A DNA stretch of 64,000 nt. It comes from Bacteroidia bacterium. GTDB lineage: Bacteria > Bacteroidota > Bacteroidia > B-17B0 > Aurantibacillaceae. This document shows positions 1-64,000 of the stretch, one piece after another. Where the stretch lies: assembly GCA_016787445.1 (NCBI GenBank), contig JAEUTQ010000017.1, positions 1 to 64,000 of the forward strand, given 5' to 3'. The position numbers were made by a program, and so were the translations under genes. Below the pieces are notes generated by a model. The model saw nothing but the letters and a program-made list of their open reading frames with translations, searched no databases and was not told the origin of the DNA. Numbering within the stretch: position 1 is the first letter of the stretch; the number at the start of each line of letters is the position of its first letter.

Positions 1-1
1 T

Positions 2-262
2 GGTGTGCTAATGCTATCCAATGTTTTAAAGAGCAAACGTGCTATTGCTGTCAGTATTAGAATCATTGATGTTTTTGTTCAGCTAAGAGAGGCGTTTTTA
101 GATAATACCGAATTACGTTTAGCGATAGAACAAATAAGAAAAAGGACCGATAATAACACTAAAAACATTGAAGTTGTATTTCAATATCTTGACGAATTAA
201 TCGAAAAGAAAGAAGGTCAGAAGCCACGTAAGAAAATCGGTTACAAGCTACCAAAAAAATAA
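2..262 (+). CDS. ORF6N domain-containing protein, C-terminal part
   Basis: The reading frame is open to the left edge, so the gene begins outside the window. The visible 87 residues start inside a segment like GV(A/L)MLS-VL-S-RAI-V-I-I, which is the end of the ORF6N (KilA-N-like DNA-binding) domain as found in many Bacteroidota proteins. It is followed by a predicted helical stretch and a basic tail ending KKIGYKLPKK. ORF6N domains are known from phage antirepressor-like proteins, but chromosomal copies are common in this phylum and nothing nearby looks like a prophage. The function of chromosomal copies is not established; a DNA-binding role is inferred from the family. The GTG at position 5 is internal and not the real start. 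Confidence 0.75.
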   Translation, partial: GVLMLSNVLKSKRAIAVSIRIIDVFVQLREAFLDNTELRLAIEQIRKRTDNNTKNIEVVFQYLDELIEKKEGQKPRKKIGYKLPKK

Positions 263-289
263 AACCAAGGAAATACTAAAGAAGCACTA

Positions 290-1171
290 TTAAAATCCCA
301 AATAAGCTTCAATCTTTTTAAAAGTCGCTTCGCCAACAATTTCGATTACTTGCACTTTACTTTTAATGGCTCCGTTTTTTCTACGCCAGTTAAATATGGC
401 TTTAGTTTCTTCGTAACTAATGTATGGATGGGCATTCAACTCTTTAAAATTTTCGGTATTCAAATTTAATTTAGAAACTAATGCTGCATCAGCTTTAACA
501 TAGTTTTTTACTGATAAGTACAAGGAGTCGGAAAATCCATATACTTCCTTTAATTGCTCGGTACTGTAAAATCCTCCCAGCAAACTTCTGTATTTTAAAA
601 TCCGTTTCGCATAGCCTCCGCCAATTCCGGGTAAAGGAAGTAAACTTACGCTGTCGGCACTGTTTAGTTCTATGACTTTAATTTCCTTTTTCGCAATCGG
701 TTTTTCAGCTGACGCTAATTTGTTTTCATTCTTATTTTCGACTTCAATAAAAATGTAAGGTTCTATAGTAGCATATAATTCAGGACTGATACCATAAACT
801 TTTTTTACATCTTCCTTAGTTTTAAAAATAGCGCCTTTGCTTCGGTATTTTAAAAATGTGTTGGCTGTTTTTTCTTTAAATCCTAATTGAATTAATTGCT
901 CCTTATTTACAGTATTCGGATTAAATACAAAAAGAACTGTCTCTTGTTTCTCGGTAAGGGTACTATCCGTATTCAAATGAAGATTTTCAAGTTTTGATAA
1001 ATCTGTTTTGCTGAAATCTGCTACCAAGGCCGATTTAGGTTCAATGAAAAAGTTGACTGATAATCGGATAATGAACAGTATGAGAATAATGGCACATAGT
1101 ACAATCACGCCGTTGCGCTGTTGTTTGTTAAAGCCAAACCACGTACTTAAAAAACGATGAATTAAATTCAT
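290..1171 (-). CDS. membrane-anchored helix-hairpin-helix (ComEA-like) protein
   Basis: The 293-residue protein has a short cytoplasmic N-terminus, one membrane segment at about residues 22-43 (rich in V, I, L) and then three helix-hairpin-helix units, at about 100-155, 168-225 and 236-293. The second carries the typical LPGIGGGYAKRI hairpin. HHH repeats of this type bind DNA without sequence preference; ComEA uses them in DNA uptake. Three-unit proteins of this kind are widespread in Bacteroidota without a proven role. The ATG overlaps the TGA of the upstream permease gene (ATGA), so the two are probably co-translated. DNA binding outside the inner membrane is an inference from the topology. 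Confidence 0.8.
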   Translation of the reverse strand: MNLIHRFLSTWFGFNKQQRNGVIVLCAIILILFIIRLSVNFFIEPKSALVADFSKTDLSKLENLHLNTDSTLTEKQETVLFVFNPNTVNKEQLIQLGFKEKTANTFLKYRSKGAIFKTKEDVKKVYGISPELYATIEPYIFIEVENKNENKLASAEKPIAKKEIKVIELNSADSVSLLPLPGIGGGYAKRILKYRSLLGGFYSTEQLKEVYGFSDSLYLSVKNYVKADAALVSKLNLNTENFKELNAHPYISYEETKAIFNWRRKNGAIKSKVQVIEIVGEATFKKIEAYLGF

Positions 1172-2610
1172 GCCGTTTTATTCTTTCTGTCAAAAATATA
1201 AAAAACCGGAATGCCTAATAAAATAATGAGTACACCCATCCCGGTGTTAAAGGTTTTAAATATCAATAAATCAATGCAGATGAATCCTGCCAGTAAAATA
1301 TAGAGTAGTGGAATGATGGGATAACCAAAAGCTTTGTACGGACGTGGCGCATCGGGTTCTTTTTTACGTAAAACAAAAATACCGGCAATCGTTACAATGT
1401 AAAATATCAGTGAGGCAAAAGTACAGTAATCCAATAAATCGCCATAAGACCCGCTTAAGCATAACACGCTTGCCCAAATTGCCTGGTAAATTAATGCCTT
1501 GGCAGGAACACCGTTAGAGTTTAATTCTTTTGCCTTATCAAAAAACAATCCGTTTGCGGCCATCGACTGAAATAAACGCGAGCCGGCTAAAATCAAACCA
1601 TTATTACAACCAAAAGTTGAAACCATAATAAGTGCCGCCATAATATATTGCGAGGTGCTTCCGAAAACAGTAAATAAAGCGGCGGTTCCAACTCGGTCGT
1701 TTTGTGCAAACATGATTCCTTTGCCTATTACATCTTCAGCTTCAGGATTTCCATTCACAGGTAGTAACATTAAATAGGCTACATTGGCAAGAACATAAAT
1801 AATAGTAACTAATGTAGTGCCAATAAATAATCCCATAGGGATATTGCGTTGCGGTTCTTTAATTTCTCCGGCTATAAATGTTACATTGTTCCATGCGTCA
1901 CTGCTAAATAATGAACCAATCATGGCCACACCCAAGGCAGCAATTAATCCGAATCCCTGTAGCGGAGAAGTTGTAATGCCTGAATCTGTTACAGTTGTTG
2001 AAAAAGCATAACCTGCATTTTCAAAATTTGTTGAAAGCATTCCGCTTTTCACACCAAAAATAATTCCCAATACAATTAAGCCGAATAAGGCAACGAGTTT
2101 AGCTGAAGTAAAAAATCGTTGAATCATTTTACCGTTTTGAATACCTCTTGTATTTAGCCAGGTTAAAAAGGCAATAGAAACAATGGCTAATAATTGGGCG
2201 CTGGTAATTTTAAAATTACCCAGTTCCATTAACACGTTTTTCTCGTCAAAGAAATCAATAAATACACCGGTGAATTTAGCGAAGGCAACGGCAACTGCTG
2301 CAATCACTCCGGTTTGTATGACCAGGAAAACAGTCCAGCCGTATACAAAGGCTGTCATTCTGCCAAATGCTCGTTTTAAGTAAACAAATTGCCCGCCTGC
2401 TTCCGGCATCATGCCTGCCAATTCTCCATAACTTAAGGCGGCGAATAATGTAATTACACCCGAAAGCACCCAGCAAAGTAATAACCACATGGGCGAGCCT
2501 AAACTCCTGCTCATGTCGGCACTCACGATGAAAATGCCGGAGCCAATCATGGATCCTGATACCAGCATAATGGTATCAAATAAATTAAGGGTTCTTTGTG
2601 GGTTATTCAT
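1168..2610 (-). CDS. APC-family amino acid permease
   Basis: A 480-residue polytopic protein with about 12 hydrophobic segments. The start resembles the amino acid/polyamine/organocation superfamily: LFDTIMLVSGSMIGSGIF contains the GSGIF helix-break motif that binds the substrate backbone. Later come EAGGQFVYL and EIKEPQRNIP, typical of the LAT/YjeH-like branch. It probably moves amino acids across the inner membrane; the substrate cannot be told. An in-frame TTG lies 21 nt upstream at 2631, but the ATG at 2610 is preferred because family members begin close to the first helix and because a plus-strand promoter box occupies 2620-2627. It is the first gene of a two-gene operon with the HHH protein. 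Confidence 0.85.
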   Translation of the reverse strand: MNNPQRTLNLFDTIMLVSGSMIGSGIFIVSADMSRSLGSPMWLLLCWVLSGVITLFAALSYGELAGMMPEAGGQFVYLKRAFGRMTAFVYGWTVFLVIQTGVIAAVAVAFAKFTGVFIDFFDEKNVLMELGNFKITSAQLLAIVSIAFLTWLNTRGIQNGKMIQRFFTSAKLVALFGLIVLGIIFGVKSGMLSTNFENAGYAFSTTVTDSGITTSPLQGFGLIAALGVAMIGSLFSSDAWNNVTFIAGEIKEPQRNIPMGLFIGTTLVTIIYVLANVAYLMLLPVNGNPEAEDVIGKGIMFAQNDRVGTAALFTVFGSTSQYIMAALIMVSTFGCNNGLILAGSRLFQSMAANGLFFDKAKELNSNGVPAKALIYQAIWASVLCLSGSYGDLLDYCTFASLIFYIVTIAGIFVLRKKEPDAPRPYKAFGYPIIPLLYILLAGFICIDLLIFKTFNTGMGVLIILLGIPVFYIFDRKNKTA

Positions 2611-2627
2611 TAATTGCCGTAAATTTG
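2595..2627 (+). promoter_or_regulatory. Bacteroidota-type promoter for the gene at 2669
   Basis: TTTG at 2595-2598, 21 nt spacer, then TAAATTTG at 2620-2627, matching the Bacteroidota -33/-7 consensus. The -33 part lies inside the 5' end of the divergent permease gene. It leaves a leader of about 35 nt. Confidence 0.5.
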
Positions 2628-2668
2628 TCAACCTAAAGAAACAAATAATTTTTATTATATAAAACCCA

Positions 2669-3214
2669 ATGAAATTAATTAGTGAAAGGGTAAGTGTTCA
2701 GGAAAAAGACAATGTGTTAAGCGTTGTGATGTTGCCTACTACCGACAAGAAGAAATTGAATTTAATGTTGTTGTGGTTATTGGCATGGACAGGTTGTGGT
2801 GTGATTGTATTTATGAATTATTTTAAATTGAATAATCAAGACGCAAAGTTGTTTATCATCATTTATTTGTCCTTCTGGTTTTATTTCGAATATAAAATTG
2901 CCAGAGCCTGGATTTGGAAGAAGTTTGGTCGCGAAAAGGTATGGTTAAAGAGCGGAAAGTTGTTTTTACAAAAGGAGATTAACGGAAAAGGAAAAATCAA
3001 GGAGTATGAACTTGATTTAGTAAATGAAGTGAAATTGATTGAATTAAGTCATGCCAGTTTTGCCGATACTATTAATCAAAGCTTTTGGATTAAGGGCGGA
3101 GAGCGCATTCAATTTCAATACATGGCAAAAACAATTACTTTCGGAATGCAATTGAACGATAAAGAGGCGTATGAAGTTATTCGCGAAATTAAATCTTATA
3201 TAAAGAAAGGTTAA
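2669..3214 (+). CDS. conserved two-helix membrane protein, PH-like
   Basis: The 181-residue protein has two adjacent membrane segments at about residues 31-50 and 60-76, then a mainly beta C-terminal half with alternating polar and hydrophobic residues (KVWLKSGKLFLQKEI, ERIQFQYM). This layout resembles small bacterial PH-domain membrane proteins, but no signature is strong enough to name a family. It is monocistronic, diverges from the permease gene and faces the outer-membrane-like gene at 3248. I do not recognise a function. Confidence 0.7.
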   Translation: MKLISERVSVQEKDNVLSVVMLPTTDKKKLNLMLLWLLAWTGCGVIVFMNYFKLNNQDAKLFIIIYLSFWFYFEYKIARAWIWKKFGREKVWLKSGKLFLQKEINGKGKIKEYELDLVNEVKLIELSHASFADTINQSFWIKGGERIQFQYMAKTITFGMQLNDKEAYEVIREIKSYIKKG

Positions 3215-3247
3215 AGTACTATCGGTCAAACAACCAATCATTATTTT

Positions 3248-3928
3248 CTACCATTGTGCGGGTCCGCGTTTTTCCGTGATTTTTGAATTCGGAAATAAAT
3301 CGTAGAACAATTGATCTGCCCAGAATAAAAATTTTAAAGCATAGGTCGGACTGCTAAATTGCTCACTGATGTTTTTATTATTCTTAAGAGTAAATCTGTA
3401 ATTGACGTCCATGCCTAAGCCAAGCCATTTGAAAATTTTGAAATGTGTGGAAATCCCGGGCTCGTAAATCCATAAAAAATATTTTGGTTGACTATTTAAA
3501 TTGTAGCTGTCGTTAAACTGATACCAGGATAAGCCTAAACCGGTTTGAATCGGTACGCTAACCTGCCATCTTTTTGTTTTATAAAATACTACGTCGGCGT
3601 ACAAGCAAACATAACCTAATCGTAAAAATTTTCTATTTGAAATTAAATCACCATTGGAGTTTGGGATATAGATATCGTCGTACAAGTCGCTTTTCAACCA
3701 GCTAATGCCGCCGCCAAAGCGAAGTTTTCTTCTGAATGAAGCGCCAATTCTAATGCCATTAATGGCTGCCAGTTCATTATTTATAAATGAATAGCGTGAT
3801 TCTAAACGCAAATCAATAGAGGCTTTGCTTTTGATAATTTGTTGAAGACTGTCAAAGAGCTGAGCTTTGCTTTTATTGATGAAAGCAGTTGTAACAGTTA
3901 AAATTATTATCCAAAAAAAGCGCTTCAC
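3248..3928 (-). CDS. probable outer membrane beta-barrel protein
   Basis: The 226-residue protein starts with GTG and has a Sec signal peptide (hydrophobic core FFWIIILTVTTAF, likely cut after SKA-Q at about residue 23). The mature part is rich in aromatic residues and shows alternating strands such as LRLGYVCLYADVVFY and RWQVSVPIQTGLGLSWY, as in small Bacteroidota outer-membrane barrels. No enzyme motif is visible. The GTG is supported by a TAATTTTG box 4 nt upstream on the minus strand. The role is unknown; barrel topology is inferred from composition. Confidence 0.65.
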   Translation of the reverse strand: MKRFFWIIILTVTTAFINKSKAQLFDSLQQIIKSKASIDLRLESRYSFINNELAAINGIRIGASFRRKLRFGGGISWLKSDLYDDIYIPNSNGDLISNRKFLRLGYVCLYADVVFYKTKRWQVSVPIQTGLGLSWYQFNDSYNLNSQPKYFLWIYEPGISTHFKIFKWLGLGMDVNYRFTLKNNKNISEQFSSPTYALKFLFWADQLFYDLFPNSKITEKRGPAQW

Positions 3929-3932
3929 AAAT

Positions 3933-3940
3933 CAAAATTA
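3933..3940 (-). promoter_or_regulatory. -7 box TAATTTTG next to the GTG start at 3928
   Basis: The minus strand reads TAATTTTG (CAAAATTA on plus), a full TAnnTTTG match, with 4 nt between it and the GTG. The transcript would begin at or next to the start codon. No clear TTG lies at -33. Confidence 0.4.
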
Positions 3941-3977
3941 CTTGCTAAAACAATGTTTATAATTAAATAACGGATAA

Positions 3978-4008
3978 TTGTATTAACAATACACTTGTAG
4001 TAATTTTA
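3978..4008 (+). promoter_or_regulatory. candidate recG promoter
   Basis: TTG at 3978-3980, 20 nt spacer, then TAATTTTA at 4001-4008, one mismatch to TAnnTTTG. The recG ATG follows at 4017. Confidence 0.35.
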
Positions 4009-4016
4009 AGCTACTA

Positions 4017-6125
4017 ATGGCAAGTGCGTTTTTAGATACTCCCATCGAATACCTGAAAGGAATTGGTCCGCAGCGAGCTGATGTGTTAAAAACCGAATTG
4101 GGTGTGTTTACATTCCGCGATTTAATTACGCATTACCCGTTTCGTTATGTCGATCGGACCAAATTTCAAAGCGTAAAGGATTTAAGTGAAGATTTGCCAT
4201 ATGTTCAATTGCGAGGAGTTATTGAGAGTTTAACCACGGTGGGTGTAAAGCGCGCTCAGCGTTTAGTGGCCGTTTTCAGAGATAATACAGGTATCATAGA
4301 ATTAGTTTGGTTTCAAGGTCACAAATGGATGGCCGATAAATTAAAAACCCAAACCGAGTACATTATTTTTGGAAAGCCAACACGATTCGGAGGTCGTTTC
4401 AATATCGCACATCCTGAAATTGAATTGGCCAATCAGGAAAACATGGCACTTAAGTCTGCTTTTCAAGCGGTATATTCTTCGACTGAAAAATTAAAAACAA
4501 AAGGTTTCGATAGCGAAGGTATTCGTAAACTAATGAAGCAACTAATGGCGCAAATTCCGGGCGATGCCATTGAAGAATCTCTTTCGGCGGAAGTAATGAA
4601 TGATTACAAGCTGTTGTCGAAAAACGAGGCGGTCAGACAAATTCATTTTCCGGATAATAATTTACAATTGCAAAAAGCGCAATACCGATTAAAATTCGAA
4701 GAGTTGTTTTATGTGCAGTTAAAATTATTGCGATTGCATCATCAAACAGTCAAAACTGTACCCGGTGCAGTTTTTTCGAAGGTTGGCGATTATTTCAATG
4801 GTTTTTACAACAAGCATCTTCCTTTTCAACTCACAAATGCGCAGAAACGTGTGGTGAAAGAAATTCGGACCGATATGGGAAGCGGCCATCAGATGAATCG
4901 TTTATTGCAAGGGGATGTTGGTAGTGGAAAAACTTTAGTAGCACTCTTAAGTATGTTGCTTGCGATCGATAATAATTATCAGGCGTGTTTAATGGCACCT
5001 ACCGAAATTTTAGCTAATCAGCATTTTGTTACTATTAGCGAATTGGTTTTTCCATTAGGAATTAAAGTTGCTCTGCTTACCGGTTCTTCAACTCAAAAGG
5101 AAAGAAGAGAATTATTGGCTCAATTGCAAAGTGGCGATTTGCAAATTTTAATAGGGACGCATGCGCTCATAGAAGATGTTGTGCAGTTTAAAAATTTGGG
5201 ATTGGTAGTAATTGATGAGCAACATCGTTTTGGTGTAGCACAACGCGCTAAATTAAGAGAGAAGGGGAAAGTACCTCCTCATATTCTGATTATGACGGCA
5301 ACTCCAATTCCCCGCACTTTGGCAATGACGTTTTACGGTGATTTGGATACCTCGGTAATTGATGAAATGCCGCCGGGTAGAAAGCCAATTAAAACTATGC
5401 ATTTTATGGAGCCTCAACGTTTGCGTATGATTGGTTTTATGCGGGAACAAATCGCTTTGGGCCGACAAGTATACGTTGTTTATCCTTTAATTAAAGAAAG
5501 CGAAAAGCTGGATTTACAAAATTTACAAAAGGGATATGATGATATCGTAAAGGAGTTTCCACCGCCGCAATTTCAAGTCAGTATTGTGCATGGAAAATTA
5601 AAATCGGAGCAAAAGGATTTTGAGATGCAACGGTTTGTAAAAGGCGAAACACAAATCATGGTAGCTACAACAGTTATTGAAGTAGGTGTGAACGTACCGA
5701 ATGCTTCTGTTATGGTTATTGAAAGTGCTGAACGCTTCGGTTTATCTCAATTACATCAATTACGCGGTCGAGTAGGTCGAGGTGCCGAGCAATCTTTCTG
5801 TATTTTAATGACCTCTTATAAATTAGGAGCCGATAGTCGTACGCGTATGGAAACAATGGTGCGAACAAATGATGGTTTTGAAATCAGCGAAGTGGATTTA
5901 AAATTGCGTGGTCCCGGCGATATTGAAGGCACACAACAAAGCGGCGTGTTGGATTTGAAAATTGCGGATTTAGTTCACGACGGACAAATACTCCAAATGG
6001 CCAGAGCCGCAGCGCAAACAGTATTAAATGAAGATGCTGATTTGAAATTGGAGAAGAATAAAGTATTAGAAAAGAATTTGATACTTAACGCAAAGAATCG
6101 TCCGAGTTGGGCAAAGGTGGGTTAG
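4017..6125 (+). CDS. recG: ATP-dependent DNA helicase RecG
   Basis: RecG remodels stalled replication forks and branch-migrates Holliday junctions, using ATP. The 702-residue length fits the family. The N-terminus has the wedge/OB region (about 60-160; YLKGIGPQRADVL near the start is typical). The helicase core shows Walker A GDVGSGKT at about 299, DEQH as motif II at about 399, TATPIPRTL at about 427 and QLRGRVGRG near 580. The C-terminus has LRGPGDIEGTQQSG. The start ATG sits just before SAFLDTPIEYLKGIG, as in relatives. Its last codons overlap the convergent T9SS gene by 4 nt (TTAG). Confidence 0.97.
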   Translation: MASAFLDTPIEYLKGIGPQRADVLKTELGVFTFRDLITHYPFRYVDRTKFQSVKDLSEDLPYVQLRGVIESLTTVGVKRAQRLVAVFRDNTGIIELVWFQGHKWMADKLKTQTEYIIFGKPTRFGGRFNIAHPEIELANQENMALKSAFQAVYSSTEKLKTKGFDSEGIRKLMKQLMAQIPGDAIEESLSAEVMNDYKLLSKNEAVRQIHFPDNNLQLQKAQYRLKFEELFYVQLKLLRLHHQTVKTVPGAVFSKVGDYFNGFYNKHLPFQLTNAQKRVVKEIRTDMGSGHQMNRLLQGDVGSGKTLVALLSMLLAIDNNYQACLMAPTEILANQHFVTISELVFPLGIKVALLTGSSTQKERRELLAQLQSGDLQILIGTHALIEDVVQFKNLGLVVIDEQHRFGVAQRAKLREKGKVPPHILIMTATPIPRTLAMTFYGDLDTSVIDEMPPGRKPIKTMHFMEPQRLRMIGFMREQIALGRQVYVVYPLIKESEKLDLQNLQKGYDDIVKEFPPPQFQVSIVHGKLKSEQKDFEMQRFVKGETQIMVATTVIEVGVNVPNASVMVIESAERFGLSQLHQLRGRVGRGAEQSFCILMTSYKLGADSRTRMETMVRTNDGFEISEVDLKLRGPGDIEGTQQSGVLDLKIADLVHDGQILQMARAAAQTVLNEDADLKLEKNKVLEKNLILNAKNRPSWAKVG

Positions 6126-8851
6126 CGCATAATTAATATATGCCCCATATACTCATGTTCTTTAGCATAAATATCTTTAACAAAAACGCGCCAGGTGTAA
6201 ATGTCATCCGTAACCGGAGTGCCTCCCATTTTTCCATCCCATGCAGCATTCACATCATTTGTTTTAAAAACACTCATTCCCCAACGACTGATGATTTCAA
6301 AAGTGTAACCATCCGTTACCCATCCGGTTCCTTGAGGTAATAAAAAATCATTTATCCCGTCTTCATCAGGTGAAAATGCCTTGGGCATCCAGAAATTAAA
6401 TCCACTTGTTACACAAACTAATCGTGTTGTTGTATCTCTGCAAGCGTTTCCATTGCCTGCTATTAATTGAATTTGATAGCATCCTTCTTGTGTAAATGTG
6501 TGCTGTAAATCTTTTTGTGAACTAATAAATACACTATCTATACTCCAAATAAATCCTGTTGCATTTAAGGAAGCATTTTCAAAAAGCGCATCGTTGTTGT
6601 TAAGTGTAATTTCTTCAGGCTTCTGAACAAAATCTGCCAATGGTCTGTCATAAACGGTTATGTAATTATTTTTGATAACAGAACTTTTGCAACCAAATTG
6701 ATTGGTTACGGTTAACATCACACTATACACTCCACCTTTTTGATAACAATGCGTCACGGCAGGTCCTTGCACCGGCGGAGAAAAATCACCGAATGTCCAT
6801 AATGCCGTAGTGGTGCCGGTCGTTAGATTATTAAATTGCACGCAGTAGGGTTCGCAGCCACTTGTATTATTTACCGTGAAATTCGGATTGGCAATCGGAA
6901 ATACATTTACACTTACTGTGCTGCTTACAGGAGTAGAGCCACAACCATCTTTAATGGTTATGGTATAAACATTACTTCCCGATAGATTAACGCTTAATGT
7001 ATTTGTGGTAATATTTCCAGGTAACCATAAGTATTGATAGTTTCCATCTCCTCCATTAGCATTTACGGTGATCGAGGTATTTACATTCGGGCAAACAGTA
7101 AGTGAGGTGGCGCCGGTGTTTAAAGTTAATGGAGCGCTTACGATAACTGAAAAGGTTTTGGGAGTTCCGCTACATCCCTTTGAATCACTTACGGTTAAGG
7201 TATAAGCGGTTGTAACAATCGGGTTTACTGTTACACTAACTGTGTTTAAATTTCCGGGTTGCCAGTTGTAAGTATATCCAGGGCTACCACCGGTAACACT
7301 GGCACTCAAAACGGTGTTGCTACCGGAGCAAATACTATTGATGCCACTAACCGAGTAACTCAACGCATTAGGTTCGGTAATGTTTACTGTACCGGTTGTA
7401 TAACATCCACCGGAGTCGGAGATCTTAACACTGTAAGTTCCGCTGCATAATCCGCTCACAGCTTGCGTTGTTCCATTGCTTACGCCGGTCCAGCTGTAAG
7501 TATAAGGGCCTGTTCCGCCTGTAATTGCCGCGGTAACCGAACCGTTACATATTCCATTACATGTTACATTAGAAATATTTGTAAAGGAAGCGGTCATGTT
7601 ACTGATATTTCCGATTGTTACAAAACCTTGTCCGGTACAACCTTTAGCATCCTTAACTAAAACAGTATAATTTCCTGTAGATAAATTGGCAGCAACCGAT
7701 GAAGATTGAACGGGACTTGTTGTCCAAGTATAGGAATAGGGTGCTGTGCCGCCATTTACAGTAACGGTTGCACTACCATCGGTATTAATACAAAACTCAT
7801 CGGTATGAGAAATACTTAAAGAGATGGGAGGAGGTTGAGTAATTGCAAAGGTTTGGGTAATGCTGCAGTTTTTAACGTCTTTTACAATGAGGGTATAGTT
7901 GCCGGCCGTTAGTCCTGATGTACTGGAAGCATTTGTATTCATTGGGAGCCAGGTATAGGAATATGCCGGACTTCCACCGGTAACATTAGACACCGCTACG
8001 CCGTTAGAAAATGAACTGCATGAAACATGGCCAAGCGTAAAACTATTCTGTAAAGGTGCGGGAGGATTAATACTTGTGGTGAGGCTATTTAAACACCCGT
8101 TAGCATCTTTTGATGTAACCGTATAGTTACCTGCCGGAATGTTGTTGTAAACGGAGTTGGTTACTGAAGATGGCATCCATGTGTAAGTAAAAGGTGGAGT
8201 TCCACCGGATGCGCTTACTGTAGCATTTGTGCTTATAAGTGTACAACCCGATGCAGCACTATTTATGCTAAGCGTTGTTGGCGGTGGTTCGGCAATGGTA
8301 GTAGCAGCAGTGTGTTTGCATCCTATACCATCTGTAACAGTTACACTGTACACTCCGGCACTAAGATTAGTTATCGTTGCAGAGTTAGGAGCAGCCGGTG
8401 TCCACGAGTAGGAAAGTGGTGGTGTTGCATTTATAACATTAGCGATTATCTGCGCATTCGAATCACCATTACAATTCAACATAAACGGTATAGGATTCAT
8501 CTGAACTGTAATGCCGGTACTATTAATGATGATGAGTTGAGTGGAGCCAGTACAGCCAGTCACATCCTTTCCGAGAATAGTATATGTTCCGGGGCTTAAG
8601 TTTACAGCAACAGAAGCATTTCCTCCGGTTGGTAACCAGGTATAGGTGTAAGGAGGAGTACCGTTATTAATAATGGCAGTGGCGCTGGTTAAACTCGTAA
8701 GGCAATTTAACGGTTGGTTAGTAGCCTGCATGGATAAGCCTAAACATTGTGCATGGATAGGTTTAAAGCTAAAAAAACATCCAATTAAAAGAAGAAGTAC
8801 CTGTAGGGTATTAAGTTGCTTTTGTAAATATGAAATACTTGCGATTTTCAC
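6122..8851 (-). CDS. SprB-repeat, PKD-domain protein with T9SS type B sorting domain
   Basis: A 909-residue secreted protein. A Sec signal peptide (to about residue 34, ending HAQC) is followed by about eight tandem units of about 80 residues with the SprB-repeat pattern G-T-P-P-Y-T-Y-T-W ... G-x-Y-T-V-x-x-K-D-x-x-G-C. The last two units are divergent. A PKD-like domain (ALWTFGDFSPP) lies at about 670-730. The last 95 residues form the gliding-motility/CHU_C domain (PKAFSPDEDGINDF, FEIISRWGMSVF, AAWDGK, DDIYTWRVFVKD), the signal for type IX secretion and surface attachment. SprB itself is the Flavobacterium gliding adhesin and is far larger; this protein may be an adhesin, but motility cannot be inferred. 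It starts with GTG. Confidence 0.92.
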   Translation of the reverse strand: MKIASISYLQKQLNTLQVLLLLIGCFFSFKPIHAQCLGLSMQATNQPLNCLTSLTSATAIINNGTPPYTYTWLPTGGNASVAVNLSPGTYTILGKDVTGCTGSTQLIIINSTGITVQMNPIPFMLNCNGDSNAQIIANVINATPPLSYSWTPAAPNSATITNLSAGVYSVTVTDGIGCKHTAATTIAEPPPTTLSINSAASGCTLISTNATVSASGGTPPFTYTWMPSSVTNSVYNNIPAGNYTVTSKDANGCLNSLTTSINPPAPLQNSFTLGHVSCSSFSNGVAVSNVTGGSPAYSYTWLPMNTNASSTSGLTAGNYTLIVKDVKNCSITQTFAITQPPPISLSISHTDEFCINTDGSATVTVNGGTAPYSYTWTTSPVQSSSVAANLSTGNYTVLVKDAKGCTGQGFVTIGNISNMTASFTNISNVTCNGICNGSVTAAITGGTGPYTYSWTGVSNGTTQAVSGLCSGTYSVKISDSGGCYTTGTVNITEPNALSYSVSGINSICSGSNTVLSASVTGGSPGYTYNWQPGNLNTVSVTVNPIVTTAYTLTVSDSKGCSGTPKTFSVIVSAPLTLNTGATSLTVCPNVNTSITVNANGGDGNYQYLWLPGNITTNTLSVNLSGSNVYTITIKDGCGSTPVSSTVSVNVFPIANPNFTVNNTSGCEPYCVQFNNLTTGTTTALWTFGDFSPPVQGPAVTHCYQKGGVYSVMLTVTNQFGCKSSVIKNNYITVYDRPLADFVQKPEEITLNNNDALFENASLNATGFIWSIDSVFISSQKDLQHTFTQEGCYQIQLIAGNGNACRDTTTRLVCVTSGFNFWMPKAFSPDEDGINDFLLPQGTGWVTDGYTFEIISRWGMSVFKTNDVNAAWDGKMGGTPVTDDIYTWRVFVKDIYAKEHEYMGHILIMR

Positions 8852-8856
8852 TCTAT

Positions 8857-8864
8857 CAAAGATA
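8857..8864 (-). promoter_or_regulatory. -7 box TATCTTTG next to the GTG start at 8851
   Basis: CAAAGATA on plus is TATCTTTG on minus, a full TAnnTTTG match, 5 nt from the GTG. No TTG is seen at the expected -33 distance. It suggests a leaderless or almost leaderless mRNA. Confidence 0.4.
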
Positions 8865-8937
8865 AGCTTTTATGAATGAAAAAGGCAGTGTTTTAATAGG
8901 CGGTAGCCCCTGTTCAATAAGTGGTAATCTAAAATAC

Positions 8938-10518
8938 CTAAAACTCACTTTTTACGTGGAATTGTATGTCCGGGAACTTTTCTTGCGCCATTTGCAATAA
9001 CCAAGCTGATTCAGCCAAAAAAACCGGTCTTTCTTCTTTATCTATACCAATGTGGGCAGCTCTGTCTTGAATAAAAGCTTCCAGTTTTTTCTTATCAGGG
9101 CAACTAATCCAAAGGGCCTTGTATAGATTAATTTGATCGAAGCTGGCCGTTGCATTGTATTCGGCTTTTAATCGATGTTGGATAACTTCAAATTGTAATG
9201 CACCAACCGTACCAACGATTTTTCTTCCGTCTACTTTACGTGTGAATAACTGGGCCACTCCTTCATCGGTTAATTGCTCTAATCCCTTTTGAAGTTGTTT
9301 GGTTTTCATCGGGTCTAGATTGGTAACGTAACGGAATAATTCAGGAGAAAAACTAGGAATACCTTTAAAATTAAATTCGGCGCCTTCCGTTAAAGTATCT
9401 CCGATTTTAAAATTTCCGGCGTCATATAAACCAATCACATCACCCGGAAAAGCCTCATCAATAATTGATTTTTGCTGCGCCATGAAAGCGGTAGGATTAC
9501 TGAAACGAAGTTCTTTTTTACCTCTAACAAGTGTGTAATATTTATTCCTTTCGAACTTACCTGAACAAATTCTTAAGAAGGCAATACGATCGCGGTGCTT
9601 TGGGTCAAGATTCGCGTGAATTTTAAAAATGAATCCGCTAAACTTAGGATCTTCCGGTTTTACTATTCCCTTATCTGTTTCTCTTTCTTTGGGCGATGGC
9701 GCTACTTCAACAAAACAATCTAATAATTCTTTGATACCAAAGTTATTTACCGCGCTGCCAAAAAACACTGGACTAATCTGTCCTTTCAGATATTTCTCTT
9801 TGTCTAACTTATCGTAAACACCATCGAGTAATTCTACATCAGCTCGTAATTGTTCCGAAAAATCTTGTCCTATATGTTTCTCAATTTCTCCGGAGTGTAA
9901 ATCTTTAATTTCAATGGTGTCTTCAACTTTTGTTTTGCTCTCACCTTGAAATAAATTCAATGATTTGTTATAAAGATCGTAAACACCTTTAAACGATTTT
10001 CCAATACCGATTGGCCAGGTAAGCGGACAAACCTTAATTTTTAATTCCTTCTCAATCTCATCCAACAAATCGAATGGATTTTGTCCTTCGCGGTCTAACT
10101 TGTTAATGAAAACAATCACCGGTGTATTGCGCATACGACAAACTTCCAAAAGTTTACGGGTTTGTGGCTCAACACCCTTTACGCAATCAATAACCATGAT
10201 AACACTGTCAACTGCCGACAAAGTACGGTAAGTGTCTTCAGCAAAATCTTCGTGCCCCGGTGTATCTAAAATATTTACTTTATAGTTTTTATAATCAAAA
10301 GCCATTACGGAAGTGGATACCGAAATACCTCTTTGTTTCTCGATTTCCATGAAATCGGAAGTCGTTGACTTTTTAATCTTATTTGACTTAACAGCTCCGG
10401 CCGACTGAATAGCTCCTCCAAACAATAATAATTTCTCGGTTAAAGTTGTTTTACCGGCATCGGGGTGCGCGATGATGGCAAAGGTACGTCGGCGGTTTAT
10501 TTCGTCTTGTGTGGTCAT
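8938..10518 (-). CDS. prfC: peptide chain release factor 3
   Basis: RF3 is the GTPase that removes RF1/RF2 from the ribosome after termination. The protein is 526 residues from the chosen ATG, the usual length. It shows G1 AHPDAGKT at about 17-24, G3 [14 protein letters not shown] at about 85, and G4 NKLDREG at about 140, followed by the translation-factor domain 2 and the RF3 C-terminal domain ([14 protein letters not shown]). The frame can be extended five codons upstream, but the ATG before [12 protein letters not shown] matches family starts and lies 12 nt after a TATCTTTG promoter box. It is monocistronic and divergent from a lipoprotein gene. Confidence 0.96.
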
Positions 10519-10530
10519 TTTTAGAAGGGG

Positions 10531-10538
10531 CAAAGATA
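10531..10538 (-). promoter_or_regulatory. -7 box TATCTTTG for prfC
   Basis: CAAAGATA on plus gives TATCTTTG on minus, with 12 nt to the prfC ATG at 10518. It supports the shorter start. No clear -33 TTG. Confidence 0.4.
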
Positions 10539-10592
10539 AATAATAAAACGGGATTTCAGAGAGTAATTAAAAAATTACTAAATTTACTTTGC

Positions 10593-11360
10593 ATGAAAAA
10601 TTTAGCCTTTATAGCACTGATTTTGTTAACAGGATTTGCCTGTAAAAAGAAAGAAACAAAAGAGGATGAAACGCCTGTTGCACCTCCTACAACAAATCCG
10701 GCTGCTCCCGTTTTTTTCATCAATATTCCTTCTGATGCAGATGGTGTTTTGATGGCTTCCGTAACTGATCACGAATTCACTAATTTTTACGTAACGCAAT
10801 TAGGGAAAGCTTCTGCTTTTTTTTACACAGCTCCAGGAAATTATAATTATGTGGATGCAGGCGTGGTTAAATGCAACGATTCTGTATTGGTTAAACAAAG
10901 TTCCGGTTCATATTTGTATAATGGGAAGCCGATAAATGGTCAGCCAGTCTCCGGAATTCAATACGGAAGTGGATTTGTTTGGAATGTTTCAGGAAATACG
11001 AATGTACCGGCCTTTACCTATACAAGCACTACTTTCCCATCAATTGCAGCATTAACGAGTAATACGATGATTCCAAAAAACAATCCGTATAACGTCACTT
11101 TTAGCGGGGCATCTAATGCTGATTCGGTAGTTGTTATGTTAAGTGGTGATTCAACGGCAATTCAAAAGAAGACAGTAGGTGCTACAAGTGGTGTATGTAA
11201 TTTTACTGCAGCAGAAATTAACGCAGTTAGAAAGAAAGTATCGTCTTATTTTCCATATATTAATTTTATAACTTATAAAATTCAGGCGAATGCTGTAGCA
11301 AGCAGAAAATATTATTTGGTCGGAAGTATAAGCTCTTCTTATAGAGTGAATATTCAATAA
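10593..11360 (+). CDS. hypothetical secreted lipoprotein
   Basis: A 255-residue protein. The N-terminus MKNLAFIALILLTGFACKKK is a lipoprotein signal with the lipid-bearing Cys at residue 17 and a charged +2 region, which in Bacteroidota usually means an envelope lipoprotein. A short low-complexity linker rich in E, T and P follows, then a domain of repeated beta-like segments rich in S, T, N and Y. The frame extends upstream to 10509, but that part would run into the prfC start, and the signal peptide fixes the ATG at 10593. I do not recognise a family. Convergent with tcdA. Confidence 0.7.
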   Translation: MKNLAFIALILLTGFACKKKETKEDETPVAPPTTNPAAPVFFINIPSDADGVLMASVTDHEFTNFYVTQLGKASAFFYTAPGNYNYVDAGVVKCNDSVLVKQSSGSYLYNGKPINGQPVSGIQYGSGFVWNVSGNTNVPAFTYTSTTFPSIAALTSNTMIPKNNPYNVTFSGASNADSVVVMLSGDSTAIQKKTVGATSGVCNFTAAEINAVRKKVSSYFPYINFITYKIQANAVASRKYYLVGSISSSYRVNIQ

Positions 11361-11374
11361 AAGATTTTGAAAGA

Positions 11375-12109
11375 TTAATACTTAATCTCTTTCCACTCTA
11401 CAATATCACGTATAACCACTGAAGCGCAGGTAAACCCGAATACGGCCGGCAAATATGAAATAGTTCCGTATGCCGATTTTTTAAAGTTACTGCCATCTGT
11501 GCGCATAATAGAATATTTTGCCGGTAATTCTTTTGAATACACGCATTTTACACCTTTGTAAATCCCCATGTATTTCAAACGTTTTCTTACGTATTGCGCA
11601 AGCGGACAAATATCGGTTTTTGAAATATCGTCGACTAACAATTTTGTAGGATCCATTTTACCGCCGGCACCCATGGAAGAAATAATACGGCGACCATTGT
11701 AATAAGCGTGTTGAATCAGATGAAGTTTTGGAGAAATACTATCGATGGCATCAATAATGTAAGTGTATTTCTTTTTTAAAATTTCCTTCATCATTTCAGG
11801 TGTTTGAAATTCTTTAATCGCTGTTAAATTAATTTCAGGATTAATAGCCTTAATGCGTTGTTCCATTAATTCGGCCTTGCTCATTCCGTGTGTTGTAGAG
11901 AGTGCCTGTAGTTGGCGGTTACGGTTAGTTGGATCAACCATATCTCCATCAATAATAGTCATACTGCCAACTCCGGCACGTGCAATCGCTTCAGCAGCAT
12001 AAGAGCCAACGCCACCCAAGCCAACTACTAGAACATCGGCGTTCAATAATTTTTCGATTCCTTTTTTACCCACTAAAAGTTGGGTACGTTCCATCCAGGC
12101 AGTTTCCAT
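11375..12109 (-). CDS. tcdA: tRNA threonylcarbamoyladenosine dehydratase (ThiF/MoeB fold)
   Basis: TcdA (CsdL) uses ATP to cyclise t6A to ct6A at position 37 of ANN-decoding tRNAs. The 244-residue protein has the E1-like nucleotide fold: VVGLGGVGSYAAEAIARAG at about 27-46, then DGDMVDPTNRNRQ with the conserved Asn/Arg of the family, then DAIDSISPK. The short length and single ThiF domain fit TcdA rather than MoeB or UBA-type enzymes. It follows the TatD-type gene with a 1-nt gap, so they form an operon. Confidence 0.85.
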   Translation of the reverse strand: METAWMERTQLLVGKKGIEKLLNADVLVVGLGGVGSYAAEAIARAGVGSMTIIDGDMVDPTNRNRQLQALSTTHGMSKAELMEQRIKAINPEINLTAIKEFQTPEMMKEILKKKYTYIIDAIDSISPKLHLIQHAYYNGRRIISSMGAGGKMDPTKLLVDDISKTDICPLAQYVRKRLKYMGIYKGVKCVYSKELPAKYSIMRTDGSNFKKSAYGTISYLPAVFGFTCASVVIRDIVEWKEIKY

Positions 12110-12110
12110 G

Positions 12111-12758
12111 TTACATTATTTCCTCCTTAAACACACTTTGATAATTGTTTCTTAATTGCTCTTGTAGTATGGCTTCATCAATACCTAATAATTCGGAAGC
12201 CTTTTTATAAATATATTTAATAGAAACTTTAGCGTCATCCGTTTCCAAAAATAATCTTTTACGGCCAACATGTTTAATCACTTCCGATGCATTCGATTGT
12301 TCTGTTAATAATGCTTTTCCGAACGACAGATAATAATCTTCTTTAAGTAAAGTCTCAGCAATATTCAAATTATTGTTGAAACCGTGTATGATGACAGGAA
12401 CATTGTTTTTTTCCTTTTTCAGTATCGCGATTAACTCATTAAATGCTTTTACACAATGAATAATTAAAGGCTTTTCAATTTCATTGGCTAATCTCACTTG
12501 TTCAATGAATATCTTTTCCTGCAAATCAAAATCTACATCAATGGTTTTGTCTAAGCCACATTCACCCACGGCCATGCATCGCCTGTTTCTGCTCACTCTT
12601 TCCAGTTCATCAAATAAAAAGTCAGATTGCGAATTTACTTTCCAAGGGTGGATGCCATAAGAGTATAAACTGGGTTTTGAAGTAGCTTCAACATCTAGGC
12701 TCACTAATTCAACCTTGGCATCAAAAATTTCCGAATGCGTATGTATGTTAATAAACAC
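12111..12758 (-). CDS. TatD-family metal-dependent hydrolase
   Basis: The 215-residue protein keeps the TatD amidohydrolase metal ligands: INIHTHSE near the start (HxH), GECGLDK with the Glu at about 80, IIHC at about 115, VIIHGF at about 137 and FLETDD near 185. Relatives are metal-dependent DNases or unassigned hydrolases. It is shorter than E. coli TatD (about 260), as is common for the Bacteroidota branch. Start choice: the frame runs up to a TTG at 12782, but that codon overlaps a TAATTTTG promoter box at 12780-12787. The GTG at 12758 gives the typical VFINIHTH start. Probably co-transcribed with tcdA. Confidence 0.8.
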   Translation of the reverse strand: MFINIHTHSEIFDAKVELVSLDVEATSKPSLYSYGIHPWKVNSQSDFLFDELERVSRNRRCMAVGECGLDKTIDVDFDLQEKIFIEQVRLANEIEKPLIIHCVKAFNELIAILKKEKNNVPVIIHGFNNNLNIAETLLKEDYYLSFGKALLTEQSNASEVIKHVGRKRLFLETDDAKVSIKYIYKKASELLGIDEAILQEQLRNNYQSVFKEEIM

Positions 12759-12779
12759 GTTTAAATTTAGCTTTAAGTC

Positions 12780-12812
12780 CAAAATTACGGCGGTACAATA
12801 TTAGTAACTTTG
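12780..12812. promoter_or_regulatory. divergent -7 boxes for the TatD-type gene and the FAD oxidase gene
   Basis: Minus strand TAATTTTG (plus CAAAATTA, 12780-12787) points to the TatD-type gene. Plus strand TAACTTTG (12805-12812) points to the ATG at 12829 with a 16-nt leader. Both fit TAnnTTTG. The two boxes sit 17 nt apart, so polymerases would compete for the same stretch. Confidence 0.45.
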
Positions 12813-12828
12813 ATTAAGTGTATAAAAT

Positions 12829-14241
12829 ATGACTGAACTTTCTTATAACAGTGTTACGTCAATAACCCTGGCCGAACTGGAAGAAATGCTGGGTTCGGAT
12901 GCTGTAACAGTAGATAAAGAGCAACTCGATAAATACGGACAAGACGAAACAGAGGATTTGTGTTATCATCCCGAAGTGGTTGTTAAACCTTATAATGTGG
13001 AGCAAGTTTCTGAGTTGATGAAATATTGCCATCACCATCGCATTCCGGTTACAACACGCGGTGCAGGAACCGGTTTAAGTGGCGGTGCACTTCCAATAAA
13101 AGGCGGTGTGTTATTGAGTATGGAAAAGTTTAATCGCATACTTGATATCGATACAAGAAATCTTCAAGGTACCGTTGAGCCGGGCGTAATTAATTATATT
13201 TTTCAGGAAGAAGTTAAGAAACACGGATTGTTTTATCCGCCCGATCCTGCAAGCTGGGGAAGTTGTAGTTTAGGTGGAAATATCGCGCATAGCAGTGGTG
13301 GACCAAAAGCAGTGAAGTACGGAACCACCCGTGATTATGTTTTGAATTTGGAAGTGGTATTGGCGAATGGTGAAATTATTTGGACAGGAGCTGATACATT
13401 AAAATATTCCACCGGATACAATTTAACGCATTTGTTTGTGGGAAGTGAAGGAACATTAGGCGTGGTGACCAAAATTGTTTTCAAGTTAATTCCTTTACCA
13501 AAGCACGACTTGTTAATGCTGGTTCCTTTTCATAGTGCAGAAAAAGCCTGCGAAGCTGTTGGGGCCGTGTTTAAAGCGGGCATTACACCAAGCGCGATGG
13601 AGTTTATGGAACGTGATGCCATTGCCTGGAGTATCAAGTATGCCGGCGAAGTTAATTTTACCATTAAACCTGAATGGGAAGCTTTGTTGTTAGTGGAAGT
13701 GGATGGTAATAATATGGATGTGTTGTATGCCGATTGTGAGGTTATCAGTAATGTAATGCAACAACACGAGTGCGACGAAATATTATTTGCCGATACAGCT
13801 GATCAAAAAGCGGCGCTTTGGAAAATAAGACGCAAAGTAGGAGAAGCAGTAAAAAGTAATTCGGTTTATAAGGAAGAAGATACTGTTGTGAAACGCGCTG
13901 AACTTCCGAAATTATTGCGTGGCGTAAAAGAAATTGGAAAAAAGTATGGATTTAATTCGGTGTGTTACGGACATGCCGGTGATGGAAATTTGCATGTGAA
14001 TATTATTAAAGGAAATATGAGTGATAATGATTGGAACATGAAATTACCAAAAGGTATCACGGAAATATTTCAGTTGTGTAAAGAATTAGGCGGAACAATC
14101 AGTGGTGAGCATGGAATTGGATTGGTGCAGAAAAAATACATGCCGATAGTGTTTCCGAAACATCAGTTAGACTTGATGAAAAACATCAAGAAAGTTTTCG
14201 ATCCGCACATGATATTAAATCCCGGTAAAATTTTCGAATAA
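12829..14241 (+). CDS. FAD-linked oxidase, GlcD / D-lactate dehydrogenase type
   Basis: The 470-residue protein is a VAO-type flavoprotein. The FAD-binding domain shows TTRGAGTGLSGGALP at about 80-94, PPDPAS with GGNIAHSSGGPKAVKYG at about 145-165, and GSEGTLGVVTK at about 205. The C-terminal domain carries CYGHAGDGNLHVNI and GEHGIGLVQKKYM, the substrate and metal-binding histidines of the GlcD/DLD family. It probably oxidises a 2-hydroxy acid (glycolate or D-lactate) and passes electrons to a carrier; the substrate cannot be chosen from sequence. No GlcE/GlcF partners are adjacent. A strong terminator follows. Confidence 0.88.
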   Translation: MTELSYNSVTSITLAELEEMLGSDAVTVDKEQLDKYGQDETEDLCYHPEVVVKPYNVEQVSELMKYCHHHRIPVTTRGAGTGLSGGALPIKGGVLLSMEKFNRILDIDTRNLQGTVEPGVINYIFQEEVKKHGLFYPPDPASWGSCSLGGNIAHSSGGPKAVKYGTTRDYVLNLEVVLANGEIIWTGADTLKYSTGYNLTHLFVGSEGTLGVVTKIVFKLIPLPKHDLLMLVPFHSAEKACEAVGAVFKAGITPSAMEFMERDAIAWSIKYAGEVNFTIKPEWEALLLVEVDGNNMDVLYADCEVISNVMQQHECDEILFADTADQKAALWKIRRKVGEAVKSNSVYKEEDTVVKRAELPKLLRGVKEIGKKYGFNSVCYGHAGDGNLHVNIIKGNMSDNDWNMKLPKGITEIFQLCKELGGTISGEHGIGLVQKKYMPIVFPKHQLDLMKNIKKVFDPHMILNPGKIFE

Positions 14242-14268
14242 AAAAAAGCCCTCTTATGAGGGCTTTTT
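14241..14268. terminator. bidirectional intrinsic terminator
   Basis: Stem GCCCTC / GAGGGC with a 4-nt loop (TTAT), preceded by seven A and followed by five T. It serves the FAD oxidase gene on plus and the DoxX-like gene on minus. Confidence 0.85.
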
Positions 14269-14269
14269 A

Positions 14270-15589
14270 TTAATTCATGTATTTCTGTTTGACTTCACTG
14301 TAACTTGGGAAGTTGTTATGATGCCAGTTCATGATGACGGTTCCGTCTTTAATTAAAATTAAACCCGGATTACTACGAACCATGGTTTTTAAAACAATTG
14401 CATCTACACTCGCGAAATCATACAAGGCTTGATGCGCATGTTTGTAGGCATTGATTTCTTCGGCACTCGATGCTGTTAAGCCAATGATTTTCTTGTTTTC
14501 TTTCGTTGCTAAAGTATAGAAGTCGTTGATTTTTGCGTGTAAACTTTCATCTTCTTCCGTTTTCTTTAAATCATAACAAACCAATAAAAAGCTATAGTCT
14601 TTATTGTTTAACAACGAATCTGTAATAGGATTTCCATTCGCATCGTTAACGGTAAAGTCTGTAATTTTTGGTGGATTAACAGCTTCTTTGGTTAAAACGT
14701 TATCAGTCGCAACCCATTTCCATGTTAAGGTATCTTCCCAAGGATAATTTTTTAAATCAAATTCTTTTACCTCATGTGTTTTCAAATTCTCATATTTAAA
14801 GCGTGTTTCGTAAACAGGCGGTTGGTAATCGGCCCCGGGCTTCATATTTTCTTTAATGTTCATTCCGATGGCATAAGCACGGAAATCTAGAGGAGGTAAA
14901 TTACGGTACGCGTAAATCGGGAAGGCAAAAGAAGCTATGGCTCCAATGATAAAGATGGTTACTTGTAAGGAAGGGAAAGTTAAATCATTGATGTGCTCTT
15001 TACCCGCAAATAAAAGAGTAATTAAAATCATGAGCGCAATATCCTTCCAAAAGCTTTCCCACGGTTTTAATTTTAAGAAATCGCCAAAACAACCGCAGTG
15101 TGTTACTTTGTTGTAGCAAGCCGAGTAGAATGTCAAGAATGTGAAAAAGGCGATTTGTGCGAACAATAACCATAATGTTAAATCACGTTTGTAGCCAATC
15201 AAAAGCATTACACCTAATAACATTTCACTCACACAAATGATAATCGCTAATGGAAGAGCAATGTGCGCGAACCATTCAAACATACCTAAGCCTGTATCAG
15301 CTTTAAATACTACAAAGTATTCTTCTAATTTGTAAGAGAAACCAAGAGGGTCGTTGGCTTTTATAAACCCTGAAAAAATAAATAAACATCCTACTAAGAT
15401 GCGCGCGATGTGCGTTAACCAGGGCCATTTACTGATAATAGGAGTACCATTCACCAATAAAACTAAAATGCCTAAAATAATTGCCAAGGTTGTTTTGCTA
15501 AAACAAGGCGGACAAATAAAATAAAATAAGGCAGCCAGGCCTATCGACCAAATGGCGCGAAATAATTTAGAGGATAAAAAGTTTTTCAT
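14270..15589 (-). CDS. DoxX-like membrane protein (BT_3928 type) with C-terminal thioredoxin-like region
   Basis: A 439-residue protein. The N-terminal half has about seven hydrophobic segments with DoxX/MauE-like features: RILVGCLFIFSGFIKANDPLGF and a cysteine-bearing stretch HCGCFGDFLKL at about 165-175. The C-terminal part is soluble (about 240-439) and looks like a redoxin fold without an active CxxC (FLLVCYDLKKTEE). The family sits next to DUF1599 genes in Bacteroidota, as here. A role in envelope redox or sulfur chemistry is plausible from the MauE resemblance, but it is unproven. Confidence 0.75.
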   Translation of the reverse strand: MKNFLSSKLFRAIWSIGLAALFYFICPPCFSKTTLAIILGILVLLVNGTPIISKWPWLTHIARILVGCLFIFSGFIKANDPLGFSYKLEEYFVVFKADTGLGMFEWFAHIALPLAIIICVSEMLLGVMLLIGYKRDLTLWLLFAQIAFFTFLTFYSACYNKVTHCGCFGDFLKLKPWESFWKDIALMILITLLFAGKEHINDLTFPSLQVTIFIIGAIASFAFPIYAYRNLPPLDFRAYAIGMNIKENMKPGADYQPPVYETRFKYENLKTHEVKEFDLKNYPWEDTLTWKWVATDNVLTKEAVNPPKITDFTVNDANGNPITDSLLNNKDYSFLLVCYDLKKTEEDESLHAKINDFYTLATKENKKIIGLTASSAEEINAYKHAHQALYDFASVDAIVLKTMVRSNPGLILIKDGTVIMNWHHNNFPSYSEVKQKYMN

Positions 15590-15678
15590 AGTATGTGTTT
15601 TGTGGCAATCGTAAATCTAAAATTAGACCAATTACTAAAATCAAGAAAGTCTTTAATTTTTTTTAACGAACATATTTG

Positions 15679-16215
15679 TTAATTGTCGAGTTTAATCAAA
15701 GCAAACACCGAATAATTTAACATATCCATATAATTTGCATCAACTCCTTCGGAAATAATGGTTTTCCCTTTGTTATCCTCTATTTGTTTAACACGGAAAA
15801 TTTTCATCAAAATCAGATCGGTTAAAGAGCTGATTCGCATATCGCGCCAAGCCTCACCGTAATCGTGATTTTTATCTTCCATTAATTTCTTGGTTTGCGC
15901 TACATATTTATCATATAGCTTTTCCACTTCATCGTAAGGTAAATCTACCCGCGAATCATTTTCAAGTTCCAACTGAATTAAAGAAATAACACAATAATTA
16001 ATGATGCCAATGTATTCGCCTTTAATATCATCACCCACTTTTTGGGTGCCTTTATTCTCGATGCTTTTAATGCGTTGCGCTTTAATAAATATCTGATCGG
16101 TTAACGAAGTTGGTCTTAAATTGCGCCAAGCGGTGCCATAATCTTTCATTTTCTTTAAAAAGATATCTTTGCATAGCTTTATGGCCTTGTCATATTGTGT
16201 TCCTGTAGTTTGCAT
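15679..16215 (-). CDS. DUF1599 protein
   Basis: The 178-residue protein contains two copies of one motif, MKDYGTAWRNLRPTSLTDQI at about 23-42 and DYGEAWRDMRISSLTDLI at about 123-140. Each is followed by a basic helix and an INYCVISLIQL / LNYSVFALIKL segment, so it is an internal duplication. This matches the DUF1599 family, whose biochemical role is unknown. The frame extends upstream to 16257, but the ATG at 16215 matches family starts. That ATG abuts the divergent folP ATG (CATATG). Downstream lies the DoxX-like gene, its usual neighbour in Bacteroidota. Confidence 0.85.
   Translation of the reverse strand: MQTTGTQYDKAIKLCKDIFLKKMKDYGTAWRNLRPTSLTDQIFIKAQRIKSIENKGTQKVGDDIKGEYIGIINYCVISLIQLELENDSRVDLPYDEVEKLYDKYVAQTKKLMEDKNHDYGEAWRDMRISSLTDLILMKIFRVKQIEDNKGKTIISEGVDANYMDMLNYSVFALIKLDN
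16164..16171 (+). promoter_or_regulatory. possible -7 box TATCTTTG for folP
   Basis: A full TAnnTTTG match inside the 5' part of the opposite-strand DUF1599 gene, 44 nt before the folP ATG. Because the two start codons touch, any folP promoter must lie there. No clear -33 TTG. Confidence 0.3.
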
Positions 16216-17073
16216 ATGAGCTCTAAAATTAAAGAAAATAACCCAATTGTATACCAAATAAATGGTAAAAGCCTGAGTTTTGAAAAGCCTATGGTAATGG
16301 CAATTATTAACTTAACGCCTGATAGCTTTTACGATGGCGGTAAGTATGGCGAAATAAATGATGTTTTAAGGGACGCGGAGGAAAAGGTAAAGCAGGGTGC
16401 CCTGATTTTAGATATTGGCGCGGCATCTTCTCGTTCCGGATCCAAAGAAATTAGTGAAGACGAAGAGTGGAAGCGTTTGCAGCAACCCTTACTGGAATTA
16501 CGTAAAAAATTTAATGAGATTTTTATTTCGGTGGATACTTACCGGGCAGAAATTGCACGGCGTGCCGCTGAATGTGGTGCTGATATTATTAATGATATTT
16601 CAGGCGGCAACATGGATGCTTCTATGTTTGACACAATTTCAAAACTGGAAGTTGCTTATGTGATGATGCATATGTTGGGCACCCCTCAAACTATGCAACA
16701 AAATCCTGAATACGGAGATGTAGTATACGAAGTGAAATCTGAATTTGAAAAGAAAGTAGCGCAACTTCAGGAGAAGAATTTTTCAAAATTGATTATCGAT
16801 CCGGGATTTGGTTTTGGTAAAACCACCGAGCATAATTATCAGCTTTTGAAACAACTTTCGCAATTTGTGGAACTGGGTTTTCCGGTTTTGGCCGGTTTAT
16901 CCAGAAAAAGTATGATTAATAAAGTTATTGGCAGCAGTCCGGTTACAGCTTTAAACGGTACAACTGTATTAAATACAATAGCACTTTTAAATGGTGCAAA
17001 AATCTTGAGAGTTCATGATGTGAACGAAGCCATCCAGGCAATAAAATTATTAGAGGTTTATACAAAAGCTTAA
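16216..17073 (+). CDS. folP: dihydropteroate synthase
   Basis: DHPS joins p-aminobenzoate to 6-hydroxymethyl-dihydropterin pyrophosphate in folate synthesis and is the sulfonamide target. The 285-residue TIM barrel shows MAIINLTPDSFYDGG at about 25-39, DIGAASSRSGS at about 66-76 (the PABA loop; family consensus is D-I-G-x-x-S-T-R-P), SVDTYRAEIA at about 100, DISGG, DPGFGFGKT at about 197 and GLSRKSMI near 230. The ATG at 16216 is preferred to the TTG at 16195 because the earlier codon is inside the divergent gene and family starts match. Loop 2 has SRSGS, as in many Bacteroidota. Confidence 0.95.
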   Translation: MSSKIKENNPIVYQINGKSLSFEKPMVMAIINLTPDSFYDGGKYGEINDVLRDAEEKVKQGALILDIGAASSRSGSKEISEDEEWKRLQQPLLELRKKFNEIFISVDTYRAEIARRAAECGADIINDISGGNMDASMFDTISKLEVAYVMMHMLGTPQTMQQNPEYGDVVYEVKSEFEKKVAQLQEKNFSKLIIDPGFGFGKTTEHNYQLLKQLSQFVELGFPVLAGLSRKSMINKVIGSSPVTALNGTTVLNTIALLNGAKILRVHDVNEAIQAIKLLEVYTKA

Positions 17074-17155
17074 CACCCTCATATAGTAACATATTACTAT
17101 TGTGATTTTAGTACCGATGCTTTTATTTCGGTATATAATTCAAACCATAAATCAC

Positions 17156-17833
17156 ATGAAAAGTCTATTTTTAAGCTTATCAATTATTTTGTCGTGTTAT
17201 GCGATTGCTCAGCAAAATAATTCTGTCAGTTTTTCAACTCGCTTAAAGAGCGATCAGGAAAAGATTATTGAGAACCCGGTTAAAATAAAAGCGGATGAAG
17301 TTTACATGATTAGTTTTGGTGTTAGTCTTGATCCAAAGAGTATCGAAGGTCTTGATAATTTGGAAATTATTATGATACGCGATGGAGGCGAGAAGCTGGT
17401 GTTTACAATGACTACGTCTTATTTTTTAACGAACGCCGGCGATGATCCTTTAAAGAAAGGAAATAAAATAATTTATCCGAAGGTTGTGAATTATCGGGAT
17501 TTTCCTGAAACAGGGGAAAGTAATTTTTTCTCTGTGGATTTTAATAAGAAAATGGGAGCGGATTTTTTTCTTTCAAAAAAAGGAACCGATTATTCAAATT
17601 CTGTAAGTAAAGACGAGTATATTTTAACAGGATATGTGAATGGCTACAAGTTTGTAGGGTATGTTCGTGAAAAGGATTTAAATGGTGAATACCAAAATGT
17701 TGCTAAGTATGGCCCTGCTGTCACCTTATCAAAGTTAGCTTCTGTTAAAATAGTAACTTCAGATAAAATTGCGCCAATGCCTAAAACGGATAGTGTGGGA
17801 GACGTTCAGGATTTGATGAAAATTGGAGAATAA
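17156..17833 (+). CDS. hypothetical secreted protein
   Basis: The 225-residue protein has a Sec signal peptide (MKSLFLSLSIILSCYAIAQ, likely cut after IAQ). The ATG at 17156 is chosen over the in-frame GTG at 17102 because it starts the signal peptide. The mature part is mixed alpha/beta and carries a GYVNGYKFVGYVREKDLNG segment. No family is recognised. It lies 82 nt after folP and 24 nt before the LuxR-type gene and may share a transcript with either. Confidence 0.65.
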   Translation: MKSLFLSLSIILSCYAIAQQNNSVSFSTRLKSDQEKIIENPVKIKADEVYMISFGVSLDPKSIEGLDNLEIIMIRDGGEKLVFTMTTSYFLTNAGDDPLKKGNKIIYPKVVNYRDFPETGESNFFSVDFNKKMGADFFLSKKGTDYSNSVSKDEYILTGYVNGYKFVGYVREKDLNGEYQNVAKYGPAVTLSKLASVKIVTSDKIAPMPKTDSVGDVQDLMKIGE

Positions 17834-17857
17834 AATGCGTATTTGTAGATTAGTTAA

Positions 17858-18654
17858 ATGAAGAAGAAACGAATAGAGACTGTTACGCAAGATGAATTTG
17901 ATTCTATTTACAAGAAGAAAATTAGAGACGGAAAAAAGAATTGGAGGGAGATTTTCAAAAGCGAGATAGATGGTTTCAATTCGTTTATTACAAGTGAAGC
18001 TTTTGGTATATAGGAGATTTTGCGACGTCCAAAATTGTTATGGCCGGCGGCGAGCTTGAGGTTGCTACACCTCTTCATAAAAATGAATGGGTTGGGATTT
18101 CGCCAATGGAAATTGGAAAAATGTTCCATCCTTTGGACGTAGCAAAAATGCAAGCCTTTACAGTGTTCATTTCAGATTATTTTGCACGACGAACGCAAAA
18201 AGAAATTAATAATGTGAAAGTCAGTATGCTCTTTAGAATGCTGAATTCCAAAAATGAATATACCTGGCGTATTTTATCTTATCCGAAAATTAAATATGAG
18301 AATAATTTACCTCGATATATTTTTTGTTTAATAAGTGATTGCACTCATTTAGTTAATGAACCTGAAAGCACAATGTTTGTGTTTGATAATAATGATAAGG
18401 AGAGTGTTTTATACTTCTGTAATGAAGAAACGGTTGAACTGAAGCGTTTTCATGAAAAAAAACCACTTACGCAACGCGAAACTGAAGTGGTGAAATTGTT
18501 GGCAAAAGGATTAATAAGCAAGGAAATAGCCCATCTATTAGGGATATCTAAAAATACAGTTGAAAATCATAAGCAAAATATTTTCGAGAAAACAAAAACA
18601 AAAAACATCGCAGAGTTAATCACGTACGCGATAAAAAACAAACTAGTTGATTAA
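17858..18654 (+). pseudogene. LuxR-family regulator with PAS-like sensor domain, split by a 1-nt deletion
   Basis: The gene is in two frames. The first, from ATG 17858, gives 51 residues ending ITSEAFGI before TAG at 18011-18013. The second carries the rest: WYIGDFATSKIV, then a sensor-like region and a C-terminal LuxR/GerE helix-turn-helix (LTQRETEVVKLLAKGL, KEIAHLLGISKNTVENH) at the end. One extra T in the TTTT run at 18001-18004 would join them as SEAFWYIGDF, giving a 265-residue protein. The architecture (PAS-like plus LuxR HTH) is common in Bacteroidota. A separate product from ATG 18040 would lack the start of the sensor domain. It could be a true frameshift, a sequencing error or slippage. 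Confidence 0.75.
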
Positions 18655-18656
18655 AA

Positions 18657-19004
18657 CTACAACTCCCACCATTTCGCTTTAATGCCAACAAATACACCAT
18701 TTTCCTCAAACTTGATAGGATAAGTTAAAACATTCATGGTTAAACCGGAAGTTGTTCGTCCGGTTTTTAAATCAAAGGGATATCGGTGCATCGGACAAAC
18801 TATTTCTCCTTTTTCTGTGCATTGTCCGTGTGAAAGCGAAGCTCCATTGTGCGGACAGCGATCTGCAACAGCATAAACACCTTCATTGGTGCGGGCAACG
18901 CAAATTTTATTTCCTTTTATCACTATAGATTGAGGTTTGCCCAACATTAAATTGTTGTGCATTGCATCTTCATTCTCAAAAATTTTAATCCAGTGATAAC
19001 TCAT
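18657..19004 (-). CDS. Rieske [2Fe-2S] ferredoxin-like protein
   Basis: The 115-residue protein has the Rieske cluster motifs: CPHNGASLS at about 50 and CPMHRYPFDL at about 71, giving Cys-X-His and Cys-X-X-His ligands. It is close to the small NirD/BphF-type ferredoxins (NEGVYAVADRCPHNG) and is soluble, with no signal or membrane segment. It is probably an electron carrier for an oxygenase or reductase, but no partner is adjacent. It follows the rhomboid gene by 14 nt and is likely co-transcribed with it. Its stop is 2 nt from the convergent LuxR stop. Confidence 0.88.
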   Translation of the reverse strand: MSYHWIKIFENEDAMHNNLMLGKPQSIVIKGNKICVARTNEGVYAVADRCPHNGASLSHGQCTEKGEIVCPMHRYPFDLKTGRTTSGLTMNVLTYPIKFEENGVFVGIKAKWWEL

Positions 19005-19018
19005 GCTTAGAAGTAAAT

Positions 19019-19750
19019 TTACTCTTTTTTGTTTTCATCTTCCTTATTCTCTTCATGTTTCGGAATGAAATAATACGTGATGGTTGGCGTTTCATTTATT
19101 TCTGAAATTTCTTCTTCAGGAATAATTTCATTTTCGTCATCGTCTTCATTTTCCCATTCGTATTCTTTACGTTGCGGACCTTCTTTACGGTAATTATAAG
19201 CAACCATTAATCCGGATATGGCACCAAACAAATGCGCCTCCCAGGAAATTTCCTGTTTAATTGGAAAAATTCCCCACATCATACCGCCATATAAAAACAA
19301 AACAAGAGCGGATATTACCATAAGAGGTTTGTGTTTTCTAAATACACCACTAAAAAATAAAAAAACAGCAGCGCCATAAATTAATCCGCTGGCGCCAATG
19401 TGATACATATCGCCGATAGGAGTGTTTCTTCCGCCAACCCACAACCAAACGCCCGACATGATATAAATCCAGATGAACGAAGGCCATGCAATTGGTTTGT
19501 AAAAGTAAAACGTGAGCATTCCTAATACCAGCATCGGTAAACTGTTCGATGCTAAATGTTCTAAGTCGGAATGTAAAAAAGGCGAAAAGATAATGCCGCT
19601 TAAACCCTTTATCGTTCTTGGAGCAGTGCCTAATTGTATAAGGTGTAAATTAAAAGCGTGATCAATAAAGAAAACAGCCCACATCAACACGACAAATAAG
19701 AGCGGAAAAGCTCCAACCTTCAATAAAGATTTTGAAATGAAATTTTTCAT
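19019..19750 (-). CDS. rhomboid-family intramembrane serine protease
   Basis: The 243-residue protein has about six membrane helices with the rhomboid motifs: HSDLEHLASN (conserved His and Asn) at about 60-69, GASGLIYG with the catalytic Ser at about 119, and WEAHLFGAISG with the catalytic His near 172. The last 45 residues form a very acidic cytosolic tail (ENEDDDENEIIPEEE) followed by a basic/acidic end. It cleaves membrane proteins inside the bilayer; substrates are unknown. It is upstream of the Rieske gene in an apparent operon. Confidence 0.9.
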   Translation of the reverse strand: MKNFISKSLLKVGAFPLLFVVLMWAVFFIDHAFNLHLIQLGTAPRTIKGLSGIIFSPFLHSDLEHLASNSLPMLVLGMLTFYFYKPIAWPSFIWIYIMSGVWLWVGGRNTPIGDMYHIGASGLIYGAAVFLFFSGVFRKHKPLMVISALVLFLYGGMMWGIFPIKQEISWEAHLFGAISGLMVAYNYRKEGPQRKEYEWENEDDDENEIIPEEEISEINETPTITYYFIPKHEENKEDENKKE

Positions 19751-19813
19751 CGGAATGTTATATAAAGTTCCGATGGAAAAAGGGAAATAAAAAATTAAAT
19801 TTTAAAATTTAGT

Positions 19814-20425
19814 TTATTTAACAGGAATGTAAATTTTGCTTAACCACTTATTAGGGTCTTTTTCGACTGTAGCATCACTAATGTAAAACTCACGTGCAGC
19901 ACCTGATTGTTCCAATTTGTTTTTTTCGAGGTAAGTTTTTAGTTCGGTGTAAGCATTAAACATTTTATCGTACGGTCCGTAATAATTGTAAACTACGGCG
20001 CGTGTAGCTTCTAAAATAACAATCGTAGAATTTTTTGGTTGTTCCTTTGGCGTTTTATTGATTGGAACAACACATTCGAAAACAAAATTTTCAGGATTAT
20101 TATTGTAATAAATCGCACCAGGGGGTAAGCCTTCTGTACTTAAGCCCAGATTATTGATGTCAGCTTCAATAGCGCTGTAAGCTTTTCCAATTTTAAAACC
20201 AATATCTTCTTGTTTTGCCGAATCGAGAATGGCAAGGGTTAAAATTTCAGGAATATCAAACACGCCAATAATGCCCGGAGTTTCTTCTAAAACCGGTGCA
20301 GTAGGAGTTGTGATTGTATTTGCAACAGATGTTGTATCGTTGGATAAAACACCTTTTTCATTGGCATCGTTTTTACACGATGCTAATAGACCTGAAATAG
20401 CTAATGCAAAAAGAATTTTTTTCAT
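19814..20425 (-). CDS. lipoprotein with GyrI-like effector-binding domain
   Basis: The 203-residue protein has a lipoprotein signal (MKKILFALAISGLLASCKND, Cys at residue 17), then a Thr/Pro linker and a GyrI/AraC-E-type fold at about 55-203. The marks are IGKAYSAIEADINNLGL, PPGAIYYNN, FVFECVVPI, the RAVVYNYYGPYDKMFNAYTEL segment and YIPVK at the end. These folds normally bind small molecules in the cytoplasm; here the lipoprotein signal would place it in the envelope. It starts 1 nt after the aminotransferase stop, so the two form an operon. The ligand is unknown. Confidence 0.75.
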   Translation of the reverse strand: MKKILFALAISGLLASCKNDANEKGVLSNDTTSVANTITTPTAPVLEETPGIIGVFDIPEILTLAILDSAKQEDIGFKIGKAYSAIEADINNLGLSTEGLPPGAIYYNNNPENFVFECVVPINKTPKEQPKNSTIVILEATRAVVYNYYGPYDKMFNAYTELKTYLEKNKLEQSGAAREFYISDATVEKDPNKWLSKIYIPVK

Positions 20426-20426
20426 C

Positions 20427-21626
20427 TTAATTGGTTTTACCCGGATATTTTGCCAACGCTTCTTTTAAACAAATCATAGCGTTATTTAAATCATTAAGGT
20501 TTAAAACGTACGCTAAACGCACTTCGTTAATTCCTGAACCTGGTGTTGAGTAAAATCCGGTAGCAGGAGCTAACATTACAGTTTGTTGGTTGAAATTAAA
20601 ATCTTCCAGCAACCACTGACAAAATTTATCGGCATTGTCAATCGGTAATCGTGCAATGCAATAAAAAGCACCGCTTGGTTTAGGACAAAATACACCCGGA
20701 ATCTTATTCAAAGCATCAATTATAAAATCGCGTCGTGCAATGTATTCTTTTTTTACTTCAGCGAAATACGAAGCCGGTGTGTCTAAAGCTGCTTCTGCTC
20801 CGATTTGTCCGTATGAAGGCGGACTTAACCTTGCCTGCGCAAATTTTAATGCGGCACTCATCACCTCTTTGTTTTTGCTTATCATAGCGCCAATACGTGC
20901 GCCACAGGCACTGTAACGTTTAGAGATAGAGTCTAATAAAATAACATTGTTTTCGATGCCACTTAAATGCATAACAGAAACGTATTCCTTTCCGTCGTAG
21001 CAAAATTCGCGATACACCTCGTCACTTAATAAAAACAAATCGTATTTTTTTACTAAGTCTTTCAAGGCTTCTAATTCAGCTTTTGTATATAAGTATCCGG
21101 TTGGATTTCCCGGATTACAAATCATGATGCCTTTTGTTTTAGGCGTGATTAGTTTTTCGAAATCAGAAATAGGAGGTAATGCAAACCCACTTTCAATGCT
21201 GCTCTTAATTGGTTTAACCGTAACATTAGCTGCTACTGAAAATCCATTATAATTCGCATAGAAAGGTTCAGGGATAATAATTTCATCACCGGGATTAAAG
21301 CAAGTCATCATAGCAATTGAAATGGCTTCAGAGCCGCCATTGGTGATGATTACTTCACTTGGTTCAATATTGATGTTATAGCCTTTGTAATAGTTACAAA
21401 GTTTTTTACGGTAACTTTCGTTACCTGCACTGTGACTATACTCTAAAACTTTTATATCGGCACTTTTAATAGCCTTTAAAAAAGTATCCGGCGTAACGAT
21501 ATCCGGTTGTCCGATATTTAAATGATAAATTTTAATACCTTTTTTCTTCGCCGCTTCGGCATAAGGAACTAACTTACGAATGGGCGATGCCGGCATTTCG
21601 TTTGCTTTATTGGATATTACTGGCAT
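20427..21626 (-). CDS. PLP-dependent aminotransferase, class I (aspartate aminotransferase-like)
   Basis: The 399-residue fold-type I aminotransferase shows IYHLNIGQPDIVTPD at about 34-48, NGGSEAISIAMM at about 94, CNPGNPTGYLYT at about 170 and the PLP lysine in LDSISKRYSACGARIG near 235-250. Near the C-terminus is EVRLAYVLN with the carboxylate-binding Arg. Members of this subgroup transaminate aspartate, aromatic or branched amino acids; substrate choice is not visible. It is the first gene of an operon with the GyrI-like lipoprotein. Confidence 0.88.
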   Translation of the reverse strand: MPVISNKANEMPASPIRKLVPYAEAAKKKGIKIYHLNIGQPDIVTPDTFLKAIKSADIKVLEYSHSAGNESYRKKLCNYYKGYNINIEPSEVIITNGGSEAISIAMMTCFNPGDEIIIPEPFYANYNGFSVAANVTVKPIKSSIESGFALPPISDFEKLITPKTKGIMICNPGNPTGYLYTKAELEALKDLVKKYDLFLLSDEVYREFCYDGKEYVSVMHLSGIENNVILLDSISKRYSACGARIGAMISKNKEVMSAALKFAQARLSPPSYGQIGAEAALDTPASYFAEVKKEYIARRDFIIDALNKIPGVFCPKPSGAFYCIARLPIDNADKFCQWLLEDFNFNQQTVMLAPATGFYSTPGSGINEVRLAYVLNLNDLNNAMICLKEALAKYPGKTN

Positions 21627-21709
21627 GTAATTATGAATTAAAAAACCTCAAATATAAGCATAATAAATGGCTGCCCACAGCTTATAATTTTAGTTAATTG
21701 TTGAAATAA

Positions 21710-21749
21710 TTTGCCTTAGGCCCTCAATAAAACCGTATATTTGACGGTT
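21710..21749 (+). promoter_or_regulatory. promoter of the helicase gene with overlapping inverted repeat
   Basis: TTTG at 21710-21713, 22 nt spacer, TATATTTG at 21736-21743, and ATG at 21758. An inverted repeat AACCGT-N7-ACGGTT (21731-21736 and 21744-21749) brackets the -7 box and could be an operator. Confidence 0.5.
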
Positions 21750-21757
21750 GATTTTTT

Positions 21758-23266
21758 ATGACTGAAGCACCAATCGCAGCCGAACCAAGGCAATTATATC
21801 CATACCAGGCAGAAGCCGTTGAAAATATTTTTTCCCGACTTCAAGATTTACCGCCGAATGCTAATTTATTGTTTCAATTACCAACAGGCGGAGGAAAGAC
21901 CATTATCTTTTCCGAAATAGCGCGTCGTTTTATTGAAAAATATAAGCGTAAGGTTTTAATCTTAACGCATCGCATTGAGTTAAGCCGACAAACCGCTGAC
22001 GTGTTAAGTGATTTAGGAATTTCCAACAAAATCATCAATTCAGAAGTTAAGGATTTGCCACGCCAAAGCGATTACCAATGTTTTACCGCATTAGTTGAAA
22101 CCTTGAATAATCGCCTACAGGAAAACGATCAGTTTTTGGAGGATATCGGATTAGTGATAGTGGATGAAGCGCATAACAATTCATTCCGGAAAATATTCCA
22201 TTACTTTAATGATATTAATATTCTGGGTGTTACAGCAACACCTTTAAGCAGCAATAAAAAATTACCACTTTATCAAACGTACAGCGACTTAATCATCGGA
22301 CAAAGTATTCCGAATTTAATTGAGCAAGGTTATTTATGTGAAGGTGTAACTTATTCTTATGATGTAAACTTAAGCTCTTTGCGTATTGGGAATAATGGTG
22401 AGTTTACCGTAGGTTCTCATGAATTGCTTTATACGCAAGCCATCATGCAAAGTAAATTGTTAGAGGCTTATGAGGAATTTGCGAAGGGCACTAAAACACT
22501 CATTTTTAATGCAGGTATTTTAACGAGTCGCGCTGTTTACGAAACGTTTAAAAAGAAGGGATATCCGGTTCGTCATTTAGACAGTACCTTTAGCGACCGT
22601 GAGAGAGCCGAAACTTTGGAGTGGTTCAGAAATACACCCGATGGAGTACTTAGTTCCGTTAGTATTTTAACAACCGGTTTTGATGAGCCTGCTGTTGAAA
22701 CCATCATGCTAAACCGCGCTACTAAATCCTTAACACTTTATCACCAAATGATTGGTCGCGGTAGTCGTGTGTTACCTACTAAAAAGCAATTTAAAATTCT
22801 CGATTTAGGTAATAATTCGCGACGTTTTAATTTGTGGCAATATCCAATTGATTGGAAGCATGTTTTTGTTGCTCCGCATTTATATCTGGAACATCGTTAT
22901 AAAGATGAATGGGATTATGAATTGGAGAATGATTATGATATGCCTCCTGAAATCAAGGAACGTTTTCTTAACTCATCACAAGAGTCTTTTATTGTTCGCG
23001 ACCGCTATTTGAATTGTTTGCGCAAGGGCTTAAAGCCGCAGGTGGTGATTGACGAATCCATTGAAGATCATTTTGCACGCATTAAGGATAATGCTTCAGA
23101 GTTTGATGAAGCTTTTGAATTGTATAATTTGCTTACCGAGGAAATGAAGTACCGTGTGAAACAATTCGGTAAGTGTATTAATGCAACAAATAATTATACC
23201 GACTGGCAATATCAATCTTATTCGAGTAAGTTGCGCCGTCGTATCATGAATTTTTACGCTGAGTAA
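21758..23266 (+). CDS. DEAD/DEAH-box superfamily 2 helicase (SSL2-like)
   Basis: The 502-residue protein has motif I QLPTGGGKTIIFSEIARRF at about 44-62, DEAH as motif II at about 137 (VIVDEAHNN), motif III VTATPLS at about 161, and motif VI HQMIGRGSRVLP at about 330. This is the RadD/XPB-like branch of restriction-helicase-type SF2 proteins. A C-terminal region of about 130 residues has no recognised domain. It probably acts on DNA in repair. No methylase or specificity subunit is nearby, so it does not look like part of a restriction system. Confidence 0.88.
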   Translation: MTEAPIAAEPRQLYPYQAEAVENIFSRLQDLPPNANLLFQLPTGGGKTIIFSEIARRFIEKYKRKVLILTHRIELSRQTADVLSDLGISNKIINSEVKDLPRQSDYQCFTALVETLNNRLQENDQFLEDIGLVIVDEAHNNSFRKIFHYFNDINILGVTATPLSSNKKLPLYQTYSDLIIGQSIPNLIEQGYLCEGVTYSYDVNLSSLRIGNNGEFTVGSHELLYTQAIMQSKLLEAYEEFAKGTKTLIFNAGILTSRAVYETFKKKGYPVRHLDSTFSDRERAETLEWFRNTPDGVLSSVSILTTGFDEPAVETIMLNRATKSLTLYHQMIGRGSRVLPTKKQFKILDLGNNSRRFNLWQYPIDWKHVFVAPHLYLEHRYKDEWDYELENDYDMPPEIKERFLNSSQESFIVRDRYLNCLRKGLKPQVVIDESIEDHFARIKDNASEFDEAFELYNLLTEEMKYRVKQFGKCINATNNYTDWQYQSYSSKLRRRIMNFYAE

Positions 23267-23530
23267 ATGAATCCTTTCAAATTGTATAAAATAGCCGGCA
23301 TGTTAAGTATTGTGTTCGGTGTATTGGGTGCTGTATGTTTGGTAAACATCCGTACAGTGCCGGCCGCATTGTTATTGGCTGTTACGGGATTTATTTTTGC
23401 AGGCATTAATATTTTTATTGATGCTAAATATGAAATCCATGATCGGAAATTTCCCTTGGGTTATATAGGAATGATATTAAGTTCGCTGCCTGTTTTATTT
23501 TTACTTGCGTTTATTTTTCTGCGCCGCTGA
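23267..23530 (+). CDS. small three-helix membrane protein
   Basis: The 87-residue protein has three hydrophobic segments (about 10-27, 31-50, 64-84). The ATG directly follows the helicase stop codon with no gap. Its TGA overlaps the inferred CTG start of ubiA (CTGA), which suggests translation coupling through all three genes. No family is recognised. Confidence 0.7.
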   Translation: MNPFKLYKIAGMLSIVFGVLGAVCLVNIRTVPAALLLAVTGFIFAGINIFIDAKYEIHDRKFPLGYIGMILSSLPVLFLLAFIFLRR

Positions 23531-24387
23531 AAACCGTCAATAAATATTTATCACTCATAAAATTTAGCCATACGGTTTTTGCATTACCCTTTGCTATCAT
23601 TGGTTTTTGCCTTGCAATTTATTCCGGTAAAGCCGAGTTCAGTTGGGGGAAATTAGGATTAGTCTTGTTGTGTATGGTTACAGCACGAAGTGCCGCTATG
23701 GCATTTAACCGTTATATCGACAGGCATTTTGATTCTAAAAATCCGCGCACTGCTATTCGTGAAATACCGGCAGGACAAATTAAAGCGAGTTCAGCACTAA
23801 TTTTTACCATTATAAGTTCGGTGCTTTTTATGGTGAGTGCATATTTTATCAATCCTCTTTGTTTTTATTTATCGCCGGTGGCATTGTTCGTTGTTCTGGG
23901 TTACAGCTACACTAAACGGTTCACACCTTTGTGTCATTTAATTTTAGGCTTAGGTTTAAGTTTAGCGCCCATTGGAGCCTATTTGGCCTTAACGGAGCAA
24001 TTTGATGTATTACCAATACTTTTTTCGGTATTAGTGTTCTTTTGGGTAGGTGGATTTGATATCATTTTTGCGTTGCAGGACGAGGAGTTTGATCGTAGTC
24101 AGGGTTTAAAATCAATCCCTGTTTTAATGGGTAAGGCAAAGGCTTTGCGTTTATCGGAAGCTATGCATGTTGTTTCGGCGGTTTTGGTGATTTTAGCCTA
24201 TAATTTCGGTGGTTTTTCCTGGCTTTATATCTGTGGTGCATTGGTGTTTATCGGCTTATTAATCTATCAGCATTTAATTGTTAAGCCTAATGATTTAAGC
24301 CGTGTGAATTTGGCATTTGGCACCAGTAATGGCATTGCCAGTGTTATTTTCGGGGTCTTCGTTTGTCTCGATATTTTCCTTCTGTAA
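23527..24387 (+). CDS. UbiA-family prenyltransferase (MqnP-like), non-ATG start
   Basis: A polytopic prenyltransferase of about 286 residues. Asp-rich motifs are FNRYIDRHFD at about 59-68 and DEEFDRSQGLKSIP at about 196. The N-terminus VNKYLSLIKFSHTVFALPFA is typical of the branch annotated as putative 4-hydroxybenzoate polyprenyltransferase, linked to the futalosine menaquinone route (MqnP). This N-terminus is encoded in frame from 23536 on, but no ATG, GTG or TTG exists between an upstream stop near 23440 and a TTG at 23665. That TTG would remove the first helix. The best start is CTG at 23527, which overlaps the upstream TGA as CTGA. Start uncertain; family sure. Confidence 0.82.
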   Translation: MKTVNKYLSLIKFSHTVFALPFAIIGFCLAIYSGKAEFSWGKLGLVLLCMVTARSAAMAFNRYIDRHFDSKNPRTAIREIPAGQIKASSALIFTIISSVLFMVSAYFINPLCFYLSPVALFVVLGYSYTKRFTPLCHLILGLGLSLAPIGAYLALTEQFDVLPILFSVLVFFWVGGFDIIFALQDEEFDRSQGLKSIPVLMGKAKALRLSEAMHVVSAVLVILAYNFGGFSWLYICGALVFIGLLIYQHLIVKPNDLSRVNLAFGTSNGIASVIFGVFVCLDIFLL

Positions 24388-24448
24388 ATATTCGATTAAA
24401 TCGCCTTTTTTCGCCCTCAATTATTTTTCCTCACATTAAAAATAACCC

Positions 24449-24456
24449 TAAATTTG
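24449..24456 (+). promoter_or_regulatory. -7 box TAAATTTG for the dehydrogenase gene
   Basis: A full TAnnTTTG match with a 17-nt leader to the ATG at 24474. It supports that start over the longer frame from 24363. No clear TTG at -33. Confidence 0.4.
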
Positions 24457-24473
24457 TTGCTCAATCTTCATTT

Positions 24474-25577
24474 ATGGAAGTAAAAGATATCAAAGAAACC
24501 AATCTGGTTCAAAACCCCGTAATTGCTCAAATGATGTTAAACAATCATGAGCAAATTGTTTTTTGTAATGATAATGCAACAGGTCTTAAAGCCATTATTG
24601 CCATTCATAATACTGTATTAGGTCCGTCATTAGGCGGTACCCGTATGTGGAATTACAATAACGAAATGGAGGCGTTGAATGATGTACTTCGTTTATCGCG
24701 TGGGATGACGTATAAGTCTTCAGTGGCGGGATTAAATTTAGGCGGTGGAAAAGCTGTTATTATTGGTGATGCAAAAAAAGTAAAGAACGAAGCTTTATTG
24801 CGTCGTTTCGGTAAGTTTGTGGATAGTCTTGGCGGGAAATACATAACCGCAGAGGATGTTGCCATGAGTAGCCGCGATATGGAAATTATTCACATGGAAA
24901 CAGAATTTGTAAGTGGTTTGCCTGAGAATATGGGAGGTAGTGGTGATCCTTCACCTGTAACAGCCTATGGTGTTTATGTGAGTATGAAGGCTAGCGCGAA
25001 AGAAACTTGGGGAAGTGATAGTTTATCAGGAAAAAAAGTATTGGTACAAGGTATCGGACATGTTGGAGAAAGTTTAGTGAGTCATTTAACGAAAGAAGGT
25101 GCAAAAGTTTATATTAACGATATCAGCGAAGAGCGCGTGAAGGATGCTGTAAAAAAATACAAAGCGGAAGCTGTTAGTGCCGATACAATGTTTGATTTGG
25201 ATATTGATATTTATGCTCCTTGTGCTTTAGGTGCTACTGTGAATGATGATACTTTAAATCGTTTAAAGTGTAAGGTGATTTGCGGTGCTGCAAATAACCA
25301 ATTGGCTGATGAGAAAAAACACGGCGAGGCTGTTGGCAAAAAGGGAATTTTGTACGCGCCTGACTATGTTGTAAACGCCGGTGGAATCATCAATGTGTAT
25401 TATGAATTGGAAGGATATAACCGTGAGAGAGCAATGGCACATGCCGAAAAAATTTATGAAAATACATGGAATGTTATTCAGACAGCAAAGGCTGAAGGAA
25501 TTCCAACTTACATGGCTGCAAATGTTTTAGCTGAGAAGAGAATCGAAGCTATTGCACGAATTAATGCTGTACTCTAA
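24474..25577 (+). CDS. Glu/Leu/Phe/Val dehydrogenase (leucine/valine dehydrogenase type)
   Basis: The 367-residue enzyme oxidatively deaminates a branched-chain or similar amino acid with NAD. The N-terminal domain has LGPSLGGTRMWNY at about 56-68 and LGGGKAVIIGD at about 90-100, where the first Lys after the glycines is catalytic. TAEDVAMSSRDM follows. The Rossmann domain has VLVQGIGHVGESLVSHL at about 190-206, then CGAANNQL and VNAGGIINVYYE. The short, octamer-type leucine dehydrogenase length fits. The frame runs upstream to 24363 without homology, so the ATG at 24474 is chosen. It would feed branched-chain amino acid breakdown. Confidence 0.9.
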   Translation: MEVKDIKETNLVQNPVIAQMMLNNHEQIVFCNDNATGLKAIIAIHNTVLGPSLGGTRMWNYNNEMEALNDVLRLSRGMTYKSSVAGLNLGGGKAVIIGDAKKVKNEALLRRFGKFVDSLGGKYITAEDVAMSSRDMEIIHMETEFVSGLPENMGGSGDPSPVTAYGVYVSMKASAKETWGSDSLSGKKVLVQGIGHVGESLVSHLTKEGAKVYINDISEERVKDAVKKYKAEAVSADTMFDLDIDIYAPCALGATVNDDTLNRLKCKVICGAANNQLADEKKHGEAVGKKGILYAPDYVVNAGGIINVYYELEGYNRERAMAHAEKIYENTWNVIQTAKAEGIPTYMAANVLAEKRIEAIARINAVL

Positions 25578-25616
25578 TTGAAATAACCGAACTTAATTTT
25601 ATTTAAACCGTTCTTT

Positions 25617-26552
25617 ATGCTAAACCGTCGTTTCCTCCGTATTAAAGTAATGCAAATGCTGTATTCTTATTATCAGCATGAAAATGCCGATATGGCTGCA
25701 TTTGAAAAGGAATTATTTAAAAGTTTAGATAAAGTATATAGTTTGTACCTCACTATTCTGGCTTTATTTACCGACTTGCATCACACTGCTTATTTAGTGA
25801 TCGATGAGAATAAGAATAAACGTTTGCCTTCACAGGAAGATTTAAATCCTAATCTCAAGTTTGTAAATAATACTTTGCTTGTGGCTCTTTCAGAAAGCGC
25901 AACACTTAAAAAGGAATTAGAAAGACAAAAAATTTCATGGCAAACAGATTTTGATTTGGTAAGAAAGCTTTTTACCGAAATTCGTAATTCGGAAGATTAT
26001 AAATCTTACATGGCGGGAGGTGAGAATACAGTTAAAGAAGACCGCGATTTTTTAGTGAATCTAATTTTAAATCATTTGGGTGAGCATGATTTACTGAATC
26101 ATTTGTTTGAAGATAAAAATATTCATTGGGCCGACGATACCTTTTTAGCTTTTAATTCTGTAATAAGAACTTTTGAAACTTTTGAAGGTAAGTTTGTGTT
26201 GATGCCTTTATTGAAAGACGAAGAAGACGATACGAAATTTGTTTCATCGCTTTTCCGTAAAACAATTCAGTATAACAGCTCTTACGAAGAGTTAATTAAA
26301 AATCACACCAAGAATTGGGAAATGGATCGTATCGCCAGCATGGATATGTTATTGATGAAAATGGCAATTGCTGAAATTTTACATATCCCAAGTGTTCCTG
26401 TAAAAGTTTCTCTGAACGAATACATCGATATCTCAAAAGAATACAGCACGCCTAACAGCAAAACGTTTGTGAATGGTGTACTTGATAAAATTATTGCCGA
26501 ATTAAAACGCGACAATAAAATTGAGAAGGCCGGAAGGGGTCTGCAAGAATAA
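25617..26552 (+). CDS. nusB: transcription antitermination protein NusB, extended Bacteroidota form
   Basis: The first residues MLNRRFLRIKVMQMLYSYYQ are the NusB start. The C-terminal NusB domain is at about 195-305 (NHTKNWEMDRIASMDMLLMKMAIAEIL, KVSLNEYIDISKEYSTPNSKTFVNGVLDKI). Canonical NusB is about 140 residues; this one is 311 because a region of about 130 residues is inserted, as is normal for Bacteroidota. NusB binds boxA RNA with NusE in rRNA antitermination. The gene stands alone. Confidence 0.92.
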   Translation: MLNRRFLRIKVMQMLYSYYQHENADMAAFEKELFKSLDKVYSLYLTILALFTDLHHTAYLVIDENKNKRLPSQEDLNPNLKFVNNTLLVALSESATLKKELERQKISWQTDFDLVRKLFTEIRNSEDYKSYMAGGENTVKEDRDFLVNLILNHLGEHDLLNHLFEDKNIHWADDTFLAFNSVIRTFETFEGKFVLMPLLKDEEDDTKFVSSLFRKTIQYNSSYEELIKNHTKNWEMDRIASMDMLLMKMAIAEILHIPSVPVKVSLNEYIDISKEYSTPNSKTFVNGVLDKIIAELKRDNKIEKAGRGLQE

Positions 26553-26664
26553 ATTTACATAAAGTGTTGATACATTGTTAACACTAAAATTCCGCTTAAA
26601 ATTTATTTTTTCTAATATTATCCTTGACTAAACAGCAAGTGTTTTGCTTTAGTTATTTATAATT

Positions 26665-29055
26665 ATGAAGAAATTTTTAATCATTCTGTTTTTTGCTTTT
26701 GCATGTAATTTGGTTATTGCTCAAAAAAATAAGCAGCCGATTACAGATGCAATGTTCGAAGACTTACCGAAGGTTTTACTCACAGAAATAAACCGTTTCC
26801 GTAAAGAAAAAGGATTAGATACGCTTGAATACAGTCAGATGTTATCAGAAGCAGCTGCTTCCAGCGTCGAATCATTTGAGGGAGGCGGACAACCAAAAGT
26901 AGATCCAAAGAAAACAAAGAAAAATCTAAAAAGTGTTGGTGCAACAAACAAAGGCGAAGAGTTATTAATGAATGCCCCTGTAAGTAAGGGTCGTGATAAT
27001 TATTCTACAGCCGACGTGGCTAAGGTGATTTATACACGATGGGAAAATAACAAGAAGGATTTACCAGTTGTACTGAATCCAAAGTATGTATACGCGGGAA
27101 TCAGTTACCTTATTAGTGATGATGGTAAAAAGGTTTATGCCAGTGCCATATTAGGCGGCTACGATATTGTCAATACCGGTGTAGAGCATAAGAAAGAGTT
27201 GAAGGTGCCTTATAATACGAAGTCAAAAAAGATGAAGGCGCCCGATCAAAAGGCATGTAAGAATTGCGATAAATGGAAAAATTACGATTTACTTCAGCGC
27301 GGTGTTTATGAGAATAACGGAAAAATTTACGTGAAATATCATAGCATTAAGGAATTAAAGCGCCTGCTCAAAAAACCTAAAGATGGAATTGCCGTTGACA
27401 TCGTACAGCGTGCTCAGTATGAAAAGCCTGAATATAATATTGTAGATAACAATCTTTACAACAAAGGTGTAATGACTAAAGTTGTATACAAGGATAAGTT
27501 CTTCAAGAAAAATTTAGTGAAGCCTGATCCAACCAATAAGAAGAAAAAGCGTGTAACCAGTATCGAAGTGGAACTTGGTAAATTTAACAAGGATATTAAA
27601 GGTCCGTTTGAGTTTAATTTAATTATTGTTCAGGATGGAAAAATTTGCCGAACGGTAACGCGTGCTTATTTAGAAGATGGAGATCCTGAGAGTAACACGC
27701 CAATCGGAATTTTACCTGCGCCTGATACGAAAGGATTGAAACCACCTTTTGTACCTCGCTCCGAAAGTTCTATTATCAATTTCACAATTCCGTTCGCAAA
27801 AAATAAATATGAATTTAAACCGGAAGATATCCAGCCATTAATCAACGCTTTAAACGAACCTGATTTTATTATTGAAGGTTTATACATTTATGCGTATTCT
27901 TCAATCGAAGGTGATTCCGTTTCTAATGCAAAATTACAACGTAAGAGAGCAGAGAGTGTGTCTGGTGTATTGCAGCAACGTCAGAGTTTAAAAATCACGC
28001 CGGTGATTGAAACGCGTGACAGCTGGAATTTATTTATGCTGGAAAATGAAGATGGCAAGTATGCGGATTTAGTGGCGATGGGAAAGAAAAAGTGCATCGA
28101 CAAAATTAATGGCGATAAAAAATTAATGGACGAGTTAGAGCCGATTTTAGCGCGTGAACGTTTCGCTCAAATTATCATGGATGTAACGTATGACGTGAGT
28201 GGCAATAAAGAACAAAAATACAGTTCGGTTACTTTTAACCGCTCCTTAAAAAGCAATGATCAAAACAAAGCTTACAAAATCATGGAGTATATCCATAAAC
28301 AAGTCAATGATAAAATATATTCAGCGGGAGCTATGGATAGTTTAGAGATTCCGAATGAAGCTAAGTATGTGAACATGATGAATAATAAGGTTCATTATCG
28401 CTTCTTGTTGAACGGAAAGAATGTGGAGGATGAAGATTGCGACGAGATTAATCGTTTGCTGGCAATGGCTCCGGATAATGAAATTTTAAAATACAATAAA
28501 ATGTATTGCTCTATTAAGTTGGATAGCGCTATTGTTAAACCGGAAGATCAAGCCAAAATGCAGCAGAATATTGATGAACTCTACAAAACAAAAATTGATA
28601 AAAAATACATCGACGGATTAAACATCGAATGGCAATTTAAACTCATGGATGTGTTGGATACGTCGGAGTCGCCGGTTGCAGAGGCCGCCATTGCAGCTTG
28701 TATCGAACGGATTAAAGCATTCTATGATATTAAATCTGCCAGCTGGCAAAACGCGCTTAAGTTAGGTTATGTTTTTGCCAGAGCTAAAGATTATAAATAC
28801 GCATCTAATATCTTAGAACCATATGTAAACGAACGTGCCGATGAAAATTTAATTTTTGCATATATCAGCATCGCTTCGCATTTACCTGAGAAATTTTACT
28901 CTCGTAGTTTTGCGAATGCTTTGAGTTATGCAAAGAGTCGTAACCCGGATCGTTATTGTAAATTATTCGGAGAGCCTTACATGAGTTTTCAGGTATTAGA
29001 TAACCCGGTGATTAAAAAAGAGTATATGGAATCGGGTTGTAAACCTAATCAGTAA
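26665..29055 (+). CDS. secreted CAP-like / OmpA-like two-domain protein
   Basis: The 796-residue protein has a Sec signal peptide (to about residue 20, LVIAQ). Next comes a CAP/SCP-like domain at about 30-175 (LTEINRFRKEKGLDTLEYS, RWENNKKDLPVVLNPKYVYAGI). A central region has WKNYDLLQRGVYENNGKIYVKYH, and at about 372-440 there is an OmpA-like segment (INFTIPFAKNKYEFKPEDI, then SIEGDSVSNAKLQRKRAESV). The last 300 residues look helical and repeat-like. OmpA-like domains bind peptidoglycan; CAP domains vary. It is likely an envelope structural protein, inferred. The end overlaps the convergent gene by 11 nt. Confidence 0.7.
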   Translation: MKKFLIILFFAFACNLVIAQKNKQPITDAMFEDLPKVLLTEINRFRKEKGLDTLEYSQMLSEAAASSVESFEGGGQPKVDPKKTKKNLKSVGATNKGEELLMNAPVSKGRDNYSTADVAKVIYTRWENNKKDLPVVLNPKYVYAGISYLISDDGKKVYASAILGGYDIVNTGVEHKKELKVPYNTKSKKMKAPDQKACKNCDKWKNYDLLQRGVYENNGKIYVKYHSIKELKRLLKKPKDGIAVDIVQRAQYEKPEYNIVDNNLYNKGVMTKVVYKDKFFKKNLVKPDPTNKKKKRVTSIEVELGKFNKDIKGPFEFNLIIVQDGKICRTVTRAYLEDGDPESNTPIGILPAPDTKGLKPPFVPRSESSIINFTIPFAKNKYEFKPEDIQPLINALNEPDFIIEGLYIYAYSSIEGDSVSNAKLQRKRAESVSGVLQQRQSLKITPVIETRDSWNLFMLENEDGKYADLVAMGKKKCIDKINGDKKLMDELEPILARERFAQIIMDVTYDVSGNKEQKYSSVTFNRSLKSNDQNKAYKIMEYIHKQVNDKIYSAGAMDSLEIPNEAKYVNMMNNKVHYRFLLNGKNVEDEDCDEINRLLAMAPDNEILKYNKMYCSIKLDSAIVKPEDQAKMQQNIDELYKTKIDKKYIDGLNIEWQFKLMDVLDTSESPVAEAAIAACIERIKAFYDIKSASWQNALKLGYVFARAKDYKYASNILEPYVNERADENLIFAYISIASHLPEKFYSRSFANALSYAKSRNPDRYCKLFGEPYMSFQVLDNPVIKKEYMESGCKPNQ

Positions 29056-30016
29056 TTTCTTTGTACTCCAATAAATTGACAGGTTCCAAATTCATCAACT
29101 TTCTTCGGTCGTTTAAATCGGATAATTTTTTAACAGGGTAATAAATGGGTTTATAATCCTTCCCTGTTTTATATTGGGTGCCGTATAGTTGATAGCCGTA
29201 TTTAGCTACCAAATATTTATCTTCAAAAAAGGCAAAGTCACGTAAAGTAATTTCTCCTTTTAAAGCCGCGCTTCTAAAAAGTTCAATGTATTTTTCTTTA
29301 ACGTGAGCAGGCGCAAAACTGATGATAAAAAAGATAACACCATTATTTTCACCTACCAGTTTTTTTTCAGGATAACCAAAGCGCGTGGTGATACCTTCTA
29401 TACGAGCGTAAATAAGCGAATCATTTTCTTTTTGGAGTCTCCAAACACTTTTGTATTCCTCTGATTTTACACCGTATTTGTTATAAGTCGTTTGTAAAGT
29501 ATCTCTATACTTATGAAAATCACGATCCAGTTTAATTAGTTCGGCGGCTAAAGAATCATAAACTTCGGTTCCGGATTTTAGTTTGATATCCTCTCGCATT
29601 AATGTTCCGTTTTCAAAGTAACTTATCTTTTGTAATTGTCCGGCTTCATTGTAAAAATACCAGTGACCATAATAATAGAAATGAAGTTTTATGCTGTCAT
29701 TGACGATACGCGCGCGTCCTTTAACGGCTTGCTTTCCATTTGGGTGAAAATAATTAATTCTGATTTTGTCCTTTTTGTAATATTCAATCCGTTCTTTTTC
29801 ACCTTTCATGGTATTGTATACCCATTTCCCTTTTTGTACTCCGTTTTTAAATCGGCCCTTCGTCAGAACTATTTTTTTATCCGCATCGGCATAAGTAACC
29901 CAATAACCATGCTGCTGACCATTTTTGAAACGGTTATGTTTCAATAAACTACAGGAGTTAAAAACAAGTAAGGTAAAAAGTACAAATCCCGCGAATAAGC
30001 GTCTGAATAGAGTCAT
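29045..30016 (-). CDS. lipoprotein with MORN/YwqK-like repeats
   Basis: The 323-residue protein has a lipoprotein signal (FAGFVLFTLLVFNSCSLL, Cys near residue 22). About six MORN-like units follow in the first half (NRFKNGQQHGYWVTY, GRFKNGVQKGKWVY, YYYGHWYFYNEAGQLQKISY), as in YwqK-type proteins. The second half is charged and has no recognised domain (YPEKKLVGENNGVIFFIISF). The role is unknown; such repeats are often surface or toxin-antitoxin annotated, without evidence here. Confidence 0.7.
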   Translation of the reverse strand: MTLFRRLFAGFVLFTLLVFNSCSLLKHNRFKNGQQHGYWVTYADADKKIVLTKGRFKNGVQKGKWVYNTMKGEKERIEYYKKDKIRINYFHPNGKQAVKGRARIVNDSIKLHFYYYGHWYFYNEAGQLQKISYFENGTLMREDIKLKSGTEVYDSLAAELIKLDRDFHKYRDTLQTTYNKYGVKSEEYKSVWRLQKENDSLIYARIEGITTRFGYPEKKLVGENNGVIFFIISFAPAHVKEKYIELFRSAALKGEITLRDFAFFEDKYLVAKYGYQLYGTQYKTGKDYKPIYYPVKKLSDLNDRRKLMNLEPVNLLEYKEITD

Positions 30017-30055
30017 ATTATGTTGGTGTTTTTGCGGGAAGGCTCTGCAATTTAA

Positions 30056-31450
<1,395 letters not shown>

Positions 31451-31457
31451 TTCATTT

Positions 31458-31487
31458 AAAACCCCTTCAAAACGAAGGGGTTTTTTG
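31458..31487 (+). terminator. intrinsic terminator after eno
   Basis: Stem CCCCTTC / GAAGGGG with loop AAAAC, A-rich on the left and six T on the right. Confidence 0.85.
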
Positions 31488-31544
31488 TTTATGGAAGCTT
31501 AAAAATCACTTCACTCAAAAAAAGGATTATTTAAGATAAATTTA

Positions 31545-31575
31545 TTTGTTTATTCTTTCTCAGTAGCTAAATTTA
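31545..31575 (+). promoter_or_regulatory. promoter of the citrate synthase gene
   Basis: TTTG at 31545-31548, 19 nt spacer, TAAATTTA at 31568-31575 (one mismatch to TAnnTTTG). The leader to the ATG at 31596 is 20 nt. Confidence 0.45.
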
Positions 31576-31595
31576 CGTAGTTAAAACTTCAAAAA

Positions 31596-32921
31596 ATGGA
31601 CAGATTAAAGGAAAAATTCCGTGATAAGGCCACAGTGCTTTCAGCAGACATAAAAGATATTATTAAAAATCACGGAGACCTTAAATTAGGAGAGATTACC
31701 GTTGCACAAGTTTACCAAGGTATGCGCGGTATGTTAGGTATGGTTACCGAAACTTCTAAATTGGATCCGGAAGAAGGTATCCGTTTCAGAGGATATTCTA
31801 TTCCTGAATTACGTAAACAATTACCAAAAGCTCCGGGTGGAACAGAACCATTACCGGAAGGAATATTTTATTTAATGTTAGTTGGTGAATTACCAACTCA
31901 GGAAGATGTAAGTTTCATCACTAACGAATGGATGAAACGCAGCCATGTTCCGAAGCATGTATTTGACGTAATTGAAAAATTACCTGTGGATACTCATCCA
32001 ATGACACAGTTTGTAGTAGGTGTAATGGCTATGCAAACGGAAAGTGTATTCGCAAAAGCATATGCAAAAGGAATTAATAAAAAAGATTATTGGGATTATG
32101 TGTATGAAGATTCAATGAATTTGATTGCACGTTTACCTCGTATTGCAGCTTATATCTATCGTCGTAAATATAAAGGCGGTGTACATATTGAACCGGATCC
32201 GAAATTAGATTGGGCAGCAAACTTTGCTCACATGTTAGGATACGAAGCATTTGATATGAAGCGTTTAATGCGTTTGTATTTAACTATTCACGTTGACCAT
32301 GAAGGAGGAAACGTTTCTGCGCACACTACGCACTTAGTAGGTTCTGCATTAAGCGATCCTTATTTAGCTTTTGCTGCGGGTATGAATGGTTTAGCGGGTC
32401 CGTTACATGGATTAGCAAATCAGGAAGTATTAGCTTGGATCATGGAATTAAAAGAAACTTTAGGTGGTGGATTGCCAACTAAAGAACAAATTGCAGATTA
32501 CATTAAGAAAACATTAGCAGAAGGAAAGGTTGTACCTGGTTACGGACACGCTGTTTTACGTAAAACAGATCCTCGTTTCACTGCGCAACAAGATTTCTAT
32601 CGTACTTATATCAAACACGATGATATTTGCGAAATCGTACAAATGATTTACGAAGTAGCTCCTCCGATTTTAGAAGCAACCGGTAAAATCAAAAATCCAT
32701 GGCCAAACGTAGATGCGCATTCAGGTGCGTTATTAGTTCACTATGGTATGTATGAATATGATTTCTACACAGTGTTGTTTGGTGTGAGTCGCGCTTTAGG
32801 TGTGTTAGCGAGTTTGATTTGGGATCGCGCAACCGGTTCTCCAATTGAGCGTCCGGGTTCTACAACTACTGAAGCAATTAAAGCAAAAATAAAAGCAGCT
32901 CAAGAAGCAAAAAAAGCATAA
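31596..32921 (+). CDS. gltA: citrate synthase, eukaryote-like type
   Basis: It condenses acetyl-CoA with oxaloacetate as the entry to the TCA cycle. The 441-residue protein has an N-terminus like mitochondrial enzymes ([19 protein letters not shown], then [20 protein letters not shown]). Catalytic residues are seen in [15 protein letters not shown] (His about 241), [15 protein letters not shown] (His about 315) and [12 protein letters not shown] (Asp about 370). This is the type long known in Bacteroidota rather than the NADH-sensitive E. coli hexamer. It is monocistronic with a promoter and terminator. Confidence 0.95.
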
Positions 32922-32924
32922 AGC

Positions 32925-32954
32925 AAAACCCAGACTTTTAAGTCTGGGTTTTTT
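32925..32954 (+). terminator. intrinsic terminator after gltA
   Basis: Stem AACCCAGACTT / AAGTCTGGGTT with a 2-3 nt loop, followed by a T-run. The next gene begins 22 nt later. Confidence 0.88.
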
Positions 32955-32976
32955 GATTGAAGAAATACTTAATCAA

Positions 32977-34368
32977 ATGAAAATTATTTTGAACGATACC
33001 ATAACGGCCCTCGCCACTCCGCATGGAAGTGGTGCTATCGCTGTTATTCGTTTAAGCGGAAAAAAATCGTTTGAAATAATTGATAAGGTTTTTTTCGATA
33101 AAGAATTTAAATCGAAAAAAATTGCAGAGCAAAAAGGGTATACCATTCATTTTGGAATTATTGCCGAAAGCGATATTGTAATTGATGAGGTATTGGTAAG
33201 TGTGTTCAGGAATCCGCATTCTTACTCAGGGGAAGATAGTGTCGAAATTTCTTGTCACGGCTCTGTGTACATTCAACAACAGATTTTGCAATTGTTATTA
33301 AAGCATGGCGCAAGAATGGCCAATCCGGGTGAGTTTACTTTGCGTGCTTTTCTCAATGGGAAATTTGATTTGTCGCAGGCGGAAGCAGTTGCGGATTTGA
33401 TAGCAAGTAATTCAGGATTATCCCATCAGGTAGCCATGCAACAAATGCGTGGAGGTTTTTCAAATAAGATAAAAATACTGCGCGATCATTTGGTGAATTT
33501 TGCTTCACTAGTAGAGTTAGAATTAGATTTTAGTGAAGAGGATGTTGAGTTTGCTGATAGAACAGATTTAAAAAAATTAGTCCACAGCATTATTGGAATT
33601 ATTGAGAAGTTGGTGATGAGTTTTGAAGTGGGGAATGTAATTAAGAATGGAATTCCGGTAGCTATAGTTGGAAAACCCAATGCAGGTAAGTCCACTTTGC
33701 TTAATGTTTTATTGGAAGATGACAGAGCAATTGTGAGCGATATTCCGGGGACAACCAGAGACACCATCGAAGATGAGATGATCATTGATGGCGTTTTGTT
33801 CAGATTCATTGACACTGCAGGCATCAGAACCACGACAGATGTGATTGAGCAAATAGGAGTAAATAAAGCCTTTGACGCCATTAAAAAATCCGCCATCGTA
33901 ATTTATCTTTTTGATGCGCATGAAATCAGCAGTGGCGATTTAAAATTAGAAATCGATTTAATTAAAGAACATATCGGTAATTCTCAATTGGTAATTGTTG
34001 CCAATAAAATTGATGTAGAGAATCTCGAGGATTTAAAAAAAGAGTTTGCTTCGTATGATGTTATTTATATTTCTGCCAAAGAGCACAAAAACATCAATGA
34101 ATTAAAACAAAAACTGGTAGGGCTTTTTGATGCCAGAACAGTGAATACTACTGAAACTATTGTAACCAACGCGCGCCATGTCGACTCTTTAAAGCGCGCC
34201 AATGAGGCCCTAAAAAAAGCAATAGCCGGTTTAGATTCCGGAATTGCAGGCGATTTGCTGGCTGTTGAGATAAGGTATGCACTTGATGAATTGGGAAGCA
34301 TTACGGGTGAGGTGACAAATGAAGATTTATTGGATTCGATATTCACCAGATTCTGTATCGGGAAATAG
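32977..34368 (+). CDS. mnmE: tRNA modification GTPase MnmE
   Basis: MnmE (TrmE) with MnmG makes cmnm5U34 in tRNAs. The 463-residue protein has an N-terminal tetrahydrofolate-binding domain (DTITALATPHGSGAIAVIRLSG), a helical domain, an inserted G domain with GKPNAGKST at about 232, GTTRDTIED at about 258, DTAGIR at about 278 and NKID at about 345, and the C-terminal CIGK motif whose Cys is essential. The frame starts earlier with a TTG at 32953, but that lies in the terminator, so the ATG at 32977 is used. mnmG is not in the window. Confidence 0.96.
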   Translation: MKIILNDTITALATPHGSGAIAVIRLSGKKSFEIIDKVFFDKEFKSKKIAEQKGYTIHFGIIAESDIVIDEVLVSVFRNPHSYSGEDSVEISCHGSVYIQQQILQLLLKHGARMANPGEFTLRAFLNGKFDLSQAEAVADLIASNSGLSHQVAMQQMRGGFSNKIKILRDHLVNFASLVELELDFSEEDVEFADRTDLKKLVHSIIGIIEKLVMSFEVGNVIKNGIPVAIVGKPNAGKSTLLNVLLEDDRAIVSDIPGTTRDTIEDEMIIDGVLFRFIDTAGIRTTTDVIEQIGVNKAFDAIKKSAIVIYLFDAHEISSGDLKLEIDLIKEHIGNSQLVIVANKIDVENLEDLKKEFASYDVIYISAKEHKNINELKQKLVGLFDARTVNTTETIVTNARHVDSLKRANEALKKAIAGLDSGIAGDLLAVEIRYALDELGSITGEVTNEDLLDSIFTRFCIGK

Positions 34369-34436
34369 GAATTCTTTATTGACACTTTTAGTAAAATTAA
34401 ACGATATTCAGGTTAGATTTTTTTTAAATATTTGCT

Positions 34437-36581
34437 GTGAATTTCAATATTAAACTATATTCAATAAAATCAGAACGACGGTTTTTATGGTTTATAGTTT
34501 TATTGATTCAAGTAGGATGCCTGTTTTCTCAAAAACTAAATACAATTGAAGAGGTAACTGCTAAACTTCAAAATTGTAAAGCCGACACTACACGTGTAAA
34601 CCTTCTGATAGAGCTTTCTTTAATATGGGATTTAACCGATCATGGCAAAAGTTTTAATGCTGCTGCCGAGGCATTATCGATTGCCCAAAAAATAAATTAT
34701 AAGAAGGGTATGGCTGAAGCACTCAATAATATGGGGAGTTCGGCACAAGGATTGGCGGAATATTCGCAAGCTTTGAATTATTACAAGCAATTGGAAGATA
34801 GCGCCGTTAAATGGAATATTCCATTTTTCAAAATGACAGCAAAGTTAAACACAGCAAATCTTTATAGAAACAAAGGTGATTTTTCAAATGCCAGTCAACT
34901 TTATTTTGAAGCTTTGAAGTGGTCGGAAGCAGAGAATAATATTTTATTCAGGGCAATAACTGAAAATAATTTGGGGATGTTGTACGAAAGGCAGGGAAAG
35001 TTTGATGAGGCGCTCGAATATTATAATAAATCGATGGAATCACATCGTTTAAATGGTGACACCACAGAATTCTCAAAGCCATTAATAGATATTGGAAATG
35101 TTTATGCGCTAACCGGAAGGTTTAAGGAGGCTTTAAATTATTATTTACGAGGTTATGAATTGAATTTATTACTCAAGAAAAAGGACGGCGTATCATCTGC
35201 TTTGAATAATATGGCAATTGTCTATTTTGAATTAGGGGATAAGAACAAATCATTAGAATACTTTAGACGATCGCTACAATATGATGTTGAAATGAAAGAA
35301 ATGGATGGTGTATGCAATGCATATTCCAATCTATCGAATTATTATTTACAGATTAACGATCTTAACAGGGCATTTATAATGGCGGATAGTTCATTAAAAA
35401 TTGCTTTGAATTACCGAATCCTTCCTTCTATAAAGTCTGCTTACTCGATGCTGGCGGATATCTGTTATACGCAGAAAAAATTTGAAGAGGCATATGATTA
35501 CAGTCAGCTTTTTTCGAGTTACAAAGATTCGGTATTAAATGAAACCTCGGTTAAGCAATTAAGTCAGTTGCAATCATTTTATCAAACTGAAAAAAAGGAG
35601 AAAGAACTTTTGATAAAAGAGAAAGAGCACGAAAAAGATGTTGCAGAAATTAAATCTCAAAATGCATGGAAGATTACATTTGCTACCGGTTTTATACTGA
35701 TGCTTCTTAGTGCTTTTCTCATTTTCCGGGGTTATAAGCAAAAACAAAGGGCAAATAATGAATTAACAGAAAAAAATAAAATCATTGAGGAGCAAAAAGG
35801 TCAGGTTGAAAAACAAAGAGATTTAATCGAAGAAAAGCAAAAAGAAATTCTCGATTCAATCAACTATGCAAAGCGGATTCAATATACTTTACTTGCACAC
35901 GATCAGTTTCTGAAGGATAATCTAAAGGAACATTTTACCTATTTCAAACCTAAAGACATTGTTTCGGGCGATTTTTACTGGGCCACCAGGCAAGATGATA
36001 AATTTTATCTGGCAGTATGCGATAGTACCGGACATGGTGTGCCGGGTGCGTTTATGTCTTTACTTAATATAGGATTTCTCTCAGAAGCAATCAATGAGAA
36101 AGGAATTGAAAAACCGAATGAGGTGTTTGATTACGTGCGGATGAAACTAACCAACACTATTTCAAAAGAGGGACAGAAGGATGGTTTTGATGGTATTTTG
36201 GTTTGCTTTGATCAGAAGACGAACTCCATTACCTATGCTGCTGGCAACAATGCACCGATATTCATTCAGCAAGGACAATTGATGGAGTTGGACGCTAACC
36301 GCATGCCGGTTGGAGTAGGCGAACGTAAAGAGAATTTTACCCTTTATACCATTGATGCTAAACCAGGCGATGTGTTATATCTTTATACAGATGGATATGC
36401 TGACCAATTCGGCGGACCAAAAGGCAAGAAATTTAAGTATAAACAATTAAATGAACTGTTACTTGCCATCCATGGTAAAACAGTAACGGAACAGCACTCA
36501 GAGTTAAAAAATGCTTTTGAAAATTGGAAGGGTGATCTGGAACAAGTGGATGATGTTTGCGTGATTGGGATTAAGATTTAA
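34437..36581 (+). CDS. TPR sensor with SpoIIE-type serine phosphatase domain
   Basis: The 714-residue protein starts with GTG and has a signal/anchor at about 15-32. TPR repeats fill about 35-370 (ALNNMGSSAQGLAEYSQALNYY, ENNLGMLYERQGKFDEALEYY). One membrane helix lies near 410-428 (FATGFILMLLSAFLIF), then a coiled coil rich in K, E and Q, and a PP2C/SpoIIE domain at about 485-714. That domain shows KPKDIVSGDFYWA, CDSTGHGVPGAFMSL and LYTDGYADQFG, with the metal Asp residues present. Such proteins act in partner-switching control of sigma or anti-sigma factors; here no anti-sigma or antagonist gene is adjacent. The input is unknown. Confidence 0.88.
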   Translation: MNFNIKLYSIKSERRFLWFIVLLIQVGCLFSQKLNTIEEVTAKLQNCKADTTRVNLLIELSLIWDLTDHGKSFNAAAEALSIAQKINYKKGMAEALNNMGSSAQGLAEYSQALNYYKQLEDSAVKWNIPFFKMTAKLNTANLYRNKGDFSNASQLYFEALKWSEAENNILFRAITENNLGMLYERQGKFDEALEYYNKSMESHRLNGDTTEFSKPLIDIGNVYALTGRFKEALNYYLRGYELNLLLKKKDGVSSALNNMAIVYFELGDKNKSLEYFRRSLQYDVEMKEMDGVCNAYSNLSNYYLQINDLNRAFIMADSSLKIALNYRILPSIKSAYSMLADICYTQKKFEEAYDYSQLFSSYKDSVLNETSVKQLSQLQSFYQTEKKEKELLIKEKEHEKDVAEIKSQNAWKITFATGFILMLLSAFLIFRGYKQKQRANNELTEKNKIIEEQKGQVEKQRDLIEEKQKEILDSINYAKRIQYTLLAHDQFLKDNLKEHFTYFKPKDIVSGDFYWATRQDDKFYLAVCDSTGHGVPGAFMSLLNIGFLSEAINEKGIEKPNEVFDYVRMKLTNTISKEGQKDGFDGILVCFDQKTNSITYAAGNNAPIFIQQGQLMELDANRMPVGVGERKENFTLYTIDAKPGDVLYLYTDGYADQFGGPKGKKFKYKQLNELLLAIHGKTVTEQHSELKNAFENWKGDLEQVDDVCVIGIKI

Positions 36582-36792
36582 TTAATTTTCCGTATGAAAA
36601 GTAATTGAGTTGTAATTCTAACCAAACGCAATTCTAGGTCTTAAACTAACTAAATATGGTCATGGCGCCTAAATCTAAATTTTAGGTAGTACTTCGGTAA
36701 AATGGCCTATTTTTCGACGAATTCTTATGTAAGCATCTTGACTTTAAGAAGCTGATTTTGTATTATTACTATAAATTTAAAACCCTTTAGTA

Positions 36793-39700
36793 ATGAAAAA
36801 ATCAATACTAACATTAATTAGCGGATTAGTTATTACATCATCAATAGCACAGCAAGACTGGCGCGAAATGATGCAAGATCCTAATGCGAATTTTTATGAT
36901 ATCAAAAAAGCAGCCGATGCTTATTGGAGTACACACGATAAGGATGAAAAAGGTTGTGGTTATAAACCATACAAACGTTGGGAAGCATTTATGGAGCCTC
37001 GCGTTTATCCTACGGGTAATATGTATTTAGCGAGTCAAACCTGGGCTAACTACGAATCATTTTTAAATCAAAACATGTCTACTGCAAAGCAAGGCAACAA
37101 CATGATTGCCTCTTCTACATGGACCGCTATGGGACCATTTGGAGCCATGACAGGTTCGGCTTGCGGCTTACCTCGTAAAGCAGGTCGTGATAATTTTATC
37201 ACTTTCGATCCTACTAACTCCAACACTTATTGGGTTGGCGCTCCTGCGGGAGGATTATGGAAGACTACTAACGATGGAACTTCTTGGACAACAAATACAG
37301 ATAATCTAAGTGTAATTGGATGTTCTGATTTGGCAATTGATCCTACAAATACAAACATTATGTATTTAGCTACCGGTGATGGTGATGCTGGCGACACTTA
37401 TGCTATTGGTGTATTAAAATCAACCGATGGCGGAACTACTTGGGGAGCCACCGGATTAAATTGGACAGTTAATCAACAACGTGTTATCCGTCGATTAATT
37501 ATTCATCCAACTAGTACACAAACTTTATTAGTTGCATCAAGTGTAGGTATATGGAGAACAACAAATGGCGGTACTACCTGGACTCAAATTACAACAGCAA
37601 GTACCTATGATTTGGAATTTAAACCTACCGATCCTAATACAGTTTACGCAACAACTGCCTCAGGTTTTTATTTGTCAACTAACGGTGGTACTTCTTTTAC
37701 ATTAATTTCCAGTGGTATTCCTACTACTGGTGCAAACCGTATGACAGTTGCAGTAACTCCTAACGATCCTAATTATGTGTACGTTTTACGCTCATTGAAT
37801 ACAACAAGTGGTTATGGCGGATTATACCGTTCTACAAACAGTGGAACTACATTCACTGTTATGTCAACTACCCCTGATATTTTAGCTAACTCTTGTGCGG
37901 GTACTGCAGGTAACGGACAAGGTTGGTATGATTTAGCATTAGCAGTATCGCCTTTAAACAAGGATGAAGTTGTAGTTGGAGGTATTAACCACTGGAGAAG
38001 TACCAATGGCGGAACATCATGGACGAATATTGGTTGTTGGAATAGCACTGCTGCAAACCCTCCATACGTACATGCTGATGTACACGAATTAGAATATACA
38101 CCTGCCGGCGTATTATACTCTGCCAATGATGGAGGTATCTATCGTTATACTGGTACAGCTTGGACTGATAAATCAAATCCAAGAAATATTGCACAGCAGT
38201 ACAGAATCGGATTGTCTGCTCTGACTGCCAACTATTTTATCACCGGACATCAGGATAACGGAACTAACTTGTTTAATGGTACAACCTATGCGGCAAGATA
38301 TTGTGGTGATGGTATGGATTGTTTTATTGATAGAACAAATAACAATAATTTATTTGGTGCGACTCCGCAAGGAGGTTTCTTACGGTCAACAGATGGTGGC
38401 AATACATGGGGAAGTGCACAAACCGGTATGAGTGGAACTGCAGGTTGGGTTGCTCCATGGCATCAGGATCCTGTTACCGCTGCAACATTATATGCAGGAA
38501 GAAGCCAAATGTTCAGATCAACGAATTCAGGTGCTAACTGGACACAGTTAACTGCAACCGGTGGTTCAGGAACGATTATTGAATTTGCAATTGCTCCATC
38601 AAACAATCAGGTAATATATGTCATTCACGGAACTACATTATTTAAAACAACTGACGGAGGTGCAACTTGGGCTAATGTAAACACAGGTTTACCAGGTAAC
38701 AAAACGTATATAGCAATTGATCCAACTGATGCGAACAATGCATGGGTTACTGTGAGTGGTTATACAGCAGGTAGCAAAGTATTTATGACTACAAACGGAG
38801 GAACCAGCTGGACCAACGTTTCAAGTAATTTACCAAACTTACCGGCTAATTGTATTGTTTACGAACCGGGCACTAGCGATAGAATTTATGTAGGAATGGA
38901 TGTAGGTGTTTATTATAAAGATAATTCTACAACCAACTGGACTTTATATAATACAGGTTTGCCAAACACACCAATCAGTGATTTAGAAATGTCTCCGGCT
39001 AATCCGGGTAAATTATTCGCTGCAACTTATGGTCGCGGTGCATGGAAGGTGGATGTTGTAACTGCAGCTCCTCCAACCTCAAGTTTCTCTGTAGCTGCTG
39101 CATCATTGTGTACAGGAACTAACTTACAATTCAACGATAACTCAACTAATGCGCCAACTAGTTGGAGTTGGAGTGTAACTCCGGCTGCGGGCGTAACTAT
39201 TAATACTTCAACATCACAAAACCCAACTATTAACTTTACAACAGGAGGTTCTTACGTAGTTTCTTTACAGTCTAGTAATCTTATTGGTCCGGGTACAGTT
39301 TCTTCTCAGACTATTACAGTTGTGGCAACACCTACAATTACAGTAGCTAACAACTCACAAACTGTTTGCGCGGGTTCACCAGTTACTTATACGGCTTCCG
39401 GTGCTACAACGTATGCATGGAGTGGAGGAGGAACTGCAGCGGTTAATACTTATACGCCTGCATCTTCAACTGTTTATACTGTTACAGGAACAACAAGCGG
39501 ATGTTCTTCTCAGCGTACAGCAAGTGTTACAGTTAACAACTTGCCTACTGTAAGTATTACCGGCGGAAGTTCAATTTGTCCGGGTGGTTCTGCTGCTTTA
39601 ACAGCTGCAGGAGCTAATACATATACCTGGAGTACATCAGCTACTACAACTTCAATTAGCGTGAGTCCGACAGTTACTACAACGTATACCGTAACAGGAA

Positions 39701-40692
39701 CAGCAACAACTGGTTGTACAAATACAGCTGTTAGAACAGTAACTGTTAATCCGCTTCCAACTATTAACGTTTCTACAAGTTCATCTGTTGTTTGTATTGG
39801 ACAATCAGCGAATCTTAATGCTTCCGGCGCTTCAACATATACTTGGATGCCGGGTTCATTAGTAGGTGCAGCTGTTGTGGCTAGTCCTACAACAAATACA
39901 ACTTATACTGTAACAGGAACCAGCGCTGCAGGATGTACTAATACTGCTGTTCGTTCTGTAACCGTGAATCCTCTTCCAACAGTTAATACGAGTGTAACAA
40001 ACAGCGTAATTTGTGCGGGACAATCAACTACATTAACAGCTTCCGGTGCTTCTACTTATACATGGAATCCGGGTGGTATTACAGGAAGTCCTATTGTTGT
40101 CAATCCAACTTCCACTACTGTTTATACCGTAACAGGAAGAAATGCAAACGGATGTAGTAATACTGCAATTCGCTCTGTGACTGTTAATCCTCTTCCAACA
40201 ATTAATGCAAGCTCAAGTTCTTCATTAATTTGTACCGGACAAACAGCTACCTTAAACGCAACAGGTGCAGTTACCTATACATGGAATCCTGGTGGAGCAA
40301 CCGGTGCAAGCACTGCTGTTTCGCCTACAGTGAATACGACGTATAGTGTTTCCGGTACCGGATCTAACGGTTGTAACAATACGGCCATGTATACGCTTTC
40401 TGTTTCAGCATGTACAGGTATAGAACAAATTGTAAATGCAGGTGGATATACTATTTTCCCTAATCCTACAACAGGTAAGTTAAACATTCAGTTTAATGTT
40501 AATAGCCAAACAGTCATTAATGCTGAGGTTGTTGATGCATTAGGAAAAGTAGTGCTGAAACAAACGCTTAATTTCAATGCAGGTGAAAACACTCAAAGCA
40601 TTAATATGGCTTCTTTAGCTAATGGTTTATACTTCATAAATCTTAAGAATACTGAAAACAAATCTCAAACAATCAGAATTGTAAAGGAATAA
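36793..40692 (+). CDS. BNR/sortilin-like, Ig-like repeat protein with T9SS type A sorting domain
   Basis: The 1299-residue secreted protein has a Sec signal peptide (to about residue 19). A beta-propeller region with BNR/sialidase-like motifs (KSTDGGTTWGATG, RTTNGGTTWTQI, RSTDGGNTWGSA, KTTDGGATWANV) fills about 90-760. A PKD-like domain follows at about 770-850, then five tandem Ig-like units (about 850-1210) with NPLPT...C.GQ...L.A.GA.TYTW...NTTYTVTGT...C.NTA patterns. The C-terminal 80 residues are the type A signal (IFPNPTTGKLNIQF, GLYFINLKN, QTIRIVKE). It is an exported surface or secreted protein of the kind often named glycosyl hydrolase or VPS10-domain protein; no active site is recognised. 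Confidence 0.9.
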   Translation: MKKSILTLISGLVITSSIAQQDWREMMQDPNANFYDIKKAADAYWSTHDKDEKGCGYKPYKRWEAFMEPRVYPTGNMYLASQTWANYESFLNQNMSTAKQGNNMIASSTWTAMGPFGAMTGSACGLPRKAGRDNFITFDPTNSNTYWVGAPAGGLWKTTNDGTSWTTNTDNLSVIGCSDLAIDPTNTNIMYLATGDGDAGDTYAIGVLKSTDGGTTWGATGLNWTVNQQRVIRRLIIHPTSTQTLLVASSVGIWRTTNGGTTWTQITTASTYDLEFKPTDPNTVYATTASGFYLSTNGGTSFTLISSGIPTTGANRMTVAVTPNDPNYVYVLRSLNTTSGYGGLYRSTNSGTTFTVMSTTPDILANSCAGTAGNGQGWYDLALAVSPLNKDEVVVGGINHWRSTNGGTSWTNIGCWNSTAANPPYVHADVHELEYTPAGVLYSANDGGIYRYTGTAWTDKSNPRNIAQQYRIGLSALTANYFITGHQDNGTNLFNGTTYAARYCGDGMDCFIDRTNNNNLFGATPQGGFLRSTDGGNTWGSAQTGMSGTAGWVAPWHQDPVTAATLYAGRSQMFRSTNSGANWTQLTATGGSGTIIEFAIAPSNNQVIYVIHGTTLFKTTDGGATWANVNTGLPGNKTYIAIDPTDANNAWVTVSGYTAGSKVFMTTNGGTSWTNVSSNLPNLPANCIVYEPGTSDRIYVGMDVGVYYKDNSTTNWTLYNTGLPNTPISDLEMSPANPGKLFAATYGRGAWKVDVVTAAPPTSSFSVAAASLCTGTNLQFNDNSTNAPTSWSWSVTPAAGVTINTSTSQNPTINFTTGGSYVVSLQSSNLIGPGTVSSQTITVVATPTITVANNSQTVCAGSPVTYTASGATTYAWSGGGTAAVNTYTPASSTVYTVTGTTSGCSSQRTASVTVNNLPTVSITGGSSICPGGSAALTAAGANTYTWSTSATTTSISVSPTVTTTYTVTGTATTGCTNTAVRTVTVNPLPTINVSTSSSVVCIGQSANLNASGASTYTWMPGSLVGAAVVASPTTNTTYTVTGTSAAGCTNTAVRSVTVNPLPTVNTSVTNSVICAGQSTTLTASGASTYTWNPGGITGSPIVVNPTSTTVYTVTGRNANGCSNTAIRSVTVNPLPTINASSSSSLICTGQTATLNATGAVTYTWNPGGATGASTAVSPTVNTTYSVSGTGSNGCNNTAMYTLSVSACTGIEQIVNAGGYTIFPNPTTGKLNIQFNVNSQTVINAEVVDALGKVVLKQTLNFNAGENTQSINMASLANGLYFINLKNTENKSQTIRIVKE
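39325..40410 (+). repeat. five tandem units of about 210-219 nt inside the T9SS protein gene
   Basis: Units begin near 39325, 39541, 39751, 39970 and 40189. The phase marker is the CC[GT]CTTCCAAC stretch coding NPLPT. Spacing between the last three is exactly 219 nt (73 codons); the earlier ones are slightly shorter. Each encodes one Ig-like domain. Confidence 0.8.
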
Positions 40693-40711
40693 AAACATAC
40701 AGTTAGATTCA

Positions 40712-40744
40712 ATAAAAAATCCCGGTATATCCGGGATTTTTTAT
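40712..40744. terminator. bidirectional intrinsic terminator
   Basis: Stem TCCCGG / CCGGGA with loop TATAT, flanked by six A and six T. It sits between the convergent T9SS protein gene and the AddA-like gene. Confidence 0.88.
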
Positions 40745-43700
40745 TTATACAAGTTCTTCAACTTTATTCTCGTCGATGTAAACAATTATTTTTTTAACGG
40801 AACTATAACCCATTTTTGATAAGGCGTCGCTATACTTTAGCATTTGAGCTGCGTATTTTTTTGTATTGGGTTGTCCGGTTTTGTAGTCAATAACGGTGGC
40901 AGTTGTGTCATCTAAGATTACACGGTCGGGTCTTAAAATTTCACCGGATTCAGTGATAATTTCTGATTCGTTCTTTGCCTGAACTCCTTTCTTAAAGTAA
41001 TCACGTATTATAGGGTGATGAAGAATGTTGTGAATTTTGCTTTCTAATTCAGGTTTTTCGTTTTGAGTAATAACTCCAGATACCAATAAAAAATCAAGCG
41101 CAGAATTCAAATCTTCCGGTGAGTGAATAGTGGATAAAACGTAATGGGTTTTTATGCCGTTTTCAATTGCTGTTTCTGAAGCATCTTTAAGTTTTAATAG
41201 ATGACTTCCTTTAATTCTAACAAGGTTATTATTGTCGTTAAAATGAAGAGTAGGCAAATTGAAGTTTGGTATTTTATTTTTCTCTTCTTGTGAATCAAGT
41301 TTACGGGCAAGACAACCAATTTCCAGAAATCCTGAGGTATGTTGCGGAAATTCTGTCTCAATTAATATTTTTACCCACGAAGAAATATTTTCTTTTTTCT
41401 GCGTATCAGATTTGAATGAAATAATATGAAGGCGTTCAACAGCACGAGTAAACGCTACATATAATAAATTTATATTATCGAGATATTGTTCGTTTTTTTC
41501 TTTTTCAAAAACAGCTTTTAAACCGGCATCAGCGATGGCATTGCTAATTTTAAATACAGCTACAGGCAATTCGGTATTCTCATTTTCAAGATTCACCCAA
41601 GCATTGTCAGATTTGAAAACCTCCCAATTCAAATAAGGCAGAATTACTACCGGAAATTCAAGTCCTTTTGATTTATGGATAGTCATAACTTTTACCGCAT
41701 TTGTTCCTTCCGGAATAATGAGGGAAGCTTGAGTCTCTCTTTTCTCCCACCAGATTAAAAAATCATTGATTGAACCGGTTTTATTAACGAGGTATTCATT
41801 CACCTCATCCAAAAAGAAACGAATGTATTGTCCGTTTTTTTTATTGAGCTGTAAGGCTGAAATAATCTCGATACAACTGTCAAAAATATTTTTCTTGGCA
41901 AAGATCTCGCTGGTTAGCTTAATTCCTAACTCATTTAATACTTGATAAAGATTCTTTGTCAAATGAAGTCTATGAAGATGAAGTTCCGTATTGGCGAGAT
42001 TTGAGGTACAATACGAAATAACTGCAGCAGCGCTGATTATATCGTTGTTGTTATTTAAATGCTTTAAAAAATTTATTATACAGTTAATTTCCTGATTGTT
42101 TTTTAATAGTAAGGAATCTGAGGAGATGACAGGAATGTTACTTTTTATCAGATGATTTGCGATAGCGTTTCCGTGATAGTTGTTTCTTACTATAATACAG
42201 ATATCGTTATAGTTAAATCCATCTTTTAAGGCAAGAGTTATTTTATCTAAAATGCATGTGAAGTTTATTGTGTCTACTTCTTCCTTCGCGCTTTCACCGT
42301 AGTTAATGCTTACATAACCGCCATTTTCTTTTTTGATTTTTTGTGATTGATGATCATATATTTTCTGAAATTCCTCTGACAACAAAAGTTTTGGTAAATA
42401 TTCGAAGGCTGTATTGTTGAAAGCAACAATTTTTTCGCAGCTTCTGTAATTTGTATCAAGAAATTTTCCTTCAAACTGACTGATTAAAGTAGATTCACGT
42501 TCACTTAAATTCGGATTTGATTCCGGATTTTCAATAAAAGGGAGTTGCTGAAATTGCTTTACGTTCGCGTTTCTCCAGCGATAAATGCTTTGTTTTCCAT
42601 CACCAACTATCATATTAAAATTGTTGGAGGCTAAAGAATTATCAATTAAGGGTAACAAATTATGCCACTGAAGAGTAGAGGTGTCTTGAAATTCATCCAG
42701 TAAATAATGATTATAGCGTTCGCCCAGACGTTCATAAATAAAAGGAGTGGGCTCATCAGCTACGATTTTCGCAATTTTATTATTAAAATCTGAAATGAAA
42801 ACAATCTGCTCTTCGTCTCTTAAATCATTGCTTAGTTTTTGAATCTCGTTGAGCAGAATTAATGCGTAAATGTTTTTTTGAATAAGCAGGAAGAGACTAT
42901 ACTTTTCTTTATTGGCTTCAATATAATTTAAAGTTTCTGAAGCTAAATGATTGAGTTGTGATGTAATGCTTATAATTGTGTCAATCGAATGAGTATCTGA
43001 TTTATCATTATGCCATTTGTTTTTTTCAACGGCATCCAACGTGCGTTTACTTACTATATCTTCAATTTTCCCTTTTTTAAAGGCAGACCATTTATAGAAA
43101 ATCTTTTGCGGTCCGGTATTTCCATAATTAAAATTTGAAGTTTGCAGTTTGTTTGTTTTGATTAAATGAACACCTGCATTTCCGGCCTCGTTGATTTTTT
43201 TAGTGAATTCAGAAAGATAGGAGGATACTTTTACCTGCACTTTATTGAGTTCGTCGGAGGAAAAACCTTTAAGCTTTTCAATATTAATTCCGGCATCTTC
43301 CTTTTGTATCAAATTTGTAAATTCAAGGAGTCGCGCTTGTGGATCCCAGGAGGAATTATCGGCAGCATTTTCTGACGAATATCTAATTAATAGTTTAGTT
43401 AATTCATCGTTTTCTCCAATCTTAGAGAGCAAGGAAGTAACGACCTTCTCATAGAACTCGGATGTGTTTGTTTCGATATTAAAATTGACAGGCAATTTAA
43501 GATCATAAGCAAATGTCTTTACAATTTTGTGTGTAAAGCTATCTATCGTGCCAATAGCAAAATCTGTATAATTATGTAAGATTTCACTGAGCAATAATTT
43601 TGATCGTTGTTGTAGTTCCTCAGGGCTTGTTTTTAATGAATCGGAGATGGAAGAACTAAGATCTTTGGTTTTATTGCTGTGTGTAGAAATGTTTTTAAGG

Positions 43701-43885
43701 GCTTCCAGGATACGGTGTTTCATTTCTGCCGCCGCTTTATTCGTAAAAGTGAGGGCCAGTATTTTTTTATAATGAAATGGTTTGGTGGATGGATCTGAAA
43801 GGGCGAGTAAGAGATACTCCTTAACCAGAGTGTAAGTTTTGCCACTTCCCGCCGATGATTTATAAATTAAAAACTTTTTATCCAC
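40745..43885 (-). CDS. AddA-like UvrD-family helicase-nuclease
   Basis: The 1046-residue protein has UvrD/REP motifs in order: YKSSAGSGKTYTLVKEYLL (Walker A, about 8-26), TFTNKAAAEM at about 48, LLDEFQDTSTLQW (motif II, about 390), VGDGKQSIYRWRNA at about 425, TNYRS at about 472, TIHKSKGLEFPVV at about 735 and LLYVAFTRA at about 805. The end carries a PD-(D/E)XK nuclease (RPDRVILDD ... VIDYKTGQ, about 995-1017). This is the AddA/RecB layout for double-strand break resection. Its AddB partner is not adjacent. The ATG begins MDKKFLIYKSSAGSG, as in relatives. Confidence 0.92.
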   Translation of the reverse strand: MDKKFLIYKSSAGSGKTYTLVKEYLLLALSDPSTKPFHYKKILALTFTNKAAAEMKHRILEALKNISTHSNKTKDLSSSISDSLKTSPEELQQRSKLLLSEILHNYTDFAIGTIDSFTHKIVKTFAYDLKLPVNFNIETNTSEFYEKVVTSLLSKIGENDELTKLLIRYSSENAADNSSWDPQARLLEFTNLIQKEDAGINIEKLKGFSSDELNKVQVKVSSYLSEFTKKINEAGNAGVHLIKTNKLQTSNFNYGNTGPQKIFYKWSAFKKGKIEDIVSKRTLDAVEKNKWHNDKSDTHSIDTIISITSQLNHLASETLNYIEANKEKYSLFLLIQKNIYALILLNEIQKLSNDLRDEEQIVFISDFNNKIAKIVADEPTPFIYERLGERYNHYLLDEFQDTSTLQWHNLLPLIDNSLASNNFNMIVGDGKQSIYRWRNANVKQFQQLPFIENPESNPNLSERESTLISQFEGKFLDTNYRSCEKIVAFNNTAFEYLPKLLLSEEFQKIYDHQSQKIKKENGGYVSINYGESAKEEVDTINFTCILDKITLALKDGFNYNDICIIVRNNYHGNAIANHLIKSNIPVISSDSLLLKNNQEINCIINFLKHLNNNNDIISAAAVISYCTSNLANTELHLHRLHLTKNLYQVLNELGIKLTSEIFAKKNIFDSCIEIISALQLNKKNGQYIRFFLDEVNEYLVNKTGSINDFLIWWEKRETQASLIIPEGTNAVKVMTIHKSKGLEFPVVILPYLNWEVFKSDNAWVNLENENTELPVAVFKISNAIADAGLKAVFEKEKNEQYLDNINLLYVAFTRAVERLHIISFKSDTQKKENISSWVKILIETEFPQHTSGFLEIGCLARKLDSQEEKNKIPNFNLPTLHFNDNNNLVRIKGSHLLKLKDASETAIENGIKTHYVLSTIHSPEDLNSALDFLLVSGVITQNEKPELESKIHNILHHPIIRDYFKKGVQAKNESEIITESGEILRPDRVILDDTTATVIDYKTGQPNTKKYAAQMLKYSDALSKMGYSSVKKIIVYIDENKVEELV

Positions 43886-43894
43886 TTAGTAAAA

Positions 43895-43930
43895 ATAAAA
43901 AACCCCCGAATCATAATTCGGGGGTTTTAT
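43895..43930 (-). terminator. intrinsic terminator between the AddA-like gene and the PorE-like gene
   Basis: Stem CCCCCGAAT / ATTCGGGGG with loop CATA, flanked by A and T runs. It lies just after the stop of the minus-strand OmpA-family gene. Confidence 0.88.
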
Positions 43931-43945
43931 TAGAAAATATCATTC

Positions 43946-46006
43946 TTATTCTTCTTCCTCTTCGTCACCTGTTTTAGGCTTATTAGGATTGTTTGGAGTA
44001 GCTGTTTTAGGAGCATTTGGATCAACATAATCCCAGCTTACAATTCCGAATACCGTACGACGGTTTTTCTGATGTAAAGCTTCTTTCTCTTCTTTTGTTT
44101 TAGCTTTATTGATTACATCATCTGTAACTAATAAACGAGTTTCACCAAAACCTTTTGCTTGTAAACGAGCTAAAGGAATTTTCTTTTCATTTGCTAAGTA
44201 ATCAACACAAGATTGAGCACGAGCTTGAGATAATACCTGGTTTTTAGCATCCGAACCGCGGCTATCAGTATGTGCGCTTAATTGGATGATAATAGTTGGG
44301 TTATCAACTAAAGTTTGGTATAAGAAGTTTAATGAGTCTTTTGATTCAGGTTTTAAATCTGCTTTACCCAATTCGTATAATACAGCAGGGAAGCGAATCT
44401 CACGTTCAACCGGAGTTAATTCAAAATCCTTCACGAAATCTTTTGAAACTGATTCTCCGGCAGTAGTTAATGCGCCCATATCTTTACTTGCTAAGTAACC
44501 ATCTTTGTAAGTAGCCGATACAGTTTGTTTACTTGTTTCAATAGTTACTGTGTAAGAAACATTTTCTTTTAATTTGAATGAATAAGAACCATCGTTAGTT
44601 GTTACTGCATCATTTAAAGCTCCATCGCTACCTGCTAATTTAATTTTAGCATTCGCAACAGGTTCACCTTTATTAATTCCTTTATTTCCACCGCTAGAAA
44701 CAACTTTACCTTTTAAGTTAAAGTTTAATGGTGGTAAGAAGAATGACCAAATATCATCACTTCCTTTACCGCCTTCACGGTTAGAAGAGAAGTAACCACG
44801 TTGTTTGTTTCCTTCAAATACGATTCCGAAATCATCAGCACCTGAGTTAATAGGAGCTTTTAAGTTTTCAGGTGATTTAGAGAATTTACCATCAGCACCA
44901 ATCTCAGCCTTGAAGATATCTAAACCTCCCATTCCAGGATGAAAATTAGAAGAGAAGAATAAGGTTTTGTTATCATTTGATACATATGGATACATTTCAT
45001 CACCTGCAGTGTTGATTTGTGGACCAAGATTTAAAGGAGCAGTCCAGGTATTACCTTTTGCATCGTAAACACTTTTCCAAATATCAGCACCACCGTAACC
45101 ACCTTTCATACGTGAAACGAAATAAACAGTTTTTCCGTCAGGAGAAATGCTTGGGTGACCGAAGTTTACAGAGTCAATATTGAATGGTAATTTTTCAGGA
45201 GCAGCCCAACCTGAACCTTGTTTCTTAGCAATAAAAATTTGACAACCTGCTACTGCTGATTTTACTTCAGGGCAACGAGTCATTAACATGAAATCACCTT
45301 TTTTAGAAACACAAGCAGCACCATCGTTGAAAGGAGAAATAACAGTTGGAGCTAATGTTACAGGTGTAGACCATTTACCGTTTTTATCTAAACGAGTCTC
45401 ATATAAATCAGAATGATTTTGTCCTGTTGTGATATCTTGCTTATTGTTAGCGCCTTCGCGAGTAGAAGTGAAGATTAAGGTTTTGTATTTTTTATCAGAA
45501 AATGTAGGGCTGAAATCAGACTCTTTAGAGTTGATTAATGCCATATTCTCAACTTTGTAACGAGCTGGTTGATCTTTCCATTGCTGAGCTAATTCACAAG
45601 ACTTAACACCTTTATCACCACGTGGGTCAGATGGGTTAAGTTTCTTATAATTATTATATTCTGTGATAGCTTCAGGGTATTTACCTTGAGCCTTTAAGCA
45701 ATCAGCCAAACGTAAAACAGCAACCGGATCAGGGTATTTTGCTGTGATTGCTTTTTGATAATAAGTTTCAGCACTTTTCATATCATTAATTTCATGATAT
45801 GCGTAGCCTGTACGATACAATACTTTTGCCTTCATTTCAGGTTTCTTAACTGAAGTGTAAGCGCTTTTGTAATCTTCGATTGCTTTAAAGTACTGGCGAT
45901 TTTCAAAAGCTAAATCAGCTTGTTGCAGCTTTTTTTGAGCTAATGAACTCATTGCCAAGCAAAAAAATGCGCCGGCGAGTAATGTAATTTTAGTAAATTG
46001 TTTCAT
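43946..46006 (-). CDS. OmpA-family protein with TPR and PD40 repeats (PorE-like)
   Basis: The 686-residue protein has a Sec signal peptide (to about residue 23). TPR repeats follow (about 28-135, YYQKAITAKYPDPVAVLRLADCL), then a PD40/WD40-like propeller (about 165-420, FGHPSISPDGKTVYFVSRM, GGADIWK), a carboxypeptidase-regulatory-like beta domain (about 430-530) and an OmpA C-terminal domain (about 545-660, LSAHTDSRGSDAKNQVLSQARAQS). The order TPR-propeller-CRD-OmpA is that of PorE of the type IX system. PorE is a lipoprotein and this protein shows no lipobox, so it could be a related paralog. A Pro/Lys/Glu tail ends the protein. Confidence 0.85.
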   Translation of the reverse strand: MKQFTKITLLAGAFFCLAMSSLAQKKLQQADLAFENRQYFKAIEDYKSAYTSVKKPEMKAKVLYRTGYAYHEINDMKSAETYYQKAITAKYPDPVAVLRLADCLKAQGKYPEAITEYNNYKKLNPSDPRGDKGVKSCELAQQWKDQPARYKVENMALINSKESDFSPTFSDKKYKTLIFTSTREGANNKQDITTGQNHSDLYETRLDKNGKWSTPVTLAPTVISPFNDGAACVSKKGDFMLMTRCPEVKSAVAGCQIFIAKKQGSGWAAPEKLPFNIDSVNFGHPSISPDGKTVYFVSRMKGGYGGADIWKSVYDAKGNTWTAPLNLGPQINTAGDEMYPYVSNDNKTLFFSSNFHPGMGGLDIFKAEIGADGKFSKSPENLKAPINSGADDFGIVFEGNKQRGYFSSNREGGKGSDDIWSFFLPPLNFNLKGKVVSSGGNKGINKGEPVANAKIKLAGSDGALNDAVTTNDGSYSFKLKENVSYTVTIETSKQTVSATYKDGYLASKDMGALTTAGESVSKDFVKDFELTPVEREIRFPAVLYELGKADLKPESKDSLNFLYQTLVDNPTIIIQLSAHTDSRGSDAKNQVLSQARAQSCVDYLANEKKIPLARLQAKGFGETRLLVTDDVINKAKTKEEKEALHQKNRRTVFGIVSWDYVDPNAPKTATPNNPNKPKTGDEEEEE

Positions 46007-46038
46007 ATTTATACTTATTACCTTATTTATATAGTTTG

Positions 46039-46067
46039 CTAAAATACTAATTTATTTATTTGTGCAA
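46039..46067 (-). promoter_or_regulatory. promoter of the PorE-like gene
   Basis: On minus: TTG (complement of CAA at 46065-46067), 18 nt spacer, TATTTTAG (complement of 46039-46046). The -7 box has one mismatch to TAnnTTTG. The leader to the ATG at 46006 is 32 nt. Confidence 0.42.
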
Positions 46068-46111
46068 AAATTTTTATAAAAAACAGGCTGTTCAGCGACA
46101 GTTTTTCAATA

Positions 46112-46582
46112 TTAATGGTGTTCAGCACCGTGTTCCGCCGAATTTTCATGGCCTCCACCGTGATGAGCTCCTGATCTCAAGTCTTCCTGCTGTTTTACCA
46201 AAATTGGATCTAATTTAGTACGGTTTTCAGGGCGACTAGAGTAGGTTCCTTCGTTTAAACAAATAAAGATAGTATAAGCCATAAAAATGGTATAAGGAAC
46301 CAAAATGGCGTATTTAAAGAACTTTACTTCATGACCTAAGTGCATGAACTGTATTACGATATAACCGGCTTTAGCAATTGTTAAAGTGATGAAAAGAACT
46401 TTTAACCAAGTAGTCCCTGACCAACCTTGACCAGGCGCCAAAAAACCTATAATTAATTCGAAAATTGTGATTACTAACATAATCCAAAACACATTCCAAA
46501 GCTTACGACGGGCTTTTTTGCCTTCTTCTTCGCTATGGTGAGCCATTAGCTCATATTGAGGATAATCATCGTGAAATTCCAT
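46112..46582 (-). CDS. cytochrome c oxidase subunit IV family protein
   Basis: The 156-residue protein has three membrane helices (about 30-50, 62-84, 92-112) in the pattern of prokaryotic COX subunit IV/CyoD-like (KAGYIVIQFMHLGHEVKFFKY). A long His- and Gly-rich tail (GAHHGGGHENSAEH) follows, which may bind metal but has no known role. It is the last gene of the ctaB-coxC-coxC-coxIV operon. Confidence 0.85.
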   Translation of the reverse strand: MEFHDDYPQYELMAHHSEEEGKKARRKLWNVFWIMLVITIFELIIGFLAPGQGWSGTTWLKVLFITLTIAKAGYIVIQFMHLGHEVKFFKYAILVPYTIFMAYTIFICLNEGTYSSRPENRTKLDPILVKQQEDLRSGAHHGGGHENSAEHGAEHH

Positions 46583-46623
46583 GTTTAATCAATTTTTAAG
46601 TTAAGCAATTGTTTTTTGAGTGA

Positions 46624-47349
46624 TTATAATAAATAAAAGAATGTAAATACGAATACCCACACTAAATCTACAAAGTGCCAGTATAAACCTACCTTCTCAA
46701 CCATTTCATAATGACCGCGACGTTCGTAGGTACCTTTTAATACATTCATAAAGATCACAAAATTGATGACTACCCCGGAAAATACGTGGGTACCATGGAA
46801 ACCTGTAATAAAAAAGAAGAAATTGGCAAATTGAGGCACGCCATATTCATTCACAGTCATGTTTGCGCCATAAATGCGCTCTAATACATATTTACCTTGT
46901 TCTTGGTCCCACACATTACGCATAGCACCTTCACTAGTTCCTACAATAAAGTGATACCACTCCCAAGCCTGAGAGCCTACGAATGCTAAACCACCAATAA
47001 TAGTCCATAACATCCAAATAATAACGCCTTTTTTATCGTTTCTGTGACCGGCTTCTACAGCTAATACCATAGTAACCGAAGACATAATTAAGATAAAGGT
47101 CATTAAACCTACATAGGCTAATGGTAAGTGTTGTTCAACAAATGGAAAGTGAGTAAATACGTTTTCAGCTTTAGGCCATACTTCAGCGTATTTATGTCTG
47201 ATAAAGCCGTAAGCGCAAAGTAATCCACCAAAAGTTAAAGCATCGGAGATGAGGAAGAACCACATAAAGATTTTTCCGTAACTGATTCTGAAAGGCGACT
47301 GACCGCCGCTCCAGGCTTCTTTTTGATCGATTTCTACAGAGTGAGCCAT
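46624..47349 (-). CDS. heme-copper oxidase subunit III
   Basis: The 241-residue protein has about five to seven helices, the EAGHRNDKKGVI segment and the C-terminal GFHGTHVFSGVVINF and GLYWHFVDLVWVFVFTFFYL, which are typical of subunit III of cytochrome oxidases. It belongs to the longer of the two subunit III copies in the cluster. Subunits I and II are not in the window. Spacing to the next gene is about 40 nt on both sides. Confidence 0.93.
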   Translation of the reverse strand: MAHSVEIDQKEAWSGGQSPFRISYGKIFMWFFLISDALTFGGLLCAYGFIRHKYAEVWPKAENVFTHFPFVEQHLPLAYVGLMTFILIMSSVTMVLAVEAGHRNDKKGVIIWMLWTIIGGLAFVGSQAWEWYHFIVGTSEGAMRNVWDQEQGKYVLERIYGANMTVNEYGVPQFANFFFFITGFHGTHVFSGVVINFVIFMNVLKGTYERRGHYEMVEKVGLYWHFVDLVWVFVFTFFYLL

Positions 47350-47387
47350 AGTTTTAACAAAATTTAGAGTTTATTACGACTGCAATT

Positions 47388-47993
47388 TTAACGAATAAAA
47401 TATAAAAACAAAAATAAATATACCCATAAAACGCTCAAAAAGTGCCAATAAATGGCGCAGAGCTCAACTCCCAAGGCGTTTTCAGAGCTATATTTCTTCC
47501 GTAAAGAATTTATCAACACGAACATAAGGGAAATTAAACCACCCGCTAAATGCGCCCAATGTGCCCAAATAAAGAAGATAAAAAAGGAGCCCGATGGATT
47601 ACTATATTTACCTCCGAACACGATTTTATTATCAAACAATTCTTTCCAGCCCATGTATTGCAATCCTGAAAATATCAGTGCTAAAATAAATGTGAGGAGA
47701 GCCCCGGTGAACACCCCTTTATTATCTCCTTTTTTAACGGCCTTTTGAGCATAAATGAATGTTATACTGCTTGTTACGATAAATGCGGTACTAATAATAA
47801 ACATGGATGGTACTTCAAATTGTAGCCAATTTCCTGCCCCTTGTCTAACAATATAAGCGCTTGTTAAACCGGCCCAAAACATAAGCATGCTAATAATGGC
47901 TATCCAAAGTAATGCTTTTGCTGTTTTTTTGTGAGCTGCTTTTAAGTCGATTTGTAAATCCGGACTTGGTTCAAATTTAATTTCTTCTGCCAT
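47388..47993 (-). CDS. heme-copper oxidase subunit III, second copy
   Basis: The 201-residue protein has five helices and ends CAIYWHFLSVLWVYLFLFLYF, with WAHWAHLAGGLISL before it. It matches subunit III but differs from the neighbour at 46624, with a shorter loop region. Paired subunit III genes are usual in Bacteroidota caa3-type operons. It starts 4 nt after the ctaB stop. Confidence 0.9.
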   Translation of the reverse strand: MAEEIKFEPSPDLQIDLKAAHKKTAKALLWIAIISMLMFWAGLTSAYIVRQGAGNWLQFEVPSMFIISTAFIVTSSITFIYAQKAVKKGDNKGVFTGALLTFILALIFSGLQYMGWKELFDNKIVFGGKYSNPSGSFFIFFIWAHWAHLAGGLISLMFVLINSLRKKYSSENALGVELCAIYWHFLSVLWVYLFLFLYFIR

Positions 47994-47997
47994 GGTG

Positions 47998-48927
47998 TTA
48001 TGCTTTTGTCATTAATGCTAATTGTACTACCGGTAAATAAATTATTGCTACCACAAACAATTTCTTAGCCGATTCAATTGTAGTTATTCTGTAAAAGTTA
48101 TAAGCTTGTATTACTAATGTAATTCCACATACAAACACCACTAAGGCTGTTAACCAACCAACGTAATTAAACGCATAAGGCAGCAAGCTTATTGGAGTGA
48201 GAAATATAGAATACACTAAAATCTGGTTTTTTGAAACATTATCTCTTCCTCCGGACGAAGGCAACATTAAAAAGCCGGCTTTTTGATAATCATCGTGATT
48301 AAACCAGGCTAATGACCAAAAATGAGGAAATTGCCAGAAAAACTGAATTATAAATAATAGAAAAGCGAAAAACGAAATGTTTCCAAAACCTTCAGTTGCT
48401 GCAACAGCCCCAATCAATGTTGGTAAGGCTCCGGGAAAAGCACCAACAAATACGGAGAAAGGTGTAATCCTTTTTAAAGGGGTATAGGCCAAAGCGTATA
48501 ATACAATGGAAATAAATCCTAAAATTCCGCTTAAAGGGTTCGTATAAACCCATAGCATAACAGTTCCGCCAATTCCAAAAATAGAACAAAACAAAAGAGA
48601 TTCGACATTGCTAAGTTTATTGGTTGGCATCGGACGGTTTTTTGTACGATCCATTAGTTTGTCGAGGTCTTTTTCGATAACCTGATTAAAACCGTTTGCT
48701 GCCGCTGTTACCATAAAGCCACCTACAGACAAGGCAATGATTTGTTTAGCGCTAATGTTTTCAGCCACGGTAAAATAAGTCACAACGGCTGAGAAAACTA
48801 CAAGTGCTGCTAAGCGGTATTTTGTAAGCTTAACAAAAGCCTGAAATTTTGAATAATCGGCAAGTTCTGTTTTAATATCTTTTTCGGCTGTGTTCAAGGG
48901 CGCCACAAAGGTAATGAAATATGCCAA
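47998..48927 (-). CDS. ctaB: heme O synthase (protoheme IX farnesyltransferase)
   Basis: CtaB farnesylates heme B to heme O for the oxidase. The 309-residue protein is a UbiA-superfamily polytopic enzyme with the ANGFNQVIEKDLDKLMDRTK motif (N-x3-E-x2-x-D, about 90-105; Asp-rich) and NRPMPTNKLS, then SLAWFNHDDYQKAGFLMLP near 215. The context with coxC and coxIV genes confirms the role. Start ATG at 48927; 15 nt separate it from the upstream membrane protein gene, so the operon may begin upstream. Confidence 0.93.
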   Translation of the reverse strand: MAYFITFVAPLNTAEKDIKTELADYSKFQAFVKLTKYRLAALVVFSAVVTYFTVAENISAKQIIALSVGGFMVTAAANGFNQVIEKDLDKLMDRTKNRPMPTNKLSNVESLLFCSIFGIGGTVMLWVYTNPLSGILGFISIVLYALAYTPLKRITPFSVFVGAFPGALPTLIGAVAATEGFGNISFFAFLLFIIQFFWQFPHFWSLAWFNHDDYQKAGFLMLPSSGGRDNVSKNQILVYSIFLTPISLLPYAFNYVGWLTALVVFVCGITLVIQAYNFYRITTIESAKKLFVVAIIYLPVVQLALMTKA

Positions 48928-48942
48928 TTTAAATATTAGAAT

Positions 48943-50784
48943 CTAATAAATAGTTAAGTTGCTTTTACTGTTAATATTAAACCATCTTACACCTTCATGA
49001 ACAATGTCGATTTCCAACAGATACTCACCTTTTTTAATATTTTCAAGATTTATTGATAAACCATTTTTTATAGAAGAGTTAGCAGGAATATCCAACTCAA
49101 TAATGCTTCGAGCGCCATCGTGAACCAATAATTTCCCATCTTTTGTATATAAGTGATACGATAGCCATAGTCGTTTCTCATTGCTTATAGAAGACGGAAA
49201 GTTGCTGTCTGTTTTATTAACTAAGCTAATTTCAATCTGTCGTTGTTTATTGCTAAGTAATTTGTATTCTTTTTCTGAAATTATTAAAATGTTATCAGAA
49301 TTAAAATTACGTTCATTTAATTGCCAATCTTGAACTGTATTTGGTTTTTGGTAATATTCATCTTCAAAATTGAAATAGTTTTTGTTAAAACTGTCTGTGT
49401 TTAAATTAAACCAATATGGTAAAAATTGAATTCCAATGAAACATTTAGGTTGAGTTTTAATAATAGAATCAAACTGAGAAGTGTTAATTACTGAAAAAAA
49501 GGTCATTGAATTCTTTGGGTTTTCAAGTGATGAAAGTAGTAAGCTTTCGAAGGACAAATCCCAGTCTACCCACACGGTTTTCCAATCAAAGTTCCAAGCA
49601 CATACAACAAACTTCTTTCCTTCTCTATTTCGTAAGTTTTCTATGGTTCGTTCAATGTATTTAGTTCTGTCATATATACTGAGTCCGGATTTTGTGAGTT
49701 TGTAGAAATTAAAACTTAACACGATAAGCACTAAACCAAAAATATATTTGTACTTAAAATGGAAAAGAAAATTCTGACTAATAGAAACTCCAATAATCAC
49801 ACCAAACAAGCAATAGTAATTTTGATAATTTAGTGGAGAGTCATGGTTAGTGTTATAAGCAATTACAAGTATAATGAGACCAATAAAACCAGTAACAAGT
49901 ATTAAAGATTGTAACCAAAATCTTCTTAAAAGCAGAAAAAGAATTACGACAACAAAAATCAGAATGTTAACTAAAAAGTGATTTACAAAAAACTCCTTAA
50001 AAAACTGAAAGGATTCAATATTATTTAGATCAGTTAATACTTTTTTAAACTCATTTATTCCAATCATCTTTGAAGCATCGTATGAGTCTTTTGGTATTAG
50101 TAAAATTTTTAATGCTAAAATAATAATAGGTAAAAAGGATACTAAAACAATGGACGGTTTGAATTCCCTATTTTCAATAAGCATTGCTAATTTATAAAAG
50201 AACCAAAACAAAATCGGAACGATAGCCAAAACGTGGGTGTATGCAATTAATAAACTACAGGCTAATACAAAGAAAATTATTGCTACATATCCTTTTTTCG
50301 TAATTATATTCTCATTTAAATATTCAATTAAAGCAAATAGGATAAACATTAATCCAAAAGTTGAGTGAATTTCCGAGACAGGGTAGTAAAAACTGTATCT
50401 ATAGAAAAGAATAATAGACAATAAATAACTGAATGCTAGCTTGTAGTTTTTTAATGCTTTAAGGATTATTGTAAAAAAAATAAAATTCCAAATAGCAAAC
50501 GAAATCGAATAAAGAAAAAGGAAACCTTTTAAATTTATTCCGCATTTAATTCCTAAAAGCGGAAGCAATTGAGTATAAAATGCCCCCCATCTATCGTTTT
50601 CAATATTGAAGTTTTCTCTATGAAGTATTTTAAATGAATAGTAAGCTGCATCAAAAGAAACTGTCCGTTCTAGGTAAAAAAAAGCACAATAGATGAAGTA
50701 AATCGTAAAGAATAAAATGCCTGTCCAAAAAACAATACGTTTAGCGTTATACTGGGTAGGATATGAATTAATTTCAAATGGCAT
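48943..50784 (-). CDS. polytopic membrane protein, glycosyltransferase-like
   Basis: The 613-residue protein has about 10-12 hydrophobic helices in the first 370 residues (RIVFWTGILFFTIYFIYCAFFYLE at the start) and a soluble beta-rich C-terminal domain. This fits GT-C-type mannosyltransferase or dolichyl-P-linked enzymes, but no DE/DD catalytic pair in the first loop is assured. The frame extends seven codons upstream to 50805 inside the ABC gene; the ATG at 50784, 1 nt after the ABC stop, fits better. Its position between an ABC exporter and ctaB suggests shared transcription. Function unsure. Confidence 0.6.
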   Translation of the reverse strand: MPFEINSYPTQYNAKRIVFWTGILFFTIYFIYCAFFYLERTVSFDAAYYSFKILHRENFNIENDRWGAFYTQLLPLLGIKCGINLKGFLFLYSISFAIWNFIFFTIILKALKNYKLAFSYLLSIILFYRYSFYYPVSEIHSTFGLMFILFALIEYLNENIITKKGYVAIIFFVLACSLLIAYTHVLAIVPILFWFFYKLAMLIENREFKPSIVLVSFLPIIILALKILLIPKDSYDASKMIGINEFKKVLTDLNNIESFQFFKEFFVNHFLVNILIFVVVILFLLLRRFWLQSLILVTGFIGLIILVIAYNTNHDSPLNYQNYYCLFGVIIGVSISQNFLFHFKYKYIFGLVLIVLSFNFYKLTKSGLSIYDRTKYIERTIENLRNREGKKFVVCAWNFDWKTVWVDWDLSFESLLLSSLENPKNSMTFFSVINTSQFDSIIKTQPKCFIGIQFLPYWFNLNTDSFNKNYFNFEDEYYQKPNTVQDWQLNERNFNSDNILIISEKEYKLLSNKQRQIEISLVNKTDSNFPSSISNEKRLWLSYHLYTKDGKLLVHDGARSIIELDIPANSSIKNGLSINLENIKKGEYLLEIDIVHEGVRWFNINSKSNLTIY

Positions 50785-50785
50785 A

Positions 50786-52522
50786 CTAGTTCTTCTGTAA
50801 CTCAAATAAGTCGTAGTATTTTCCTTTTAAATTTAACAGATCCTGATGGGTTCCGCTTTCCGCAATCCGTCCATCACTCAAATAAAGAATCTTATTAGCA
50901 CCTTTAATGCTTGAAATGCGAGGGCTTATAATTATACATGTTTTGCCATGCATAATTTGTTTAAGGTTGTTTAATATTTGAGCTTCCGTTTCGGTATCAA
51001 CGGCCGATAAACAGTCGTCAAAAATTAAAATTTCCGGATTCTTGATAATTGCTCTGGCAATGGAAACACGTTGCTTTTGCCCCCCCGATAAGGTAATTCC
51101 CCGCTCTCCAACCATGGTCTCAAATTTTTCAGGAAATGACATGATATTGTCGTAAACCGAAGCTTTTTTGGCAGCTTCTTCAATATCTGTTTTGGTGAAA
51201 TTATTGTTGCCTGAAAATGAAATATTATTGGCAATTGTATCACTGAACAAAAAAACTTCCTGCGGTACAATCCCCATATTATTTCTTAAATGATATAAAT
51301 GATGTTGTTTAATGTTTTTATGGTTCACAGAAATTTCTCCGCTGTCACAATCATAAATCCGACTTAATAATTGAGCAATGGTAGATTTTCCGGAGCCTAC
51401 CGGACCTGTAATTCCTAACACTTCTCCTTTTTTAAGTTCAAAGGAGACATTATCGAGTGCCTTGATTCCTGTTTCAGGGTAAGTAAATGACACATTTTTA
51501 AACTCAATATCTCCTGCAACATCCGTTTTTTCATTCGATGGATTTACTATAGTTGGCTTTACACTTAAGAACTCATTAATTCTTTCTTGCGAAGCGGCGG
51601 CACGTTGCACCAACGATGTTACCCAGCCTAAGGATGCAAACGGCCAAGTGAGTCGGAATACATTCATGATAAATTCCGGAATATTTCCAGCCTCAATTTT
51701 TTTCTGCGTAACCAGATACCCGCCATACCACACCGTTATCAATACACTCATGCCAATCATTAAAACCATGGTTGGTTGAAAGTAGGATTCGATGGTTGCG
51801 AGTTTCAGATTCTCTTTTTTGTAGTTTTCGCCTTTTTCATTGATAGTTTCACTAAAAAACTTTTCGCGGGCATACGCTTTTACAACGCGAATAGAGGCAA
51901 AGCTCTCTTGCGCATGAGACGTTAAATTCGATAATTCTTGTTGTACCTTGTTACTTCTTTGATTAATTAAATTGGAAACTTTATAAATGATAAACGACAA
52001 AATAGGCAATGGTATAAATACCATCAGAGTTAATTGAACATTTACACTTAACATAAACGCAACAACTGTTATAATGGTTACAACGGTATTTACCATGTAC
52101 ATCACAGCGGGCCCGGTATACATACGCACTTTACCAACATCTTCCGTAATCCTATTCATTAAATCGCCGGTACTGTTTTGTTTGTAAAAGGAAATGTCGA
52201 GTTTTTGGTAGTGATCGTAAATTTCGTTTTTCTGATCGTATTCGATATGCCTACTCATCACAATGATGGTTTGTCGCATTAAAAACATAAACAAACCACT
52301 TATAAGTGCAAGTCCGATAATGGTTAATCCATAATAGATAAATACCGAATTATCACCAAAATTCTTATCGTTTATTAATTTAAGTAAGGTATTAGTGCCT
52401 TTACGTACGATAACAGCCTGATAGGTGCCAAAAATGGTAGATAGGGATACAAACAAAATTCCCAAAAGAAGAAGCCACTTATATTTTACAAAATAGTGAT
52501 TAAGGCTGAGTAATGATTTCAC
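50786..52522 (-). CDS. ABC exporter, fused permease and ATPase
   Basis: The 578-residue half-transporter has six helices (about 15-310) with the intracellular loop SFYKQNSTGDLMNRITEDVGKVR, then an ATPase domain. The ATPase has GPVGSGKSTIAQLL (Walker A, about 376), the Q-loop PQEVFLF, the signature LSGGQKQRVSIARAI at about 481, and ILIFDDCLSAVD as Walker B. The D in ILIFDD-C replaces the usual E, so hydrolysis may be altered, though some exporters have it. Starts with GTG (4 nt from a TAAATTTG box). It is an exporter of MsbA/multidrug type; the substrate is unknown. Confidence 0.88.
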   Translation of the reverse strand: MKSLLSLNHYFVKYKWLLLLGILFVSLSTIFGTYQAVIVRKGTNTLLKLINDKNFGDNSVFIYYGLTIIGLALISGLFMFLMRQTIIVMSRHIEYDQKNEIYDHYQKLDISFYKQNSTGDLMNRITEDVGKVRMYTGPAVMYMVNTVVTIITVVAFMLSVNVQLTLMVFIPLPILSFIIYKVSNLINQRSNKVQQELSNLTSHAQESFASIRVVKAYAREKFFSETINEKGENYKKENLKLATIESYFQPTMVLMIGMSVLITVWYGGYLVTQKKIEAGNIPEFIMNVFRLTWPFASLGWVTSLVQRAAASQERINEFLSVKPTIVNPSNEKTDVAGDIEFKNVSFTYPETGIKALDNVSFELKKGEVLGITGPVGSGKSTIAQLLSRIYDCDSGEISVNHKNIKQHHLYHLRNNMGIVPQEVFLFSDTIANNISFSGNNNFTKTDIEEAAKKASVYDNIMSFPEKFETMVGERGITLSGGQKQRVSIARAIIKNPEILIFDDCLSAVDTETEAQILNNLKQIMHGKTCIIISPRISSIKGANKILYLSDGRIAESGTHQDLLNLKGKYYDLFELQKN

Positions 52523-52526
52523 GCTG

Positions 52527-52534
52527 CAAATTTA
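52527..52534 (-). promoter_or_regulatory. -7 box TAAATTTG next to the GTG start at 52522
   Basis: CAAATTTA on plus is TAAATTTG on minus, a full match, 4 nt from the GTG. It would give a leaderless transcript. No TTG at -33. Confidence 0.4.
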
Positions 52535-52583
52535 CGCTTTAATTTAAACTGGTTATGCTGGAATAGTTTGTATTTTTACAGTA

Positions 52584-53909
52584 ATGATTTTAATGTTCCT
52601 GAGAATAATCATGAGTTTAAGCCTTAACAGTTTTTACAAACGCATTAAGGTGAAGAATAAGCGTGTGCTTGAAGCTGATGCGCCTATGATTTTAGCATTA
52701 AATCATCCGAATGCCTTCATGGATCCGGTTGTTTTCTCTTTAGTAGTTTACCCTCCAAAGTTTAAATATCTGGCCAGAGGCGATGCTTTTAAACCCGGCA
52801 TAGCAGCTTATTTGTTGGAATCCCTAGGACTAGCACCTATTTATCGCATACAAGATGGTGGTAAAGAGGGTCTTCAAAAGAATAGTGAAACCTATGACCG
52901 CGTTAATTATTTTTTACGTAAACGCTCAAAAATTATCGTGTTTGCGGAAGGTCTTTGCATTCAGGAACGTCGTTTGCGTCCAATTAAGAAGGGCGTGCCA
53001 CGAATGGTTTTCGGAGCTATGGATGCGATCCAGAATCCGGATTTTGTAGTGGTACCGGTTGGAATTAATTATAGTGAGGCGAGTAAGGTCGGAAGCTCAA
53101 TGTTTTATAATATAGGAGAGCCTATTCGGGTGGCTGACTTCTATGAAGAATATAAAGAGCATCCATCCAAGACCTATAATAAGTTTATTAAGGTTTTGGA
53201 ACCCCGGATGAAGGACTTAATTACGCATATCGACAATCCTGAAAACGACAAGTTGGTTCCATGGCTCGAAAAAATATTCATGCGCGATTTATGTAAACAA
53301 CAAAAATTAAAATTCAGAGATCCCGAACATGAATTTATCATCACAAAAGAAATAACTGAAAAAGTAAATACAGCTGATCAGGAACAAAAAGAAACGATTG
53401 TAGAACTTAACGCCAGATGCGAAAAGTATTTTAAGCATTTAAATTTAATGGGGGTAAAGGATTGGGTGGTGAATCCTTCCAACAAATGGCAATTAAGTTG
53501 GATGCATGTGATTTTAAGATTGCTTTTAATCATAGCTGTTTTACCAATTATTATTCGCGGAATGTTAGGGAACTATCTGCCGTATAAAATATCTGAAACA
53601 ATCGTAAAGAAAAAAGTAAAGCACATTGAATTTAATTCTTCATTTAATTTAGGCATTGGTACTTTTCTGACTTTATTCTTCTATATTTTTCAATTTATCA
53701 TTGCCTACGTTGTTGCGCCGCATATTGGATGGCCGCTTTTGGTGGTTTTGGTGTCTTTCCTAACCGGTAAATTCACCTTGAATTTTTACCCTTTTATTTT
53801 AAAAACTAAAGGGATAATGAAAGCGTTAACTAATAAAATCGGATTACGTAATCTAAGAGAGGAACGCGCTCAAATCGTTGAGTTATTTGCCTTAATTAAC
53901 AAAAATTAG
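52584..53909 (+). CDS. 1-acyl-glycerol-3-phosphate acyltransferase-like protein
   Basis: The 441-residue protein belongs to the PlsC superfamily. Motif I is ALNHPNAFMDP (about 37-47), an N-H-P-N-x-F-x-D form with five residues between His and Asp, unlike the usual H-x4-D. The motif FAEGLCIQERRLRPIKKG at about 118-135 is block III, with VVPVGINY as block IV. The C-terminal half has two to three membrane segments (about 310-330, 355-385). It probably acylates a lysophospholipid or related lipid in the membrane. It is divergent from the ABC exporter and the start choice (ATG, MILMFLRII) is not firm. Confidence 0.82.
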   Translation: MILMFLRIIMSLSLNSFYKRIKVKNKRVLEADAPMILALNHPNAFMDPVVFSLVVYPPKFKYLARGDAFKPGIAAYLLESLGLAPIYRIQDGGKEGLQKNSETYDRVNYFLRKRSKIIVFAEGLCIQERRLRPIKKGVPRMVFGAMDAIQNPDFVVVPVGINYSEASKVGSSMFYNIGEPIRVADFYEEYKEHPSKTYNKFIKVLEPRMKDLITHIDNPENDKLVPWLEKIFMRDLCKQQKLKFRDPEHEFIITKEITEKVNTADQEQKETIVELNARCEKYFKHLNLMGVKDWVVNPSNKWQLSWMHVILRLLLIIAVLPIIIRGMLGNYLPYKISETIVKKKVKHIEFNSSFNLGIGTFLTLFFYIFQFIIAYVVAPHIGWPLLVVLVSFLTGKFTLNFYPFILKTKGIMKALTNKIGLRNLREERAQIVELFALINKN

Positions 53910-53967
53910 TAATTTAGTTTGGCACGTAAATTGAAGTGTTTACGTTATACTATTACCACACATTATT

Positions 53968-54819
53968 ATGAAAGTCATTAAACATACTATCATCGCAGCA
54001 AGTGCAGTTGGTGGCGTTTTGTTAATGTCATCAGCCGGTTTTTTTACTTCAAAAAAAGCAGAATTAAGTCAGATTATAATTGAAAACAATACCGCGAAGG
54101 ATGCTTTACCCGTTCAGCCGAATACCGCTTTTAAAGAGGGAGAGGTATTAACTTATCGTTTGCATTATGGTGTGATGGATGCAGGTGTAGCGGTTTTGGA
54201 AGTAAAACCTTCGATTATGGAAGTGGCCGGACGAAAGGTTTATCATATCGTAGGGAATGGATATTCAAAAGGTACTTTCGATTGGTTTTTTAAAGTTCGT
54301 GATCGTTACGAAACATTTATTGATAAAGATGCCATGGTTCCATGGATGTTTGTAAGAAGAGTAGATGAGGGGGGCTATAAGTTTAGTCAGGATTATACAT
54401 TTAATCATTATACGAAAAAAGTAGATGTTGGCGGCGGCGAAAAAATAGACGTTCCACAAGGCGTTCAAGACATGCTTTCTTCGTTTTATGCCGCGCGGAA
54501 TCTGGATTTTACAAATGCAAAAGAAGGGGATGTGTATACAATAAAAAGTTTCGTTGATAAGGAATTATGGCCAATGAATATCCGCTACGTAGGAAAAGAA
54601 ACAATAGAGTGTGAATTAGGAACTTTTAAATGCTTAAAGTTTCGTCCCATTGTGCAAAAAGGACGCATCTTTAAAAACGAAGAAGACTTAAACGTTTGGA
54701 TTACGGATGATAAAAACCATGTTCCATTACGCGCACAAGCTAAAATCTTAATTGGTTCAATTAAACTCGATATTATTGGCGCAAGCAATTTGGCTAACGC
54801 AACATCAAAAGTGAATTAA
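53968..54819 (+). CDS. DUF3108 secreted protein
   Basis: The 283-residue protein has a signal segment (IIAASAVGGVLLMSSAGFF) and a DUF3108-like fold: FKEGEVLTYRLHYGVMDAGVAVLEV at about 50-75, IVGNGYSKGTFDWFFKVRDRYETF at about 90-115, and YTIKSFVDKELWPMNIRYVGKE near 190. The family is an envelope protein of unknown role, often of lipocalin- or DUF3108-barrel-like build. It starts about 60 nt after the acyltransferase stop. Convergent with the small lipoprotein operon (1-nt gap). Confidence 0.82.
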   Translation: MKVIKHTIIAASAVGGVLLMSSAGFFTSKKAELSQIIIENNTAKDALPVQPNTAFKEGEVLTYRLHYGVMDAGVAVLEVKPSIMEVAGRKVYHIVGNGYSKGTFDWFFKVRDRYETFIDKDAMVPWMFVRRVDEGGYKFSQDYTFNHYTKKVDVGGGEKIDVPQGVQDMLSSFYAARNLDFTNAKEGDVYTIKSFVDKELWPMNIRYVGKETIECELGTFKCLKFRPIVQKGRIFKNEEDLNVWITDDKNHVPLRAQAKILIGSIKLDIIGASNLANATSKVN

Positions 54820-54820
54820 T

Positions 54821-55039
54821 TTATTCTTTAACGGTGCATACAACAGTGGTGTCTTTACTGTTTTTAGCGCAAGCATTTTCCTTATTATTTTTTGTGGAAT
54901 ACACTAAAACGTGAGATTTCTGTTTCGTATATGGATGATCGCACTCACAGGCGTAAGGTTTTAAACACGAATGCATAAAAATCGCTACCAGCGATAAAAC
55001 AAAAATTGTTTTGAGTTTATTTAAGGTTACAAACTTCAT
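54821..55039 (-). CDS. small cysteine-rich lipoprotein, paralog 3
   Basis: The 72-residue protein has a lipoprotein signal (LSLVAIFMHSC, Cys about 25). The mature part follows the pattern C-x5-C-x-C (CLKPYACEC), then 23 residues, C, 10 residues, and C-TVKE at the end. This pattern is shared with the two upstream genes. The ATG at 55039 overlaps the end of the preceding gene by 23 nt. No known family; an envelope role with metal or disulfide cysteines is an inference. Confidence 0.7.
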   Translation of the reverse strand: MKFVTLNKLKTIFVLSLVAIFMHSCLKPYACECDHPYTKQKSHVLVYSTKNNKENACAKNSKDTTVVCTVKE

Positions 55040-55217
55040 TGCTGTCGGCTAAATTAGTACACGCTTTTTTTGAATCTTTTTTATTGCCATTTATATAAAA
55101 TTTTTCAGGCATGGTATCTGTTACACCGGCTGTGTTTTCATAGCATTCGCACAAACGCGATTTCACACAGGCGCCTAACAGAAGAACAGAAACAAGTATC
55201 AGGATAATTTTTTTCAT
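55017..55217 (-). CDS. small cysteine-rich lipoprotein, paralog 2
   Basis: The 66-residue protein has the clearest lipobox (VSVLLLGAC, Cys at 17). The pattern is CVKSRLCEC, 27 residues, C, 9 residues, C-NLK. The frame can extend upstream to 55355, but that lies inside the preceding gene; the signal peptide fixes the ATG at 55217, 1 nt after the stop of paralog 1. It is the middle gene of the three-gene operon. Confidence 0.75.
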   Translation of the reverse strand: MKKIILILVSVLLLGACVKSRLCECYENTAGVTDTMPEKFYINGNKKDSKKACTNLADSNEVCNLK

Positions 55218-55218
55218 T

Positions 55219-55428
55219 TTATTGAACGATACAGCTAACGTTTGAACCGGGTGTATAGGTGTTTTGCAAGGCCTGACAGTAAGTGTTAGCCTCACTTCTC
55301 TTAACACGGGTGTAAGTTGTTTTGTAAATTTCTTTACCATCTTGCGAACAAACACAACTTCTGTCTTTTCGGCAAGAACAGAATAAGCTGATTAACGCAA
55401 CTCCTGTTAGTATGGTTTTTTTATTCAT
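55219..55428 (-). CDS. small cysteine-rich lipoprotein, paralog 1
   Basis: The 69-residue protein has a lipoprotein signal (VALISLFCSC; Cys 19 the likely lipidated one). The pattern is CRKDRSCVC, 23 residues, C, 14 residues, C-IVQ. It is first in the operon, behind a consensus promoter (55447-55475) with an 18-nt leader. No family is recognised by eye. Confidence 0.75.
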   Translation of the reverse strand: MNKKTILTGVALISLFCSCRKDRSCVCSQDGKEIYKTTYTRVKRSEANTYCQALQNTYTPGSNVSCIVQ

Positions 55429-55446
55429 CGGAATTAACTGTTACTA

Positions 55447-55475
55447 CAAAAGTAATTTTTAAATTTATATTTCAA
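55447..55475 (-). promoter_or_regulatory. consensus promoter of the small lipoprotein operon
   Basis: On minus: TTTTG with TTG as complement of CAA 55473-55475, 18 nt spacer, TACTTTTG as complement of 55447-55454. A full TTG/TAnnTTTG match. Confidence 0.62.
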
Positions 55476-55481
55476 AATAAG

Positions 55482-55495
55482 ACTAAATATTTAGT
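55482..55495. promoter_or_regulatory. 14-bp perfect palindrome between divergent genes
   Basis: ACTAAATATTTAGT is a perfect palindrome, 7 nt upstream of the lipoprotein -33 element and 12 nt before the ATG at 55508. It could be an operator or a chance AT-rich palindrome. Confidence 0.3.
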
Positions 55496-55507
55496 TGTAA
55501 GGATAAA

Positions 55508-56086
55508 ATGAACTATTTGGCGCATTCTCTTTTGTCGTTTAATGATGAGGAAATACTTATCGGCAATTTTATTGCGGATCATGTGCGCCTTAATCAATCG
55601 AAACATTTGCCGGAAAGAATTCAAAAGGGCATTACCATTCATCGAAAAATCGATATGTTTACCGATAGTCATCCCTTGTTCATTAAAAGTAAGCGGCATT
55701 TTTACGATGGATTTGAAAGGTACAGCGGCGTATTGATGGATATTTATTTCGATTACCTTTTGGCTAAAAATTTCCATCGCTTTTCAGATGTTACTTTACC
55801 TGAATATACCCAAAATCTTTACACTACTTTAAATAACAACCGAATTCACTTACCCGATTCTTCTCAACGGTTTTTAGATTATGTTCTTCAGAACAATACT
55901 TTTTTCGAATATTCTAAAATTGAAGGAATTGAACTGGTGCTCAAACATCTTTCCTACCGAATCAATCATGGTGTTTTTTTAAATGAATCACTTCCGTTGT
56001 TTATTGAAAATGAATCCAAAATCGAGCCCGACTTTTTTGAATTTATGAATGATTTAATTGAAGACGTAAAAAAGCAATCAGCCTAA
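55508..56086 (+). CDS. ACP phosphodiesterase-like (AcpH, DUF479) protein
   Basis: The 192-residue protein starts [10 protein letters not shown] and has GNFIADHVR at about 19-27, [16 protein letters not shown] at about 40-55, and [14 protein letters not shown] at about 81-94. This is the AcpH/DUF479 pattern, an HD-like metal fold that removes the phosphopantetheine arm from acyl carrier protein in E. coli. Length matches (E. coli 193). Activity in this lineage is inferred. The last 9 nt overlap the convergent LolD-type gene. Confidence 0.85.
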
Positions 56087-56731
56087 GAAGTTGCCGTCTT
56101 TCATTACTAATTTTCTATCGGCCATATCTGCCAATTCGTTATTATGCGTTACAATCACAAAAGTTTGATTGTATGTTTTTCTTAAATTAAAGAAAAGCTG
56201 ATGTAGTTCTTTAGCTGAATTACTGTCTAGATTTCCGGAGGGTTCATCGGCAAAAACAACTTTTGGCGAATTAATCAATGCACGCGCAACAGCTACGCGT
56301 TGTTGTTCGCCACCTGATAATTCAGATGGCTTATGATTTTTGCGCGCGCTTAATCCTAAATACTCGAGCAATTCTTCCGCTTTTTTTTCCGCTTCTTTTT
56401 TAGCGGTTTTAGCAATAAAAGCGGGCATGCAAATATTTTCGATGGCTGTAAATTCAGGTAACAAATGATGAAATTGAAAAACAAAACCAATGTGTTTATT
56501 TCTGAATGCAGCAAGCTTGCTGTCGTTTAAACTGTAAACATCAATGCCCCCAATATTTAATGTGCCTGAAGTTGGACGATCAAGAGTTCCTAAGATAGTA
56601 AGCAATGTTGTTTTACCTGCACCCGACGAACCTACAATGGAAACAACTTCACCTTCATTAATGTCAACATTCACACCTTTTAATATCTCCAGTTGTCCGT
56701 ATGTTTTATGTATGTCGCGTGCTTTTATCAT
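56078..56731 (-). CDS. LolD-like ABC transporter ATPase
   Basis: The 217-residue ATPase has [23 protein letters not shown] (Walker A at about 37-45), [15 protein letters not shown] (Q-loop), [19 protein letters not shown] (signature, about 135) and [13 protein letters not shown] (Walker B). This is the MacB/LolD class. LolD with LolC/E releases lipoproteins from the inner membrane; no permease is adjacent, and Bacteroidota have many such ATPases. The frame extends upstream to 56752, but the ATG at 56731, 2 nt after the symporter stop, fits family starts ([12 protein letters not shown]). Confidence 0.88.
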
Positions 56732-56733
56732 CT

Positions 56734-58197
56734 CTACAAAAGTAAGTAACAAAACAATGTAATCAATATAATTCCTAAAACATCCAGCACTATTCCTACT
56801 TTAAACATATCTTTTATTTCTATGCGTTTCGTTCCAAATACAATTGTATTGGCTGCGGTGGCAACAGGTAACATAAATCCTAAAGAGGCAGCAAAAGTGG
56901 CCGGAATCATTAGCATTAAGGGAGGTAAATCCAGATTTTTTTGTAATGCAATCATCACCGGTATGGCTAACTGAATACTGGCAATGTTAGAAGCAAATTC
57001 ACTGATTAACGTAACAATGCCGCATATTCCCAGAATAACTAAAACAGGATTAACACCTTTTAATACAGCCAAAGAACCGGCGAGCCATTCGCTTAATCCG
57101 GATACTTCAAATCCGTAGGCCAAAGCAAATCCACTGCCAAACATCAGAATGATATCGTAACGGATTTTTTTAGCGTCATTCCAGGTTAATAAGGCTTCAT
57201 TCTGACTTTTCTTAGAAGGAATTAAGAATAATAATAAGGCGGCAACGACAGCAACCAATGAATCATCAATAAATTTCGGAACTTGAAATAAATTAGCCCA
57301 TCCTTTATATTTAAATGTACCAAAATCTACATCCGCACGGGTAAACCATAAAACAGCGCAAGTAATGAAAATGATAAATACCCAGCGCTCTTCATAACTT
57401 GTTTTTCCGAGGTTGGTGTAATTAGTTTTAAAAAAACTCTTACTTAAATTTATTTCAAGTCCTTTCCTGAAATAATATTTCGACAGTACAAAGAAAGTAA
57501 CGATTAAGAACGTAAAGGATAGAGGAAAGCCGATTGAAGCCCACTTTAAAAAATTAAGTTGCGTATCTGCAGGATAAGCTTCTTTAAAGGCTTTAAAGAA
57601 ATACATATTCGGTGGAGTTCCAACCGGTGTTGCCAATCCGCCAATTGTTGTAGAGAAGGCAAGTCCTAATAATAATGCAGCAGCAAATTTATTTCTGTTT
57701 TTAGTTCCTTCAATAAATTGCTCGGTTTCCAATATCAATGCCAGAACTGCACTAAATAACATCATACAAGTAGCGGTATTGCTAATCCAATTACTGATAA
57801 GATATGAGCTTATCATGATACCAAATAAAATGTTCGTAGGCTTTGTGCCAACTACAGATAATATTTTAATGGCAATGCGTTTATGTAAATCCCATTTCTC
57901 TATGGCAAAAGCGAGCATAAATCCACCTAAGAATAAAAATATAATACTGTCGGTATATTGTTGAGCTACACTTTTTGCATCACCCAATCCGAAAACCGGA
58001 AGAAGTATCATTGGTAAGAGAGCAGTAACAGCTAAATCAACAGCTTCGGTAAACCACCAGGTGGCCATCCAAACTGCAATTCCTGCCATGAATGTTACTT
58101 TAGGGGAGCCGGGTTGTAAATCAAAAAACAGCCAAATAATAGAGGCAAGCATTGGCCCGGCTAATATTGGTATATATTTTTTGAAAAGATTTGGCAT
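56734..58197 (-). CDS. SLC13/DASS-family anion symporter
   Basis: The 487-residue polytopic protein has about 11-12 helices. Motifs of divalent anion:Na+ symporters are seen: [17 protein letters not shown] (SNT motif, about 135-150), [15 protein letters not shown] at about 180, and the second SNT-like [17 protein letters not shown] near 395. Relatives import succinate, citrate or sulfate with sodium. Substrate not known. It is the first gene of a two-gene unit with the LolD-type ATPase. Start ATG 58197, 5 nt from its box in the shared inverted repeat. Confidence 0.87.
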
Positions 58198-58200
58198 TAA

Positions 58201-58226
58201 TACAAATGTAACATTTTACATTTGTA
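58201..58226. promoter_or_regulatory. perfect 10-bp inverted repeat holding divergent -7 boxes
   Basis: TACAAATGTA (58201-58210), six bases, TACATTTGTA (58217-58226). Each arm contains TACATTTG in the direction of its own gene (minus 58210-58203, plus 58217-58224), so both promoters share one symmetrical element. Distances to the start codons are 5 nt (SLC13) and 4 nt (fmt). Confidence 0.5.
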
Positions 58227-58228
58227 CT

Positions 58229-59170
58229 ATGCGTATAGTATTTATGGGTACCCCCGAATTCGCGGTACCTTGTTTGGATATATTAATTAAAAACAATTAC
58301 AATGTGGTGGCTGTGGTTACGGTGCCGGATAAACCTGCGGGGCGCGGACAACAACTAAGCGAGGGCGCGGTAAAGGTATACGCTAAAGAAAAAGGAATTA
58401 AAGTTTTACAACCGGTTAAACTAAAAGACCCGGCTTTTATTGCAGAACTAAAGGAACTAAAGCCCGATCTACAAATTGTAGTGGCTTTTAGAATGTTGCC
58501 GGAAGAGGTTTGGAATATGCCACCTTTGGGAACGTATAATTTACACGCATCTTTATTGCCAAAGTACAGAGGTGCTGCTCCAATAAATTGGGCTGTTATT
58601 AATGGAGAGAGCGAGAGCGGAGTCACAACATTTAAATTAAAGCATGAAATTGATACCGGAAATGTTTTGTTTCAGGAGAAGGTGCCTTTATCGGACACTA
58701 CAACAGCCGGTGAATTGCACGATACGTTAATGAAAGTGGGGAGCGAGTTGATTTTAAAAAGTGTAAAGGCGATTGAGAGTGGAAACTATGAATTAAAACC
58801 ACAAAATGATGCTGTTGCCATACATGCGCCAAAAATTTTTAAAGACACTTGCAAAATCGACTGGACAAAGGAAGTGAAATCGGTTTACAATTTAATTCGG
58901 GGTTTATCACCATATCCTGCAGCATACACGGAATTTACAGATAGTAAAGGCACACTTACTTCTTTTAAATTATTTAAAACAACTGTAGAGGAGGGGGCAG
59001 TAAAGGAAACTAACGGTTCACTGCTAACCGACAATAAAACATTTATTAAAATTGCCGCTAAAGGAGGTTACATAAATGTGAAGGAATTACAATTGCAAGG
59101 AAAAAAACGCATGAGCACCGATGAATTTTTGCGTGGGTATAAATTTCCTGAAAACACATTATGTAAGTAA
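58229..59170 (+). CDS. fmt: methionyl-tRNA formyltransferase
   Basis: Fmt formylates Met-tRNAi with 10-formyl-THF for initiation. The 313-residue protein starts RIVFMGTPEFAVPCLD (about 2-17), with YNLHASLLPKYRGAAPINWAV at about 101-121 (catalytic Asn and His region) and KLKHEIDTGNVLFQE at about 138, then a C-terminal OB-like domain. The frame extends upstream to 58061, within the SLC13 gene; the ATG at 58229 matches the family and the promoter box. It is divergent from the symporter. Confidence 0.95.
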   Translation: MRIVFMGTPEFAVPCLDILIKNNYNVVAVVTVPDKPAGRGQQLSEGAVKVYAKEKGIKVLQPVKLKDPAFIAELKELKPDLQIVVAFRMLPEEVWNMPPLGTYNLHASLLPKYRGAAPINWAVINGESESGVTTFKLKHEIDTGNVLFQEKVPLSDTTTAGELHDTLMKVGSELILKSVKAIESGNYELKPQNDAVAIHAPKIFKDTCKIDWTKEVKSVYNLIRGLSPYPAAYTEFTDSKGTLTSFKLFKTTVEEGAVKETNGSLLTDNKTFIKIAAKGGYINVKELQLQGKKRMSTDEFLRGYKFPENTLCK

Positions 59171-59320
59171 GCCCCTGCTTTCTTGCACTACAAATTTTAA
59201 TTCTTGATTTGTTAAAAACAGAATCTTCTGTATCCCGCGCTATCAGAGCGTTTCAGGCGCTTGAATTATGAACAAAGACTTGATTTTTCAACAAAAACCC
59301 TTGTTTCTAATCATTGTCAC

Positions 59321-59350
59321 TTGACAAAAAGACTTCATCTTATAAATTTG
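59321..59350 (+). promoter_or_regulatory. consensus promoter of the HU-like gene
   Basis: TTG at 59321-59323, 19 nt spacer, TAAATTTG at 59343-59350. Both elements match the Bacteroidota consensus fully. The leader to the ATG at 59395 is 44 nt. The 225-nt region from the fmt stop holds nothing else recognised. Confidence 0.65.
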
Positions 59351-59394
59351 TTAGAGTAAAAACATTTATTGTTAAACCCATTAAAAAATTTAAA

Positions 59395-59673
59395 ATGAAC
59401 AAAGCAGAATTAATTGATGCAATTGCAGCCAGCGCAAAATTATCAAAGGCAGATGCAGGTCGCGCATTAGATGCAACTATCGATTCAATCAACAAAGCCT
59501 TAAAAAAAGGTGATCGTATTGGTTTAGTTGGTTTCGGATCTTTCTCAGTAGCAAAACGTGCTGCACGCACAGGTCGTAATCCTCAAACCGGAAAAGAAAT
59601 TAAGATTGCCGCTAAGAAGGTGGTAAAATTTAAAGCCGGCGCTGAATTAGCAGGTAACGTAAACAAAAAATAA
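59395..59673 (+). CDS. hup: HU-type DNA-binding protein
   Basis: The 92-residue histone-like protein begins [20 protein letters not shown] and has the arm motif [24 protein letters not shown] (about 46-69), then [16 protein letters not shown]. It bends DNA as a dimer and organises the nucleoid. The frame extends upstream to 59314, but the ATG at 59395 is the family start and follows the promoter. Single gene with its own terminator. Confidence 0.95.
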
Positions 59674-59690
59674 TTTTAGTTTACAGGAAA

Positions 59691-59724
59691 TAAAAAACCG
59701 AGATGTTAGTCTCGGTTTTTTTTA
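59691..59724. terminator. bidirectional intrinsic terminator
   Basis: Stem CCGAGA / TCTCGG with loop TGTTAG, flanked by six A and eight T. It lies between the convergent HU gene and the FG-GAP-like gene. Confidence 0.85.
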
Positions 59725-59725
59725 T

Positions 59726-61183
59726 TTACTTATATTCATAATAATATACAGAACCCGAGGAAAAACTCTCTTTAGACCCTGAAGAATTTACTTTTTCAAA
59801 CCTTGTTCCAATAAAAATTGAACTATTTTTTAGCTCGGTTGAAAACCCATATTTTATCCATTCATATTTTTCTAATGGGAACATTTTCGTTTTTTCTTCC
59901 CAAACCCCTGACTCGTTTTTTGTAAATAAATAAGTTGATCCACAATATGTGAGTTTCTTTCCGCACGGATGCCCAAATGCTCCAATAATCATCTTATTGT
60001 CATCCATAGAAATGCTTATTCCGAAATGCATATCATTTGTTGCGTCTGTAGGTCTAATTGTTTGAGATAGTTCCCATTTATTATTATTTAAACTATATAA
60101 ATGTACTATACCGCAACCCTTTAGGTATTTGTTTCTAAGAGTAAGACTAACTACTTGTGCATTGTCGACAAATTCTTTTCTATTAATTTTTAATGAGTCT
60201 AGTATTTTTTTGTTATTGATTATATATTTTGTTTTGAACTCCTTCTTTTTATTAAAATAATGATACAGGTATATTGAGTCTGCATTTGGTCTAGTTTTAC
60301 GGCCTTCAAAATAATCATAATTCCCTACAGAGCCAATTGCAAGAGTGTTATCGTACAAAGCCACTGATGATGCAAAATTATCTTCAAAATCTTTTGGCGG
60401 GTGTATTTCTTCAATAAAATACCATTTTTCGCCCTGTTTTTGAAAGTAGAAAACGCAATTATTTTTTGATGTTACAATAAGGTTGTTTTTAGTAATAGCT
60501 ATTTCTTGACCAAAGCCAAGAATATTATCTTTTGGAGCAATAATAGAATCTGTAATTTGCCATTTCATCGATTCATTAAATTTATATTGGTAAATAAGGC
60601 CTTCTCTCTTTTCTCCTATCAGGGTTGCTCTGCCCGGGATAGATATTAATAGTTCATTATCTGCAATTACGCAAGAATATCCATAGTTGTCAGTTTTTTT
60701 TCTGGTTGGTGCCTTTAAAATTTGAAACAAAATCCACTTTCCATCTGTAGACAGTTTATATACATAAACAGAACCTTGGCGGATATCAGAATACCTATCG
60801 GTATTTGAATCATCCTCACCAAAGGCGCCAATAATTAAGAATTCGGCATTAACTGCTATAGGTGCTCCGTAAAAGTCATAGCTTGAAGCACTATCTATTG
60901 TTAATATTTGTTTTTGTTGGTATCTGCCTAAGCTGTTTTTTTTAAATACATGTACTGCTCCGGCTTCGTTATAAAACTTGCCTTTTGATTTTATTGTTTG
61001 TATTGGAGAACCAACAAATAAAAAGTCGTTAAAAGCTACAATTTTCCACCCAAAATTATCACCATTCATTTTATCTGGAGCTGTTAATCTTTCAATGAAT
61101 TTGATTCCCTGTCCAAAGCAAGATATGTTAAACATAAAACAGAACAATAGAAACCTTAAGTTTTTGTAACTTTTATTTGCCAT
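59726..61183 (-). CDS. secreted FG-GAP-like beta-propeller protein
   Basis: The 485-residue protein has a signal peptide (FLLFCFMFNISCFGQ, cut after about residue 23). The body shows about seven repeats of FG-GAP/integrin-like type: NFGWKIVAFNDFLFVGSP, YDFYGAPIAVNAEFLIIGAFGEDD, DNYGYSCVIADNELLISIP, MHFGISISMDDNKMIIGAFGHP, each ending G(S/A)VYVYK. This fits a seven-bladed propeller. No C-terminal T9SS domain is seen, and the end SGSVYYYEYK is the last blade. The role is unknown. ATG 61183 chosen because it begins the signal peptide, over an upstream TTG or ATG at 61228 or 61189. Confidence 0.8.
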   Translation of the reverse strand: MANKSYKNLRFLLFCFMFNISCFGQGIKFIERLTAPDKMNGDNFGWKIVAFNDFLFVGSPIQTIKSKGKFYNEAGAVHVFKKNSLGRYQQKQILTIDSASSYDFYGAPIAVNAEFLIIGAFGEDDSNTDRYSDIRQGSVYVYKLSTDGKWILFQILKAPTRKKTDNYGYSCVIADNELLISIPGRATLIGEKREGLIYQYKFNESMKWQITDSIIAPKDNILGFGQEIAITKNNLIVTSKNNCVFYFQKQGEKWYFIEEIHPPKDFEDNFASSVALYDNTLAIGSVGNYDYFEGRKTRPNADSIYLYHYFNKKKEFKTKYIINNKKILDSLKINRKEFVDNAQVVSLTLRNKYLKGCGIVHLYSLNNNKWELSQTIRPTDATNDMHFGISISMDDNKMIIGAFGHPCGKKLTYCGSTYLFTKNESGVWEEKTKMFPLEKYEWIKYGFSTELKNSSIFIGTRFEKVNSSGSKESFSSGSVYYYEYK

Positions 61184-61225
61184 AATCATTCTGATATCTT
61201 GTTGAAATATGATCCACTTTCGTAA

Positions 61226-61268
61226 CAAAAAACCCCGTTTCAGATTATGTCTTTGTACGGGGTTTTTA
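61226..61268 (-). terminator. possible terminator after the pRiA4b-like gene
   Basis: Stem ACCCCGT / ACGGGGT with a long loop of 18 nt, flanked by A and T runs. It is on the downstream side of the minus gene ending at 61291. Confidence 0.6.
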
Positions 61269-61290
61269 AATGTATTGACAGATTTAGAGT

Positions 61291-62007
61291 TTATCTGTCA
61301 TCCTCATCCATGTTATCAGAGAAGCCATAATCGTCATCCCCACCTTCCTCACTAAACTCATCTTCTCCTTCTTCATCTTCAGTTTTTTCTTCGCCTTCTT
61401 CGCCTTCCAAACTTTCTAAATCGTCTTCTTCAATACCTTCCGTATTTAAAGCTTTGTAAATTTCATTTTCTTCCACATCATCCTCTTCTTCTTTGGCTTT
61501 CTTTTTACCGCCGCCTAAAATCGCTGCTAATAATGCGTCTTCTCCGGTAGGCTCTTCTTTAATAAGAGTTTGTTTGTATTGTTTAGGTTCTTTTCCAACC
61601 GATTTCACGCAAACAGGATATTTTGTTTTTGGATTTTCAACATCAATTTTCATCAACTCAATCAAAAAACTCCATTGTACTTCCGGGTCAAAAATGTAAA
61701 CAAATCGTTGGTGTGGTTGCTCAATGAATTTTGCAATTTTAGTTTCCGACATTAATTTTTTAGGATCCACTTTTTTGCGAATCTCTTCCGCATCAAGTTT
61801 TAAATCTTCTTTACGTAAAGTGATTTCTTGGCCTTTTCGCCAGAAATCATCACTCACGAAAAATGAGGCCGCGTGCTTTTTATCAAACTTTATGGCATCT
61901 TGAATAGCATTGTGAAAATCCTCAAATGTTTGTCCCGATTTAATTTCAATATCGCGGTAAACATCGTCGTTATCTTCGTATACAACTTTGAATTTATAAA
62001 CAGCCAT
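61291..62007 (-). CDS. plasmid pRiA4b ORF-3-like (IS1096 TnpR-like) protein with acidic tail
   Basis: The 238-residue protein begins AVYKFKVVYEDNDDVYRDIEI, with FEDFHNAIQDAIKFD at about 30-45 and SFFVSDDFWRKGQEITL at about 50-66. These are the marks of the pRiA4b ORF-3-like fold, whose role is not established. The last 75 residues are almost entirely acidic (EEDDVEENEIYKALN, EGEEGEEKTEDEEGEDEF). It starts 8 nt after the glycosyltransferase stop and is probably in the same operon. Confidence 0.8.
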   Translation of the reverse strand: MAVYKFKVVYEDNDDVYRDIEIKSGQTFEDFHNAIQDAIKFDKKHAASFFVSDDFWRKGQEITLRKEDLKLDAEEIRKKVDPKKLMSETKIAKFIEQPHQRFVYIFDPEVQWSFLIELMKIDVENPKTKYPVCVKSVGKEPKQYKQTLIKEEPTGEDALLAAILGGGKKKAKEEEDDVEENEIYKALNTEGIEEDDLESLEGEEGEEKTEDEEGEDEFSEEGGDDDYGFSDNMDEDDR

Positions 62008-62015
62008 GTAGAAAA

Positions 62016-62765
62016 TTATTTGTTGGGTTTGTAAATCTCCGATTTCATAATACCAAGTCGGTTAAAGAAATGAACGAAAGATGTTCCTAACACTCCCATT
62101 CCGTATTTCATACTACGACTGAAATTAATGGAGCTGGCTTCCGGAAAATACTTAGTAGGACAGGTCACTTCTGCAATGTCAAATCCGGCATAAAAAATCT
62201 GAGAAATCATTTGATTATCGAATACAAAATCATCTGAATTGGCATGGTAGTTAATGGTAACCAATACTTCTTTAGAAAAGGCGCGGTAACCTGTGTGGTA
62301 TTCTGATAATTTCTGATTAATTAATACGTTTTGGCTAAAGGTAAGGAAACGGTTGAAGATGTATTTATACATTGGCATCCCGCCTTTTAATGCGCCTTTG
62401 CCTAAAATACGAGAACCAAACGCAACAGGGTATAAATCGTTTGCAATCAGATACGTTAAACTCTGAATCAATTTCGGCGTATATTGGTAATCGGGGTGTA
62501 ACATTACCACAATGTCAGCTCCTAAACTCAAAGCTTTATCATAGCAGGTTTTTTGATTACCGCCATAACCTTTGTTTTTCTCATGGGAAATAACGTGTTT
62601 AATACCGATTTGACGCGCTACTTCTACAGTGTTGTCTTTACTGCAATCATCTACCAACACCACATCGTCAACAATGTCAAATGGTATTTCGTTATAAGTA
62701 CGTTCAAGGGTTAAAGCTGCGTTATACGCAGGCAATACCACCACTAATTTTTTGTTATTAATCAT
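62016..62765 (-). CDS. family 2 glycosyltransferase (dolichol-phosphate mannosyltransferase-like)
   Basis: The 249-residue GT-A protein shows VVVLPAYNAALTLERTY at about 8-24, VVLVDDCSKDNTVEVA at about 35-50, NKGYGGNQKTCYDKAL at about 63-78, and VVMLHPDYQYTP at about 85-96 in place of a DxD. It has GYRAFSKEVL near 166. No membrane helices except possibly near the C-terminus. It transfers a sugar, probably to a lipid carrier; the acceptor is unknown. TATTTTTG lies 10 nt upstream of its ATG. Confidence 0.87.
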   Translation of the reverse strand: MINNKKLVVVLPAYNAALTLERTYNEIPFDIVDDVVLVDDCSKDNTVEVARQIGIKHVISHEKNKGYGGNQKTCYDKALSLGADIVVMLHPDYQYTPKLIQSLTYLIANDLYPVAFGSRILGKGALKGGMPMYKYIFNRFLTFSQNVLINQKLSEYHTGYRAFSKEVLVTINYHANSDDFVFDNQMISQIFYAGFDIAEVTCPTKYFPEASSINFSRSMKYGMGVLGTSFVHFFNRLGIMKSEIYKPNK

Positions 62766-62775
62766 AATATTTAAA

Positions 62776-62783
62776 CAAAAATA
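62776..62783 (-). promoter_or_regulatory. -7 box TATTTTTG for the glycosyltransferase operon
   Basis: CAAAAATA on plus gives TATTTTTG on minus, a full TAnnTTTG match with 10 nt to the ATG at 62765. No clear -33 TTG. Confidence 0.35.
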
Positions 62784-62847
62784 ACAATTTTGATTGATAA
62801 AAAGGGTATGTAAATTTTTAATTATCCTGTATCTTTAAGGCTTATAA

Positions 62848-64000
62848 GTGCCCCTTAAGAAATTACATACCCTGCTCATAAAGTCGTTTTTACCGCCTTT
62901 TGTAATTACCCTGTTTGTCAGTGTGTTTTTATTTTTCCTTGTACAGATTGTAATAACCTATCTCGACGATTTAATAGGTAAAGGCCTTTCTTTCTGGACC
63001 CTCACTCAGCTTTTTACCTATGCATGGATTGCTATCATTCCGCAATGTATTCCACTTGCTGTTTTATTAGCGTCCATTATGACATTTGGAAGTTTAGCTG
63101 AAAATTATGAATTGGCAGCCTTGAAATCGGCCGGATTGTCTTTATTCAAAATCATCAAACCGGTTTTTTATACTGTGGTTATTTTAGCGACACTCACTTT
63201 CGTCTTTAATAACTACATTTTACCCGTCGTTACCTGGAAATCGCAATCGCTTTTATGGGATATTCGTCAGGCAAAGCCTGCCATGAACATAAAGGAAGGA
63301 ATTTTTTATAACAAGATCGAGGATTATAGTTTGCGTGTAGGGAAAAAGGGAAAAGACGGGAATAGTATTAAGGATGTTTTGATTTACGATCACACAGCAG
63401 GTATTGGAAATAATGTTCAATTGTATGCGGATAGCGGTTACATGAATATGAGTGCCGATACAAACTATTTAATCATAAAATTATTTAAAGGAAACCGCTA
63501 CGAAGAAATTGAGAACACCCAAGTGAATAAGAAGGCTAAACAATTTTCGCAGTTAAACTTTAAAGAGCTTGAAGTAAATATCGAGCTCACCGATTTTAAA
63601 TTAAAACGCACCGATGAAAATTTATTTAAGCATCATTATGAAATGATGAACATATGTCAAATTGATAATGAATTGGACACGATTCGAACTCAATTGGAGA
63701 GAAAGCGCACAAATTTAAATACGCAGGCAAAAAACTCTTTCTACTATCGCACATCTAATTTTATTAAGAAGCCTATAGAAAAACCGGTAAACATACGCAA
63801 GTTTTATGGCAGTTTGAGCGCGCCTGATTATAATCGCGCTATAGAGAATGCTTTAAATCTTGCACGTAATTCAAGCGGATTTATAGATTCAGTTAATGAT
63901 GGAAGCAGAGATGAATTGTACCGTGAAGCGCATTTCGAAATGGGTTGGCACGAAAAAATTAATGTATGTTTTGCTTGTATCGTTTTGTTTTTTGTGGGCG
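62848..64000 (+). CDS. LptF/LptG (YjgP/YjgQ) family permease, 5' part
   Basis: The open frame begins with GTG (62848) as VPLKKLHTLLIKSFLPPFVITL and runs off the right edge after about 384 residues. It has N-terminal helices (about 15-40 and 55-80), ENYELAALKSAGLSLFKIIKPV at about 88-109, a periplasmic jellyroll-like region, a basic/helical part and WHEKINVCFACIVLFFVG as the start of the second helix bundle. This is the LptF/LptG permease of the lipopolysaccharide export ABC system. A near-consensus TATCTTTA box (62830-62837) lies upstream. Confidence 0.88.
   Translation, partial: MPLKKLHTLLIKSFLPPFVITLFVSVFLFFLVQIVITYLDDLIGKGLSFWTLTQLFTYAWIAIIPQCIPLAVLLASIMTFGSLAENYELAALKSAGLSLFKIIKPVFYTVVILATLTFVFNNYILPVVTWKSQSLLWDIRQAKPAMNIKEGIFYNKIEDYSLRVGKKGKDGNSIKDVLIYDHTAGIGNNVQLYADSGYMNMSADTNYLIIKLFKGNRYEEIENTQVNKKAKQFSQLNFKELEVNIELTDFKLKRTDENLFKHHYEMMNICQIDNELDTIRTQLERKRTNLNTQAKNSFYYRTSNFIKKPIEKPVNIRKFYGSLSAPDYNRAIENALNLARNSSGFIDSVNDGSRDELYREAHFEMGWHEKINVCFACIVLFFVG

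Follow-up and report, generated by a model that had tools for sequence, protein, structure and literature searches.

Three small lipoproteins encoded side by side in the window, the whole stretch of 64,000 nucleotides of Bacteroidia bacterium DNA analysed here, belong to a large, undescribed, Bacteroidota-wide family, many genes of which adjoin a gene for a membrane protein combining a MauE domain with a thioredoxin-like domain. We put at roughly even the chance that the members of this family, the trio included, are periplasm-facing lipoproteins with two disulfide bonds, which this enzyme would oxidise or reshuffle.

The trio comprises gene A (55428–55219, 69 amino acids), gene B (55217–55017, 66 amino acids) and gene C (55039–54821, 72 amino acids), all on the minus strand and each running from ATG to TAA. 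A 1-nt gap separates A from B, and B overlaps C by 23 nt. Each sequence has a lipobox and a putative lipidated cysteine, which opens the motif CRKDRSCVC in protein A, CVKSRLCEC in protein B and CLKPYACEC in protein C, followed in every case by two further cysteines. The complete spacings are C19-x5-C25-x-C27-x23-C51-x14-C66-x3 in A, C17-x5-C23-x-C25-x27-C53-x9-C63-x3 in B and C25-x5-C31-x-C33-x23-C57-x10-C68-x4 in C, with spacers of 23–27 and then 9–14 residues between the later cysteines and 3–4 residues to the end. All three follow the order found throughout the family, C-x-C...C...C with the final cysteine 2–5 residues from the C terminus. Re-reading of the coordinates bore out the preliminary description of three minus-strand lipoprotein genes with these lengths, this gap and overlap, and a five-cysteine pattern. 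The gene B reference used in several alignments and for its AlphaFold2 model spans 55023–55220, and compared with the true coding sequence at 55017–55217 it has one extra 5′ codon and lacks the last lysine.

The promoter that had been described ahead of the operon is present in the Bacteroidota-type −33/−7 form, TTTG-N18-TACTTTTG, on the minus strand at 55476–55447, preceding gene A, and its core is conserved in those genomes of the genus that possess gene A. The pattern TTTG–18 nt–TACTTTTG has four matches across the whole window, counting both strands. A sigma-70 scan missed the gene A promoter because the scan seeks the consensus of E. coli, not that of Bacteroidota.

Single-member searches followed by a profile search recovered 12 family members on 9 contigs of the window genome (E 2.5e-8 or better). 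The family profile matches 45 of 60 relatives, with up to 19 copies per genome, most of the relatives compared being uncultured, and a pattern scan located 80 loci in named Bacteroidota records, including Fluviicola and Brumimicrobium. With one viral contig added, these form a set of 81 loci, 37 of which hold at least two members, nearly always on the same strand. The spread given by the phylum search, which scored 14 candidates per genome, is an underestimate. When a lipobox was made obligatory and the other cysteines were left free, the search collected 251 distinct members; lysine stands at position +3 after the lipidated cysteine in 245 of them, and the trio proteins read CRK, CVK and CLK. 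The family consensus is lipobox-C-K-K-D-Y-T-C-x-C ... T-K-x-x-A-x-x-x-C ... C-x-L-K. Profiles confined to the mature portion of a single gene's product still recover the wider family, and the match is therefore not merely one of signal peptides. Literature searches, which covered few subscription journals, found nothing relevant on the family or its link to MauE, in agreement with the earlier statement that no function had been described. Sister small lipoproteins of the form CKKCxxC...CGxK...C, with four cysteines after the lipidated one, were observed at loci L057:968–1412, L127:8628–8852, L173:9363–9819 and L191:23–241, and a variant CKKxYECCY...C...KCE lies within main-family gene arrays at L156:10368–11411 and L187:8246–8903.

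In the family tree, built on a short alignment that leaves its deep forks unresolved, each of the A, B and C positions forms a genus-wide clade of its own, with support of 100/96 to 100/100, and the three are not joined as sisters. Gene A groups with L040:1782–1970 and L043:1504–1692 (support 99/96), its nearest relatives in other genera, both of which lie in arrays ending in a MauE–thioredoxin gene. Judged by this tree, the trio is a set of three old paralogues and not a fresh tandem duplication. The tandem duplication proposed for these genes in the preliminary description thus falls away, although the family does form tandem arrays elsewhere.

Clustering of the genes within 5 kb of family members at the 81 loci identified a MauE/thioredoxin-type gene at 44 of them; the next most recurrent neighbours reached at most 7 loci (MiaE, 7; an ABC ATPase, 7), and methylamine dehydrogenase genes were not among the recurrent neighbours. 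This protein is the informative neighbour, and it adjoins other family members, not the trio. Its gene usually closes the array and nearly always runs in the same direction as the lipoprotein genes, 0–160 nt downstream of one of them. In the protein, a MauE domain (PF07291, E 3.8e-21) bearing the motif CGCFG is joined to a C-terminal thioredoxin-like domain. The latter contains CPHC; its CxxC and a proline are invariant, and in profile searches it weakly matches chains of glutaredoxin, thioredoxin and DsbA. Some loci encode a shorter form with the membrane part and CxxC only. From its domain make-up, the membrane protein looks made to handle disulfide bonds.

These loci had been found through the lipoproteins, and the test was therefore reversed to start from the enzyme. 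A family gene lies immediately upstream of the enzyme gene in 16 of 26 evaluable loci of a class-wide sample and in 16 of 18 from further relatives, that is, for 32 of 44 evaluable enzyme copies, counts from which seven loci are omitted because the contig stops a short way upstream of the enzyme gene. At a generous background of 1%, the probability of this arising by chance is <1e-25, for loci that are related by descent. Of the 35 genomes counted as having the family at E below 1e-6, 31 contain the enzyme, as against 1 of the 25 that lack the family; within the taxonomic family the figures are 30 of 32 and 0 of 5. Neither comparison is corrected for kinship, and the co-occurrence p-values take no account of common descent. 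In the window genome the enzyme is encoded once, on contig 44, 55 nt downstream of the gene for a 79-residue family member, and every same-genus genome searched contains the enzyme. The other 11 of the 12 family copies in the window genome do not adjoin its gene, and the trio is not directly upstream of a MauE–thioredoxin gene. Four genomes (G021, G033, G038 and G043) contain the family, yet no enzyme could be recognised in them. In one genus (g2; L209–L214, L216 and L217), the enzyme has no adjacent lipoprotein gene and the family is found elsewhere in the genome, with one of these contigs ending too soon for adjacency to be judged.

The window also encodes a second MauE-domain protein (14270–15589, minus strand; 439 amino acids; CGCFG; PF07291, E 1.3e-20), with no obvious C-terminal CxxC. 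Its gene neighbours a 192-residue gene (15679–16257, minus strand) and another gene (16195–17073, plus strand) that is presumably dihydropteroate-synthase-like.

Beyond the window genome, the trio locus is carried by six same-genus genomes in which acpH was identified; genes B and C occur in all six and gene A in five, G001 having no gene A between B and acpH. The gene order in the genus is DUF3108 gene, trio, acpH and ABC ATPase gene. Among trio orthologues, synonymous differences are near saturation and non-synonymous differences amount to about 0.13–0.43 per site, a range that leaves out the nearly identical pair G000–G007. The trio is under purifying selection. Its members are real genes and not chance frames, because orthologues stand at the same place, non-synonymous differences are far below synonymous ones, and mature-part profiles recover the family. 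Five-cysteine homologues and conserved frames, on which the preliminary description had staked its reading, were both found. The fast divergence that it had claimed is seen between positions, at approximately 20–25% identity, and not within a position, where the proteins are conserved: gene C varies least among the three, at a pace close to that of acpH.

Conservation of the neighbourhood allows another reading, in which the trio would have parted from the redox system and taken on a genus-specific role with the DUF3108 protein, AcpH and the LolD-like ATPase, its disulfides being made by a general Dsb-type pathway. The arrangement is kept in same-genus genomes and absent from the other genomes checked, and the trio stands apart from the enzyme gene. 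We regard this reading as unlikely, although with some claim to attention: the DUF3108 gene and acpH flank the trio on the opposite strand and therefore share no operon with it, and gene A still clusters in the tree with lipoproteins linked to the enzyme. The co-occurrence with DUF3108 and AcpH suggested earlier holds inside the genus and fails in the other genomes checked, where no DUF3108 match was found within 1.5 kb of acpH outside the genus. The ABC ATPase, which resembles LolD of lipoprotein release, is encoded just past acpH (56078–56752, minus strand), and neighbourhood comparison shows that genomes of the genus retain it next to acpH and the trio; this placement may be coincidence.

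An envelope lipoprotein family with disulfides as a leading option, as had been suggested, is upheld. Of the 251 members, 245 have four cysteines, neither more nor fewer, in addition to the lipidated one, and the exceptions are four members with two, one with five and one with six; none has one or three. The search profile was built from five-cysteine members and is therefore biased towards them, so that these figures may miss some genuine variants. The same picture holds for 171 members that were not picked by the CKKDYTC pattern. AlphaFold2 models of proteins C and B share a β-β-α-β topology with core pLDDT values of approximately 80–88 and pTM values of 0.46–0.53, a moderate level of confidence. 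In the models, the first strand carries both C-x-C cysteines; of the other two, one lies on the helix and the other on the final strand. A profile search against the PDB gave no solved-structure match, and Foldseek searches with the two models against the PDB and BFVD gave nothing at E 0.001. Phage Dmd (TM 0.5), the best-looking small Foldseek match, was rejected, its E value of 2.3 being at chance level.

Four cysteines kept almost invariably are as expected of structural disulfides, whereas a redox carrier typically has a single pair of the CxxC type, and the models of C and B have no thioredoxin-like fold. Both observations speak against the lipoproteins being thiol–disulfide carriers between the inner-membrane MauE–thioredoxin enzyme and outer-membrane clients. 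The tight coupling of lipoprotein and enzyme genes, the C-x-C near the membrane anchor and the several different lipoproteins for each enzyme gene would all suit such carriers, a role that we judge rather improbable.

A metal site is a further use to which the four cysteines could be put: they would bind zinc, copper or an iron–sulfur centre, and the MauE–thioredoxin enzyme would keep them reduced for loading. Thioredoxin-like proteins keep cysteines reduced in the maturation of cytochrome c and of CuA; the C-x-C motif is compatible with such a site, and a neighbouring thiol enzyme fits reduction as well as oxidation. The four two-cysteine members, however, retain the second and fourth cysteines and are without the third and fifth, so that one putative pair is kept and the other lost. 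Since the same two cysteines are lost, two disulfides are favoured over a metal site, and a pairing of C2 with C4 and C3 with C5 fits the sequences. All four of these variants belong to one locus, an array of Brumimicrobium glaciale (L129:8687–10721), and may reflect one event because they come from one genome. Histidine and methionine make up 0.7% and 0.6% of the mature part and are thus too rare to leave other obvious metal ligands, and no other neighbour gene, metal-handling or not, occurs at more than 7 loci. Metal binding accordingly has a slim chance of being the answer.

None of the known families compared accounts for these proteins. Against Pfam, the trio proteins gave nothing over the gathering threshold and 68 members gave scattered weak matches only; across Pfam, NCBIfam and PHROG, searched with single proteins and with the 68 members, the only model over its cut-off was a generic lipoprotein signal-peptide model, for one member. 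NF050142, the PG1828 family lipoprotein, likewise comprises small Bacteroidota lipoproteins, and 10 of the 68 members match it below cut-off; those examined score 23.5–25.7 bits versus a cut-off of 50, with matches running from residue 1 through the signal peptide into part of the mature protein. Membership of the PG1828 family was rejected, these scores being below the curated 50 bits and the trio proteins giving no match to NF050142. Phage superinfection-exclusion lipoproteins of the Cor/Llp kind resemble the family in size and lipoprotein signal, and 12 of the 68 members weakly match phrog_1119 (Cor; best E 1.3e-4), but this identity is very improbable, as the two matches examined span residues 1–51 and 1–39 (signal peptide and mature start) with the C-terminal cysteines outside, one member searched by tblastn against 50,697 phage records had no match, 2.9 million viral contigs held one match, and chromosomal positions are conserved. 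Cor membership was rejected for want of both homology across the mature protein and presence in phages. The viral-contig match is L192:8001–8216, on a putatively viral IMG/VR contig of 62.6 kb.

If the family consists of two-disulfide lipoproteins handled by the MauE–thioredoxin enzyme, the mature part of approximately 45–55 residues would fold as β-β-α-β, with two disulfides, from the second cysteine to the fourth and from the third to the fifth, beside the lipid-anchored first cysteine. The lipoproteins would sit in the envelope, facing the periplasm. In Bacteroidota, the signal for surface-exposed lipoproteins (LES) is C-X-K-(D/E)2-X, or an acidic stretch at +2 to +6 (PMC5080379). The trio, with CRKDRS, CVKSRL and CLKPYA, is without it, and the net charge of the family at +2 to +6 is mostly +1 to +2. 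The acidic surface-export signal being absent, the lipoproteins therefore probably face the periplasm. There, the MauE domain with its CGC motif and the periplasmic thioredoxin-like domain with its CPHC would oxidise their cysteines or correct the pairing, and the single enzyme on another contig would serve all copies in the window genome. We infer that it would serve the trio as well, because the three proteins are family members, the closest relatives of A are enzyme-linked, and the enzyme occurs in all same-genus genomes searched. An enzyme–client relation is the simplest reading for these lipoproteins; instead of oxidising its clients, the enzyme could reduce them, and the adjacency could mean that the lipoproteins serve the enzyme or that both take part in a shared third process. 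A role for the arrays of diverged copies as putative binding modules with different targets would fit.

The proposed pairing of enzyme and client has precedents. VKOR–thioredoxin fusions join a membrane oxidase to a thioredoxin-like donor, and in the methylamine dehydrogenase cluster, MauE and MauD are needed for the disulfide-rich small subunit. The MauE/MauD system shares with the present one a MauE domain (PF07291), a thioredoxin-like domain and a nearby-encoded, cysteine-rich exported client; it differs in that here MauE and the thioredoxin-like part form one protein and the proposed clients are arrays of tiny lipoproteins. DsbA with DsbB or VKOR is presented in PMC11208910 as a disulfide-forming pair of membrane oxidase and thioredoxin-like donor. 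The present protein resembles DsbA/DsbB and the VKOR–thioredoxin fusions in combining a putative membrane oxidase with a thioredoxin-like donor, as pair or fusion, but its membrane domain is MauE, and its genetic tie is to one small-protein family and not general.

Unnamed small lipoproteins are common in Bacteroidota genomes and mostly left as hypothetical. A strict cysteine rule together with a recurrent enzyme partner makes this family into a testable system, with a first testable role. The broadest form of the proposal, to which we give somewhat less than an even chance, is that of a phylum-wide, undescribed module in which arrays of tiny two-disulfide lipoproteins have their own MauE–thioredoxin enzyme, as a dedicated folding line separate from general Dsb, the trio being members that lie away from the enzyme gene. 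If true, this would provide a client for the MauE–thioredoxin fusion and would bear on disulfide handling in Bacteroidota, a subject on which little literature was found.
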